A stretch of 45,157 bases of DNA, taken from positions 1 to 45,157 of the forward strand of contig JAQWNN010000050.1 of assembly GCA_029268555.1 (NCBI GenBank), given 5' to 3'. Of the stretch, positions 1-45,157 are shown one piece after another. How positions within the stretch are numbered: position 1 is the stretch's first letter; every line of letters starts with the position of its first letter. Both the position numbers and the translations under genes were made by a program. This stretch comes from Flavobacteriaceae bacterium (GTDB lineage Bacteria; Bacteroidota; Bacteroidia; Flavobacteriales; Flavobacteriaceae). The notes beneath the pieces are model-generated. The model was not told the DNA's origin. It saw only the letters and a program-made list of their open reading frames with translations, and searched no databases.

Positions 1-51
1 ATTAAAGGAATTTCCATATTTATTTATTTTAAAAATTAAACATTCTATTTA

Positions 52-1140
52 TTAATGATCATGTTCTTCTGATGCAAAACCAAAATATAAAGCTGATAAA
101 ACAGTAAAAATATATGCCTGTAGTAGAGCAACTAATATTTCAATAATTGATATTGAAAACGCTAATATAAATGAAAGTGTTGATCCAATCCAATTTTTAA
201 AAATAAACATCAATGCGATTAAACTCATTAATACAATATGACCAGCAGATATGTTTGCGTACAGACGAATCATCAAAGAAAAAGGTTTAATAAAAACACC
301 CAATAACTCTATTGGGGCTAACACAATTTTCATTGGCCATGGGACGCCAGGCATCCAAAAAATATGTTTCCAATAATCTCTTTTTCCTGTTATATTGGTA
401 ATGATAAAAGTCAATAATGCCAATGAGAAAGTTATGGCTATATTTCCCGTTACATTTATTCCAAATGGCATTAGACCTAAAAGATTTAAAAACCAAATGA
501 AAAAGAATATAGTTAATAAGTAACTCATATATTTTTTATAATGTCTGTGGCCAATATTAGGAATTGCTATTTCATCCCTTACATACAAAATAATTGGTTC
601 AAAAAAGCGGCCCATACCAACAGCAATTAAGTCGTTTTTTCTGTAAGATTTTGCAAGGCTATTAAAAATAAAGAACATAATTAGGCATGTAATAAGAATA
701 CTTACAACGCCTTTAGTTAATGAAAAGTCAATAGGATGAATATTTGTTGGGTGATCGTACTCATCTAAATATATATCCCCATTAGAATTAGTTTTATAAA
801 TTTTATCATGATATAATTTATAATAATCCCCATCTATGTTAGCTACTCCGTCTCCATGTTTAAGTTTTGATGAAGAAAAGGCTTTTAAACCATTGTCCCA
901 GAGTAAAACTGGAAGTGGGATTCCAACATAGACATGCTCATGATCCTCATTGGTAAAAGAAAAAAAATTGAAATCATGGGAATCTTTAAGGTGATGATTA
1001 ATATAATCCTTGATTTCATTTTTAAGTGATTCTTTGTTTTTTGAATCATCTGTATTCATTTTATCTGCCGAATGAACAATTCTTGGTACAAAAAATAATG
1101 AAAAAAACAAAAAAATTTTAGCTATCAGCTTGAAAGACAT
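52..1140 (-). CDS. atpB: F1Fo ATP synthase subunit a
   Basis: Membrane subunit a of ATP synthase, which forms the ion half-channels facing the c-ring. The 362-residue product has a signal-peptide-like start (residues 1-24, ending VHS), a long hydrophilic extracytoplasmic stretch typical of Bacteroidota, and then several membrane helices. The essential arginine is R292 in RLYANISAGH (E. coli R210). Relative to E. coli the partner residues are exchanged: H301 sits at the Glu219 position, E334 at the His245 position, and Q341 at Gln252. The rest of the atp operon (atpE first) should lie beyond the left edge, since nothing else fits in bases 1-51. Upstream neighbours are accessory ATP synthase genes. 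Identification is secure. Confidence 0.97.
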   Translation of the reverse strand: MSFKLIAKIFLFFSLFFVPRIVHSADKMNTDDSKNKESLKNEIKDYINHHLKDSHDFNFFSFTNEDHEHVYVGIPLPVLLWDNGLKAFSSSKLKHGDGVANIDGDYYKLYHDKIYKTNSNGDIYLDEYDHPTNIHPIDFSLTKGVVSILITCLIMFFIFNSLAKSYRKNDLIAVGMGRFFEPIILYVRDEIAIPNIGHRHYKKYMSYLLTIFFFIWFLNLLGLMPFGINVTGNIAITFSLALLTFIITNITGKRDYWKHIFWMPGVPWPMKIVLAPIELLGVFIKPFSLMIRLYANISAGHIVLMSLIALMFIFKNWIGSTLSFILAFSISIIEILVALLQAYIFTVLSALYFGFASEEHDH

Positions 1141-1171
1141 AGAGCTAATTTTGTGATATATTTTAGCGCTG

Positions 1172-1179
1172 TAAAAGTA
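1172..1179 (-). promoter_or_regulatory. possible atpB -7 promoter box
   Basis: On the minus strand the sequence TACTTTTA matches the Bacteroidota -7 consensus TAnnTTTG except for the last base, about 32 bases upstream of the atpB start, with a TTG 23 bases further upstream. The 148-base gap between atpB and the preceding gene is the only sizeable gap in this gene string, so a separate atpB promoter is plausible. The match is weak. Confidence 0.3.
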
Positions 1180-1288
1180 ATACTTCTGCGTAAATAAAGA
1201 AACAATTAATTGTTTTTTTCTTTTTTATTTAAGTGGTTTTCCTTTTCAATCTTATATAAATTAATATTTTAATATTTCTTTTTTAAAG

Positions 1289-1648
1289 CTACTTGTTATT
1301 TTTAGCTAAAAGGCTAATTTCAAATATAAGACCCAAAGTGTAAGGAATAAAAAAAATGAAAAATTCCTGACGATTCAATTCACCATCCAAATTAAATTTG
1401 GGATAGAAAAAAGTTATATATACAACAAATTTTATGGCTATTGTAAGAAAATAAATAACTACCAAATTATCCGTTTTTTTACCCATCCCCCTTTTCAATA
1501 ATAAAAGTGAAGCTATAGCCATGAAGCTATTAATGCTATAACTCTTGATTAAAAAAAACTTTGCCCCCGGATTGAATTTAAGGTGTAATGCCAATCCTAT
1601 GCTCATTATTGCAAAAAATAGACTAAAAAAAATAAAGAATTTCTTCAT
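1289..1648 (-). CDS. small four-helix membrane protein of the atp locus
   Basis: A 119-residue protein with about four hydrophobic segments (roughly residues 4-22, 36-52, 62-80 and 95-113) and a lysine-rich end. Its start overlaps the stop of the AtpZ-like gene by four bases, so the two are almost certainly cotranslated. Genes of this size and topology commonly stand between the AtpZ-like gene and atpB, where AtpI-type assembly factors are encoded. By position it may help assemble the Fo c-ring or membrane sector. I do not recognise a specific family from sequence, so the role is inferred from context only. Confidence 0.7.
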   Translation of the reverse strand: MKKFFIFFSLFFAIMSIGLALHLKFNPGAKFFLIKSYSINSFMAIASLLLLKRGMGKKTDNLVVIYFLTIAIKFVVYITFFYPKFNLDGELNRQEFFIFFIPYTLGLIFEISLLAKNNK

Positions 1649-1872
1649 TCTTTATCCCAAAATTTCTTGCTCTGTTTGTATACAAGCCATATTATAACAA
1701 GTACTCCAAACCCTGAAAGGAATAATGAAGAATATTTGTTTGATAAATTATATTTCGTATCCAGATAGTTGCCAAGTTTTATCGCAACAAACATTGTAAT
1801 AGCAATCTGGAAAGCTAAGCCTGAAAAGATGAGCCATTTATTAGGCTGTTTTTTCTTGCGAATCTTTTTCAT
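1645..1872 (-). CDS. AtpZ/AtpI-like ATP synthase accessory protein
   Basis: A 75-residue membrane protein with a basic N-terminus (MKKIRKKK) and two hydrophobic helices separated by a short polar loop, the layout of the AtpZ/AtpI family that precedes atpB in many bacteria and assists ATP synthase assembly or Mg2+ handling. The frame also opens three codons earlier at a GTG (1881). I prefer the ATG because the lysine-rich start follows directly. Its start lies 32 bases inside the bactofilin gene and its stop overlaps the next gene, so translation is probably coupled. Confidence 0.75.
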   Translation of the reverse strand: MKKIRKKKQPNKWLIFSGLAFQIAITMFVAIKLGNYLDTKYNLSNKYSSLFLSGFGVLVIIWLVYKQSKKFWDKE

Positions 1873-2239
1873 GCAAATCACTTAACTTCTTTACTCCTTC
1901 TTCAATAGAATGCATTTTACATTGGGCGTTAAATATTGCTCCAGACTCGACAAGAAGCTTTTGGGTTCTTACTTCTCCTTCAATATTTGATTTTGATTTT
2001 AAACTAAGAATCCCTGAAACAAATAACTTACCTTTAAAAAAACCCTCAATTTCTGCATTAGTACATGCAATTTCTCCAACTACTTTAGCGTGTATCCCTA
2101 AAATTACTTTCCCAGAGGTTTCTACTTTTCCTTCTACTTTTCCATCAATTCGAATGTCTGTTTTCGCATTTAAACTCCCCTTTAGAGAGGTGTTTTGATC
2201 GATTTTACTGTATTGCCCATTTGTGTCAATTGCTTTCAT
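1841..2239 (-). CDS. bactofilin (polymer-forming cytoskeletal protein)
   Basis: A 132-residue protein dominated by a bactofilin (DUF583) right-handed beta-helix core, seen as repeated short G- and V-rich turns from about residue 20 to 110 (for example DGKVEGKVETSGKV). The flanking tails are short and polar. Bactofilins polymerise without nucleotide and scaffold envelope enzymes. The gene overlaps porW/sprE upstream by 14 bases and the AtpZ-like gene downstream by 32. A bactofilin between a type IX secretion lipoprotein and the ATP synthase locus fits an envelope-scaffold role, but the partner is unknown. Confidence 0.9.
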   Translation of the reverse strand: MKAIDTNGQYSKIDQNTSLKGSLNAKTDIRIDGKVEGKVETSGKVILGIHAKVVGEIACTNAEIEGFFKGKLFVSGILSLKSKSNIEGEVRTQKLLVESGAIFNAQCKMHSIEEGVKKLSDLHEKDSQEKTA

Positions 2240-4709
2240 CTCGAAGTGTTTTCCAATTTTTGTTTTTTATTATAGCTCGATATTGGGATGCCAAAGCTAC
2301 AAAATTCTCTCCATTTTGTTGAACCAAATCAGATATCCCATTATCCCTTTCAATACTTTTTGTCTCTTTTAAATCCCTAATTCCATGGACTACAACAAAT
2401 GTATATTCTTCATTAAAGGGATCTAAGCTAACTGTCCAAGAGTTTTTATTAATGGTTAAAGCTGTCTTTAGCTTTTCAAAAAATTGTTGTGACAGTTTTG
2501 ATTCAGTAGACAAAAATGGAAAAATCCACTTATAATTTTTATAAACAACCCCACTTTCCTTTAGATTCTTATTTTTCTCTATTTTTTCAATAAGTATATT
2601 AGCATTTTTCGCTTCCTCAGTTGCACTATAATTAGACAATACTTGAGCTAAAGCTTTTTTCCATTCATCAACTCCTTTCATCCTTCCAATAATGTGTGCT
2701 TTCAAAAGAGCTGTTTTGGGCTCTAAAAAGCTCCCACTTGACAAAACCATTAAGGGCTCAATTTCATTCAAAGCTTCAGAAAAGAGTTGCTTTTTATAAA
2801 GCTTGAGAACATTTTTATAAAGCAGCTCTGGTGTGTTCAATTTAAAATCATCAAAATTTTCTTGGTCTGAAATCAACTGAGCAAACGGTGTGTTAGGATA
2901 GCTCTCCAACAAGTTTTTTTTATGTTGTTTTGCTTTTGGGGAGTTTGTTTCAGATTCCATTCTGAAAAGATGATAAAGTGCTTGAACTTTGATTTCATCA
3001 GCTGTTTTTAGATTTAATAAGTGATATAAACGGTCTTTGGCTAAAGAGAAGTTTTTAAATTTTTCTTTATAAATCATTCCTAGCTGAAGATATGCCTTAT
3101 GATTTGTAATTTTAATACTATCGTGTTCTGCTTTCGTTTGAGGTAGGGATCCAACAAAGCTTTCAGGGGTCTCTTGAAGGATTTTATTTGATCCTTTAGA
3201 ATCAGAGAGTTTATTTTTATTCTCCTGCCTGATATTTTCAATCGCCATAGCACTTCGCCAATTATCAACATTTGGTCGGTCACCCCACACAGCCAAATAA
3301 TTTTGTTTTCCTTGTATGATTAAATTTGGATTATAAAAATAGAATGAGGCTTCGGTACGACCCAAGATTTGGAATCTCTTTTTATCACTAGCCACTTTAA
3401 GTTCTTCCTTAGTTGATAATTGTTTTTCCTCAATGTAATTGTTGAAATATTTAAGCTGTTCGTCTTCTGACATAGAAAGAATTTCCAATATACTATCTGT
3501 TTCTTTGACGCTTTGCTCATATAAAATTATGTCAGAAAGGTTATCCAGCTGACGTTTGATTTGGTTATATCGGAATGATGAATCTTCAAATAATGGAAGT
3601 AATCTTTCAAGATATTCCCCCGTTTTTAAATAAGAACCTTTCTCAAAGTAATATGCTGCTAAGTCCTGATAATTTTGAATCTCTGTGAAGGAGTCTATTG
3701 AGGGGGCTTGAAGTGATTTTTCAAAATATACAACGGCTAAGCTGTCTTGACCTTGTCCTAGATGTAGCTTAGCAATTGCACTTTGAATCCTGTGTTGAAA
3801 AGGTTCATTTTCGAAGTTTTTGAGCAACTTTTCTATCTGGTCCAGCTTTTCATCTGTCTCAAGTGAAGATGCAAGTAACATTTCCTTTATTTTAGCTTGA
3901 ATCAAGATAGTTCTTGGTGCTTTGCGATTTAATTGGCCTATACTTTTGAATTGCAAGCGAGCACTGTCTCTTAACTGCAACGTTTCCAATAATTGTCCCG
4001 AAATAAATAAATAGCGTGCTTTATTTTTTCTTTTTGGCTCTTGAATAGCAGCTCTATGTATATATAAAGAAGCTGAGTCTAGTTGTTTTAATTGAATATA
4101 TGCGTCTGCTAATGTTGCATTCACAAGGGGGTAAAACTTGTTTTTTTTCGATAGTGATTGGGCTAGGACACTTAAGTTTTCAATGGCCAGCTCTGTATTC
4201 TTTAAGCGAATATTTGTTTTTTCCCTCCATATTTTCCCTTCTAAATATATACTTGGGTTAGCTCCACTTTCTAAAAGAAAATTAAAGGCCTCTAGGGCTG
4301 GGAAAAACCGACGGTCAAAATACCGTGCTTTTCCCAAAAGCATGTAAGCCTCATCGATTTGGCTATTGTATTGAGTTTCGTCAATTTTAATGGAATGTTT
4401 TTGAATTGCTTTTACTGCTTTTTCCTCTGCTCTATCAAACCCCGGTATAATTGTTGTTTCATCAAAATTTTCCCCCCTCAAATTGATAGGTTCTACAGGT
4501 AAAAGCTCATAAAAATTTTCTTCAAAAGCTTGAAATAAGATCGTCTTACCAATTGAATATGCCTCTTTTCCGTTAAATAGTACGTTATATCTAGTTGTTA
4601 GGGCATGATATTCCTTATTTAAAAGTCCCTTTTTACTTGTGCTGCATGAGAACGATATCCCCATTAAGAGCAAAAGAATTGAAAAATGAGAGTTTTTTAT
4701 TTTTAGCAT
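2226..4709 (-). CDS. porW: type IX secretion / gliding lipoprotein PorW/SprE
   Basis: An 827-residue lipoprotein with lipobox ISFSC (lipidated C22). Right after it comes a signature I associate with PorW/SprE, LTTRYNVLFNGKEA. The body is tetratricopeptide-like helical repeats, clearest around residues 120-380 and 540-700, with YLLxGKA-like pairs. In Flavobacterium johnsoniae and Porphyromonas gingivalis this family is needed for the type IX secretion system and, in gliders, motility. It likely acts in the periplasm, linking the inner-membrane motor to the outer-membrane translocon. No other T9SS component is in the window. It is the first gene of the minus-strand string that ends in atpB. Confidence 0.88.
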   Translation of the reverse strand: MLKIKNSHFSILLLLMGISFSCSTSKKGLLNKEYHALTTRYNVLFNGKEAYSIGKTILFQAFEENFYELLPVEPINLRGENFDETTIIPGFDRAEEKAVKAIQKHSIKIDETQYNSQIDEAYMLLGKARYFDRRFFPALEAFNFLLESGANPSIYLEGKIWREKTNIRLKNTELAIENLSVLAQSLSKKNKFYPLVNATLADAYIQLKQLDSASLYIHRAAIQEPKRKNKARYLFISGQLLETLQLRDSARLQFKSIGQLNRKAPRTILIQAKIKEMLLASSLETDEKLDQIEKLLKNFENEPFQHRIQSAIAKLHLGQGQDSLAVVYFEKSLQAPSIDSFTEIQNYQDLAAYYFEKGSYLKTGEYLERLLPLFEDSSFRYNQIKRQLDNLSDIILYEQSVKETDSILEILSMSEDEQLKYFNNYIEEKQLSTKEELKVASDKKRFQILGRTEASFYFYNPNLIIQGKQNYLAVWGDRPNVDNWRSAMAIENIRQENKNKLSDSKGSNKILQETPESFVGSLPQTKAEHDSIKITNHKAYLQLGMIYKEKFKNFSLAKDRLYHLLNLKTADEIKVQALYHLFRMESETNSPKAKQHKKNLLESYPNTPFAQLISDQENFDDFKLNTPELLYKNVLKLYKKQLFSEALNEIEPLMVLSSGSFLEPKTALLKAHIIGRMKGVDEWKKALAQVLSNYSATEEAKNANILIEKIEKNKNLKESGVVYKNYKWIFPFLSTESKLSQQFFEKLKTALTINKNSWTVSLDPFNEEYTFVVVHGIRDLKETKSIERDNGISDLVQQNGENFVALASQYRAIIKNKNWKTLRDESN

Positions 4710-4856
4710 CCTAAATCACTGTAGATTAATAACTAAAAAACAACTCATTTAGTATTTGGTCAGCTTGTCAAATTTTATGGCCAGGTTCCTATTTCATTTT
4801 AAGGTAGTCAATAATTGAAAAGGTATTCATTGGATTTATTGAACTAAAGGCTTCTT

Positions 4857-4883
4857 TTGTTTTAGGCATATTTTTTACATTTG
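4857..4883 (+). promoter_or_regulatory. promoter of the PaaE-like reductase
   Basis: TTG at 4857-4859, a 16-base spacer, and a perfect -7 box TACATTTG at 4876-4883. The ATG follows only 11 bases after the box, giving a very short leader. It sits in the 185-base divergent gap shared with porW/sprE. Confidence 0.65.
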
Positions 4884-4894
4884 CAAAAAAAGCT

Positions 4895-5935
4895 ATGCCA
4901 ACTTTTCATCCCCTAAAAGTCTCAAGAATTGAACGAACTACATCTGAAGCTGTGATAATCTCTTTTGAGGTTTCTGATCAGCTTAAATTAAAATACTCAT
5001 TTTCTTCAGGTCAGTACATTTCTCTTGAGGCAGAAATTAATGGTTCTCTTTTAAGACGCTCTTATTCTTTGTGTTCAACTCCCCAACAAAATATTTTAAG
5101 TATCGGTGTCAAAGAAGTCCCGAATGGTGTTTTTTCTTCCTATATAAATCAATCATTAAGAGTGGGTGACATTCTAAACGTAAGTACACCTGATGGTCGT
5201 TTTGTATATGATCTGGAAAACGAAAATAGTTCAATTCTTGCGATAGCTGCAGGAAGTGGTATCACTCCTATATTTTCCATTTTAAATTCGTTTTTAATAC
5301 AAAAAAAAGCTTCAAAATTTACCCTGATTTACGGAAATAAAACTCCTAAACAAAGCATGTTTTACAAGGAGCTAAAAATATTAGAAGAAAAACATGCCGA
5401 GCGATTAAAAATACATTGGATTTTTAGTCAATCTAACGAAGAAGGGGAGCTTTTTGGAAGAATTGATGCATCTGTCATCAATTTAGTTCTCAACCAAAAG
5501 CAATCATTACCTGATCAGTCCTTTCTTTGTGGTCCTGAACCAATGATTTTAAGTAATATAGAGGATCTAAAAAATAAGGGTGTTTCAAAACAAACTATTC
5601 ATTTTGAGTTATTTACAGCAAGCACAGAAGAAAAAGAAATTGAGAATAAAGTAGATAAAGGACGTTTTAATCTAACCTGTGACGATGTCACTTACCATTT
5701 AGAATTAATCCCGGATAAGACCTTATTGGATATTGCTTTAAGTTCAAAGTTAGAGGTGCCTTATTCTTGCCAAGGAGGTGTTTGCAGCAGCTGTATCGCT
5801 AGGGTAAAAGAAGGAAAAGCAAGCATGTTAACCAATCAAATTCTTACGGATTCAGAGATTGAAGAAGGGTTAGTGTTAAGTTGTCAAGCTGTTGCTCAAT
5901 CTAACTTTATTTCTTTGGATTATGATGACGTCTAA
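4895..5935 (+). CDS. PaaE-type ferredoxin-NADP reductase with [2Fe-2S] domain
   Basis: A 346-residue electron-transfer flavoprotein. It has an N-terminal FAD-binding domain with RSYSLCST near residue 54, an NAD(P)-binding domain with GSGITPIFSI and FLCGPEPM, and a C-terminal plant-type ferredoxin domain whose cluster ligands are C292, C297, C300 and C330. This order matches PaaE (phenylacetyl-CoA oxygenase reductase) and related reductases that feed electrons to oxygenases or desaturases. No paa genes are nearby, so the partner is unknown and it may serve a general oxygenase. Its stop codon interlocks with that of the convergent membrane gene. Confidence 0.88.
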   Translation: MPTFHPLKVSRIERTTSEAVIISFEVSDQLKLKYSFSSGQYISLEAEINGSLLRRSYSLCSTPQQNILSIGVKEVPNGVFSSYINQSLRVGDILNVSTPDGRFVYDLENENSSILAIAAGSGITPIFSILNSFLIQKKASKFTLIYGNKTPKQSMFYKELKILEEKHAERLKIHWIFSQSNEEGELFGRIDASVINLVLNQKQSLPDQSFLCGPEPMILSNIEDLKNKGVSKQTIHFELFTASTEEKEIENKVDKGRFNLTCDDVTYHLELIPDKTLLDIALSSKLEVPYSCQGGVCSSCIARVKEGKASMLTNQILTDSEIEEGLVLSCQAVAQSNFISLDYDDV

Positions 5936-6861
5936 CTAAAATATATTTTTGAAGTAATCGCAATAAAAATTAGTGAAAAAACTAAAATATCCCTTTGAGA
6001 ATCTTTTTTAACCCGCTTGATCCATATGCCAATAAAATAGGCTGCAGGGATTAAACTCATTGACCATTTCCCTTCGCCAGAGTAGAGATCAAAATATCTA
6101 AAAAGAACGGTAATAATTAACCAAGAAATCATAAATATATTTAACATTTTGTTTTGAGAGCTGAATTTAAGATCACTCTTTTTGTTATAAAAGAATGAAA
6201 TTAAAAATGCTATTACAATCAAAGTAATCCAAATAAACTCATTTTCAGTAAAATTATTGGCTGGCGAAATGTTTTCTGACATGAATTCTGGCTTATGATA
6301 AAAAAATTCCCCTGTTAATAAATACGTAATCAAAAATAGAAGTTGTAGTGTTACTAAAATGCTTAGAGCTAGTGTAATAATAGCTTTTTTTATATCAGGT
6401 ATATACCTTAAGAGAAATATAATTAAAAAGAAAAAAAGTGACAGATTTATATTGACAAAACTCATTATAGTATAAGTAATTCCCAAACTAAAAATCGATT
6501 TCAATATTGATGAATTATTGAAGTCTCTAGAAAATATATTTAAAGAAAGAAGTATAAGTATTCCAATCAAAATTTTTTGAAAATCTACTCCCCCATCAAG
6601 GTACAAGAAAAAAATACAAATTGGGAGTGAAATCAAATATTGAGAGCCAAACCTTATGTTAAGTTTTCTGTATTCATTATAGGCAATAATTAAATTGAAG
6701 ATCATCATAGCAGTTGTTAGAAATAATGATCTTACTAACAAAAATTTGAAACTCAATTGAGGATTGGAAATATTTAAATTAAAAAAAAAGGCCAAATACA
6801 CCAAAAAAAATGATGCTACAATGGATTCAATAGAAACCCTTTTAAATATATTTGTAATCAT
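5932..6861 (-). CDS. polytopic membrane protein, DUF6427-like
   Basis: A 309-residue integral membrane protein with roughly nine or ten hydrophobic helices and few conserved polar residues visible. The short loop between helices around residues 190-205 carries HKPEF. Size, topology and position next to a small DUF6341-like gene and purD match a flavobacterial family of unknown function (DUF6427). A minus-strand TATATTTG at 6876-6883, 15 bases before the ATG, is its likely -7 box. I cannot assign a function. The family name comes from memory of the gene neighbourhood rather than from a motif. Confidence 0.65.
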   Translation of the reverse strand: MITNIFKRVSIESIVASFFLVYLAFFFNLNISNPQLSFKFLLVRSLFLTTAMMIFNLIIAYNEYRKLNIRFGSQYLISLPICIFFLYLDGGVDFQKILIGILILLSLNIFSRDFNNSSILKSIFSLGITYTIMSFVNINLSLFFFLIIFLLRYIPDIKKAIITLALSILVTLQLLFLITYLLTGEFFYHKPEFMSENISPANNFTENEFIWITLIVIAFLISFFYNKKSDLKFSSQNKMLNIFMISWLIITVLFRYFDLYSGEGKWSMSLIPAAYFIGIWIKRVKKDSQRDILVFSLIFIAITSKIYFS

Positions 6862-6894
6862 AATTTAAATTATTTCAAATATAATATTAATTGT

Positions 6895-7122
6895 ATGAAA
6901 GCTTTTTTTGAAGGTATTGCCTGGTTATTCGAAGAAATTTTATTTATTCCTTACTCAATTCTACGTGAATTAGATCAAACTAGTTGGACTCTATCAAATA
7001 GCGTTAACTGGATCTTTCTTATTGTTGGATTTTCAGCAATGATTTATTGGATTCTTCAGCTGAATCTATTTGATAAAAATGGTGAAGAAGATAAAGATCC
7101 TTCTGCACATTCTTTTTTATAA
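6895..7122 (+). CDS. small membrane protein, DUF6341-like
   Basis: A 75-residue protein with an amphipathic aromatic N-terminal region (FFEGIAWLFEEILFIPY), one clear membrane helix at about residues 36-58 ending ILQLNLFD, and an acidic tail. Such proteins are conserved in flavobacteria beside the DUF6427-like membrane gene and are sometimes mislabelled as uracil phosphoribosyltransferase. It is divergent from the larger membrane gene and its last six bases (TTATAA) also form the stop of purD on the other strand. Function unknown. Confidence 0.7.
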   Translation: MKAFFEGIAWLFEEILFIPYSILRELDQTSWTLSNSVNWIFLIVGFSAMIYWILQLNLFDKNGEEDKDPSAHSFL

Positions 7123-8382
7123 GTCGAATCCAATGTCTTTTCTATAATACATTCCTTCAAAATGAATTTTTTCTAGGGTTTTAAATGACTTTTCGACTGC
7201 TTCGTTAAAATTTTTCCCAAAAGATGATGCGGCTAAAACACGGCCTCCATTTGTCAGTATATTATCTCCTTCTGCAATAGTTCCTGCGTGAAACACCATC
7301 TCTGTATTTTCTAGACCAATAATTTGCTTACCTTTTTCATAAGATTCTGGATACCCTTCAGATACAGCCATAACTGTTGCAGCTACATTAGGGTCAATTT
7401 CGAGCTTGACCTCTGCTAGGCGTCCTTGTTGGACCGCTATTAAAAGAGACAATAAATCTGTTTTTAATCTTGGGAGAACGACTTCTGTTTCAGGATCACC
7501 TAATCTTACATTGTATTCAATTACCTTGGGTTCATCCCCAACTTTAATTAGACCTATGAAAACAAATCCTTTATAAGGCATCCCATCCTTCTTTAATCCC
7601 ATTATTGTAGGCTGAATAATTTTTTTTTCAATTTCTTTCCTAAAAGACTCTGTAACAAAAGGAACAGGTGAAATTGCTCCCATTCCGCCAGTATTTAGGC
7701 CAGTATCGCCTTCTCCAACTCTTTTATAATCTTTTGCCATGGGAAGGGTAATATAACTTTCACCATCAGTCAATACAAAACAGGAAAGTTCAATCCCAGA
7801 TAAAAATTCTTCAATCACTACTTTACTTGATGCCGATCCAAACTTTTCCCCCAAAAGCATTCTTCGTAATTCCTTTTTTGCTTCCTCCAAATCCTCTAAA
7901 ATTACGACTCCTTTGCCTGCTGCAAGACCATCAGCCTTTAATACATATGGAGGATTAGTCTTTTCTAAATAAGCTTCTCCTTCCGAAATACTTGCTGCTG
8001 TAAATTCAGCATAGAAGGCCGTGGGAATTTGGTGTCGGAACATAAATTCTTTTGCAAAAGCTTTACTTCCTTCAAGGGTCGCGGCTGCTTTTTGTGGACC
8101 AATAACTCCCACGTGGGAAAGGTCTTTATCGCTTAAAAAATAATCGTGAATACCCATGACTAGTGGTTCTTCTGGACCAACTATTACAAGATCAACTTTA
8201 TGTTGAATAGTTGCTTCTTTTATTCCTTCAAAATCAGTTATCGATAAAGGCAAGTTTGTCGCACATTTTGCTGTACCGGCATTCCCTGGAGCTGCAAATA
8301 GATTATGGCATTCTTCACTTTGGTTGAGTTTCCAGCAAAGAGTATGCTCTCTGCCTCCTCCTCCTATAACAAGTACGTTCAT
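7117..8382 (-). CDS. purD: phosphoribosylamine-glycine ligase
   Basis: ATP-grasp enzyme of purine synthesis joining glycine to 5-phosphoribosylamine. The 421-residue length is normal. It begins with the glycine-rich GGGGREHTLCWKL, has the ATP-grasp lysine region PPYVLKADGLAAGKG, and near residue 295 the family signature RLGDPETEV. It follows the pyruvyl transferase gene by 56 bases. A near-consensus -7 box (TATCTTTA, minus strand, 8399-8406) suggests it may have its own promoter. Confidence 0.97.
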   Translation of the reverse strand: MNVLVIGGGGREHTLCWKLNQSEECHNLFAAPGNAGTAKCATNLPLSITDFEGIKEATIQHKVDLVIVGPEEPLVMGIHDYFLSDKDLSHVGVIGPQKAAATLEGSKAFAKEFMFRHQIPTAFYAEFTAASISEGEAYLEKTNPPYVLKADGLAAGKGVVILEDLEEAKKELRRMLLGEKFGSASSKVVIEEFLSGIELSCFVLTDGESYITLPMAKDYKRVGEGDTGLNTGGMGAISPVPFVTESFRKEIEKKIIQPTIMGLKKDGMPYKGFVFIGLIKVGDEPKVIEYNVRLGDPETEVVLPRLKTDLLSLLIAVQQGRLAEVKLEIDPNVAATVMAVSEGYPESYEKGKQIIGLENTEMVFHAGTIAEGDNILTNGGRVLAASSFGKNFNEAVEKSFKTLEKIHFEGMYYRKDIGFDL

Positions 8383-8438
8383 TTGAAATTATTTTTTATA
8401 AAGATAACCACTAATCTAGGTTCTTTCTTAGGCTTTTT

Positions 8439-9398
8439 TTATTCTTTTAAAAATGATTTAAGCTCTTTTTCAAAACGATTAAGAATAACTTTCGATATTA
8501 TTTTTGGCTCAGGAATTTGACTCCCTTGGTATTTTAATTTATCGGTATTCATAATTGTAAAAAAAGACTCCATTCCTTGCAATCTGCTTTTTTGATTTGG
8601 ATGCTCCAGTCCATCTGATAAAAAAAGTACTGGGGTGCCAAATGCTGCAGCAGGTAGAGCTGTATGAATTCTTGATGTAATGACCAATTTTGCATTAGCA
8701 ATAGCTTCAAGCTGGTCTTCTGCAGCTTTTATTCGTTCTAGCTCGCTATCTGTTTCAGGGGACATCAATTGTGTCCTAAATTGGATTTCTTGATCAAACT
8801 GACTCAAGTATGCGTCTAGTCTCTTCATCGCCTTTTTATGTTTTTTAATTTTTAAAGGCTGTTTAATCTTTTGAACTCCTTTAAATAGGATACTTTTTAG
8901 TCCTCGTATTATTTTTTTTTCTCTTTGAGGTAATAGACGCTCCAATGGACTAATAACTAAAATACCCTCTCGATTTCCATTCCCTTTTGTAAAGCTCGAT
9001 CTTTTTAGGCTAAGTGTAAGGCAAGCTGAGAAATAAGCTTCTATTCCATATTTTTCTAAAGTTTTTTGAGTATAATAATCACGGCAGCCTATGGGCTGGT
9101 GTTTTTTAAAATAATTAATCCCTGCTGAAGTAAGCATTGCTTTTTCTGCTGTAGGATTAAGATGAAACGATATAAATAAAGGGGTTATATTTACTGAAGG
9201 AGGCCAGTTTTCTGGCTGTTCCATAAACCATCCATTCATTACTAACTTGACCTGAGGCCCACGATAATTATTTAACTGATCTCTGTTTAGAGCTATTGGT
9301 TTATCTGGGAGTATCCATCGCGATGTGGCTATACTTTGGATAAAATCTCCTAAATTATTGGATTTTGGATACCCTAAAACTGCTGGTTTATTTTTCAT
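8439..9398 (-). CDS. polysaccharide pyruvyl transferase family protein
   Basis: A 319-residue protein with hallmarks of the PS_pyruv_trans family (CsaB, WcaK, EpsO): an N-terminal NNLGDFIQSIA segment, the central PIGCRDYYTQKTLEKYGI stretch that leads to SACLTLSL, and the C-terminal VITSRIHTALPAAAFGTPV segment containing the conserved SRIHT motif. These enzymes transfer pyruvate from phosphoenolpyruvate to sugars as a ketal, or carry out related modifications. It overlaps the upstream glycosyltransferase by 11 bases and is the last gene of the M23-GH3-GT4 string, which suggests a role in making or modifying a surface glycan. The acceptor is unknown. Confidence 0.85.
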   Translation of the reverse strand: MKNKPAVLGYPKSNNLGDFIQSIATSRWILPDKPIALNRDQLNNYRGPQVKLVMNGWFMEQPENWPPSVNITPLFISFHLNPTAEKAMLTSAGINYFKKHQPIGCRDYYTQKTLEKYGIEAYFSACLTLSLKRSSFTKGNGNREGILVISPLERLLPQREKKIIRGLKSILFKGVQKIKQPLKIKKHKKAMKRLDAYLSQFDQEIQFRTQLMSPETDSELERIKAAEDQLEAIANAKLVITSRIHTALPAAAFGTPVLFLSDGLEHPNQKSRLQGMESFFTIMNTDKLKYQGSQIPEPKIISKVILNRFEKELKSFLKE

Positions 9399-10455
9399 GA
9401 GCGTTAGTGCTTAGAACTTCCTTGAACGCCATTTCGCGCTTTGAAATTGAGTAGTGTTTTGCAATTCTCTGTCGAGCTTTCTCTCCAAGTTTCTGTGGAT
9501 TTCCCAATGATCGGATAAATGAAATAACTGTTTTTAAGGAATCTGAAGCATTAAATATGTGTCCTGTATCTCCAATAACGTCTGGTATTCCAAAAACATT
9601 AGTCCCCAAAGGAATACACTCACATAACATTGCCTCACAAAGCACATTGGGCAGTCCTTCAATATGAGAGGCTTGGAAATAAAATTGATGATAACCATAT
9701 TGTATTTTTAAAGCATCTCTATTCAACTTTCCATAAAGTGTTATGTTTTTTGGAAGTATTTGTTTATTACTGATTGGATTTTGAATTCCGCAAATGGTAA
9801 ACTGATAATCCGGCAGTTCTTCAGCTAGTTTTAAAAAAAGTGGGATTCCTTTTCTCCGAAAGGTCCGCTGGTCAGAAATATTGGCTACTGTGATGATACC
9901 TTTTTTGTTCCTATCACCATTCTTTTTCCAAAATCTATCGTCATATGCAGTTGGAACTTCCCGAATTAAGGGTTTTAGGCATTGAATAAAGTTTTGGATG
10001 CCTGAAAGGGTCCCATCCTGTTGCTTCGCGTTGGGGCAACCTTGCGCCAGGCTTTTATGAACGACCCAAATCTCATTTGCATTTGCATAATTCCATCTCG
10101 CTAAAAATTGTCTAAAATTGTTTTTGAGGAAAATTCCATAATCAAGTTTTGGACTTGAAATAGCATCATAGCCTCCTACAATCAAAATTCTTTTTTTATT
10201 GAAGCACTTTGCCAAAAAAAAGGGCACTACTGAATGATAGTCGTTAAACCAACTAAATACTACTTCAGATTTTGCTACCAAAAAAAACCCTTGAATAAAT
10301 TCTTTTATTCTGTTCCAAGTAAATCGAAATAGATCTCTGTTAGGAGCAGACTGGATTGTAACTACATTATAACCCATTTGATCCAAAAGTGCAATATCCT
10401 TTAAAACAAAAGTGTTTTTTAAACTGTAGACAAGCATAACTTTTTTTTGACTCAT
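9388..10455 (-). CDS. GT4-family glycosyltransferase
   Basis: A 355-residue GT-B fold glycosyltransferase. The C-terminal nucleotide-sugar domain has HIEGLPNVLCEAMLCE, the E-x7-E motif of GT4 enzymes, followed by GIPDVIGDTG. The N-terminal acceptor domain begins KKVMLVYSLKNTF. It overlaps the GH3-like gene by four bases and the pyruvyl transferase by 11. It is probably cytoplasmic or membrane-associated. Sugar donor and acceptor cannot be told from sequence. Confidence 0.87.
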   Translation of the reverse strand: MSQKKVMLVYSLKNTFVLKDIALLDQMGYNVVTIQSAPNRDLFRFTWNRIKEFIQGFFLVAKSEVVFSWFNDYHSVVPFFLAKCFNKKRILIVGGYDAISSPKLDYGIFLKNNFRQFLARWNYANANEIWVVHKSLAQGCPNAKQQDGTLSGIQNFIQCLKPLIREVPTAYDDRFWKKNGDRNKKGIITVANISDQRTFRRKGIPLFLKLAEELPDYQFTICGIQNPISNKQILPKNITLYGKLNRDALKIQYGYHQFYFQASHIEGLPNVLCEAMLCECIPLGTNVFGIPDVIGDTGHIFNASDSLKTVISFIRSLGNPQKLGEKARQRIAKHYSISKREMAFKEVLSTNAHEK

Positions 10456-11966
10456 TTGGTTTTACTTAAAGAATATAAAAAAGGAGTTAAGGCAGTTGCA
10501 ATTTTTCGATTGTCAGAGACTCTAGGAATTTTATTTTGACCCCCTAATTTCCCAATACTTTTCATGTAGTTTTGAAATCCATCTCGCATTACTTTTCTAA
10601 TCAATAATGGGCGAAGTATATTACCTCTTACCAAGTCGTCGTAATAAATATTTTTTTCTTTCATGGCTTTGTCAATCCGCAATGCAAATACCTCTAAATT
10701 TGGAGGGGCTTTAACAAACTCTATAAACCATTCGTGGTAGGGAAGTCCTGATTTTGGTTTTACTTGTGGAGCTACTGTGAACTCTCGAATTAAAACTTCT
10801 TTTTCTTCTGCTTCAATGGCCTGATTTATAGATTTTTCTACCTCACTTACAATTACATGTTCTCCAAAAGCTGATATGAACTGCTTGATTCTTCCACTTA
10901 CGATTATTTTAAAGGGGTTTAAGCTAGTGAATTGAACTGTATCTCCAATATTGTATCGCCACAAGCCTGCTGTAGTTGAAATAATCATTACGTAATTAAT
11001 GCCAATATGAACTTCTTCAAGTGAGAGGACTGTTTGAACTTTATCAAAGAAGGTCTTGGCTTCTATAAATCCATAAAAAATGCCATGATTTAAAAGCAAC
11101 AAAAGGCCCTTATCTTTTTGGCTGTCTTGAAACGCAAAAAAACCTTCAGATGCAGGGTAGAACTCTATGCTATCGGGAGTCCGACCAATCAATTTTTTAA
11201 AGACCCCTCTGTAGGGTTCAAAATTAACTCCTCCGTAAACAAAAAGAGAAAAGTTTGGGAAAAGCTGACCTACAGTTTTTCCAGATTTTTTTGATAATCG
11301 TTCAAAGTACATCTGAACCCAAGATGGAATTCCTCCAATAATTGTCATGTTTTGATGATGTGTTTCTTCTACAACTGCATCCACTTTCTTTTCCCAGTCT
11401 TCAATACAATTTGTTTTCCAGCTAGGCATTCTATTTTTTTGAAGGTAAGCCGGTACATAATGGGCAACGATTCCTGAGAGTCGGCCTAAGGCAACTCCCT
11501 TTTTGTCTTTAAGTACTGGGCTGCCTTGTAAAAAAATATGTTTACCATTTATTATTTTAGAGCTTCCTGTTTCATAAATATAATTAAGTAATGCTTCTCT
11601 TGCTGCTCTTATATGCTGAGGCATAGAATCAGTCGTTAAAGGAATATATTTTGCGCCAGAAGTTGTTCCGCTCGACTTTGCATAATAAAGTGGTCTACCG
11701 GGCCATAAAATGTCTGATCCGCCCTCTAAGACTTCATTTAAATATGGTCGAAGGTCTTCGTAATCTCGAACGGGCACCTTTTCTCTATATTCATCGACAC
11801 ACGATATTATTTCAAAATCGTGGTCGATTCCAAATTTAGTTTTCAATCCTTTATGAATCAATTGTTTAAATACTTGTTGTTGTGCTAGTAAGGGATTGCG
11901 AATCCACCTTTGATTTTTTCTATGAACCAAGGCCGCGAAGACTTTAGCTAATATTTTTTTAATCAT
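10452..11966 (-). CDS. GH3-family acyl-adenylate (amido) synthetase-like protein
   Basis: A 504-residue member of the GH3 (auxin-responsive promoter) superfamily of the ANL adenylating enzymes. Visible motifs are the ATP-binding YYAKSSGTTSG (about residue 90-100), the central YPASEGFFAFQ, and YNIGDTVQF, which correspond to ANL motifs for ATP and acyl-adenylate binding. Plant members couple carboxylates to amino acids. Bacterial members are mostly uncharacterised but common in Bacteroidota. Start and stop overlap neighbours by four bases each (M23 gene upstream, glycosyltransferase downstream), implying coupled expression. The substrates are unknown. Confidence 0.88.
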   Translation of the reverse strand: MIKKILAKVFAALVHRKNQRWIRNPLLAQQQVFKQLIHKGLKTKFGIDHDFEIISCVDEYREKVPVRDYEDLRPYLNEVLEGGSDILWPGRPLYYAKSSGTTSGAKYIPLTTDSMPQHIRAAREALLNYIYETGSSKIINGKHIFLQGSPVLKDKKGVALGRLSGIVAHYVPAYLQKNRMPSWKTNCIEDWEKKVDAVVEETHHQNMTIIGGIPSWVQMYFERLSKKSGKTVGQLFPNFSLFVYGGVNFEPYRGVFKKLIGRTPDSIEFYPASEGFFAFQDSQKDKGLLLLLNHGIFYGFIEAKTFFDKVQTVLSLEEVHIGINYVMIISTTAGLWRYNIGDTVQFTSLNPFKIIVSGRIKQFISAFGEHVIVSEVEKSINQAIEAEEKEVLIREFTVAPQVKPKSGLPYHEWFIEFVKAPPNLEVFALRIDKAMKEKNIYYDDLVRGNILRPLLIRKVMRDGFQNYMKSIGKLGGQNKIPRVSDNRKIATALTPFLYSLSKTK

Positions 11967-12841
11967 TCTTTTGAAAAATTAAAAAAATTCTGTGTATTCA
12001 TGGGATATCCTTCTATCCAAAGTTCAAAATGTAAATGGAATCCTGTTGAAAACTCTCCTGTATTACCTGCCAAAGCAATCATTTCTCCTGCTTGAACAAC
12101 ATCACCTTGCTTTTTGCTTAAAGAAGAATTGTGCTTGTAGACAGATAAAATCCCTTTAATATGTTCTATTATAATTACATAGCCAGTTTGAGCTGTCCAT
12201 TCAGCAAAAACAACTCTGCCATCTGAAATTGCCTTGATAGGAGTATTCTTTTCAAGAACAATGTCTATAGCGTAGTGTTCCTCTTCAGGATTAAATTTCT
12301 GAGAAATGGCCCCCAAGGCCGGAGGTAAAAGGAGTGTTTCTAATGTAACATTAGAGCCTCTGAGGTCTGGGTTATATTTATCTTGCCCTGAAACGAAAGC
12401 TCTAAGAATTGAATCTTCTGGAACAGATGAAACAAATGAAGGGGGATCTTGGTTTTGTCCCTGCAAATTTTGTTCTGATAGGTCTGGGTTTTCAAAGAAG
12501 ACTTCTTCATTAAGAACTCCTTTGATTGCTTCTAAATACTGAAGGTTTTGATTATAAAGAGTAATTAATGAATCTGTTATAAATAAGTTTTGAACTGCTT
12601 TTTTTCTGAGTTCAGAAGAATCATAACCAGGAATATACTCTTTTAAAGGAGTGTAGGCTATTGATAGGTAAAAAAAGGCTGCTATTGATAACGATGCGAA
12701 AATAGATCCTAATATAATTGATAATTTTGTTATTCTATATTGAATCCGTTCTTCAAAAGTTTCCTCGTTGATAATAACCATACGATATGGGGTTACCAAC
12801 TTTTTAAAAAAGTCCTGTTTTTTTCGTTCGTTTTTGACCAT
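11963..12841 (-). CDS. M23 (LytM) family peptidase, membrane-anchored
   Basis: A 292-residue protein with a basic cytoplasmic tail, one membrane helix (about residues 40-62), a coiled-coil-like linker, and a C-terminal LytM domain from about residue 180. Metal ligands are intact: H189 and D193 (HYAID) and H271 of HLHFE, with likely catalytic H237 (YKHNS) and H269, so it can be an active peptidoglycan endopeptidase rather than an EnvC-type activator. It is first in a four-gene overlapping operon. A perfect -7 box lies just eight bases before the ATG. Confidence 0.92.
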   Translation of the reverse strand: MVKNERKKQDFFKKLVTPYRMVIINEETFEERIQYRITKLSIILGSIFASLSIAAFFYLSIAYTPLKEYIPGYDSSELRKKAVQNLFITDSLITLYNQNLQYLEAIKGVLNEEVFFENPDLSEQNLQGQNQDPPSFVSSVPEDSILRAFVSGQDKYNPDLRGSNVTLETLLLPPALGAISQKFNPEEEHYAIDIVLEKNTPIKAISDGRVVFAEWTAQTGYVIIIEHIKGILSVYKHNSSLSKKQGDVVQAGEMIALAGNTGEFSTGFHLHFELWIEGYPMNTQNFFNFSKE

Positions 12842-12849
12842 GTTGATAG

Positions 12850-12857
12850 CAAAGATA
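12850..12857 (-). promoter_or_regulatory. -7 promoter box of the M23 operon
   Basis: Minus-strand TATCTTTG, a perfect match to TAnnTTTG, separated from the ATG at 12841 by eight bases. The same TATCTTTG-N8-ATG arrangement precedes gltX and folB. No good TTG -33 element is seen. Confidence 0.65.
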
Positions 12858-12922
12858 GGGAATACTCTGTCCGAGTAATATTCCTCTTTCTTTTTTCATG
12901 CATACTAAACTAAATATTTCTG

Positions 12923-12930
12923 TACATTTG
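12923..12930 (+). promoter_or_regulatory. -7 promoter box of tatA
   Basis: TACATTTG on the plus strand, 17 bases before the first of two adjacent ATG codons of tatA, in the 106-base gap shared with the divergent M23 operon. No convincing -33 TTG is seen. Confidence 0.6.
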
Positions 12931-12947
12931 TTTAAAATAACAATTCA

Positions 12948-13145
12948 ATGATGTTGGCTATAACATTTTTAGGTATGATCGGCGGTCCACAAATTATATT
13001 AATTATCGCAGTAGTACTCCTACTTTTTGGAGGGCGTAAAATTCCTGAGCTAATGAAAGGTTTGGGTAGTGGTATAAAAGAATTTAAAAAAGCCACCAAA
13101 GAGGAGGACGAAAAGCCTAAAGTAGGAGAGGAGAAAAAGGGTTAA
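12948..13145 (+). CDS. tatA: twin-arginine translocase subunit TatA/TatE
   Basis: A 65-residue protein with a short N-terminal membrane helix ending in [17 protein letters not shown], the conserved hinge and amphipathic helix of TatA, then a charged tail. TatA forms the pore-like assembly of the Tat pathway for folded proteins. TatB and TatC are not in the window. Two adjacent ATGs (12948 and 12951) are possible starts. Its stop abuts that of the convergent DUF4837 gene with no base between. Confidence 0.94.
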
Positions 13146-14117
13146 TCACTTTAATTTTTTAAAGGAGGTTAGTATAGTATTTAGTTCAAACATATACTCC
13201 CTTTTGTTGGCTGAAGGTGCAAAAGTAAAACCTTCTATTACAATCCATCTTTTGGCAGTTTTATCCAGTATTGCGTAATTTACAAATGGCCCTGCCATGA
13301 AGTCATTTGCAACCTCCCAAGTTCCTTTTGTTAAATATGTAAATTTTCCATCTAGCTCTGTTTTATAGAAATATGGGCTAAATGCTCTTTCAGTTATAAA
13401 GTAGCTTCCTTTTAGCCTTCCTGGAACATGAACTTTTCCTATTGAATCGCGTATATTTAAAATTTGTTTGCTGAAATTGTTCCCTAATGCCTCAACTTTG
13501 AGGGTATATACTATAAGATTTAAATGGCCTTTTCGAATAGGCTTTTGAATCCAAACAAAATTCGTTGTGTCTTTTACAGTTTCATAAGCAGATGGATAAT
13601 CCAGATTTATTCCGAATCTGTTAAAAAGTGTTTTTTCAACAGTTGGCGATTTGCTGATTCTTCGGATTTTTTCTTTTCGCTCATTTTCAGCAATGGTTTG
13701 CCTCAACAATTTAACGTTTTCTTCAAAATAAAATTGCCGAGTAGCAGCGTCTTCTCCTGTAATATTAGCTATTATTTGTGGTTTAGCAAACTGATTTTGG
13801 GCTAACTGAAACCTTGCAATAGAATCTTTTTGAAACCAAACAACATTTCGCCCTTGTCTGGCAAAGCCGGTAAACGTTTGTGGATTTAAATAATTTAAGC
13901 TAAACATAGGTTCGTCAACTGGAAGTCCCTCATATATTTGTTGTAGCTCTTTTCTTACAATTTCTCCCAAATTATCGTTCCATTCTTTCTCTGGCATGAC
14001 AACTGTAATGTGATTTAAATTTCCACTAGACTCTGGCACATATGCATCTTTATTATCAATTTTACTTTGACAAGAAATACAAAATATCAATATTAAAATG
14101 TGCAAAAGATTTTTCAC
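13146..14117 (-). CDS. DUF4837 family lipoprotein
   Basis: A 323-residue predicted lipoprotein (lipobox FCISC, lipidated C16). The segment ITVVMPEKEWNDNLGEIVRK after the anchor and the later FVWIQKPIRKG and GRLKGSYFITERAF stretches fit the Bacteroidota family DUF4837. No catalytic motif is visible. It follows pgk after 35 bases on the same strand, so it is probably expressed from the pgk promoter. It is likely periplasmic or outer-membrane associated. Function unknown. Confidence 0.8.
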   Translation of the reverse strand: MKNLLHILILIFCISCQSKIDNKDAYVPESSGNLNHITVVMPEKEWNDNLGEIVRKELQQIYEGLPVDEPMFSLNYLNPQTFTGFARQGRNVVWFQKDSIARFQLAQNQFAKPQIIANITGEDAATRQFYFEENVKLLRQTIAENERKEKIRRISKSPTVEKTLFNRFGINLDYPSAYETVKDTTNFVWIQKPIRKGHLNLIVYTLKVEALGNNFSKQILNIRDSIGKVHVPGRLKGSYFITERAFSPYFYKTELDGKFTYLTKGTWEVANDFMAGPFVNYAILDKTAKRWIVIEGFTFAPSANKREYMFELNTILTSFKKLK

Positions 14118-14152
14118 AAAGGAGTAAATTAGATTTGTTGGGGAGTCATAAT

Positions 14153-15340
14153 TTAATTAGTTAAGGCTGATATTCCAGGAAGTTTTTTCCCCTCTAGACT
14201 TTCTAGCATTGCACCCCCTCCTGTACTAATGTAGCTCATTTTTGGAGCTATTCCTAATTGCTTTACTGCTGCTACAGAATCACCTCCACCGACAAGGGAG
14301 TAGGCTCCCGATTTAGTAGCTTCTCCAATAGATTCCCCAATAGAAATTGTTCCCTTTGCGAAATTTGAAAATTCGAAAACACCAAGAGGCCCATTCCAAA
14401 GGATTGTCTTACAATTAATAATAAGCTTGTGGAACTTTTCACAGCTTTGGGGTCCTGCATCCATGCCTTCCCATCCGTCAGGAATGTTGTTAGCTTCAAA
14501 TACTTTTTGATTAGAATCGTTACTAAAGTCATCTCCCGCGATCACATCAAAAGGCAAGTGAATCTCTACTCCTATTGCTTTTGCTTTTGCTAAAAGGTTT
14601 AAAGCGATTTCGCAAAGGTCTGGTTCACAAATTGAGTTTCCTACAGAACCGCCAAGTGCTTTGGTAAATGTATATACCATTCCGCCTCCAATAATTAAAT
14701 GATCTACCTTTTCCAATAAAGATTCTATGATAGTTATTTTAGAAGAAACTTTTGCCCCTCCTAGGATTGCAACAATTGGAGATTCGCCGTCTTTCATTAC
14801 TTTGTTAATAGCATTAACCTCTTTGGCTAGGAGTAACCCAAAACATTTTTTTTTAGGAAAAAATTTGGCGATGATTGTTGTTGAAGAATGTGCTCTGTGT
14901 GCAGTTCCAAATGCGTCGTTAACGTAGACTGTTCCAAGACGTGCTAATTGTTCTGCAAAAGCCTCATCCCCATAAGTCTCTTCTTTAGCATATCTTAAAT
15001 TTTCCATCAGCAGAACATGCCCCGCTTCAAGTGCTAATGCTCTTGATTCTGCTTCTGGACCCACTGTTTGATCACAAAATTGAACAGGAGCTTCAAGTGC
15101 CCTTGATACCTCATTAACAATGTGCTTTAATGAAAGTTTGGGGTCCCTCCCTTCTGGACGTCCCAAATGAGAAAGGAGTACGCAGCTCCCTCCTTGAGAT
15201 AATATGTATTCAATTGTTGGTTTTGCTGCAATAATGCGGGTAATATCTGTAACTTGAAATTCTTTGTTTAATGGAACATTAAAGTCTACACGGACTATTG
15301 CTCGTTCATTTTCAAATTTCTGATCTTCTAAAAGGCGCAT
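14153..15340 (-). CDS. pgk: phosphoglycerate kinase
   Basis: Glycolytic kinase exchanging phosphate between 1,3-bisphosphoglycerate and ADP. The 395-residue length is normal. The N-terminal signature RAIVRVDFNVPLN and the substrate-binding LLSHLGRPEG are intact, as are the C-terminal GPLGVFEFSNFAKGT and the GGGDSVAAV nucleotide-site loop. It is a single-copy-type housekeeping enzyme. The downstream DUF4837 gene is close enough to be cotranscribed. Confidence 0.98.
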   Translation of the reverse strand: MRLLEDQKFENERAIVRVDFNVPLNKEFQVTDITRIIAAKPTIEYILSQGGSCVLLSHLGRPEGRDPKLSLKHIVNEVSRALEAPVQFCDQTVGPEAESRALALEAGHVLLMENLRYAKEETYGDEAFAEQLARLGTVYVNDAFGTAHRAHSSTTIIAKFFPKKKCFGLLLAKEVNAINKVMKDGESPIVAILGGAKVSSKITIIESLLEKVDHLIIGGGMVYTFTKALGGSVGNSICEPDLCEIALNLLAKAKAIGVEIHLPFDVIAGDDFSNDSNQKVFEANNIPDGWEGMDAGPQSCEKFHKLIINCKTILWNGPLGVFEFSNFAKGTISIGESIGEATKSGAYSLVGGGDSVAAVKQLGIAPKMSYISTGGGAMLESLEGKKLPGISALTN

Positions 15341-15449
15341 TCGAAAAATTTTGATAAAAATACAATAACCATTAGCCTTCTTGAAAAAAAATTTGAAATA
15401 ACTTAAAAATTCGCTTTAATAATATTAAAGAGGAATATTATATTTACTA

Positions 15450-16565
15450 ATGGTTTGGAAGCACACTATTGGTCAAAAAAAAACAAAAAGATATTTGACA
15501 TATTTGTTAGATTCTTTTCAAGTTCCTCATGCTCAGATATTTAAGTCTGATTCAGGTTATGGAAACTTGGCTATAGGTATTGAATTTGCTTTAAATCTTT
15601 TGAACGTAAAAGGGCCTATAGAAGACAGAAAAACATTAGGCGAAAGGTGTCAACAACCTAATCTACATTTTATTTACCCTGTTGTAAAAAGAGGATCAGA
15701 AAAAACAGTATTTTCAATAGATTATATTAAAGATTGGTATGAATTCCTAAATATTTCTCCTTATAGAAGCTATATAGATTGGTTTGATCATATTAATGTG
15801 GGTAATAAACAAGGCTCTATTTCGGTATCAGAGATAACAAAATTACACCATAGTTTATCCCTTAAAGGTTTTGGTGGAGGTAACAAAGTTTGTTTATTAT
15901 GGGGCTTAGAAAAAATGAATGCTCCAGCTGCCAATGCGTTTCTAAAGCTGCTTGAAGAGCCCCCTAAAAAAACCTATTTTATTCTTTTATGTGAAAGTAC
16001 AGAGAACGTTCTTCTAACTGTTCTTTCGCGTTGCCAAGAGCTCTCGATAGGTCCTATAGAAGAATATGCTTTATTAGAACACATTCCTAAATCACATCCC
16101 AATAAAACAAAAATACTCAAGCAAGCTCAAGGAAACTTTATTACCCTTAAGAACCTTCTTTCTGATGGACAGGATGAACAGTTTGAAGCTCTTCTGGTGA
16201 AAGGTCTACGTTTTGCATTTAAGGCAAAAACAAATAAGGTTGTTATTATGGATTTAATGAACTGGTCTAATGAGCTAGCCTTATTGGGAAGGGAGAGTCA
16301 GAAGGCTTTTTTGCGCTTTGGGGTCCAATTTTTTAGGGATGCTTTCTTAAGGAACTACGACCTTTCTGAGCTTGTTCATTTTACTTCTGAAACTGGTTTT
16401 GATATAGATAAACTAGCTCCTTTTATACATCAATCAAACATTCAAAAACTAATTGACCTTTTTGAAAACCACCATTATTATGTTCAAAGGAATGCAAATT
16501 CTAAAATGATGTTTGCTGAAATAGCACTTCAGCTTACTACTTTAATAAACACTCCAAAAGACTAA
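15450..16565 (+). CDS. holB: DNA polymerase III delta' subunit
   Basis: A 371-residue clamp-loader subunit. It opens with WKHTIGQKKTKRYLTYLLD and PHAQIF, the usual delta' start. The P-loop position is degenerate (SDSGYGNLAIG, no GKT/S), as expected for delta', which does not hydrolyse ATP. The sensor region has NAFLKLLEEPP and the SRC motif (LSRCQEL), the delta' arginine-finger signature. Delta' works with DnaX and delta to load the beta clamp. Its stop interlocks with that of the convergent methyltransferase. Confidence 0.92.
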   Translation: MVWKHTIGQKKTKRYLTYLLDSFQVPHAQIFKSDSGYGNLAIGIEFALNLLNVKGPIEDRKTLGERCQQPNLHFIYPVVKRGSEKTVFSIDYIKDWYEFLNISPYRSYIDWFDHINVGNKQGSISVSEITKLHHSLSLKGFGGGNKVCLLWGLEKMNAPAANAFLKLLEEPPKKTYFILLCESTENVLLTVLSRCQELSIGPIEEYALLEHIPKSHPNKTKILKQAQGNFITLKNLLSDGQDEQFEALLVKGLRFAFKAKTNKVVIMDLMNWSNELALLGRESQKAFLRFGVQFFRDAFLRNYDLSELVHFTSETGFDIDKLAPFIHQSNIQKLIDLFENHHYYVQRNANSKMMFAEIALQLTTLINTPKD

Positions 16566-17401
16566 CTTTTTTTATAAACAAATATTTTAGATGAATATTC
16601 TCCGTTTAAAAAAGCCCTAAAATTGGAATAGAGTCCAAGAAATAAACCTTTAAAGAAAGCAAATCTATTTCCTGAGTAACGCTCAGAAATTAAGGAAATA
16701 TAAATTGCATCAAACCATAATGGGTATGTTTTCAATAAGGAAAATCCATTTCTGTCTAGAAGTTGATTCAGTCCCTTGGGAGTGAAATGCCAGAGATGCC
16801 TTGGTACGTCAAGTGCTGCCCAAAAAACGCCATAATGACGCGAGTCAAAGCTATTTAGATTTGGTACAGCTATAATTATTATGCCATTATTTTTAAGTCT
16901 TTTATAAGAGTTTTGTAAGGTCTCAATTATATTGTCTACATGCTCAAGTGTATGCCAAAATGAAATGATGTCATATTTTTTAGCATTTGGCAAATCGTCA
17001 AATGAATAGTATGACTCAATCCTTTTTTCTACTGCAATCTTTCTTGCTTTTGTGTTTGGTTCAATCAAAGTTGTAACATACCCCATTTTACTCATATAAT
17101 TTGCAAAAACGCCTATTCCTCCTCCAAAATCCAATAAATTAATTCCTGACAAGTGCTGCTTAATTATCGAGTGTTTGTAACGTAACATAAATTGCTGAAC
17201 CATAACATAGGCCTTGCCTTTAAGTCCTTTTGGTTTTTCCTTATGAGATGCATAATCCGTTTTAGGGTAGTAAGTAGAAAGGTCTGTTTGATTTTGTATT
17301 TGAGTAGAAGCATAACCTAAAGACTCATAATAAGCCACTTTAAAGTTTTCCCCCGAAACCAGATGATCTTTTACTTGAATTGTGTTATTTTTTAATTTCA
17401 T
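16562..17401 (-). CDS. class I SAM-dependent methyltransferase
   Basis: A 279-residue protein. The SAM-binding glycine-rich motif is LLDFGGGIGVFANYM with acidic IEPN one strand later, followed by YDIISFWHTLEHVDN and NNGIIIIAVPN, which are motifs of the Methyltransf_11/UbiE-like group. The first 70 residues are a polar extension and the C-terminus has a hydrophobic segment. It follows mnmG by 26 bases that contain the better parS-like site, so it is probably the last gene of the ybeY-mnmG operon. Substrate unknown. This is not RsmG (gidB), the usual partner of mnmG. Confidence 0.85.
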   Translation of the reverse strand: MKLKNNTIQVKDHLVSGENFKVAYYESLGYASTQIQNQTDLSTYYPKTDYASHKEKPKGLKGKAYVMVQQFMLRYKHSIIKQHLSGINLLDFGGGIGVFANYMSKMGYVTTLIEPNTKARKIAVEKRIESYYSFDDLPNAKKYDIISFWHTLEHVDNIIETLQNSYKRLKNNGIIIIAVPNLNSFDSRHYGVFWAALDVPRHLWHFTPKGLNQLLDRNGFSLLKTYPLWFDAIYISLISERYSGNRFAFFKGLFLGLYSNFRAFLNGEYSSKIFVYKKS

Positions 17402-17404
17402 AGA

Positions 17405-17420
17405 TGTTTCACGTGAAACG
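17405..17420. promoter_or_regulatory. parS-like site (15/16 match)
   Basis: TGTTTCACGTGAAACG differs from the bacterial ParB-binding consensus TGTTTCACGTGAAACA only in the last base. It fills most of the 26-base gap between mnmG and the methyltransferase. parS sites are normally concentrated near the replication origin. No parA or parB gene is in the window. Confidence 0.8.
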
Positions 17421-17427
17421 CTTTTTA

Positions 17428-19299
17428 CTAACGACCCATGCTAACGAGAAGGACACTTATGTCGCTTGGATTTATTCCGCTTATCCTAGAGGCCTGTGCT
17501 AAAGTTGTTGGTTGAATTTTAGTAAGCTTTTCTTTAGCTTCATGAGATAGAGAGGCTAATCTCTCATAATCAAATTCAGGCGGAATTTTGATGTTTTCTA
17601 ACCGCTTTAGTTTGTCTGCTGTTCTTTTTTCTTTATCAATATATCCTGCATATTTAATTTCGATCTCGGCTTGCTCGAAAATTTCATCATCCATTGCATT
17701 CTCGTCAAGAAAAGATATAATGCTTTTAAATTTTAATAAATCGTTTCTTTTAATATTTGGTCTAGAAAGTAGTTTTGAAAACTTATCTTTTTGTCTCACT
17801 TCACCGTCGTTGTTGTTTCGAAGAATCTTATTAGCCTGAGCGAGACTATAGCTAGATTTCTCTAAATACAATACTAAGTCTTTGCCTTTTTTTTGTTTCC
17901 GTTCAACAGATCGCATCCTTTCATCTGAAGCTAGGCCTAGTTCATATGATTTTGCTGTGAGCCTCTGGTCTGCATTATCTTGACGCAAAAGTGTTCGATA
18001 TTCAGCTCTTGAGGTAAACATTCTATATGGTTCATCTGTACCCTTCAAAATTAGATCATCTATTAGGACTCCAATATAAGCTTCTTCTCGGCCAAGAATA
18101 AAGGGTGTTTTGTTTTTGCTTTTTAAATGAGCATTTATTCCTGCCATGATTCCTTGAGCACCTGCCTCTTCGTATCCAGTAGTTCCATTAATTTGGCCTG
18201 CAAAAAATAAATTTTGGATCCTCTTCGTTTCTAAACTGTGATATAATTGTGTTGGGGGAAAGTAATCGTATTCTATAGCGTAGCCGGGCCTGAAGAACTT
18301 AACGTTTTCAAACCCTTTGACCTGCTTAAGCGCTTTATATTGTATGTCATCAGGGAGGGAGGTAGAGAAACCATTAACATAGACTTCAACGGTATTCCAG
18401 CCTTCGGGCTCAACAAATACTTGATGCTGAGATTTCTCACTAAATCGATTAATTTTATCCTCTATAGAAGGGCAATATCTAGGCCCTGAGCTTTGAATAG
18501 AACCATTAAACATAGGAGAACGATCAAAACCTGTTCTCAGGACCTCATGAACATTATTATTTGTATGCGTAATATGGCAACTAATTTGTTTGGTCAATGG
18601 TTGTGTCAAATTAGTGAATGAAAATTTCAATGGCTTAGAGTCTCCTGGTTGTTCTTCCATTTTGGAATAATCCAAAGATCGTCCGTCTACACGCGGGGGT
18701 GTTCCAGTTTTCATTCGCCCAGAAGAAAATCCTAGTTTCTCTATTGCAGCAGTAAGGCCGGTGGACGGTTTTTCTCCAGCGCGTCCGCCGCCGAAGTTTT
18801 TTTCACCTATATGAATTAACCCGTTTAAGAATGTGCCGTTTGTAAGGATAACTGTTTTACTGTATATTTTTAATCCAAGAGAGGTTTTTACCCCAAGGAT
18901 TTGATCTTTATCTATAATTAAGTCAACAACCGTGTCTTGATAAAAGTCTAACTTTTTTGTTTTTTCAAGTAATGATCTCCATTCCAATGTGAAGAGACTT
19001 CGGTCTGATTGAACTCTAGGACTCCACATAGCAGGACCTTTTGATTTATTAAGCATTTTATACTGGATTGCGCTTCTATCTGATACAATTCCTGAATATC
19101 CTCCCAAAGCATCTATCTCCCTTACAATCTGTCCTTTAGCAATACCGCCCATAGCAGGATTACACGACATTTGAGCAACATTCTGAAGATTCATTGTGAC
19201 TAAAAGCGTTTTAGATCCCAAATTTGCTGCACTTGCGGCGGCCTCACAACCTGCATGCCCAGCGCCAACGACAACCACGTCATAAGAAGATTCAAACAT
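17428..19299 (-). CDS. mnmG: tRNA uridine-5-carboxymethylaminomethyl modification enzyme
   Basis: FAD-dependent enzyme (GidA) that with MnmE modifies wobble uridine 34 of several tRNAs. At 623 residues it is full length. It has the N-terminal FAD site DVVVVGAGHAGCEAA, the family signature GPRYCPSIEDK, and the second signature region GYEEAGAQGIMAGINA. It overlaps ybeY by eight bases. parS-like palindromes lie just downstream of its stop and just upstream of its start. mnmG is classically origin-linked in many bacteria. Confidence 0.98.
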   Translation of the reverse strand: MFESSYDVVVVGAGHAGCEAAASAANLGSKTLLVTMNLQNVAQMSCNPAMGGIAKGQIVREIDALGGYSGIVSDRSAIQYKMLNKSKGPAMWSPRVQSDRSLFTLEWRSLLEKTKKLDFYQDTVVDLIIDKDQILGVKTSLGLKIYSKTVILTNGTFLNGLIHIGEKNFGGGRAGEKPSTGLTAAIEKLGFSSGRMKTGTPPRVDGRSLDYSKMEEQPGDSKPLKFSFTNLTQPLTKQISCHITHTNNNVHEVLRTGFDRSPMFNGSIQSSGPRYCPSIEDKINRFSEKSQHQVFVEPEGWNTVEVYVNGFSTSLPDDIQYKALKQVKGFENVKFFRPGYAIEYDYFPPTQLYHSLETKRIQNLFFAGQINGTTGYEEAGAQGIMAGINAHLKSKNKTPFILGREEAYIGVLIDDLILKGTDEPYRMFTSRAEYRTLLRQDNADQRLTAKSYELGLASDERMRSVERKQKKGKDLVLYLEKSSYSLAQANKILRNNNDGEVRQKDKFSKLLSRPNIKRNDLLKFKSIISFLDENAMDDEIFEQAEIEIKYAGYIDKEKRTADKLKRLENIKIPPEFDYERLASLSHEAKEKLTKIQPTTLAQASRISGINPSDISVLLVSMGR

Positions 19300-19717
19300 G
19301 ATTTTGTCGTTTCACGTGGAACATATTTAAAAATTGGTCTTCAAGGCGTCTCATTTGTTTTTTATCTGAATCAGATGCGTCTGTATAGCCTAAGCAATGT
19401 AAAACTCCGTGCACCATAACTCTAATTGTCTCATTTTCAATACTTTGAGAAAATTCTTCCGCTGACAGCGCTATGGCCCATAAGGAAATAAAGAATTCTG
19501 CTCTTAGCGTTTTATTTTTTGAATAATTAAAGCTTATTATATCTGTATTTGTATCGTGTTCTAAAAATTCTTTGTTAAGCTCAAGCATTTTTTCTTTAGA
19601 AACAAAATTGTAGATGAGTTTGTCAATGCAATAATCATGTGAATCTACATAAGATTCAAGTAATATATTAAACTCCTCTTGAGAAATAAAATCTGGTATG
19701 TTGTTATGCGTTATGAT
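19292..19717 (-). CDS. ybeY: endoribonuclease YbeY, probable non-AUG start
   Basis: Metal-dependent RNase for 16S rRNA 3' maturation and ribosome quality control. The zinc motif is HGVLHCLGYTD, with Asp as third ligand as is common in Bacteroidota. The first ATG in frame (19588) would give only 98 residues and cut off the N-terminal alpha/beta element. The frame is open upstream, and the extra 43 codons read as ordinary YbeY sequence (…NIPDFISQEEF…KLIYNFVSKEK). Reading from ATC at 19717 gives 141 residues, the normal length, and aligns with the usual MI-start. Neither ATG, GTG nor TTG occurs in that stretch, so the start is probably ATC (or the following ATA). Confidence 0.85.
   Translation of the reverse strand: MITHNNIPDFISQEEFNILLESYVDSHDYCIDKLIYNFVSKEKMLELNKEFLEHDTNTDIISFNYSKNKTLRAEFFISLWAIALSAEEFSQSIENETIRVMVHGVLHCLGYTDASDSDKKQMRRLEDQFLNMFHVKRQNHV
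19308..19323. promoter_or_regulatory. second parS-like site (14/16 match)
   Basis: CGTTTCACGTGGAACA matches the parS consensus TGTTTCACGTGAAACA at 14 of 16 positions, including the CACGTG core. It lies inside the 3' end of ybeY, where it encodes part of FHVKRQ, and only eight bases upstream of the mnmG start. With the site at 17405 it brackets mnmG. Confidence 0.6.
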
Positions 19718-19731
19718 TGTAAATTTTTGTA

Positions 19732-19739
19732 CAAATATA
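19732..19739 (-). promoter_or_regulatory. -7 promoter box of ybeY-mnmG operon
   Basis: Minus-strand TATATTTG, a perfect TAnnTTTG match, 14 bases upstream of the proposed ATC start of ybeY. Its position implies transcription starts just before that codon, which supports the long form of YbeY. Confidence 0.6.
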
Positions 19740-19782
19740 ACGGATTTGTACAGCTCTGAATAGATAAGTGGGAAGAAGCTAC

Positions 19783-19790
19783 TATCTTTG
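19783..19790 (+). promoter_or_regulatory. -7 promoter box of gltX
   Basis: TATCTTTG followed by eight bases and the gltX ATG. The implied 5' leader is only a few bases. No TTG is found at the expected -33 distance. Confidence 0.65.
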
Positions 19791-19798
19791 CTAAAAAA

Positions 19799-21283
19799 AT
19801 GAAAACACGTGTACGTTTTGCACCAAGTCCTACAGGGGCTTTACATATAGGAGGTGTCCGAACAGCTTTGTTTAGTTACCTGTACGCAAAGAAAAACAAT
19901 GGGGTTTTTATATTAAGAATTGAGGACACAGATCAGAGCCGATATGTTAAAGGAAGCGAGGAATATATACATCAAGCGCTTGATTGGTCAGGTTTGACTC
20001 CCGACGAAGGGCCTTCTGTAGGGGGTGATTTTGGTCCTTATAGACAAAGTGAGCGAAAAGAAATTTATAAACAACATATAGATCTTTTAATTAAAAAAGG
20101 CAAGGCCTACTATGCTTTTGACAAGGCTGAAAGACTGATCGAGGCAAGAAAAATTGAAGAAGACAATGGAAAAACATTTAGATATGGAGCTGAAAATAGA
20201 ATGTCCTTTGAAAACAGCTTAACTTTATCTGATGATGTTGTCAAGGAAAAGCTTCAGGGTGATTACGTTGTTCGTCTAAAGATTGATTCTGGAAATGAAA
20301 TATCTGTTTTTGACGAGATAAGAGGAAATATTTTGCTAGACAGCTCCCTTCTTGATGATAAAATTTTAATTAAAGGTGATGGCATGCCAACCTATCACTT
20401 TGCGAGTGTTGTTGATGATAAACTAATGGAAATAAGTTGTGTAATAAGAGGTGAGGAGTGGCTTCCGTCTTTGCCAATACACAAGCTCATATATGATGCT
20501 TTTGAGTGGGATACGCCAAAGTTCATGCATTTGCCTTTAATTTTAAAGCCCTCTGGTAAAGGAAAATTGTCTAAAAGGGATGGTGATAAAGATGGCTTCC
20601 CTGTGTTTCCTATTTCATGGGGAAAGTCATCTGTAGGCTTTAGAGAGAGTGGGTTTTTGACTGAAGGGTTTATAAATTATTTAGCTCTTTTGGGGTGGAA
20701 TAGTGGAACAGAGCAAGAAGTTTTTTCTTTTGAAGAGCTTAAACAAAATTTTAGTGTTGAAGGAGTTCAAAAAGGGGGTGCGCGATTTGATTTTGAAAAA
20801 GCTAAGTGGATAAATCACAAGCACATTGACCGCCTTAGTCCTGAAGAGCTGATTAGTTTGCCTTTGGTAAAGGATAAGCTAAAACGGGTAGATTCTTCAA
20901 AGCATCTCGCATTGATCCAGTTGCTAAAAGAGCGTCTGTTCACAATAAATGATCTTCAGGCTGAAATCAGTTGGGTAAGTGAAAGACATCCTTATGATGA
21001 AAAAGTTATGCGAAAGCTTAAATCAAAGAGTCCCGATATTATACTTGAGGGGGTTTCAAAAATTTTGAATGAGTGTAATGAGTTGAAAAAGTTAAAAGAT
21101 TTATTAATGCCTTGGGCTAAAGAAAATGAGATAAATATTGGCTTGATGATGCAGTGTTTTCGTTTTGCATTAGTCGGCAAATTAACTGGTCCTGACTTAT
21201 TCGGGGTTTGTAATATCTTGGGTAAAAACGTATCTTTAGATCGTATTATGCATGCAATCTCCTATTTTAAACAAAAAAATTAA
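19799..21283 (+). CDS. gltX: glutamate-tRNA ligase
   Basis: Class I synthetase charging tRNA-Glu. It is 494 residues long. The HIGH motif is in PSPTGALHIGGVRTALF and the KMSKS motif is KLSKRDG, both in the expected places. The C-terminal half is the anticodon-binding helical region. The gene is unusually G-rich on its coding strand compared with plus-strand genes in the right half of the window. The SPFH gene starts five bases after its stop, so the two form an operon. Confidence 0.98.
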   Translation: MKTRVRFAPSPTGALHIGGVRTALFSYLYAKKNNGVFILRIEDTDQSRYVKGSEEYIHQALDWSGLTPDEGPSVGGDFGPYRQSERKEIYKQHIDLLIKKGKAYYAFDKAERLIEARKIEEDNGKTFRYGAENRMSFENSLTLSDDVVKEKLQGDYVVRLKIDSGNEISVFDEIRGNILLDSSLLDDKILIKGDGMPTYHFASVVDDKLMEISCVIRGEEWLPSLPIHKLIYDAFEWDTPKFMHLPLILKPSGKGKLSKRDGDKDGFPVFPISWGKSSVGFRESGFLTEGFINYLALLGWNSGTEQEVFSFEELKQNFSVEGVQKGGARFDFEKAKWINHKHIDRLSPEELISLPLVKDKLKRVDSSKHLALIQLLKERLFTINDLQAEISWVSERHPYDEKVMRKLKSKSPDIILEGVSKILNECNELKKLKDLLMPWAKENEINIGLMMQCFRFALVGKLTGPDLFGVCNILGKNVSLDRIMHAISYFKQKN

Positions 21284-21288
21284 ATCCT

Positions 21289-22224
21289 ATGGTGCCATTT
21301 ATTCTTTTAGGTGTTTTAGCTCTCTTTTTTCTAACAGGAATTTTTGTGGTAAAACAACAAACGGCAGCAATTATCGAGCGTTTTGGGAAGTTTTTAGCAA
21401 TTCGGCAGTCTGGGCTTCATTTCAAAATTCCTTTAATTGATAAAATAACTGGCCGTATAAGCCTTCGTATTTTACAACTAGATGTTATAGTTGAAACTAA
21501 GACGAAAGATGATGTGTTTGTAAAGCTAAAAGTATCAGTGCAATATAAAGTTGTAAGAGAAAATGTTTATGACGCGTACTATAAACTTGACTATCCTCAG
21601 GACCAAATAACGTCATATGTATTTGATGTTGTTAGAGCGGTTGTACCAAAGATGAAATTAGATGATGTTTTTGAAAAGAAAAATGAAATAGCGAATGCGG
21701 TAAAAGGGGAGCTGAATGACGCAATGATCAATTACGGTTATGATATTATTAAAGCCTTGGTTACCGATATTGACCCTGACAGTGAAGTAAAAGCTGCTAT
21801 GAATAAAATTAATGCTGCTGAAAGGAAAAAAGTTGCTGCGCAGTATGAAGGAGATGCAGAACGAATTTTAATTGTTGAAAAGGCAAAAGCAGAAGCAGAA
21901 AGCAAGAGGCTTCAAGGCCAAGGAATTGCAGATCAAAGGAGAGAGATTGCTCGAGGTTTGGAGGAGTCTGTTGATGTGCTTAATGGTGTTGGTATTAATT
22001 CTCAGGAGGCATCGGCTCTAATTGTGGTTACTCAACACTATGACACACTTCAATCTATAGGGGGTGAAACAAATAGTAACTTAATATTATTGCCAAATTC
22101 TCCGCAGGCAGGAAGCGAAATGCTTAATAATATGGTTGCTTCCTTTACTGCAAGTAATCAAATAGGGGAGGCGATGAAAGCTCAAAACATGAAAGACAAA
22201 AATGAGCTCGACAATGAGGCCTAG
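21289..22224 (+). CDS. SPFH/band 7 domain membrane protein
   Basis: A 311-residue stomatin-like protein with one N-terminal membrane helix (residues 2-20), an SPFH domain (about 22-200, beginning KQQTAAIIERFGKFLAIRQSGLHFKIP), and a charged coiled coil rich in AEAES repeats, then an oligomerisation tail. Such proteins build ring-like assemblies on the membrane and often govern membrane protease activity, but no NfeD-type partner is adjacent here. It is cotranscribed with gltX. Its stop interlocks with that of glnS on the other strand (shared CTAG). Confidence 0.9.
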   Translation: MVPFILLGVLALFFLTGIFVVKQQTAAIIERFGKFLAIRQSGLHFKIPLIDKITGRISLRILQLDVIVETKTKDDVFVKLKVSVQYKVVRENVYDAYYKLDYPQDQITSYVFDVVRAVVPKMKLDDVFEKKNEIANAVKGELNDAMINYGYDIIKALVTDIDPDSEVKAAMNKINAAERKKVAAQYEGDAERILIVEKAKAEAESKRLQGQGIADQRREIARGLEESVDVLNGVGINSQEASALIVVTQHYDTLQSIGGETNSNLILLPNSPQAGSEMLNNMVASFTASNQIGEAMKAQNMKDKNELDNEA

Positions 22225-23888
22225 TCTTTTTTGGACCAGTTGTCTCGAAGCCCAACCGTTTTATTAAAGATTAACTTCTTTGATGTGCTGTCAGGATCAA
22301 CTATAAAATATCCTAATCTTTGAAATTGAAAGAGGTCTCCGGGCTCTACATTTAAAAGGCTTGGTTCTGAAAAACCATTCAATGTAGATAGTGAGTTTGG
22401 ATTTAAATGTGTTTTAAAGTCAACTGACTTGTCTTGATCGGGTGATTCCTCTTTAAATAATCGGTCATAGAGTCGAACATTAACAGGTAGAGCTTCTTTC
22501 GTACTAACCCAGTGAAGTGTTCCTTTTACTTTTCGTTGACTTTCCTCAGTCCCACTGCCACTTTTGCTTTTTGGATCGTAAGTACAAAAGATTTCTGTAA
22601 TGTTGCCCGATTCATCTTTTACTAACGACTCCCCTTTAATTATGTATGCATTTTTTAAACGAACCTCTTTTCCTAGGGTCAATCTAAAGAACTTTCGATT
22701 CGCCTCCTCTTTAAAATCTTCTCTTTCTATGTAAAGATATTTAGAAAAAGGCATCTTTCTAGTTCCCAACTCGGGCTGTTCAGGATTAATCTCTCCTTCT
22801 AATGTTTCAGATGTTTCGTCCGGATAGTTTAAAATAGTAAGCTTTACAGGGTTTAATACAGCCATTACCCTTGGTGCTGATATATTTAAATCTTCACGAA
22901 CTGCATGTTCTAGTAAAGACATGTCAATCACATTTTCTCTTTTTGCAACGCCCACAGCATTGACAAAGTTTCGTAAAGACCTTGGAGTATATCCCCTTCT
23001 TCTTAAGCCAGCAATTGTAGGCATTCTTGGATCGTCCCATCCAGAGACATGACCCTCCTCAATTAATTCCGCAAGTTTTCGCTTACTTGTAACTGTATAA
23101 GAAAGGTTCATTCTAGCAAACTCATGCTGTCTAGGCCTTAAGTTATCTAAAGGTGAGAGTGAGTCTAAAAACCAGTCATATAAATCTCGATGAGGTTTAA
23201 ATTCAAGCGAACAAAGAGAATGTGATATATGCTCTATATAATCAGATTGACCATGGGTCCAATCATACATCGGATATATACACCAACGATCTCCGGTTCT
23301 GTGGTGTGTTTTAAAAAGAATACGATACATAACGGGGTCTCTCATTAGCATATTTGATGAGGCCATGTCAATTTTTGCACGAAGTACGTGAGATCCTTCT
23401 TTGTGCTTCCCCTCCTTCATTTCTTTGAACAGTAATTTGTTTTCCTGAACTGAACGTTCTCGAAAAGGACTTTCTTTTCCTGCTCTAGTGGGTGTGCCTT
23501 TTTGATGAGCAATATCTTCGGAGGTTTGAGAGTCTACATAGGCAAGATTTTTGTTTATTAATTCTATAGCCCACGCATACAATTGATCAAAATAATCTGA
23601 AGCATAGCATTCTGTTTTCCAACGAAAGCCAAGCCATTGGATATTTTCTTTGATTGCATCAACGAATTGTTTTTCTTCTTTTGTTGGATTGGTGTCGTCA
23701 AAGCGGAGATTAACAGGTGCTTTATAGCGTTCTCCAAGATTAAAATTCAAGCAAATTGCCTTTACGTGGCCAATATGAAGATATCCGTTGGGTTCCGGAG
23801 GAAAACGAAAGCACAGATCTGATACAGAACGGTTGTTTTGTAAATCTTTCTCAATCAGGTTCTCTATAAAATGAAGGGGTCTCTCCAT
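22221..23888 (-). CDS. glnS: glutamine-tRNA ligase
   Basis: Class I synthetase charging tRNA-Gln, 555 residues. The HIGH motif appears in FPPEPNGYLHIGHVKAICLN and the KMSKS equivalent is VTSKRKL. The C-terminal part carries the two beta-barrel anticodon domains. Presence of GlnRS alongside one GltX indicates direct charging of tRNA-Gln. A minus-strand near-consensus -7 box (TATCTTTA, 23904-23911) precedes the ATG by 15 bases. Confidence 0.98.
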   Translation of the reverse strand: MERPLHFIENLIEKDLQNNRSVSDLCFRFPPEPNGYLHIGHVKAICLNFNLGERYKAPVNLRFDDTNPTKEEKQFVDAIKENIQWLGFRWKTECYASDYFDQLYAWAIELINKNLAYVDSQTSEDIAHQKGTPTRAGKESPFRERSVQENKLLFKEMKEGKHKEGSHVLRAKIDMASSNMLMRDPVMYRILFKTHHRTGDRWCIYPMYDWTHGQSDYIEHISHSLCSLEFKPHRDLYDWFLDSLSPLDNLRPRQHEFARMNLSYTVTSKRKLAELIEEGHVSGWDDPRMPTIAGLRRRGYTPRSLRNFVNAVGVAKRENVIDMSLLEHAVREDLNISAPRVMAVLNPVKLTILNYPDETSETLEGEINPEQPELGTRKMPFSKYLYIEREDFKEEANRKFFRLTLGKEVRLKNAYIIKGESLVKDESGNITEIFCTYDPKSKSGSGTEESQRKVKGTLHWVSTKEALPVNVRLYDRLFKEESPDQDKSVDFKTHLNPNSLSTLNGFSEPSLLNVEPGDLFQFQRLGYFIVDPDSTSKKLIFNKTVGLRDNWSKKD

Positions 23889-23928
23889 GATTTATGTTTG
23901 ATGTAAAGATAATGAATGAAATCATGGA

Positions 23929-23958
23929 TTGAAAAGAAGTAAACAGTCTTTATCTTTG
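23929..23958 (+). promoter_or_regulatory. promoter of folB
   Basis: TTG at 23929-23931, a 19-base spacer and TATCTTTG at 23951-23958 give a full Bacteroidota promoter. The folB ATG is eight bases beyond the -7 box, so the leader is only a few bases long. Confidence 0.8.
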
Positions 23959-23966
23959 TAATCTAA

Positions 23967-24341
23967 ATGGGAAAAATTTATTTAAAAAACATTCGTTTAT
24001 ATGCATTTCACGGGTGTATGGATGAGGAAGAAAAAATTGGAAGTGATTACGTTGTAAATGTAATTGTTGATTCTGACTTAAATCAGTCTTCTATTTCAGA
24101 TGATTTAAAAGAAACTGTAGACTATGTGTCTCTTCATGCAATAGTTAAGGAAGAGATGTTTACTAGGTCAATGCTTCTAGAGAATGTTGCAAACCGTATC
24201 TTAAAAAAAATTTTTTTGAAACACAAAAGTGTATCTCATGTAAAGGTAAACGTGGCGAAAATAAACCCTCCGATCAGTGGTAATGTAGAAGAGGTTGCTG
24301 TAGAAATAGAGCTCAATCGCTCTAGTTTAGGTTTTGATTAA
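23967..24341 (+). CDS. folB: dihydroneopterin aldolase
   Basis: A 124-residue enzyme of folate synthesis that cleaves dihydroneopterin to hydroxymethyl-dihydropterin and glycolaldehyde. The start KIYLKNIRLYAFHGCMDEEEKIG is the typical FolB opening with the pterin-site FHG. DTVDYVSLHA-type sequence appears as ETVDYVSLHA, and the C-terminus carries the conserved VAKINPPISG region. It stands alone, followed 22 bases later by tRNA-Cys. Confidence 0.93.
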   Translation: MGKIYLKNIRLYAFHGCMDEEEKIGSDYVVNVIVDSDLNQSSISDDLKETVDYVSLHAIVKEEMFTRSMLLENVANRILKKIFLKHKSVSHVKVNVAKINPPISGNVEEVAVEIELNRSSLGFD

Positions 24342-24348
24342 TAATTAG

Positions 24349-24356
24349 TATTTTTG
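24349..24356 (+). promoter_or_regulatory. -7 promoter box of tRNA-Cys
   Basis: TATTTTTG, a perfect TAnnTTTG match, ends seven bases before the first base of tRNA-Cys. The transcript must therefore start within about seven bases of the box, which calibrates the promoter-to-start distance for other genes here. Confidence 0.6.
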
Positions 24357-24363
24357 TAATCAT

Positions 24364-24434
24364 GGCATCGTGGCCGAGTGGCTAGGCAGAGCTCTGCAAA
24401 AGCTTCTACAGCGGTTCGAATCCGCTCGATGCCT
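24364..24434 (+). tRNA. tRNA-Cys (GCA)
   Basis: A 71-base cloverleaf. The acceptor stem GGCATCG pairs fully with CGATGCC. The anticodon stem GAGCT/AGCTT closes the loop CTGCAAA with anticodon GCA. The T arm is AGCGG-TTCGAAT-CCGCT. The discriminator is T and CCA is not encoded. The short variable region is typical of tRNA-Cys. The convergent DUF2807 gene ends four bases downstream, leaving no space for a terminator. Confidence 0.96.
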
Positions 24435-24438
24435 CATT

Positions 24439-25128
24439 TTATTCTCCGAAAAAAATTTTTCCGCTTAGTTTTCTCTCGTACACTACTTTCTCGGGTTTGC
24501 CAAAAACTCTCAAAACGCTTCCTCCGACAACTTTTGCTTCTAAAAGTTTGGTTGCCAATAAATAAGCATACCCACCACCAAGTAATTTTACTTGGGCTTG
24601 GGTCGTTTCAAGCTGTTCTGCCTCGCAGCTTCCGCCGATATTAACTTTGAGGTTCAGATTAGACACAACACCTTTCAACGCTAGTCGTCCTCCTGTATTT
24701 GCAACAGCATCGAGTCTATCGGCATAAACTTCAAAATCGATTTCCCCTCCAGTTTTTGATTCAAGGTTAAGACTTGTTTGACGTATAGGTTCTCTGGATA
24801 TAACTTGAGCGCCTTGTAAAGCAGAAATCTTATTTAATGATCTACTGTGATAAAGATCAATCTTGGTAGGTATGCTATCTGGTAAGCTTCCTAGTGCAAT
24901 TTTGATTTGAAGTATTCCGTTTCGCATTGAAAGGGTTACATCATCTGACTGTGGTCCAGAAACTACGGCTTTATTAACATCTGAATGAATAAGCGTCAAT
25001 TTAATATCCGAAAAAACTTTTATTCCATTAAAGGGTGAGGTTGTAAGAGTTTTTATTTCCTTGTCTTGTGCCATAGAAATAAAAAAAAGACATGAGCAAG
25101 AAAAAAATAATTTGATTTTTGAGTTCAT
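24439..25128 (-). CDS. head GIN (DUF2807) domain exported protein
   Basis: A 229-residue exported protein with a signal peptide (MNSKIKLFFSCSCLFFISMAQ), then a putative auto-transporter adhesin head GIN domain: a beta-solenoid-like series of short strands including FNGIKVFSDIKLTL, VNIGGSCEAEQL and KVVGGSVLRVFG. The frame also opens nine codons earlier (25155), but the later ATG gives a proper signal peptide. The start lies 11 bases after rnr's stop, so the gene probably belongs to the rnr transcript. Function unknown. It is likely surface or periplasmic. Confidence 0.82.
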   Translation of the reverse strand: MNSKIKLFFSCSCLFFISMAQDKEIKTLTTSPFNGIKVFSDIKLTLIHSDVNKAVVSGPQSDDVTLSMRNGILQIKIALGSLPDSIPTKIDLYHSRSLNKISALQGAQVISREPIRQTSLNLESKTGGEIDFEVYADRLDAVANTGGRLALKGVVSNLNLKVNIGGSCEAEQLETTQAQVKLLGGGYAYLLATKLLEAKVVGGSVLRVFGKPEKVVYERKLSGKIFFGE

Positions 25129-25138
25129 GTGTTGAAAA

Positions 25139-27295
25139 TTAATAGACTGGAACAAAGTCCAAAAAACGTTTAATTAAATCAACTTTTTTAACTCTTATTC
25201 TTAATGGGTCCCCTAATTGAAAAACCCTTTTTGTGCGATGTCCTATTAAGGCATGTCTCTCAACATCAAAATAAAAATAATCTCCATTTATATCTATCAC
25301 TCTTATCATACCCTCACACTTGTTTTCTATTAGTTCGATATAAAGACCTCTTTCGGTAACTCCAGAGATTACCCCTTCAAACTCCTTCCCTATTTTATCT
25401 TCCATGAAAACCATTTGCATGTATTTAATAGAATCACGCTCAGCTTTTGTTGCGAGCTGTTCTCGCTGAGAACTATGTTCACAAGCTTCCTCAATTAAAT
25501 TTCCTGATTCTGATTCGCCACCATTTAAATAGGTTTGAAGAAGACGATGGACCAAAATATCAGGATAGCGACGAATTGGTGAGGTAAAATGAGTATAATA
25601 AGAAAAGGCTAAACCGTAATGACCTATATTTCGTGTGGTATAGACTGCCTTTGACATACACCTAAGCGTTAAGGTATCTATTAAATTTTGCTCTCTCTTC
25701 CCTTGGCAAGCATTTAATAGACTATTAATTTCTTTACTAATTTTCTTTTCAGAAGGGTTGAACGAATATCCGAAAGAGCTTACTGTTTGCTTTAAGTTGG
25801 CTAGTTTTTGTTCGTCGGGGACGTCATGTATTCTGTAAACAAAAGGCCTTTTTTTCTTTTTATTACCAATGAACTCTGCCACTTTACGATTGGCGAGCAA
25901 CATAAACTCCTCAATTAGCTTATGTGCATCTTTTGATGTTTTAAAAAAAACTGATTCCGGTTTGTTTTCCTCGTCAAGACTGAAACTAACTTCGACACGA
26001 TCGAAACTGATGGCTCCTGATTTCATTCTTTTTTTTCTTAAAAGTTTCGCTTGATTGTCAAGTGTTTTGATTGCATTAAGAACATTTTTAGGGACACTAT
26101 AACTTTTTTTGCTTAAAGATGCGCTTGCGCTAATTACAGGCAGATTAGTTTCTAACATAGATTGTACTTCTTCGTAAGCAAATCTATAGTCTGAAAAAAT
26201 AACTGTTCGTCCGTACCACTCTTCGATTACTTTTCCTGTGTTGTCTAAAGTGAAAACAGCAGAAAAAGTAAGCTTTTCTTCTTGAGGTTTTAGTGAGCAC
26301 AATCCATTTGAAAGAACCTCTGGAAGCATGGGAACAACACGGTCTACAAGATATACAGATGTTGCTCGATCATACGCTTCTGTGTCCAATTCTGTTTTTG
26401 GTTTGACATAATGAGACACGTCTGCAATATGAATTCCTACCTCTATCCTTCCTTCACCTAAGTCTTTAAAAGAAAGAGCGTCATCAAAATCTTTTGCTGT
26501 TTTTGGATCTATTGTAAATGTTAGTGTTTCCCTGAAATCTTTTCTTTTTTCTATTTCTTCTTTTTCAATCTCAACAGAAGATCGTGACGCCTCATTAATT
26601 ACTGATGTTGGAAATTCATAGGGCAGTCCATAATCGTGAAGAATAGCATGAATTTCTGTTTCACTTTCACCTGCTTTTCCAAGAGATTTTATTATTTTTC
26701 CATGTGGTGCATCTTTTTTCTCTGCCCATGATTTAAAAACTACTACAACCTTTTCGCCGTCTCTATAATCATTTATATCTTCTCTTTCTATAAAGAAATC
26801 TGTGTAAATACTTTTATTTCTAATATTTACAAAAGCATAGTCATTCTTTTTTTCTAATACTCCAACGTACTCTTTTTTTGCTCTTCTAATTATAACCTCT
26901 ACATGGGCCTCGAATTTATTTTTTTTTCTATGAACACTTAGTTCAACAAGATCGCCGTCAAGAGCTTTATTCAAATGTTTTTTAGGTACCACTAGCTCTT
27001 CATCAAAAGAATCTAATGAAACAACTCCTTTTCCTGATGGAATAATTCGTAACTCTGCTTCTTCTGTTTTAACTCTCGTTTTATTTAATAAGTATTTCCC
27101 TCTCTGTTGGGAAATAAGGATCTCTTTTTTTTTTAAATGTGATAGTAACCGGATTATATTATTTCTCCCTTTAGTATCACGAACGTCAAGTTTTGCGGCA
27201 ATTTGTTTATAATTTAAAATAGTATGAGAAGTGTTTTTAAAAACCGAAAGTATTTTAGCTTCTAATTTTTTTAATTCTTTTTGTTTTTTTGGCAT
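25139..27295 (-). CDS. rnr: ribonuclease R
   Basis: Processive 3'-5' exoribonuclease of the RNB family, 718 residues. An N-terminal winged-helix region (about 1-70) is followed by cold-shock domains, the RNB catalytic core with TIDPKTAKDFDDALS and the HIADVSHYV motif, and a C-terminal S1 domain (about 635-715). The catalytic aspartates are present in DPKTAKDFDD. It handles structured RNA decay and stalled-ribosome mRNA. Its promoter sits in the AT-rich gap to the right. Confidence 0.97.
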   Translation of the reverse strand: MPKKQKELKKLEAKILSVFKNTSHTILNYKQIAAKLDVRDTKGRNNIIRLLSHLKKKEILISQQRGKYLLNKTRVKTEEAELRIIPSGKGVVSLDSFDEELVVPKKHLNKALDGDLVELSVHRKKNKFEAHVEVIIRRAKKEYVGVLEKKNDYAFVNIRNKSIYTDFFIEREDINDYRDGEKVVVVFKSWAEKKDAPHGKIIKSLGKAGESETEIHAILHDYGLPYEFPTSVINEASRSSVEIEKEEIEKRKDFRETLTFTIDPKTAKDFDDALSFKDLGEGRIEVGIHIADVSHYVKPKTELDTEAYDRATSVYLVDRVVPMLPEVLSNGLCSLKPQEEKLTFSAVFTLDNTGKVIEEWYGRTVIFSDYRFAYEEVQSMLETNLPVISASASLSKKSYSVPKNVLNAIKTLDNQAKLLRKKRMKSGAISFDRVEVSFSLDEENKPESVFFKTSKDAHKLIEEFMLLANRKVAEFIGNKKKKRPFVYRIHDVPDEQKLANLKQTVSSFGYSFNPSEKKISKEINSLLNACQGKREQNLIDTLTLRCMSKAVYTTRNIGHYGLAFSYYTHFTSPIRRYPDILVHRLLQTYLNGGESESGNLIEEACEHSSQREQLATKAERDSIKYMQMVFMEDKIGKEFEGVISGVTERGLYIELIENKCEGMIRVIDINGDYFYFDVERHALIGHRTKRVFQLGDPLRIRVKKVDLIKRFLDFVPVY

Positions 27296-27313
27296 CTAAT
27301 TTATAGCTTGAAT

Positions 27314-27321
27314 CAAAGGTA
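27314..27321 (-). promoter_or_regulatory. -7 promoter box of rnr
   Basis: Minus-strand TACCTTTG, a perfect TAnnTTTG match, 18 bases upstream of the rnr ATG. No TTG at the usual spacing was found. Confidence 0.6.
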
Positions 27322-27341
27322 CAACAATCATATTCTTTAGG

Positions 27342-27759
27342 TTATTAACACTATTAACATATTATAATATGTTTTATTTATTTATTTGTAAAATATGATG
27401 GTATATATAGTTTGTTAATAGTGCTTAAATATTTTTATCCTTTTCTTTTGAGACTTCAATTTAAAAAAAAAACAAACATTTTTTTAATTACAATTCACAA
27501 TTCAACATATTCATAATCAACACATTACTTAACCTATATATACTATGTTCATATGTCTTTTTGTTAATAAAAAATTCACCTATAAGTCTTAAATGTTTTT
27601 AATAACGGGTGTTTTATCTGTAATCTTCTTTAGTATAATAAAGAACAAAAAAGTTGCTAATAGTTAATATTTTTTCGTAGCATATAATGTTTTAAATGAG
27701 CAAGAATTTTATTTATAGTTTGTAAACAACTATTTAATAAAGTAATTCACAGTTAATAA
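27342..27759. repeat. cluster of WTATTAACA 9-mers (DnaA-box-like)
   Basis: Two 9-mers stand in direct tandem, TTATTAACA at 27342 and CTATTAACA at 27351. Exact reverse complements of the second and the first occur at 27413-27421 and 27562-27570. AGTTAATAT (27662) and AGTTAATAA (27751) are one- or two-base variants. AT-rich DNA yields some of these by chance, so the exact pairs are the stronger evidence. Confidence 0.5.
27356..27373. repeat. 18-base perfect palindrome
   Basis: AACATATTATAATATGTT reads identically on both strands and overlaps the second 9-mer of the tandem pair. Each half, with its outer flank, matches the XerD-type half of E. coli dif at about 8 of 11 bases, but the halves are only four bases apart instead of six to eight. 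Confidence 0.6.
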
Positions 27760-27803
27760 ACAGGAGAGAAAGGTTTATTATTTTTACTTAAAAACAAGAA
27801 AAG

Positions 27804-28235
27804 ATGAGAGTAAGTATAGGTAATGATCACGCTGGGCCTCCGTATAAAGAAGAGATCGTAAGCTTTCTTGAATCAAAAGGACATGTAGTATATAATCATG
27901 GTACGAACACTCAAACCAGCGTTGATTATCCAGATTTCATTCACCCAGTAGCAGAAGACGTATCTTCACAAAAAGCTGACATGGGAATAATTATTTGTGG
28001 GAGTGGTAATGGTGCAGCGATGACAGCAAATAAACACAAGAAAATAAGAGCGGCTTTATGTTGGACAGATGAAATTGTTAGTCTTGCAAGACAACACAAT
28101 AACGCCAACATTTTAAGCTTACCGGCAAGGTTTGTTTCACTTAATCAAGCAATTAAAATGGTAGACACCTTTATTTCTACAAATTTTGAAGGCGGCCGAC
28201 ACCAAAAAAGAATAGAAAAAATTCCATGTAAATAA
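27804..28235 (+). CDS. rpiB: ribose 5-phosphate isomerase B
   Basis: A 143-residue RpiB/LacA/LacB-type isomerase of the pentose phosphate pathway. It opens with VSIGNDHAGPPYKEEI, has the catalytic cysteine in GIIICGSGNGAAM and the phosphate-binding loop of the same motif, and NANILSLPARFVS near the end. The GNAT gene begins one base after its stop, so the two are coexpressed. A weak -7 box (TATTTTTA, 27779-27786) lies upstream. Confidence 0.95.
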   Translation: MRVSIGNDHAGPPYKEEIVSFLESKGHVVYNHGTNTQTSVDYPDFIHPVAEDVSSQKADMGIIICGSGNGAAMTANKHKKIRAALCWTDEIVSLARQHNNANILSLPARFVSLNQAIKMVDTFISTNFEGGRHQKRIEKIPCK

Positions 28236-28236
28236 G

Positions 28237-28689
28237 ATGCTCAAATTCTTCTGTAAATCTTTTGGCCAACTTTCGCTTAAAGAAGCGCACGATTTATTCG
28301 AATTGCGCTCTGAAGTTTTTGTTCTAGAGCAAAAATGTGTGTATCAAGATATTGACGGTGAAGACCCTAACGCACATCATATATTAGGAAAAGACAGCTC
28401 AAATAAGATTGTTGCGTATGCTCGTATCTTACCTAAAGGGAAGCCATATGCATCTTTTGTTGCGATAGGAAGATTAGTTGTTTCACAAAAGATTAGAGGA
28501 AATAAGCACGGCCACAACTTAGTAAAAAAAAGCATAGAGGAGGCCTTTAAATTAGACAATAGGACACCAATCAAAATTTCTGCTCAAGCCCATTTAACTT
28601 CCTTTTATAATAAACATGGATTTATCCTAGATGGAAAAGAATACATAGAAGACGGAATATCTCATATTGCCATGATTTTGAAATCTTAA
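28237..28689 (+). CDS. ElaA-like GNAT N-acetyltransferase
   Basis: A 150-residue GNAT protein of the ElaA branch, recognisable by FELRSEVFVLEQKCVYQDID and the following acetyl-CoA-binding region IGRLVVSQKIRGNKHGHNLV, an RxxGxG-like variant (RGNKHG). Substrate unknown. It is separated from rpiB by a single base and its stop codon interlocks (TTAA) with that of the convergent rnpA. Confidence 0.9.
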   Translation: MLKFFCKSFGQLSLKEAHDLFELRSEVFVLEQKCVYQDIDGEDPNAHHILGKDSSNKIVAYARILPKGKPYASFVAIGRLVVSQKIRGNKHGHNLVKKSIEEAFKLDNRTPIKISAQAHLTSFYNKHGFILDGKEYIEDGISHIAMILKS

Positions 28690-29036
28690 TCTTTTTTTAA
28701 TGAAACAAACATGGTATCAATCTCCTCTTTTAAAACTTTAACGGACGGCTTCTCATTGCTTCTATAAGTTAACATTCCATATCCCTCAAAAAGCCTACTT
28801 TCATCTAACTTAGCTATAGCAACTCTCATTTGTCTTTTAATGCGGTTTCTATCAACCGCTTTTTTAAATAACTTTTTTGGGACAGAAACACCAGAATGAT
28901 AAATGCTTTTGTTTGGTTTCTTAATTGACAAGAGAAGTAATCTTTTGGACCTTATAACCTTACCTTTCTCGAAAAGTAAATCAATAGTCGATTTGCCTTT
29001 TAGCTTTTTAATTTGAACCCTCTTTCGAACTGACAT
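28686..29036 (-). CDS. rnpA: ribonuclease P protein component
   Basis: Protein subunit of RNase P, which matures tRNA 5' ends. It is basic, with the RnpA signature DRNRIKRQMRVA around residues 60-72. I start it at the ATG at 29036 (MSVRKRVQIKKLK, 116 residues) because earlier in-frame ATGs lie deeper in the upstream gene and add nothing conserved. It overlaps the M1 peptidase gene by 29 bases. Unlike the classical rpmH-rnpA order near dnaA, it ends an operon of hydrolases. Confidence 0.94.
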   Translation of the reverse strand: MSVRKRVQIKKLKGKSTIDLLFEKGKVIRSKRLLLLSIKKPNKSIYHSGVSVPKKLFKKAVDRNRIKRQMRVAIAKLDESRLFEGYGMLTYRSNEKPSVKVLKEEIDTMFVSLKKD

Positions 29037-30846
29037 AAAAATTATCATTTTTATCAATATCGGCCATCAACCCACTGGGGTCAAGAATAATTGTTTCTAT
29101 AGCCTCTTTTGAGCGATCCAGAATCAGATCATATTTAGGGTTGGCCCAAGCCCAATCCTTATGAGTCTTCCATTCAATCGAATATGTATTTTCTTTTTCT
29201 CCACGCATTAAGGATATCGGTATGTAATGAAGCTCAGTATCTCCATTTTTGTAGACAACCAAAATTTCTTGTGGCATAGGCATTAATTCTTTGCGTTTTA
29301 ATAAAACAACGCAGCCTTTTTCCTTATTTTCAACACCAGTTATGGCGTAGTCTATTTTATTTGTCGTTTGCGTCCAATCCGTTAGATACCACTGTAATTG
29401 AAGCCCAGAAACCCGTTCAGCAATTCTTCTTAAATCATTGGGCTGAGGGTGTTTGAATTGCCATTCTTTATAGTAGGTTTGCAAAGTTTCAAACAACTTT
29501 TCCTTTCCCATTATATATCCTAATTGCCCCAAAAAAACAGCTCCCTTACTGTACGCAGTACTTTCATAAGCGTAGTTGTGTTCATATCTGTTTGCATTAG
29601 TGCTTTGTGGCATTTCGACACCAGAAGCCGCCAGGTTAAAATAACCACGATAAGATCCTTCTAAAGGAAACTCCCGATTTTCCTTCAAAATTTCATTTTC
29701 TGCTAGTGTAGAGATAAATGAGGTAAATCCTTCATCCATCCACTCATGTTTTGTTTCATTTGTGGCCAAAACGTGTTGAAACCAAGAGTGCGCAAGCTCG
29801 TGAGCAGTAACACCAAACAAAGAGCCATACTTTCTGCCTCCGGTTATTAATGTTAACATTGCGTATTCCATTCCACCATCACCCCCCTGAACAACACTAT
29901 ATTGTTTATATGGGTAAGGACCAATCTTAGAATTAAAATATGCCATCAATTTGGCAGTATCGGGCTGAAGCTTCCTCCAGTTTTCAATAATTTCCGGATC
30001 GTTTTTATAGAAAAAGTGAAGTGTGACATCGTTTGGTCCCGGGAAAGTATCGTGGATATAATCAACATCTGCAGCCCAAGTAAAGTCGTGTACCTGGGGA
30101 GCAATAAAATGCCATGTGACTTTCCCCCTTTTTGACTTAGGCCTCTTTACATCAGCATAACCTTTTCCAATATCTTCGGCATTCTGAAGGTAGCCGCTTG
30201 CAGCAACAGTAAATTCTTTGTCCAGAATAATTTTAACATCAAAATCCCCCCAAACACCGTGGAATTCTCTACCCGTATATGGGTCAGAATTCCAACCATC
30301 AATGTCGTATTCTGCAATTTTTGGATACCATTGGGCCATAGAAAAAGCAACCCCCTCAGAGGAATTTTTGCCCGCTCTCCTAACAACATCTGGAACCTGC
30401 CCTTGGAAATTAAGCTCAAGGGTTGTGCTTTGTCCTGGTCCAAGTGGAGTATTTAAAGTAACTTCCAATATGGTTTCAGAATCTTCAGTTGATACATAAT
30501 GCCCGTCTTGGGTTACATTGGAGACCCTTAAGAAGCCCTGCTCTTCAACACTGAGCGAATCAACAGATACTTTGAAGCGACCATTTTTATCTGCGCTATT
30601 TTTTAGACGAACAGCCATTTCACTCCCAGGTTGAAACGCATTAAAATACAAATGGTAAAATACTTTATGTAGAGTTTCAGGAGAATTATTCGTATAAATC
30701 AGTTTTTGCGAACCTTTATATCGAGCCGTCTCTGCATCCAAAGACACACTCATTTTATAATCAACAGCTTGTTGCCAGTACTGGCCATTTGTAAAGTTAA
30801 AGGAGTAAAATAAAAAAACAGCAAGGATAAATGTTTTCACGGTCAT
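29008..30846 (-). CDS. M1 family metallopeptidase
   Basis: A 612-residue exported aminopeptidase-like zinc enzyme. Signal peptide about residues 1-21 (ending TNG), an N-terminal beta domain, GGDGGMEYAM as the exopeptidase (GAMEN-like) motif, and the zinc site TAHELAHSWFQH with the third ligand in MDEGFTSF at the expected distance. Probably trims peptides in the periplasm or at the surface. The preceding MBL gene ends 13 bases upstream and rnpA starts inside its 3' end. Confidence 0.93.
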   Translation of the reverse strand: MTVKTFILAVFLFYSFNFTNGQYWQQAVDYKMSVSLDAETARYKGSQKLIYTNNSPETLHKVFYHLYFNAFQPGSEMAVRLKNSADKNGRFKVSVDSLSVEEQGFLRVSNVTQDGHYVSTEDSETILEVTLNTPLGPGQSTTLELNFQGQVPDVVRRAGKNSSEGVAFSMAQWYPKIAEYDIDGWNSDPYTGREFHGVWGDFDVKIILDKEFTVAASGYLQNAEDIGKGYADVKRPKSKRGKVTWHFIAPQVHDFTWAADVDYIHDTFPGPNDVTLHFFYKNDPEIIENWRKLQPDTAKLMAYFNSKIGPYPYKQYSVVQGGDGGMEYAMLTLITGGRKYGSLFGVTAHELAHSWFQHVLATNETKHEWMDEGFTSFISTLAENEILKENREFPLEGSYRGYFNLAASGVEMPQSTNANRYEHNYAYESTAYSKGAVFLGQLGYIMGKEKLFETLQTYYKEWQFKHPQPNDLRRIAERVSGLQLQWYLTDWTQTTNKIDYAITGVENKEKGCVVLLKRKELMPMPQEILVVYKNGDTELHYIPISLMRGEKENTYSIEWKTHKDWAWANPKYDLILDRSKEAIETIILDPSGLMADIDKNDNFYVSSKEGSN

Positions 30847-30859
30847 GATTTTCTATGAA

Positions 30860-31720
30860 TTATAAACCACCAAAGTAAGATTTAAATTTAAAATGATTTT
30901 CCATTCGTATTCCCTTTTCAGTCTCTCGAAGAGATATTATCTCATGATGCGGATCGTGTTGTAAAAAGAGCAATGTATCTTGTTCAAACGCCTTTTTTAA
31001 AAGGAACTCTTTTTCTTGAAGCGACAATAGCGGACGTGTATCATAACCCATAATATAAGGCACGGGGATATGACCTACTGTTGGGACTAAGTCAGCTGCA
31101 TATAGTATTTTTCGATTTTTATAATCAAAAACAGGTAGCATCTGTTTCTCTGTATGTCCATTAATAAGCTGAATGGAAAAAGGGAAGGGTGTGTCCGATA
31201 TAAAGGGGCCGTTGTCTTCAATGAATCGAAGCCGACCACTTTGTTCCAGAGGGAGTAAATTTTCCGGCAAAAAAGACGCCTTTTCTCGTATATTGGGAAT
31301 AGTTGCCCATTCCCATTGTGATTTATGAACCCAAAAATGAGCATTTTTAAAAGCAGGAACCAAAGCACCTGAAGCCTTTCTATTTACAGCTCCACCACAA
31401 TGATCGAAATGCAAATGAGTAAAAAAAACATCTGTTATATCATCAGGATGAAAACCGGCTTTTGTAAGAGAACTCTTCAAAGAATAATTCCCCCAAAGGC
31501 CATAGTGTCGAAAAAAAGAATCATCTTGTTTGTTTCCCATACCGGTATCAACAAGCACAAGTTGATCACCATCCTCAACAAGAAGACAACGGGAAGCCAT
31601 TTCAATTCTATTTTTCAAATCAGAAGGATTAGTTCGCTCCCATAGTTCTTTAGGAACCACACCGAACATAGCACCACCGTCTAGTTTAAAATTTCCAGCC
31701 TCTATAGGATATAGCTTCAT
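30860..31720 (-). CDS. metallo-beta-lactamase fold hydrolase
   Basis: A 286-residue cytoplasmic MBL-fold protein with the dinuclear metal motif FFTHLHFDHCGG (HxHxDH), preceded by LVDTGMGNK. A further histidine at LINGHTEKQ and aspartate at YAADLVPT complete the site, and HDPHH lies near the C-terminus. The overall layout resembles lactonase-type MBL enzymes (AHL lactonase-like), but substrate cannot be inferred. Its ATG overlaps the stop of the SMP-30 gene, so the two may act on related lactones. Confidence 0.88.
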   Translation of the reverse strand: MKLYPIEAGNFKLDGGAMFGVVPKELWERTNPSDLKNRIEMASRCLLVEDGDQLVLVDTGMGNKQDDSFFRHYGLWGNYSLKSSLTKAGFHPDDITDVFFTHLHFDHCGGAVNRKASGALVPAFKNAHFWVHKSQWEWATIPNIREKASFLPENLLPLEQSGRLRFIEDNGPFISDTPFPFSIQLINGHTEKQMLPVFDYKNRKILYAADLVPTVGHIPVPYIMGYDTRPLLSLQEKEFLLKKAFEQDTLLFLQHDPHHEIISLRETEKGIRMENHFKFKSYFGGL

Positions 31721-32703
31721 TGTTTTTTAAGTTTAATTCTTGCTAGAACATCTGTGGAAGTCAGGTAAAGGTATTCTTCATTTGAATCAAATCCACAATT
31801 TGCAGTACTTTTTCCTGGCATTATTGTTCCTAAGTGGTTCCCCTCTTCGTCAATTAATAAAACTCCACCAGGACCTGTTGCAAAAACAACCCCAGAAGAA
31901 TGAACCTTAAGCCCGTCAAACAGACCATTAAGAGTTTCCCCCAAATTATTCCCATCAAAAAATATTCGTTTGTTAATTAACTTACCATTTTTAAGGTCAA
32001 AAGCAACGATAACACTATTCTTAGCGTCTGAATTACCTACGTAGACAACTTTTTCATCTTTTGAAAGTGAAATTCCATTTGGACGACGAAGAGACTTGTC
32101 CAGCAGCTCTATCCCTTCAGAAGAAGACCATTTATAGATTCCATTAAAACCAAGTTCTTTAATAGCATCTCTGTCCTGATTTTTTAAACCATAAGGCGGA
32201 TCAGTGAAGAAAAGCTCCCCTACACTATTAAATACAAGATCATTTGGACTGTTAAGCCACTTCCCTTTGTAATGATCAACCAAAATTTCATATTCTGGAG
32301 TTTCAAACGACCAATTTTTTAATCTTGCAATGGCGCGATTACCGTGTTGACATAGAATCAATTTATCATTATAATCAAGAGTTAAGCCGTTAGCCCCGTC
32401 ATTACTACTATGAGGCGCGTGATTTGTCATACCACTTGGATCTAGAAAAATTCGAAGCCCTCCTATTTCTGTCCATAGGTAGACTTTATTGTTAGGGACA
32501 TCTGTGAATAGCAACCCATTTAACCCGGGAACCCAAACCGGCCCTTCAGCCCACTGAAAACCTTTGGCTAAAACCTCAATTTTAGCTTGAGGGTCAACCA
32601 AAAGGTTCATTTTTGGGCTTAAGAACTCAACAGATCCAATTGTTAGTTGGCCCAAAAGGCCAATTGAATAAAAAAGTAAAATAACAGAAAAAAAACGATT
32701 CAT
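31717..32703 (-). CDS. SMP-30/gluconolactonase-family exported protein
   Basis: A 328-residue secreted six-bladed beta-propeller of the SMP-30/gluconolactonase/LRE group. A signal peptide (residues 1-18) is followed by AEGPVWVPGLNGLLFTDV with the metal-ligand glutamate, then SPNDLVFNSVGELFFTDPPYG and RRPNGISLSKDEKVVYVGN, the classic lactonase repeats with the conserved Asn and Asp ligands. It probably hydrolyses a sugar lactone outside the cytoplasm. It is first in the operon SMP-30, MBL, M1 peptidase, rnpA. Confidence 0.9.
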   Translation of the reverse strand: MNRFFSVILLFYSIGLLGQLTIGSVEFLSPKMNLLVDPQAKIEVLAKGFQWAEGPVWVPGLNGLLFTDVPNNKVYLWTEIGGLRIFLDPSGMTNHAPHSSNDGANGLTLDYNDKLILCQHGNRAIARLKNWSFETPEYEILVDHYKGKWLNSPNDLVFNSVGELFFTDPPYGLKNQDRDAIKELGFNGIYKWSSSEGIELLDKSLRRPNGISLSKDEKVVYVGNSDAKNSVIVAFDLKNGKLINKRIFFDGNNLGETLNGLFDGLKVHSSGVVFATGPGGVLLIDEEGNHLGTIMPGKSTANCGFDSNEEYLYLTSTDVLARIKLKKQ

Positions 32704-32725
32704 ATGTATTGAAATTTACTCTTAA

Positions 32726-32751
32726 AATACAAAATAAGCGTATTTTGTATT
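32726..32751. terminator. AT-only hairpin after SulP
   Basis: An 11-base perfect inverted repeat (arms AATACAAAATA and TATTTTGTATT, loop AGCG) overlaps the stop codon of the SulP gene and precedes the SMP-30 start. With almost no G/C in the stem it is a weak terminator at best, and a protein-binding operator is an alternative. Confidence 0.4.
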
Positions 32752-34960
32752 ATTCAGCGACATGAGGACCCAATAATGCCGAAAGATCTTGTGCAAAAGT
32801 AACCATCATTTTAATTTCTTGAAGACTTGATAATCGATCTTTTCCTTTGATTAAGATGTCGCTTCCATTTGATTCCAAATGGAAGAAGGGATGACTTTCA
32901 AAAAAGTAAATAATTTTTGCAGTGAAAAGTTTTCTAATTGCTTTAGTATTACTTCCACTTAGATGAAAAATCTTTGAAAAATCTGGGTGTTTTTTAAAAT
33001 TAATATCATCAAATCCCGCCCAACCGTAAAGAGTCGTCTTTAAATCTTCTTTGTCAAGAACAAACACAGGCAATCTAACAGGCGATTGAAACATTAGAAA
33101 AGTTGCTTTTAAGTCCTCTTTTGTGATGAATGCGCCCTCAGAAAAAGAAAGATCAAAAACTTCAAACGAACCATCTGCCTTTTGTAGTGAGTTTATTTTA
33201 TAATTGATTATTTTGGATTCAAAAAACAAAAAGGAATCAAGCCCCTTCGGATCATTGTCTAGTTTAGAATTGTATTTCCATTTATGTTGATCTGAAAACT
33301 CACTTAGGTCTTTTTGGCGATTTGAAAGAGTATTTTCAAGACCAAGCAACGCGTTTATGGGAAGTGATTTTCTAACCGCAAACGGGTGTTGAGTTTCAGC
33401 TACGTGGATATCAAGCCCTATAGTTTCAAAATGACCTCCTTTTCGAGAAAATGATCGCTGGTAATCATTGATACCTTCCATTACTGTGTGATCTACAAAA
33501 TCACAAAGCGAAAAGTCCACGATCGCATGTTCGGTTTCTGGAATTTGATCAAGCTTTGCTTTTAATCTAAAAAAGTTTAAAAAACTACAGAAGTTTTTTA
33601 CACTAACATAATAGTTCCCGCTTTGGTCCTCTAGGTACATTAGTACGTTTGGCTTGAAGATATTGCGTGAGAACAAAAAGAAACTTTTACTGAGAAAAAG
33701 ATGAACCAGAAAGGTAAAAATAATCCCCACAAATATTCCGAGAATCAAGCTTGTATATAAGGTTGTCCCAAGAGTGACAACAAAAATTAAAGCTTGTTCA
33801 GGGCCAATTTTATATACACGCAGCAAGTTTTCTGGAGCGGCTAGACGATACCCTGTATAAACTAAAATTGCAGCGAGAGTAGTAAGCGGAATACGTTGAA
33901 TTTGGTCCCCCAAAAAAACGACAAAAAGAACTAAAAAAACAGCATGAAAAAAGTTTGCCGAACGATTTGATCCCCCATTATTAACATTTACAGAGCTACG
34001 CGCAATAACTGTTACAACGTTTAACCCACCTAAAAACCCACTTACTATACTAGCTAACCCCAATGCACGAAGATCTTTATTTACACTAGAACGTCTTTTT
34101 TTTGGGTCAAGCTTATCCACAGCTTTAATACTTAATAAAGATTCAATATTTGCAACTAGGGTTATGGAAATTACAACTCCAAGAAAATCTAAATCATACC
34201 ATTTGCTAAAGTTAGGATGGGGTAAACTTGTAAAAAGCTGCTCGGGAATTTTAATTAACAGATCAGGATTAACAGGAGTTGGTTGGCCAAGAACCAAGTT
34301 ATAATAGTATCCAATGGCAATCGAGGCAACAACAACCCACATTGGAGCAGGAATTAGATGAAAGTAAGGATTTCGAATTCTACTATATAGAAAGAGAAAA
34401 ACCAGACTTAAAAAACCAAGAACTCCAGAAAAGGGATATAACTCTAGAAAATTATGGATAGAATTAGGAAAAGCCATTAGCTGATCTATGGTTGAACCAC
34501 TAACGTTTCTTTTACCCAGCATTATGTGAAACTGTTTAGCTAAAATACCAATTCCTATTGCAGCAAGCATTCCCTGTAAAGCAGTTGCTGGAAAAAACTC
34601 ACTCATAGCACCTAGCCTTAGTAGACCGAAAAGAAAAAGTAAAACACCAGATAAAATGATTGCAGCTAAAGTATATAAATAACCCTCAAAAAGATTTCCC
34701 TCACCAAGGGTAGTTATGGATGCCAATAATACAATAACCAAACCATTACCAGGCCCAGCAATGGTAACATATGAACCACCAAAAACAGAAACTACAATAC
34801 CACCAGCCACAGCCGAAATAATACCCGCTAATGGCGGCGCTTCTGAAGCAATAGCGAGACCTAAACCCAAGGGCAACGCTATTAAAGAAACAACAAAACC
34901 AGAAAATACATTTTGTGGAAGCGTTTTCAAAGAGTCTGAAAAAGATGCTCTTCTACTCAT
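32750..34960 (-). CDS. SulP family anion transporter with C-terminal extension
   Basis: A 736-residue SulP/SLC26 transporter (sulfate, bicarbonate or similar anions). The membrane domain occupies about residues 1-430, with PLGLGLAIASEAPPLAGI and IARSSVNVNNGGSNR as family landmarks. A STAS domain follows (about 440-550), and then about 180 more residues of soluble sequence not usual for bacterial SulP proteins. I start at 34960 because that ATG overlaps the stop of the upstream Usp gene. An earlier in-frame ATG at 34987 is possible. No carbonic anhydrase gene is adjacent, so bicarbonate is not specifically indicated. Confidence 0.9.
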   Translation of the reverse strand: MSRRASFSDSLKTLPQNVFSGFVVSLIALPLGLGLAIASEAPPLAGIISAVAGGIVVSVFGGSYVTIAGPGNGLVIVLLASITTLGEGNLFEGYLYTLAAIILSGVLLFLFGLLRLGAMSEFFPATALQGMLAAIGIGILAKQFHIMLGKRNVSGSTIDQLMAFPNSIHNFLELYPFSGVLGFLSLVFLFLYSRIRNPYFHLIPAPMWVVVASIAIGYYYNLVLGQPTPVNPDLLIKIPEQLFTSLPHPNFSKWYDLDFLGVVISITLVANIESLLSIKAVDKLDPKKRRSSVNKDLRALGLASIVSGFLGGLNVVTVIARSSVNVNNGGSNRSANFFHAVFLVLFVVFLGDQIQRIPLTTLAAILVYTGYRLAAPENLLRVYKIGPEQALIFVVTLGTTLYTSLILGIFVGIIFTFLVHLFLSKSFFLFSRNIFKPNVLMYLEDQSGNYYVSVKNFCSFLNFFRLKAKLDQIPETEHAIVDFSLCDFVDHTVMEGINDYQRSFSRKGGHFETIGLDIHVAETQHPFAVRKSLPINALLGLENTLSNRQKDLSEFSDQHKWKYNSKLDNDPKGLDSFLFFESKIINYKINSLQKADGSFEVFDLSFSEGAFITKEDLKATFLMFQSPVRLPVFVLDKEDLKTTLYGWAGFDDINFKKHPDFSKIFHLSGSNTKAIRKLFTAKIIYFFESHPFFHLESNGSDILIKGKDRLSSLQEIKMMVTFAQDLSALLGPHVAE

Positions 34961-35816
34961 CTTTATGGGATTGAATGATAAGAACATCGGTAGGCAACTC
35001 TGCTAAAATGTGCTCTAAGTCCCTTGGAAAAAATCGGCTTAAAAAGGAACCTTTTTCTTGTGAATTCATTACTAAGAGGTCTGCACGGGCTAAGCGCGCA
35101 TAGTGTCCTATCGAGTATCCTCTTTTACCAAAAACACTCTGTGTAATCCAATTCAACCCTTCTAGTTTTTGGGCAGGGATTTTCTTAACAATATCAACGA
35201 CACGCATTTTCTCTTCTCGATTAATTTTTTCTTTTCTTAAGGTCGCTTTTCTCAAACTTCTATCGTCATCTACAGACACTGCCACTCTAGACTCGCTAAC
35301 CTCTTCTACTAAGGTAATTTTTTTGGATTGAAGAGCTTGACCCATTTCAAAGGCCGCTTCAATTGTGTCTTTGGTTTGGGGACTATCAAAACCATTAACT
35401 ACAATATGCTTACAAGGAATTCTCTCTATGGAAGGGTTAATCATTAGCAATACAGAACAAGAGGCTTTTCGAGTAAGCCCACGAGCAATTGATCCTAGGT
35501 AAAATTTCAGCATTTTTTCACGTTTCAAAGCGCCTAGCAAAAGAAGATCGATATTCATTTTTACACAAACTGAAATCAGGGTATTTATAGGACGACCCTC
35601 TCTCCATAAAAGCTTAATATCAGTTGGAACAATTGAGCACTCTTTTAAGACTGAATTAAATTCCTCCTCTTTTTCTGCGGTTTTACTTCCCACGTGCACA
35701 AAAACTAATGAAGCGTTTAAAAATGAAGCCAAACGAGTCACCTCAAAAACATTCGCTCTTAATGAAGGGGAAAATGCAAATCCAAATAATAGTTTTTTAA
35801 ACGGTCTAAATGCCAT
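34953..35816 (-). CDS. universal stress protein, tandem Usp domains
   Basis: A 287-residue protein of two UspA-like alpha/beta domains. The first (about 1-140) starts FKKLLFGFAFSPSLRANVFE and ends with ARGLTRKASCSVLLM, the usual GS-x-S/C-V-L end of a Usp fold. The second (about 150-285) ends RADLLVMNS and PTDVLIIQS. The ATP-binding glycine motif is not obvious. It overlaps the SulP gene by eight bases, suggesting that it modulates that transporter, as seen for other membrane transporter-Usp pairs. Confidence 0.85.
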   Translation of the reverse strand: MAFRPFKKLLFGFAFSPSLRANVFEVTRLASFLNASLVFVHVGSKTAEKEEEFNSVLKECSIVPTDIKLLWREGRPINTLISVCVKMNIDLLLLGALKREKMLKFYLGSIARGLTRKASCSVLLMINPSIERIPCKHIVVNGFDSPQTKDTIEAAFEMGQALQSKKITLVEEVSESRVAVSVDDDRSLRKATLRKEKINREEKMRVVDIVKKIPAQKLEGLNWITQSVFGKRGYSIGHYARLARADLLVMNSQEKGSFLSRFFPRDLEHILAELPTDVLIIQSHKDE

Positions 35817-35835
35817 ACATCTAAGGGTCTTAACT

Positions 35836-35865
35836 CAAATATACACGGAAAAACCTAAGAAACAA
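35836..35865 (-). promoter_or_regulatory. promoter of the Usp-SulP operon
   Basis: On the minus strand TTG (35865-35863), a 19-base spacer and TATATTTG (35843-35836), 19 bases before the Usp start. One of the best full promoters in the window. Confidence 0.8.
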
Positions 35866-35895
35866 GTCGATTTAAAAAATGAAAAAAAACTTGTA

Positions 35896-37692
35896 TTAAT
35901 CGTTTAACTTTAGAACCGCCATGAATGCTTGCTGTGGGATTTCGACATTCCCAATTTGACGCATTTTTTTCTTTCCTTTTTTCTGCTTTTCTAAAAGCTT
36001 TCGTTTTCTACTGATATCTCCCCCATAACATTTTGCAGTAACATCTTTTCTTAACGCTTTGATGGTCTCTCTTGAAATTATTTTAGCTCCAATAGCAGCT
36101 TGGATTGGTATGTCAAATTGTTGCCTAGGGATTAAAGATCTTAATTTTTCGCAGATTTTTTTACCTATGGTATAAGCATTGTCAGCATGAATAAGAGCGG
36201 AGAGTGCGTCTACTTGATTTCCATTAAGAAGAATATCGACCTTAACCAATTTTGAAGCTCGCATTCCAATTGGAGAATAATCAAAAGAGGCATAGCCCTT
36301 TGAAACCGTTTTTAAACGGTCATAAAAGTCAAATACAATTTCTGCTAAAGGCAAATCAAAATTCAATTCAACACGTTCAGTAGTTAAATAAGTTTGATTT
36401 GTAATTTCCCCTCTTTTTTCAATACATAGCGACATTACATTACCCACAAAATCAGATTTTGTAATAATTGACGCCTTAATATATGGCTCTTCAACGCGGT
36501 CTAGCATTGACGGATCAGGTAAGTCGGAAGGATTATTGACACTTATAAAGGTATTGGGGGTTTTTTTAGTGAAGGCACGATAGGAAACATTGGGAACAGT
36601 TGTGATCACTGTCATATTAAATTCTCGCTCTAATCGTTCTTGAATAATTTCAAGGTGAAGCATGCCTAAAAAACCACAGCGAAAACCAAACCCTAAGGCT
36701 GCAGAACTTTCGGGAAAGAAAACCAAAGAAGCATCATTAAGCTGAAGCTTTTCCATAGAGCCTCGTAATTCTTCGTACTCTTCGGTATCAACCGGGTAGA
36801 TACCTGCAAAAACCATAGGCTTGACCTCTTCAAATCCTTCAATTGCATTTAGAGTTGGATTTGCAGGATCAGTAATTGTATCTCCCACCTTTACCTCTTT
36901 AGCCTCTTTTACACCCGTAATAAGATAACCGACATCGCCTGCATTAACTTCATTTTTTGGCTCTTGATTTAGCTTCAAAGTACCAATTTCATCAGCAAAA
37001 TATTTTTTTTCAGTAGCAACAAATTGAATTTTTTGTCCCTTTTTAATGCGTCCATTTAGAACACGAAAATAAGTTTCTACACCTCGAAACGGATTATAAA
37101 CCGAGTCAAAAATTAATGCCTGTAAAGGCTCATCTGGACTACCTTTGGGCGGTGGGATACGCTCTATAATAGAAGTTAGTATGTCTTGAATTCCAATACC
37201 GCTTTTGGCGGATGCGGGTATCACATCTCTTGGTTCACAACCCAAAAGATCAACGATATCATCCGTAACCTCTTCTTGGTTTGCGGAGGGAAGGTCAATT
37301 TTGTTTAGAACAGGAATAATTTCTAAATCGTTCTCTAAAGCCAAATAAAGATTTGAAATAGTTTGAGCCTGAATACTTTGTGCAGCATCTACAACCAGCA
37401 AAGCACCTTCACAAGCAGCAATAGACCTTGAAACTTCATAAGAAAAATCTACATGCCCAGGCGTATCTATAAGGTTCAAAATGTATTTCTCCCCTTCGTG
37501 TTGATATTCCATTTGAATAGCGTGCGACTTAATGGTTATACCACGTTCACGTTCTAAATCCATATTATCAAGCAGTTGGTCTTGCTTTTCACGTTCAGTA
37601 ACTGCTCCAGTAAAATCTAATAAACGATCTGCTAAAGTGCTTTTTCCATGATCAATATGTGCAATAATACAAAAATTACGAAACTGCTTCAT
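35896..37692 (-). CDS. lepA: elongation factor 4
   Basis: Translational GTPase LepA/EF4, 598 residues, which remodels ribosomes under stress and assists initiation or biogenesis. The G1 motif is [15 protein letters not shown]2/G3 regions include RERGITIK and DTPGH, and G4 is NKIDL. The LepA-specific C-terminal domain includes [11 protein letters not shown] and ends [18 protein letters not shown] minus-strand TATATTTG at 37716-37723 precedes the ATG by 23 bases. It is divergent from dusB. Confidence 0.98.
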
Positions 37693-37715
37693 TCGACGCC
37701 TTCTTTCATAGCATG

Positions 37716-37723
37716 CAAATATA
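37716..37723 (-). promoter_or_regulatory. -7 promoter box of lepA
   Basis: Minus-strand TATATTTG, perfect -7 consensus, in the 80-base gap shared with the dusB promoter. A clear -33 TTG is lacking. Confidence 0.6.
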
Positions 37724-37728
37724 AGGCT

Positions 37729-37757
37729 TTGAGGGGATGCTTTTTTGCTTATTTTTG
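37729..37757 (+). promoter_or_regulatory. promoter of dusB
   Basis: TTG at 37729-37731, an 18-base spacer and TATTTTTG at 37750-37757. The TTG start codon of dusB follows 15 bases later. No ATG occurs between box and gene. Confidence 0.75.
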
Positions 37758-37772
37758 TAAAAAATTAAACTT

Positions 37773-38765
37773 TTGGTCAAAGTAGGCTCAATTACCTTAC
37801 CCTCTTTTCCTCTTTTGCTTGCCCCAATGGAAGACGTTAGCGATCCTCCTTTTAGGGCTCTTTGTAATGAAAAAGGAGCAGACGTGGTTTACACGGAATT
37901 TATATCTAGTGAAGGGCTAATTCGCGATGCTGCTAAAAGTATCCAAAAGTTAGATATTTATGAAAAGGAGCGCCCAGTAGGGATACAAATTTTCGGAGCT
38001 AATCTAGACTCAATGATACGTTCTGTGGAGATTATTGAAGCTTCAAATCCTGATATAATTGATATTAATTTTGGCTGCCCAGTAAAAAAAGTAGTTTGCA
38101 AAGGCGCTGGTGCAGCAATTTTAAGAGATATCCCGAAAATGGTTGAGCTGACCAGAGCAATGGTAAAAAAAACTAACCTTCCCGTAACAGTAAAAACGAG
38201 ATTAGGCTGGGATCACGATTCAATCCACATCACTGAGGTTGCTGAGCGATTGCAAGACGTTGGCTGCGCAGCTATTTCTATTCACGGCAGAACGCGAGCC
38301 CAAATGTATAAAGGAGCGGCTGATTGGCATCCTATTGCCGCTGTAAAAAACAACCCAAGGATGCATATACCCGTATTTGGAAACGGAGACTTAAACACTC
38401 CAGAGTTAGCCAAAAGGATGAGGGATGATTTTGGACTTGATGGAGCAATGATTGGTAGGGCAAGTATTGGAAATCCGTGGTTTTTTAATCAAGTAAAATA
38501 TTTTTTAAATACGGGAAATTATCTATCTCCCCCAAGACTTGAGGAAAAAGTTGCAGCAGCACGAAGGCACTTACAAATGGCAATTGAATGGAAAGGTGAA
38601 AACCTAGGCGTCTTAGAAACACGTAGACATTATACAAATTATTTTAAAGGAATACCAAACTTCAAACCACTACGAACAAAATTGGTCACATCAGATTCTT
38701 CTAGTGAAGTTTTTCAAGTTTTGGACAAGATTTTAGAAGAATTTACAATCAATCAGCTTGTCTAG
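37773..38765 (+). CDS. dusB: tRNA-dihydrouridine synthase DusB, TTG start
   Basis: FMN enzyme reducing uridine to dihydrouridine in tRNA, 330 residues. Motifs: LLLAPMEDVSDPPFRALC at the FMN site, NFGCPVKKVVCKGAGAA with the catalytic cysteine, VKTRLGWD, and IHGRTRAQMYKG. The first ATG lies at residue 27 from the frame start, inside the conserved APMEDVSDP motif. The conserved opening VKVGSITLPSFPLLLAP lies before it, so the TTG at 37773 is the real start. It ends with a stop codon shared with the convergent permease gene. Confidence 0.95.
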   Translation: MVKVGSITLPSFPLLLAPMEDVSDPPFRALCNEKGADVVYTEFISSEGLIRDAAKSIQKLDIYEKERPVGIQIFGANLDSMIRSVEIIEASNPDIIDINFGCPVKKVVCKGAGAAILRDIPKMVELTRAMVKKTNLPVTVKTRLGWDHDSIHITEVAERLQDVGCAAISIHGRTRAQMYKGAADWHPIAAVKNNPRMHIPVFGNGDLNTPELAKRMRDDFGLDGAMIGRASIGNPWFFNQVKYFLNTGNYLSPPRLEEKVAAARRHLQMAIEWKGENLGVLETRRHYTNYFKGIPNFKPLRTKLVTSDSSSEVFQVLDKILEEFTINQLV

Positions 38766-39964
38766 GATTTTATTTTTTTATCGAATCCTCTCGTTGCCCA
38801 AGCAGTACTTACAACTCCTAAAACCATTAGGGTTCCCATTACAATAAATAGATTTTCCATTTGAAAAAGAACGGGGTATGAAAGGCTAGTCCCTGGAACA
38901 TATATAAATGGATAGTAATTTTGGATTAATACAATAATACTTCCAATAATTAGACCTACGACACCTCCAAAAATACAAATAAGTAAGCCCAAAATAAAAA
39001 AAATATAATGTATACCCTGAGCTGTAGCTCCTAAGGAGAGTAGTGTTTTCATCTGACTTTTCTTATCCAAAATCATCATAATTAAGGCCCCAACAAAATT
39101 AAAAAGAGCAACCAACATTACTAGAGTAAAAATAAAGTAGATGACAATGCGCTCTACATTCAACATTTTATATAACGCAGCATTTTGTTCCGCCCTTGAG
39201 ACGAGCTTTATGGGTAGTTTGAATATATGAGAAAAGGCTTCTGATAACTCTTCTTTTGATATTTTGGATTTTGTTTTTAGTGCTATTGAAGAATATTCAT
39301 TAGAGTTGAGCTCAAGTAAATTCTGAGCTAATTCAAGACGAGAGAACATGTATTTTTTATCTAAGTCTTCATTGATTTGATATAATCCAACAACAATGCT
39401 AGAAACACTTCTAAACGGATTTTGTTCAAGAAGTGATTGTTTGCTTTTTTTTGGAACAGTTATATTTAAAAACGTAGTATAATCATAAACACCAACCCCT
39501 AAATTTCCGGCAACACCAAAACCCAATACAACATCAGAACCATCAAAAGAAAGCCAATCACCAAGCTCAATTAGCTCATCAATATGAACGATACTAGTGT
39601 AGTCATTATCAATAGCTTTTAATATAGCAACCTGATTTTTTTCATTATAGGAAAGAAAAACTTTTTCTTGTATCTGAGGAGCTGCCGCAATGACATATGG
39701 GATTGTTTTAATTTCTTTTAGCAAACTGTCAGAAACTCTAAAAAACTTTCCCGTGTTAGGTTGAATTTCATAGTCAGGATCAAAGGATTCAGAAAAAGAT
39801 AAACTAAAATCTTTGAGTCCCTCAAAAGCACTAAGAACTAAAAATAAAGAAGCAGTTGATATGACCACCATAAAAAATGCAAAACTATTGATTCGGTTAA
39901 TTACTGTTTGACTGCTCTTTGAAAAAAAGTACCGCAAGGCGATTTTAAATGAATAAGCAAACAT
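38762..39964 (-). CDS. FtsX/LolC-LolE-type ABC transporter permease
   Basis: A 400-residue permease with an N-terminal membrane helix (about 26-48), a large periplasmic domain (about 50-265) and three C-terminal helices (about 272-300, 315-345 and 365-390), the type VII/MacB-like topology. It opens AYSFKIALRYFFSKSSQTVINRIN, the usual LolC/LolE start in Bacteroidota. Probably releases lipoproteins from the inner membrane with an ATPase encoded elsewhere. It follows rbfA by 11 bases. Confidence 0.87.
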   Translation of the reverse strand: MFAYSFKIALRYFFSKSSQTVINRINSFAFFMVVISTASLFLVLSAFEGLKDFSLSFSESFDPDYEIQPNTGKFFRVSDSLLKEIKTIPYVIAAAPQIQEKVFLSYNEKNQVAILKAIDNDYTSIVHIDELIELGDWLSFDGSDVVLGFGVAGNLGVGVYDYTTFLNITVPKKSKQSLLEQNPFRSVSSIVVGLYQINEDLDKKYMFSRLELAQNLLELNSNEYSSIALKTKSKISKEELSEAFSHIFKLPIKLVSRAEQNAALYKMLNVERIVIYFIFTLVMLVALFNFVGALIMMILDKKSQMKTLLSLGATAQGIHYIFFILGLLICIFGGVVGLIIGSIIVLIQNYYPFIYVPGTSLSYPVLFQMENLFIVMGTLMVLGVVSTAWATRGFDKKIKS

Positions 39965-39975
39965 ATGGAAGTATC

Positions 39976-40377
39976 TTATTTTTTTTTCCTATTAGACAGT
40001 GTTCCAGGATATTTTAATGGGTTGATACCTTCATTCAACTCTTTATCTATAACTTCAATATAATCTAAAGAATCGTCTAGATAAAAATGAAGTTCAGGAA
40101 CCTTTCGCAACTGATTTTTCATCTTTTTAGCAAGGTCATAACGTATTTGATAACTGTTTTCTTGAAGCGTTTTCAAATATGATTTAGAATCTTTTGTAGG
40201 GAAAATACTGAGATAAACTTTTGATATTGATAGATCAGAAGTCACATGAACTTTGGTAACTGAGACCAAAAGATTATTAACTGAACCCTCACGAATTGCT
40301 TGTTGAAGAAGCGTTGCAACCTCTTTTTGAAGAATATTATTTATTTTTTGTTGGCGCGGGGTTTCTTGTTTGTTCAT
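39976..40377 (-). CDS. rbfA: ribosome-binding factor A
   Basis: A 133-residue KH-fold factor for 30S maturation. The start ETPRQQKINNILQKEVATLL and the RKVPELHFYLDDSLDY motif are diagnostic. I start at the ATG at 40377. The frame is open 18 codons further, but that stretch lies inside the preceding DUF2452 frame and is not conserved-looking. It is in the same minus-strand operon as the DUF2452 gene and the permease. Confidence 0.94.
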   Translation of the reverse strand: MNKQETPRQQKINNILQKEVATLLQQAIREGSVNNLLVSVTKVHVTSDLSISKVYLSIFPTKDSKSYLKTLQENSYQIRYDLAKKMKNQLRKVPELHFYLDDSLDYIEVIDKELNEGINPLKYPGTLSNRKKK

Positions 40378-40405
40378 AGGGCTAAAATAGTTAGAAAAAA
40401 AGAGC

Positions 40406-40801
40406 TTATTGACGCTCCCATTTAAAATCACTGTTTAAACGAAAGCTACCAAGGTGCTGCTTCTTCCATTCTGATGGTTCTACTAAAGAAAGAAAATTTT
40501 TGTCTTTTCCTTCATATAAATGATATATTTCCCCTACGATGGGTTCAAACTTGAAGTGCGCTTCATATACTTTTTGTGTTTCGGAAGCCATTTCAACAAA
40601 GGATTTGATGCGATTTTGAAGATCTTTAAGTTCTGCTTGGAATTGTTTGGTGACTTTATCTACTCCTTTTTTTTTGAAGGCGTCTACATTGGGTATGTCA
40701 ATTATGGGATCGCTTAAATTACTTGCATAAGGCAACAGTTTTGCAAAGTAGGTCTCGTGTGTTTCATCCCACACAACTCTGTCAGGCTTATTTTTCTCCA
40801 T
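40406..40801 (-). CDS. DUF2452 domain protein
   Basis: A 131-residue soluble protein of the DUF2452 family, recognisable by KPDRVVWDETHETYFAKLLPYA near the start and HFKFEPIVGEIYHLYEGKD, followed by LGSFRLNSDFKWE at the end. No signal peptide or catalytic motif. It stands first in the operon with rbfA and the LolC/E-like permease, 28 bases before rbfA. Function unknown. Confidence 0.85.
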   Translation of the reverse strand: MEKNKPDRVVWDETHETYFAKLLPYASNLSDPIIDIPNVDAFKKKGVDKVTKQFQAELKDLQNRIKSFVEMASETQKVYEAHFKFEPIVGEIYHLYEGKDKNFLSLVEPSEWKKQHLGSFRLNSDFKWERQ

Positions 40802-40811
40802 CTTTTTTTGA

Positions 40812-40819
40812 CAAAGGTA
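40812..40819 (-). promoter_or_regulatory. -7 promoter box of the DUF2452-rbfA operon
   Basis: Minus-strand TACCTTTG, perfect -7 consensus, ten bases before the ATG, again giving a very short leader. Confidence 0.6.
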
Positions 40820-40920
40820 AGCGTTCTAGTGAAGAATTAAAAAGTTAGTTTTTTTCTTAAGCTTAGCAATATTAAGGGGATTGACTTAAAAATCAAACTT
40901 TCTAGATTTTGAGAAAAGAT

Positions 40921-41421
40921 CTAATCTAGTTTAGAAAACCAAGAAGAACAATTGCAATTAACCGATCTCCCTTCTTCATTTTTTGAAAAACAACTATCTA
41001 AACAATTATATAGACCTTTTTCAGAATCAGACTGTTCTAGGACACCTATGTCTTTATTTATGATTGACTTTTTGAAGAACCGATAAGCCCCTTTAGAAAT
41101 TTGAATTTCGAATTTAACCTCCCCAATGTGTTTAAAATTTTCTTCAAAAAAACGCCAATCTTCAGAAGTTGTGTGGATGTTTTTGTTTGTTAGTCGAATT
41201 TCATATGATGGGAAATATGTTTTTTTATTTTTAATTTGTTCAAGAAATAATGATGTATTGTTTTGATAGTTTTTTGGAACGAAAACATTATTAGCGATTC
41301 GCTGTTTAACACTTTGTTTTTTTGTTAACTGAAATATTTGTGATGATTCAGAGGGAAGGGTAAAAAAAAGTGCTGCACAGCCAAAGAACGCAATAATTAT
41401 AGGGATATTGATTTTTTTCAT
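40921..41421 (-). CDS. unrecognised exported protein with C-terminal cysteines
   Basis: A 166-residue protein I do not recognise. The N-terminus is a hydrophobic signal or anchor (about residues 6-22) after MKK. The middle is basic and polar. The last 30 residues hold four cysteines as CLDSC and CNCSSW-like clusters (five with the third of NCNC), suggesting disulfides or metal binding outside the cytoplasm. It stands alone, with 119 noncoding bases on one side and 130 on the other. Coding is supported by length and by the sensible signal sequence. Confidence 0.65.
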   Translation of the reverse strand: MKKINIPIIIAFFGCAALFFTLPSESSQIFQLTKKQSVKQRIANNVFVPKNYQNNTSLFLEQIKNKKTYFPSYEIRLTNKNIHTTSEDWRFFEENFKHIGEVKFEIQISKGAYRFFKKSIINKDIGVLEQSDSEKGLYNCLDSCFSKNEEGRSVNCNCSSWFSKLD

Positions 41422-41551
41422 TAAAATAGAATTTATTTCTAAAAATGTACAAAATTCGTCAAAATGAGTAGAAAAAAAGACATTTTATTCTTTAGTAAAC
41501 AAATATTAAACTAATAAAATTATTTTTTGTAACTTACTAAAAATCAATATT

Positions 41552-41785
41552 ATGAATGAATTTTTAGTGACTATTATTTTCATTACTGTCCTAGTTTCAG
41601 CGGTATATTTTTATGCTGGTTATTTAACAAGAACTGGTAAAGCTGAAGATGCAGACGGAAATTTCATACCTGACTCATGGGAGGAAAAGTTCGGATGGTT
41701 TTTTAGCTCTAAAGGATTAATAATGTTTGCTCTTGGATTAGTATTAGGTTATGTACTGGGCGTCCAATTCCCAAGCATATTCTAG
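41552..41785 (+). CDS. small two-helix membrane protein with Ca2+-loop-like motif
   Basis: A 77-residue protein with membrane helices at about residues 3-23 and 55-72. Between them lies DADGNFIPDSWEEKFG (33-48), which resembles the acidic loop of thrombospondin type 3 or dockerin-like Ca2+ sites (typical DTDGDGIPDEWE). Residues D33, D35, N37, D41 and E44 would be ligands. Function unknown. It is flanked by noncoding sequence on both sides and is not in an operon. Confidence 0.7.
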   Translation: MNEFLVTIIFITVLVSAVYFYAGYLTRTGKAEDADGNFIPDSWEEKFGWFFSSKGLIMFALGLVLGYVLGVQFPSIF

Positions 41786-41878
41786 ACTATATAAAATTTA
41801 ATTAAAAATAGCAGCTTCTAAATTTAATTTAGTGGACTTGAATTGCCTAATTCTCTGATGCAATAATTTGAAAGGGGT

Positions 41879-42526
41879 TTAAAGAAGATCATTAGGTTTG
41901 TATATTTTCACTTTCACCTTATTAGTTGATTTAATTTCAGCAACAATTTTTTGAGCTAAAACTAAAACTGATAGTGGTTTTTGAGATTTGAAAATCCCGA
42001 CCTTATTTAAATGACTGAAAATTTTAATTCCTATTCTCTCACCTTTTCGAATTAATTTTGGCTGTCTAATGAGAATTGGAGGCTGAAAAATTTGAATTAT
42101 ATTAAACGGAAGTTTCTTAACTGACGTTTCAAGCTTCCCTTTAATTTTTGGGTAGAAAAAAAAAGAATTTTCATTTGCTCCTGCAGAAGAAACGAGTGAA
42201 TATTGATTAACACCGTTACCTGAGGCTATTTTAGCAAATTCATATTGATAGGTGAAGTCAACTAGATATTGATTTTCCTTATTTCCTGCATCTTTTAAAG
42301 TAGTCCCTAAGGCAGAAAACAAAATATCTCCCTTAATTAAATCTTTGAAATCTTCAAGTCTTGAGAAATCAATTTGGTGTATTATTAATTTTTCGTGCTC
42401 AATATTGGGTTTTCTTCTAACAAATACAGAAACACTATTAAAGGCCTTGTCCTCTAATAATTGTGCAACAATTGCTTGGCCTGTAGCACCAGTTGCTCCA
42501 ATAACTATTGCATTTAGACTTTTCAT
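41879..42526 (-). CDS. NAD(P)-binding Rossmann-fold protein (TIP30/HTATIP2-like)
   Basis: A 215-residue short-chain dehydrogenase-like protein of the atypical NAD(P)H-binding group. The dinucleotide site is AIVIGATGATGQAIV, with VFVRRKP as the second-strand region that often binds NADP phosphate, then ILFSALGTT and the SLVSSAGAN strand. The YxxxK pair appears as YPKIKGKLE. It resembles TIP30 or NmrA-like oxidoreductases. Its substrate is unknown. It is a single gene divergent from the sulfatase. Confidence 0.85.
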   Translation of the reverse strand: MKSLNAIVIGATGATGQAIVAQLLEDKAFNSVSVFVRRKPNIEHEKLIIHQIDFSRLEDFKDLIKGDILFSALGTTLKDAGNKENQYLVDFTYQYEFAKIASGNGVNQYSLVSSAGANENSFFFYPKIKGKLETSVKKLPFNIIQIFQPPILIRQPKLIRKGERIGIKIFSHLNKVGIFKSQKPLSVLVLAQKIVAEIKSTNKVKVKIYKPNDLL

Positions 42527-42599
42527 TATTAAACTCTATTTCTAATTATAAAATTAATTTTTTATTTCTCACATTATCTTTTAAAGCATATATTTAAAT

Positions 42600-44390
42600 A
42601 TGAACAAGACTTTTCTTTTACTACTAATTTCATTGTTATTTATTTCTTGTAAGTCAAATACTGATTCGAAAGGACCTCCCAATATAATTCTCATTTTGAC
42701 AGATGATCAAGGGTGGGGTGATTTAGGTTTTAATGGAAATAAAGATTTGCAAACCCCAAATATTGATAAGATTGCTGAAAGTGGAGTGAAATTTGATCGT
42801 TTTTTTGTTAGTCCGGTTTGCTCACCAACGAGAGCTGAAATTCTAACGGGTAGACACCACGTTAGAACAGGGGTTTATGATGTTTCTCTTGGAGGAGAAA
42901 GAATAAATATTAACGAAGAGACAATGGCAGATCTTTTTAAATCATCTGGATATAAAACAGCTGTATATGGTAAATGGCATAATGGAATGCAAGCTCCTTA
43001 TCACCCAAACTCAAGAGGATTTGATGAGTTTTATGGATTTTGTTCAGGCCATTGGGGAAATTATTTCAATCCTGTATTAGAAAAAAACGGGGAATTGGTT
43101 AAAGGGAGTGGCTTTATAACTGACGATTTAACAAATCATGGAATAGAATTTATTAAAAAAAATAAAGATAATCCATTTTTACTCTATATGCCTTTTAACA
43201 CCCCGCATAGTCCAATGCAAGTTCCAGATAAATATTGGGATAGATTCAAAAACATAGATTTAACTCAAAAAGGGACATTATCAAAGACCCCCGATGATAA
43301 ATATTCAGGTATAAATAATAAAGATGAAAATCACTCTAAAGCGGCATTAGCAATGAGTGAAAATATTGATTGGAATGTCGGAAGAATAATAAAAACTTTA
43401 AAATCACTTAAAATATTTGAAAACACAATAATTATTTATCTATCAGACAATGGACCTAACGGGCACAGATGGAATGGCGGGATGAAAGGCATAAAAGGAT
43501 CAACTGATGAAGGAGGAACAAGATCACCTATGATTATTAGCTGGAAAGGAAACATCCCTGAAGGAAAACAGGTAAATAAAATCGCATCAGCAATAGACTT
43601 ATTACCAACTTTAATTGACTTAACTGGAATTAAGTCGAAGCCAAATAATAAGTTAGATGGCCTAAGTCTAAGACAATTAATTTATCAGGAAGATATAAGT
43701 TGGCCAGACAGATATATATATAGTTATTGGAGAGGAGAGTTGAGCTTAAGAAGTCAAGAGTTTAGGCTGGACAATAAGAATCGGTTGTATAAAATGAAGG
43801 AAGATCCGAATCAGTTAAAGAATGTTTCTACCTCTTACAAAGAAACTTTTGATGTTATGACAGAGGCTAAAATTAAATGGGAGAATGAATTATTAATCAA
43901 CATTAAAACAAAAGACAAAAGAGCCTTTATGATAGGTCATCCAGATTTAAAAAACACACAAATTCCAGCTCGTGATGCAAAGTCAAACGGATTAATTAAG
44001 AGGTCTAATTATTATCCGAATTGTAGTTATATGACTAATTGGGTTAATATTGATGATTTTATTACATGGGATGCTGAAGTTGCTGAGGATGGAAAGTTTG
44101 AGGTGATTGTTTATTATACATGTGCAAAAGATGCGCTGGGATCTGAAATTGAATTAAGCTTTTCTGATTCTAATATATCCAAGAGGATAACAAAATTTCA
44201 TAATCCAAAAGAATACGGAAGAGAAAATGATAGATCTCAGAGAATTGAATCATATGTCAAAGATTTTATCCCCTTAAAAATGGGTACTATTGACCTAAAG
44301 AAAGGGAAAGGGACTCTTATGTTAAAGGGATTAAAAATGGCTGGTAAAGAGCTTATAGATTTTAGATTGCTAATGCTAAAAAGAATTTAA
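42600..44390 (+). CDS. lipoprotein sulfatase with C-terminal beta domain
   Basis: A 596-residue formylglycine-dependent sulfatase. Lipobox LFISC (C17) predicts an anchored lipoprotein. The metal site opens ILILTDDQGWGD, and the maturation motif is C74-S-P-T-R followed by AEILTGRH, so it needs a sulfatase-maturating enzyme encoded elsewhere. DNGPNGHRWNGG supplies further metal ligands. Residues beyond about 455 form an extra domain that looks beta-rich and could bind carbohydrate. No SusC/D pair or glycoside hydrolase is adjacent. Likely acts on sulfated algal or animal glycans, substrate unknown. Confidence 0.93.
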   Translation: MNKTFLLLLISLLFISCKSNTDSKGPPNIILILTDDQGWGDLGFNGNKDLQTPNIDKIAESGVKFDRFFVSPVCSPTRAEILTGRHHVRTGVYDVSLGGERININEETMADLFKSSGYKTAVYGKWHNGMQAPYHPNSRGFDEFYGFCSGHWGNYFNPVLEKNGELVKGSGFITDDLTNHGIEFIKKNKDNPFLLYMPFNTPHSPMQVPDKYWDRFKNIDLTQKGTLSKTPDDKYSGINNKDENHSKAALAMSENIDWNVGRIIKTLKSLKIFENTIIIYLSDNGPNGHRWNGGMKGIKGSTDEGGTRSPMIISWKGNIPEGKQVNKIASAIDLLPTLIDLTGIKSKPNNKLDGLSLRQLIYQEDISWPDRYIYSYWRGELSLRSQEFRLDNKNRLYKMKEDPNQLKNVSTSYKETFDVMTEAKIKWENELLINIKTKDKRAFMIGHPDLKNTQIPARDAKSNGLIKRSNYYPNCSYMTNWVNIDDFITWDAEVAEDGKFEVIVYYTCAKDALGSEIELSFSDSNISKRITKFHNPKEYGRENDRSQRIESYVKDFIPLKMGTIDLKKGKGTLMLKGLKMAGKELIDFRLLMLKRI

Positions 44391-44704
44391 CTAAGTATAA
44401 CGGTTTTGTCATTATAAGTTACTCCCCCTATTATTTAAACTTGCAGCACAACTAAACCTTTTAGTGGATTAAGTAATTACATTCATCATATAAACATTTA
44501 TTGAAGTTGAGAGAACAGAAATTAAAAGAAAATATTAAGACTGTATAGCTTTTACACTATACACATTATTTTATATTTGTAGTGCAAACCGCAATTTTAA
44601 AGAGTGTGTTTTTGCTCATATTGTAATTTTGGTTGTGATTTTTATAATGACCTTAATAGTAAATAATTTAAAATACTCTCGCAAGTATTGTAATTAGTAC
44701 AACA
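44391..44704. other. 314-base intergenic region, sulfatase to tRNA-Met
   Basis: No coding frame seen. It contains a 7-base inverted repeat TGTATAG…CTATACA (44542-44563) and a perfect -7 box TATATTTG (44572-44579). The leader from that box to tRNA-Met would be about 120 bases. A closer tRNA promoter was not recognised. Confidence 0.6.
44542..44579 (+). promoter_or_regulatory. inverted repeat plus -7 box upstream of tRNA-Met
   Basis: TGTATAG and CTATACA arms with an eight-base spacer end nine bases before TATATTTG. The repeat would cover the -33 region, where a regulator could act. No gene other than tRNA-Met lies downstream on this strand. Confidence 0.4.
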
Positions 44705-44778
44705 GGTCCTATAGCTCAGTTGGTTAGAGTAGCTGACTCATAATCAGTTGGTCCCTGGTTCGAGCCCAGGTGGGACCA
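44705..44778 (+). tRNA. tRNA-Met (CAT)
   Basis: A 74-base cloverleaf. Acceptor GGTCCTA pairs with TGGGACC (one G-U). The D arm is GCTC…GAGT. The anticodon loop CTCATAA gives anticodon CAT, and the T arm is CCTGG-TTCGAGC-CCAGG. The discriminator is A, and the following bases are CCA. By comparison with usual elongator tRNA-Met sequences I call it elongator Met. A lysidine-modified tRNA-Ile(CAT) cannot be fully excluded by eye. Confidence 0.93.
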
Positions 44779-44790
44779 CCAACAAAGAAA

Positions 44791-44829
44791 GGCGTTAACA
44801 GAGAATTTACTGTTAGCGTCTTTTCTTAT
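44791..44829 (+). terminator. intrinsic terminator after tRNA-Met
   Basis: An 11-base stem, GGCGTTAACAG with CTGTTAGCGTC (two wobble pairs), has an eight-base loop and is followed by a T-rich run. It is one of only two convincing intrinsic terminators in the window. Confidence 0.8.
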
Positions 44830-44880
44830 TTGTCCCCATATTTGTCCCTGATTGGATATAAAACCTCAAAAAATTCCAAT
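44813..44880 (-). pseudogene. possible integrase C-terminal remnant
   Basis: On the minus strand a 22-codon open stretch ends GTNMGTNKKRR and a TAA, within the tRNA-Met terminator. A lysine-rich tail with repeated GTN is, to my recollection, common at the end of tyrosine integrases of Bacteroidota elements that insert at tRNA 3' ends. The repeat arises from direct repeats ATTTGTCCC at 44828 and 44840. A TAG stop closes the frame upstream, so at most a remnant survives. Confidence 0.25.
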
Positions 44881-45040
44881 CTAAAACTATGAAATAAGAC
44901 CCCCATCCCTAAAATTAAATCCACTTTTATTTTGAGAGTAGAGCTGATATATTGATATATAGCCTAAACCATCGGCATATCCTCTTCAGTAAGTTCTACA
45001 ATACACTTTACCAAGACTGAAACAAGCTACTAAAACAATA

Positions 45041-45071
45041 AAACGGTTATACTTTTATAGTGTAGCCGTTT
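45041..45071 (-). terminator. hairpin terminator of the HxlR-like gene
   Basis: Arms AAACGGTTATAC and GTGTAGCCGTTT form a 12-base stem with two wobble pairs and a seven-base loop, flanked by A-rich and T-rich runs so it could work in either direction. It overlaps the last codons of the HxlR-like gene. Confidence 0.65.
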
Positions 45072-45157
45072 TTATTTTTTCTCGATGTTGCTTTCCCCAG
45101 TTTGTCAACTCGATGATGAGCGGAACAAGTGTATACCCATAATCTGCCAACTTGTAG
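45055..45157 (-). CDS. HxlR-type winged-helix regulator, 3' end only
   Basis: The last 33 codons of a gene that runs off the right edge on the minus strand. The translation includes KLADYGYTLVPLIIELTNWG and then KQHREKIKTATL, matching the C-terminal helix of HxlR-family regulators (typical form YxLTxxGxxLxPxLxxLxxWGxxH). HxlR proteins sense aldehydes, redox state or ligands and usually control an adjacent divergent gene, which would lie outside the window. Confidence 0.8.
   Translation of the reverse strand, partial: YKLADYGYTLVPLIIELTNWGKQHREKIKTATL

Follow-up and report, generated by a model that had tools for sequence, protein, structure and literature searches.

Introduction

In chromosomal ParABS systems, ParB loads at parS sites and spreads from there; ParA helps to move it, and the origin region is segregated in this way. 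The parS consensus allows T or C at position 5 and A or G at position 12. In model bacteria such as Pseudomonas and Bacillus, the genes gidAB, parAB and dnaA are grouped with parS close to oriC. The gidA gene, also called mnmG, is linked to oriC in Escherichia coli as well, a species not known to have a chromosomal ParABS system.

The parS consensus used here, TGTTTCACGTGAAACA, is the one given in the passages on parS of PMC10197239, which cites Livny et al. 2007. These passages describe the detection of parS clusters in a set of 12 gut bacteria that includes two Bacteroidetes, and the use of these clusters, together with GC skew, for setting the origin; for the two gut Bacteroidetes they report that no known condensin was found. 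Two species descriptions within the Flavobacteriaceae (PMC11278836 and PMC12843772) used Ori-Finder 2022 together with GC skew and placed oriC at mnmG. In PMC11278836 the text states that dnaA misfits the skew, and one figure legend marks mnmG as ter, against the text. Among the proteins, R173 and G201 are conserved in ParB orthologues, replaced in Noc and linked to parS specificity, according to the relevant part of PMC7383237.

Here a window of 45,157 nucleotides, the whole stretch of flavobacterial DNA that was analysed, was followed up because of two parS-like palindromes that bracket mnmG. The original prediction, whose interpretation was largely supported, had proposed that the window is origin-proximal and that a gene pair in it doubles as a segregation locus. 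The palindromes are best explained as true chromosomal parS sites, forming an origin-proximal centromere that a ParABS system serves in trans (probability about 0.92).

Two palindromes bracket mnmG

Table 1. Positions of the two palindromes and the neighbouring genes in the window
Feature	Position	Strand	Basis
parS-like palindrome TGTTTCACGTGAAACG, 3' of mnmG	17405..17420	.	consensus match, shuffles
parS-like palindrome CGTTTCACGTGGAACA, upstream of mnmG, in the last ybeY codons	19308..19323	.	consensus match, shuffles
mnmG (gidA), tRNA uridine-5-carboxymethylaminomethyl(34) synthesis enzyme, 623 aa	17428..19299	-	TIGR00136, 835 bits against a cut-off of 525
ybeY, rRNA maturation RNase, usual upstream neighbour, 98-aa ORF	19292..19588	-	TIGR00043
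SAM-dependent methyltransferase, 279 aa, usual downstream neighbour	16562..17401	-	Methyltransf_23

Both sites were found again as originally placed, a 15/16 match in the gap after mnmG and a 14/16 match in the 3' end of ybeY (Table 1). The downstream site has one mismatch to TGTTTCACGTGAAACA and lies inside the 26-base gap between the end of the mnmG ORF and the start codon of the methyltransferase ORF. The upstream site has two mismatches to TGTTTCACGTGAAACA and one to TGTTYCACGTGRAACA and is located just before the mnmG start. Both are thus 16-bp palindromes close to the consensus, each with a mismatch at an outer base, and their centres are 1903 bp apart. At up to two mismatches to TGTTTCACGTGAAACA, these were the only matches in the window. 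The ybeY ORF, read from its first listed start codon, covers only profile positions 44–145 of 146; it has either an unusual start or a reduced length, and where it starts is uncertain. For RNA elements, no Rfam match at gathering score was obtained between positions 16500 and 20000.

The original prediction had also held that such a pair is unlikely to arise by chance, and this was confirmed by shuffling the window: at up to two mismatches to TGTTTCACGTGAAACA the mean was 0.02 matches and the pair appeared in 0 of 100 shuffles, and at up to one mismatch to the degenerate form the mean was 0.00. At up to three mismatches 8 of 100 shuffled windows contained the pair, so that the pair alone is weak at that threshold.

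A scan of the window's own assembly (65 contigs with 1,547,219 bases in total, completeness about 75%) with two mismatches allowed, as had been suggested, located TGTTTCACGTGAAACA in two places only, both at mnmG, and revealed no matches of equal quality elsewhere in this assembly. Six more matches with three mismatches were each found on another contig (six contigs); with 8 matches at up to three mismatches compared with 8 for the reversed control, they look like background. The degenerate pattern at up to two mismatches gave 5 matches compared with 2 for the control.

Partner proteins ParB and ParA

ParB (TIGR00180) was found in 117 of 118 genomes of the phylum, the exception being the window's own genome. 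Among 60 close genomes, of which many are incomplete, 50 gave a match. The lack of a ParB homologue had been named as an outcome that would speak against a segregation locus; the homologue is widespread in the relatives and was not found in the own assembly, which is incomplete. ParB from the same genus matches solved ParB and Spo0J structures. Both R173 and G201 are kept in all 30 ParB sequences of the order that were read (the best 30 from the matches of 50 genomes), K or R stands at position 184 in 29 of these 30, and K stands at position 179 in none; the Noc-type residues (Q173, K179, K184, R201) are thus not those of these 30 best matches. A ParA-like ORF with a KGGVGKTT motif was seen by eye directly before parB in both loci read (L043, of the same genus, and L038). 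The parB gene lies far from mnmG, at distances of 169 kb (G047), 301 kb (G061) or more in all 24 genomes with the two genes on a shared contig, some contig sizes being rounded.

A first alternative is that the two sites are decaying relics, that is, true parS in the relatives and no longer used in this species. The absence of a ParB match from the own assembly would fit, as would the outer-base mismatch in each site, compared with two exact copies in 10 of the 14 same-genus loci checked. However, the mismatches fall on the outermost positions, which are among the loosest in sites of relatives (sites preselected by similarity), and one site with a single mismatch is also present in 4 of the 14 same-genus loci. 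Furthermore, completeness of the own assembly is about 75%, and a ParB match was likewise missing from 9 of the 59 other close genomes. Decay is therefore very unlikely, and parS sites still in use remain the preferred reading.

Conservation at mnmG

Within the order, the degenerate pattern at up to two mismatches is present somewhere in 58 of 60 genomes, the own one included. The mnmG gene was matched in 59 genomes, and 30 of these 59 loci, from 13 families, were read; a site at up to two mismatches lies beside mnmG in all 30 and on both sides in 23. A larger set consisted of named mnmG loci, mostly from Flavobacteriales, of which the best 80 of at least 592 were considered and a site was counted within 400 bp of mnmG. 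Among these best 80 loci (77 with at least 150 bp of sequence upstream and 79 with at least 150 bp downstream), an upstream site was found in 75, a downstream site in 70, both in 67 and at least one in 78. The reversed-pattern control gave one match in the 1.009 Mb of these loci, and 28 other matches of the pattern occur in the same 1.009 Mb, some of which belong to Flavobacterium arrays. Only L250 (Capnocytophaga) and L253 have no site within 400 bp of mnmG among the best 80 loci, and in L253 the locus comprises 6 kb upstream and only about 125 bp downstream of mnmG. The gene order is also kept in the best 80 of at least 592 loci, with ybeY directly upstream of mnmG in 75 and the methyltransferase directly downstream in 69.

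The upstream site was compared with ybeY in 73 loci. It lies outside the gene in 48, in one reading frame of it in 21 and in another frame in 4, so that the DNA, and not a peptide, is conserved.

Copy number and core of the upstream site vary in some loci. Three Flavobacterium-titled loci (L193, L195, L198) carry 6, 12 and 7 copies, mostly 40–120 bp apart, L180 carries four, and four other Flavobacterium-titled loci have one or two. Some of the copies in L195 have a CACATG core, as have the upstream sites of L219 and L245 (Kordia and an uncultured Flavobacteriaceae; TGTTCCACATGGAACA), where it may perhaps reflect a shifted ParB preference.

Across the phylum, 75 genomes with a known mnmG position were searched at up to one mismatch, comprising single-contig genomes and representatives of as many families as practicable. 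A site lies within 5 kb of mnmG in 63 of them: within 500 bp on both sides in 24, within 500 bp on one side in 35, and within 5 kb in 4. Six genomes have sites elsewhere only (G061, G095, G122, G130, G071, G166), and in another six no site was found at this threshold (G047, G051, G149, G146, G093, G113). Of the latter, G047 has two sites with two mismatches beside mnmG, and G051, a genome of 0.3 Mb, yielded neither a ParB match nor a site, which is weak evidence given the small genome. Copies are few and clustered, as is usual for parS, with two sites in the own assembly. In the 75 genomes, 131 of the 166 sites, and 77 of the 92 exact matches among them, are no more than 5 kb from mnmG; the even scatter that would have contradicted the original prediction was not seen. 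Its question whether the sites are conserved at mnmG in related flavobacteria was answered positively, and conservation extends beyond this group (78 of the best 80 named loci, 63 of the 75 genomes). The sites themselves, their non-random placement, their conservation at mnmG and their near-restriction to it in most genomes examined were all directly computed.

Sites away from mnmG

Two further genomes, G175 and G176, were searched outside the 75. The Capnocytophaga assembly (L250, identical to G175) has ParB, and at up to one mismatch it contains three sites, all on one contig of 5.1 kb, and none in the 13.9 kb around mnmG. The three sites are upstream of a 279-aa methyltransferase which is 39% identical to the one in the window. 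In the simplest reading, mnmG has moved and the sites have stayed with the old neighbour, as far as one metagenome assembly with a short site-bearing contig goes. This argues against a role as mnmG operator, and the sites seem to belong to the locus rather than to the gene pair. Thus, of the proposal that a gene pair doubles as a segregation locus, the link of the sites to the locus was retained and the pair itself was not, as the Capnocytophaga sites have no mnmG beside them. In G176 (L253), one exact site was found 119 bases from the contig start.

Other genomes have sites far from mnmG. In G166, contig C42 carries four sites over about 6.6 kb, with parB on the same contig about 53 kb away, and in G122 contig C61 carries two sites 2.8 kb apart; possibly, these are relocated centromeres. 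One of the G122 sites (L330) lies between proline racemase and DPBB_1 genes, and the single site of G095 (L331), with one mismatch, is inside a long ORF. In neither of these two loci was a neighbour gene found in common with the mnmG locus.

A near-match, TCTTCCACGTGAAAC[A/C], was seen 6.4 to 7.4 kb downstream of the mnmG start in six loci (L183, L188, L191, L194, L197, L207). It was rejected as parS, since all six encode a conserved PRETAG peptide within a long ORF; the match is a coincidence of coding, and scans for parS could be misled by it.

A second alternative explains the palindromes as operators at which a transcription factor regulates mnmG or the methyltransferase gene, and their location would suit this, as each lies shortly before one of the two gene starts. 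However, a site is also present 3' of mnmG in 70 of the best 80 of at least 592 loci, the upstream site is repeated 6 to 12 times in three Flavobacterium loci, one Capnocytophaga assembly has its sites away from mnmG, and the 16-mer is the parS consensus in use in the parS passages of PMC10197239. The downstream sites, the arrays and the Capnocytophaga case led us to set operators aside as highly improbable. Chance or coding constraint can be neglected: coding coincidences do occur, as the PRETAG-encoding match in six loci of relatives illustrates, and shuffling yields the pair in 8 of 100 cases at up to three mismatches, but it yields none in 100 at up to two. Of the best 80 loci (of at least 592), 78 have kept a site at mnmG, as have 63 of 75 genomes, with the upstream one outside ybeY in 48 of 73 loci and in two frames among the remainder. 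Chromosomal parS thus remains the preferred interpretation.

Relation to the replication origin

GC skew was sampled in six single-contig genomes of relatives (20 stretches of 20 kb per genome, with sampling steps of about 5%). In five of the six, mnmG is between 0.8 and 6.5% of the chromosome away from the minimum of the detrended cumulative skew; in G047 the distance is 18%. On average, mnmG is 6.6% away from this minimum (n = 6), compared with 25% for random positions; the simulated P of about 0.0003 is uncorrected for the choice of the cumulative minimum over a square-wave fit, which was made after seeing both. Mean distances to the cumulative minimum were 30% for parB (n = 6) and 38% for dnaA (n = 4). 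By the square-wave fit, the distance between origin and mnmG was 1.7% (G087), 8.3% (G115), 8.9% (G049), 12% (G053), 17% (G038) and 23% (G047) of the chromosome. The square-wave contrast was reached by 22 of 500 permutations in G087 and by 151 of 500 in G047 (not significant), and at 20 samples per genome this fit was judged less stable than the cumulative minimum.

In the window itself, no clean switch of GC skew was found. The motifs TTATNCACA and TTATCCACA, which we take to be DnaA boxes, occur there as one exact copy of the former and eight copies of the latter with one mismatch, never two within 300 bp and without a cluster. An excess of DnaA boxes at mnmG itself was likewise not found in the best 80 of at least 592 loci; without a box cluster at mnmG, oriC itself was not located.

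A weak excess of DnaA boxes was noticed 4–6 kb downstream of the mnmG start in the loci L178–L257, with 17 boxes in the bins from 4,500 to 6,000 bp compared with about 4 for control words. Loose boxes reach 4–5 per 300 bp in five loci in this region, namely four Chryseobacterium-titled ones (in ORFs) and the Roseivirga locus L247 (intergenic, at +4.4 kb). This stretch is a possible place for oriC.

Thus, origin proximity, as originally proposed for the window, is supported by five of six relatives through cumulative skew, less clearly by the square-wave fit, and by two Flavobacteriaceae papers, and for the window itself we infer it from relatives. The textbook picture of a gidA linked to dnaA and parAB does not apply here. 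In relatives with known places, dnaA and parB, which were to be located as a check, lie away from the mnmG locus, and the locus is for this reason unlike that arrangement. As an origin marker, dnaA is poor in the relatives examined (n = 4), in line with the passages on dnaA in PMC10197239, where it is described as not always an origin marker, and in PMC11278836.

Proposed role and relevance

In the relatives, a ParB of parS type, an adjacent ParA-like ORF and the closeness of mnmG to the cumulative-skew minimum (five of six) were computed. The proposed mechanism, based on ParABS biology as outlined in the relevant parts of the review PMC7333895, would start with a ParB from a parAB operon elsewhere on the chromosome, which would bind the two palindromes. 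Bound ParB would load as a CTP-dependent clamp and might spread over mnmG and its surroundings, and ParA would then carry the partition complex, and the freshly replicated origin region along with it, towards each daughter cell. We infer ParB binding, clamp loading and segregation and, for the window's own genome, origin proximity. In this lineage and much of the phylum, the mnmG locus would accordingly serve as a centromere close to the origin, and probably the mnmG-flanking sites mark the start of chromosome replication and separation in distant relatives too.

Rather unlikely is a further idea, by which the parS pair at the ends of mnmG would be the ancestral centromere of the phylum, kept while parAB and dnaA left, and the bracket would be functional in its own right. 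ParB clamps might fill the approximately 1.9 kb of mnmG and create a minimal partition complex of fixed size, perhaps coupling mnmG expression to segregation.

The parS site and the ParABS mechanism are already known; the conserved position at mnmG is what may be new. In open-licence papers on parS together with mnmG, nothing about Bacteroidota was found by title, and the open-licence literature, to which the parS survey of Livny et al. 2007 did not contribute, yielded no report of phylum-wide bracketing of mnmG by parS with parAB and dnaA unlinked. The mnmG gene with flanking parS would be a short, recognisable marker of both origin and centromere, readable even in fragmented metagenome assemblies, and this bears on coverage-based estimates of growth rate and on chromosome orientation. 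The locus is also an exact place to study ParB where parB is unlinked to its sites.

Comparison with known systems

The Noc/NBS system shares a ParB-family protein and a palindromic site with the locus described here. However, the sites at mnmG match parS, and ParB of the order has R173 and G201 and not the Q and R of Noc.

With the oriC-linked gidA/mnmG of E. coli, the locus has in common that mnmG probably lies near the replication origin; unlike in E. coli, the link to the origin appears here as parS sites which flank mnmG on both sides.

Closest are the chromosomal ParABS systems, with the same 16-bp palindrome, parS-type specificity residues in the ParB of relatives, a ParA-like ORF before parB, and few, clustered sites near the skew origin in most relatives sampled. 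The differences concern gene arrangement: here the sites are at mnmG (63 of 75 genomes), parB is at least 169 kb away (24 genomes), and in the four relatives in which dnaA was placed it is distant from the skew minimum.
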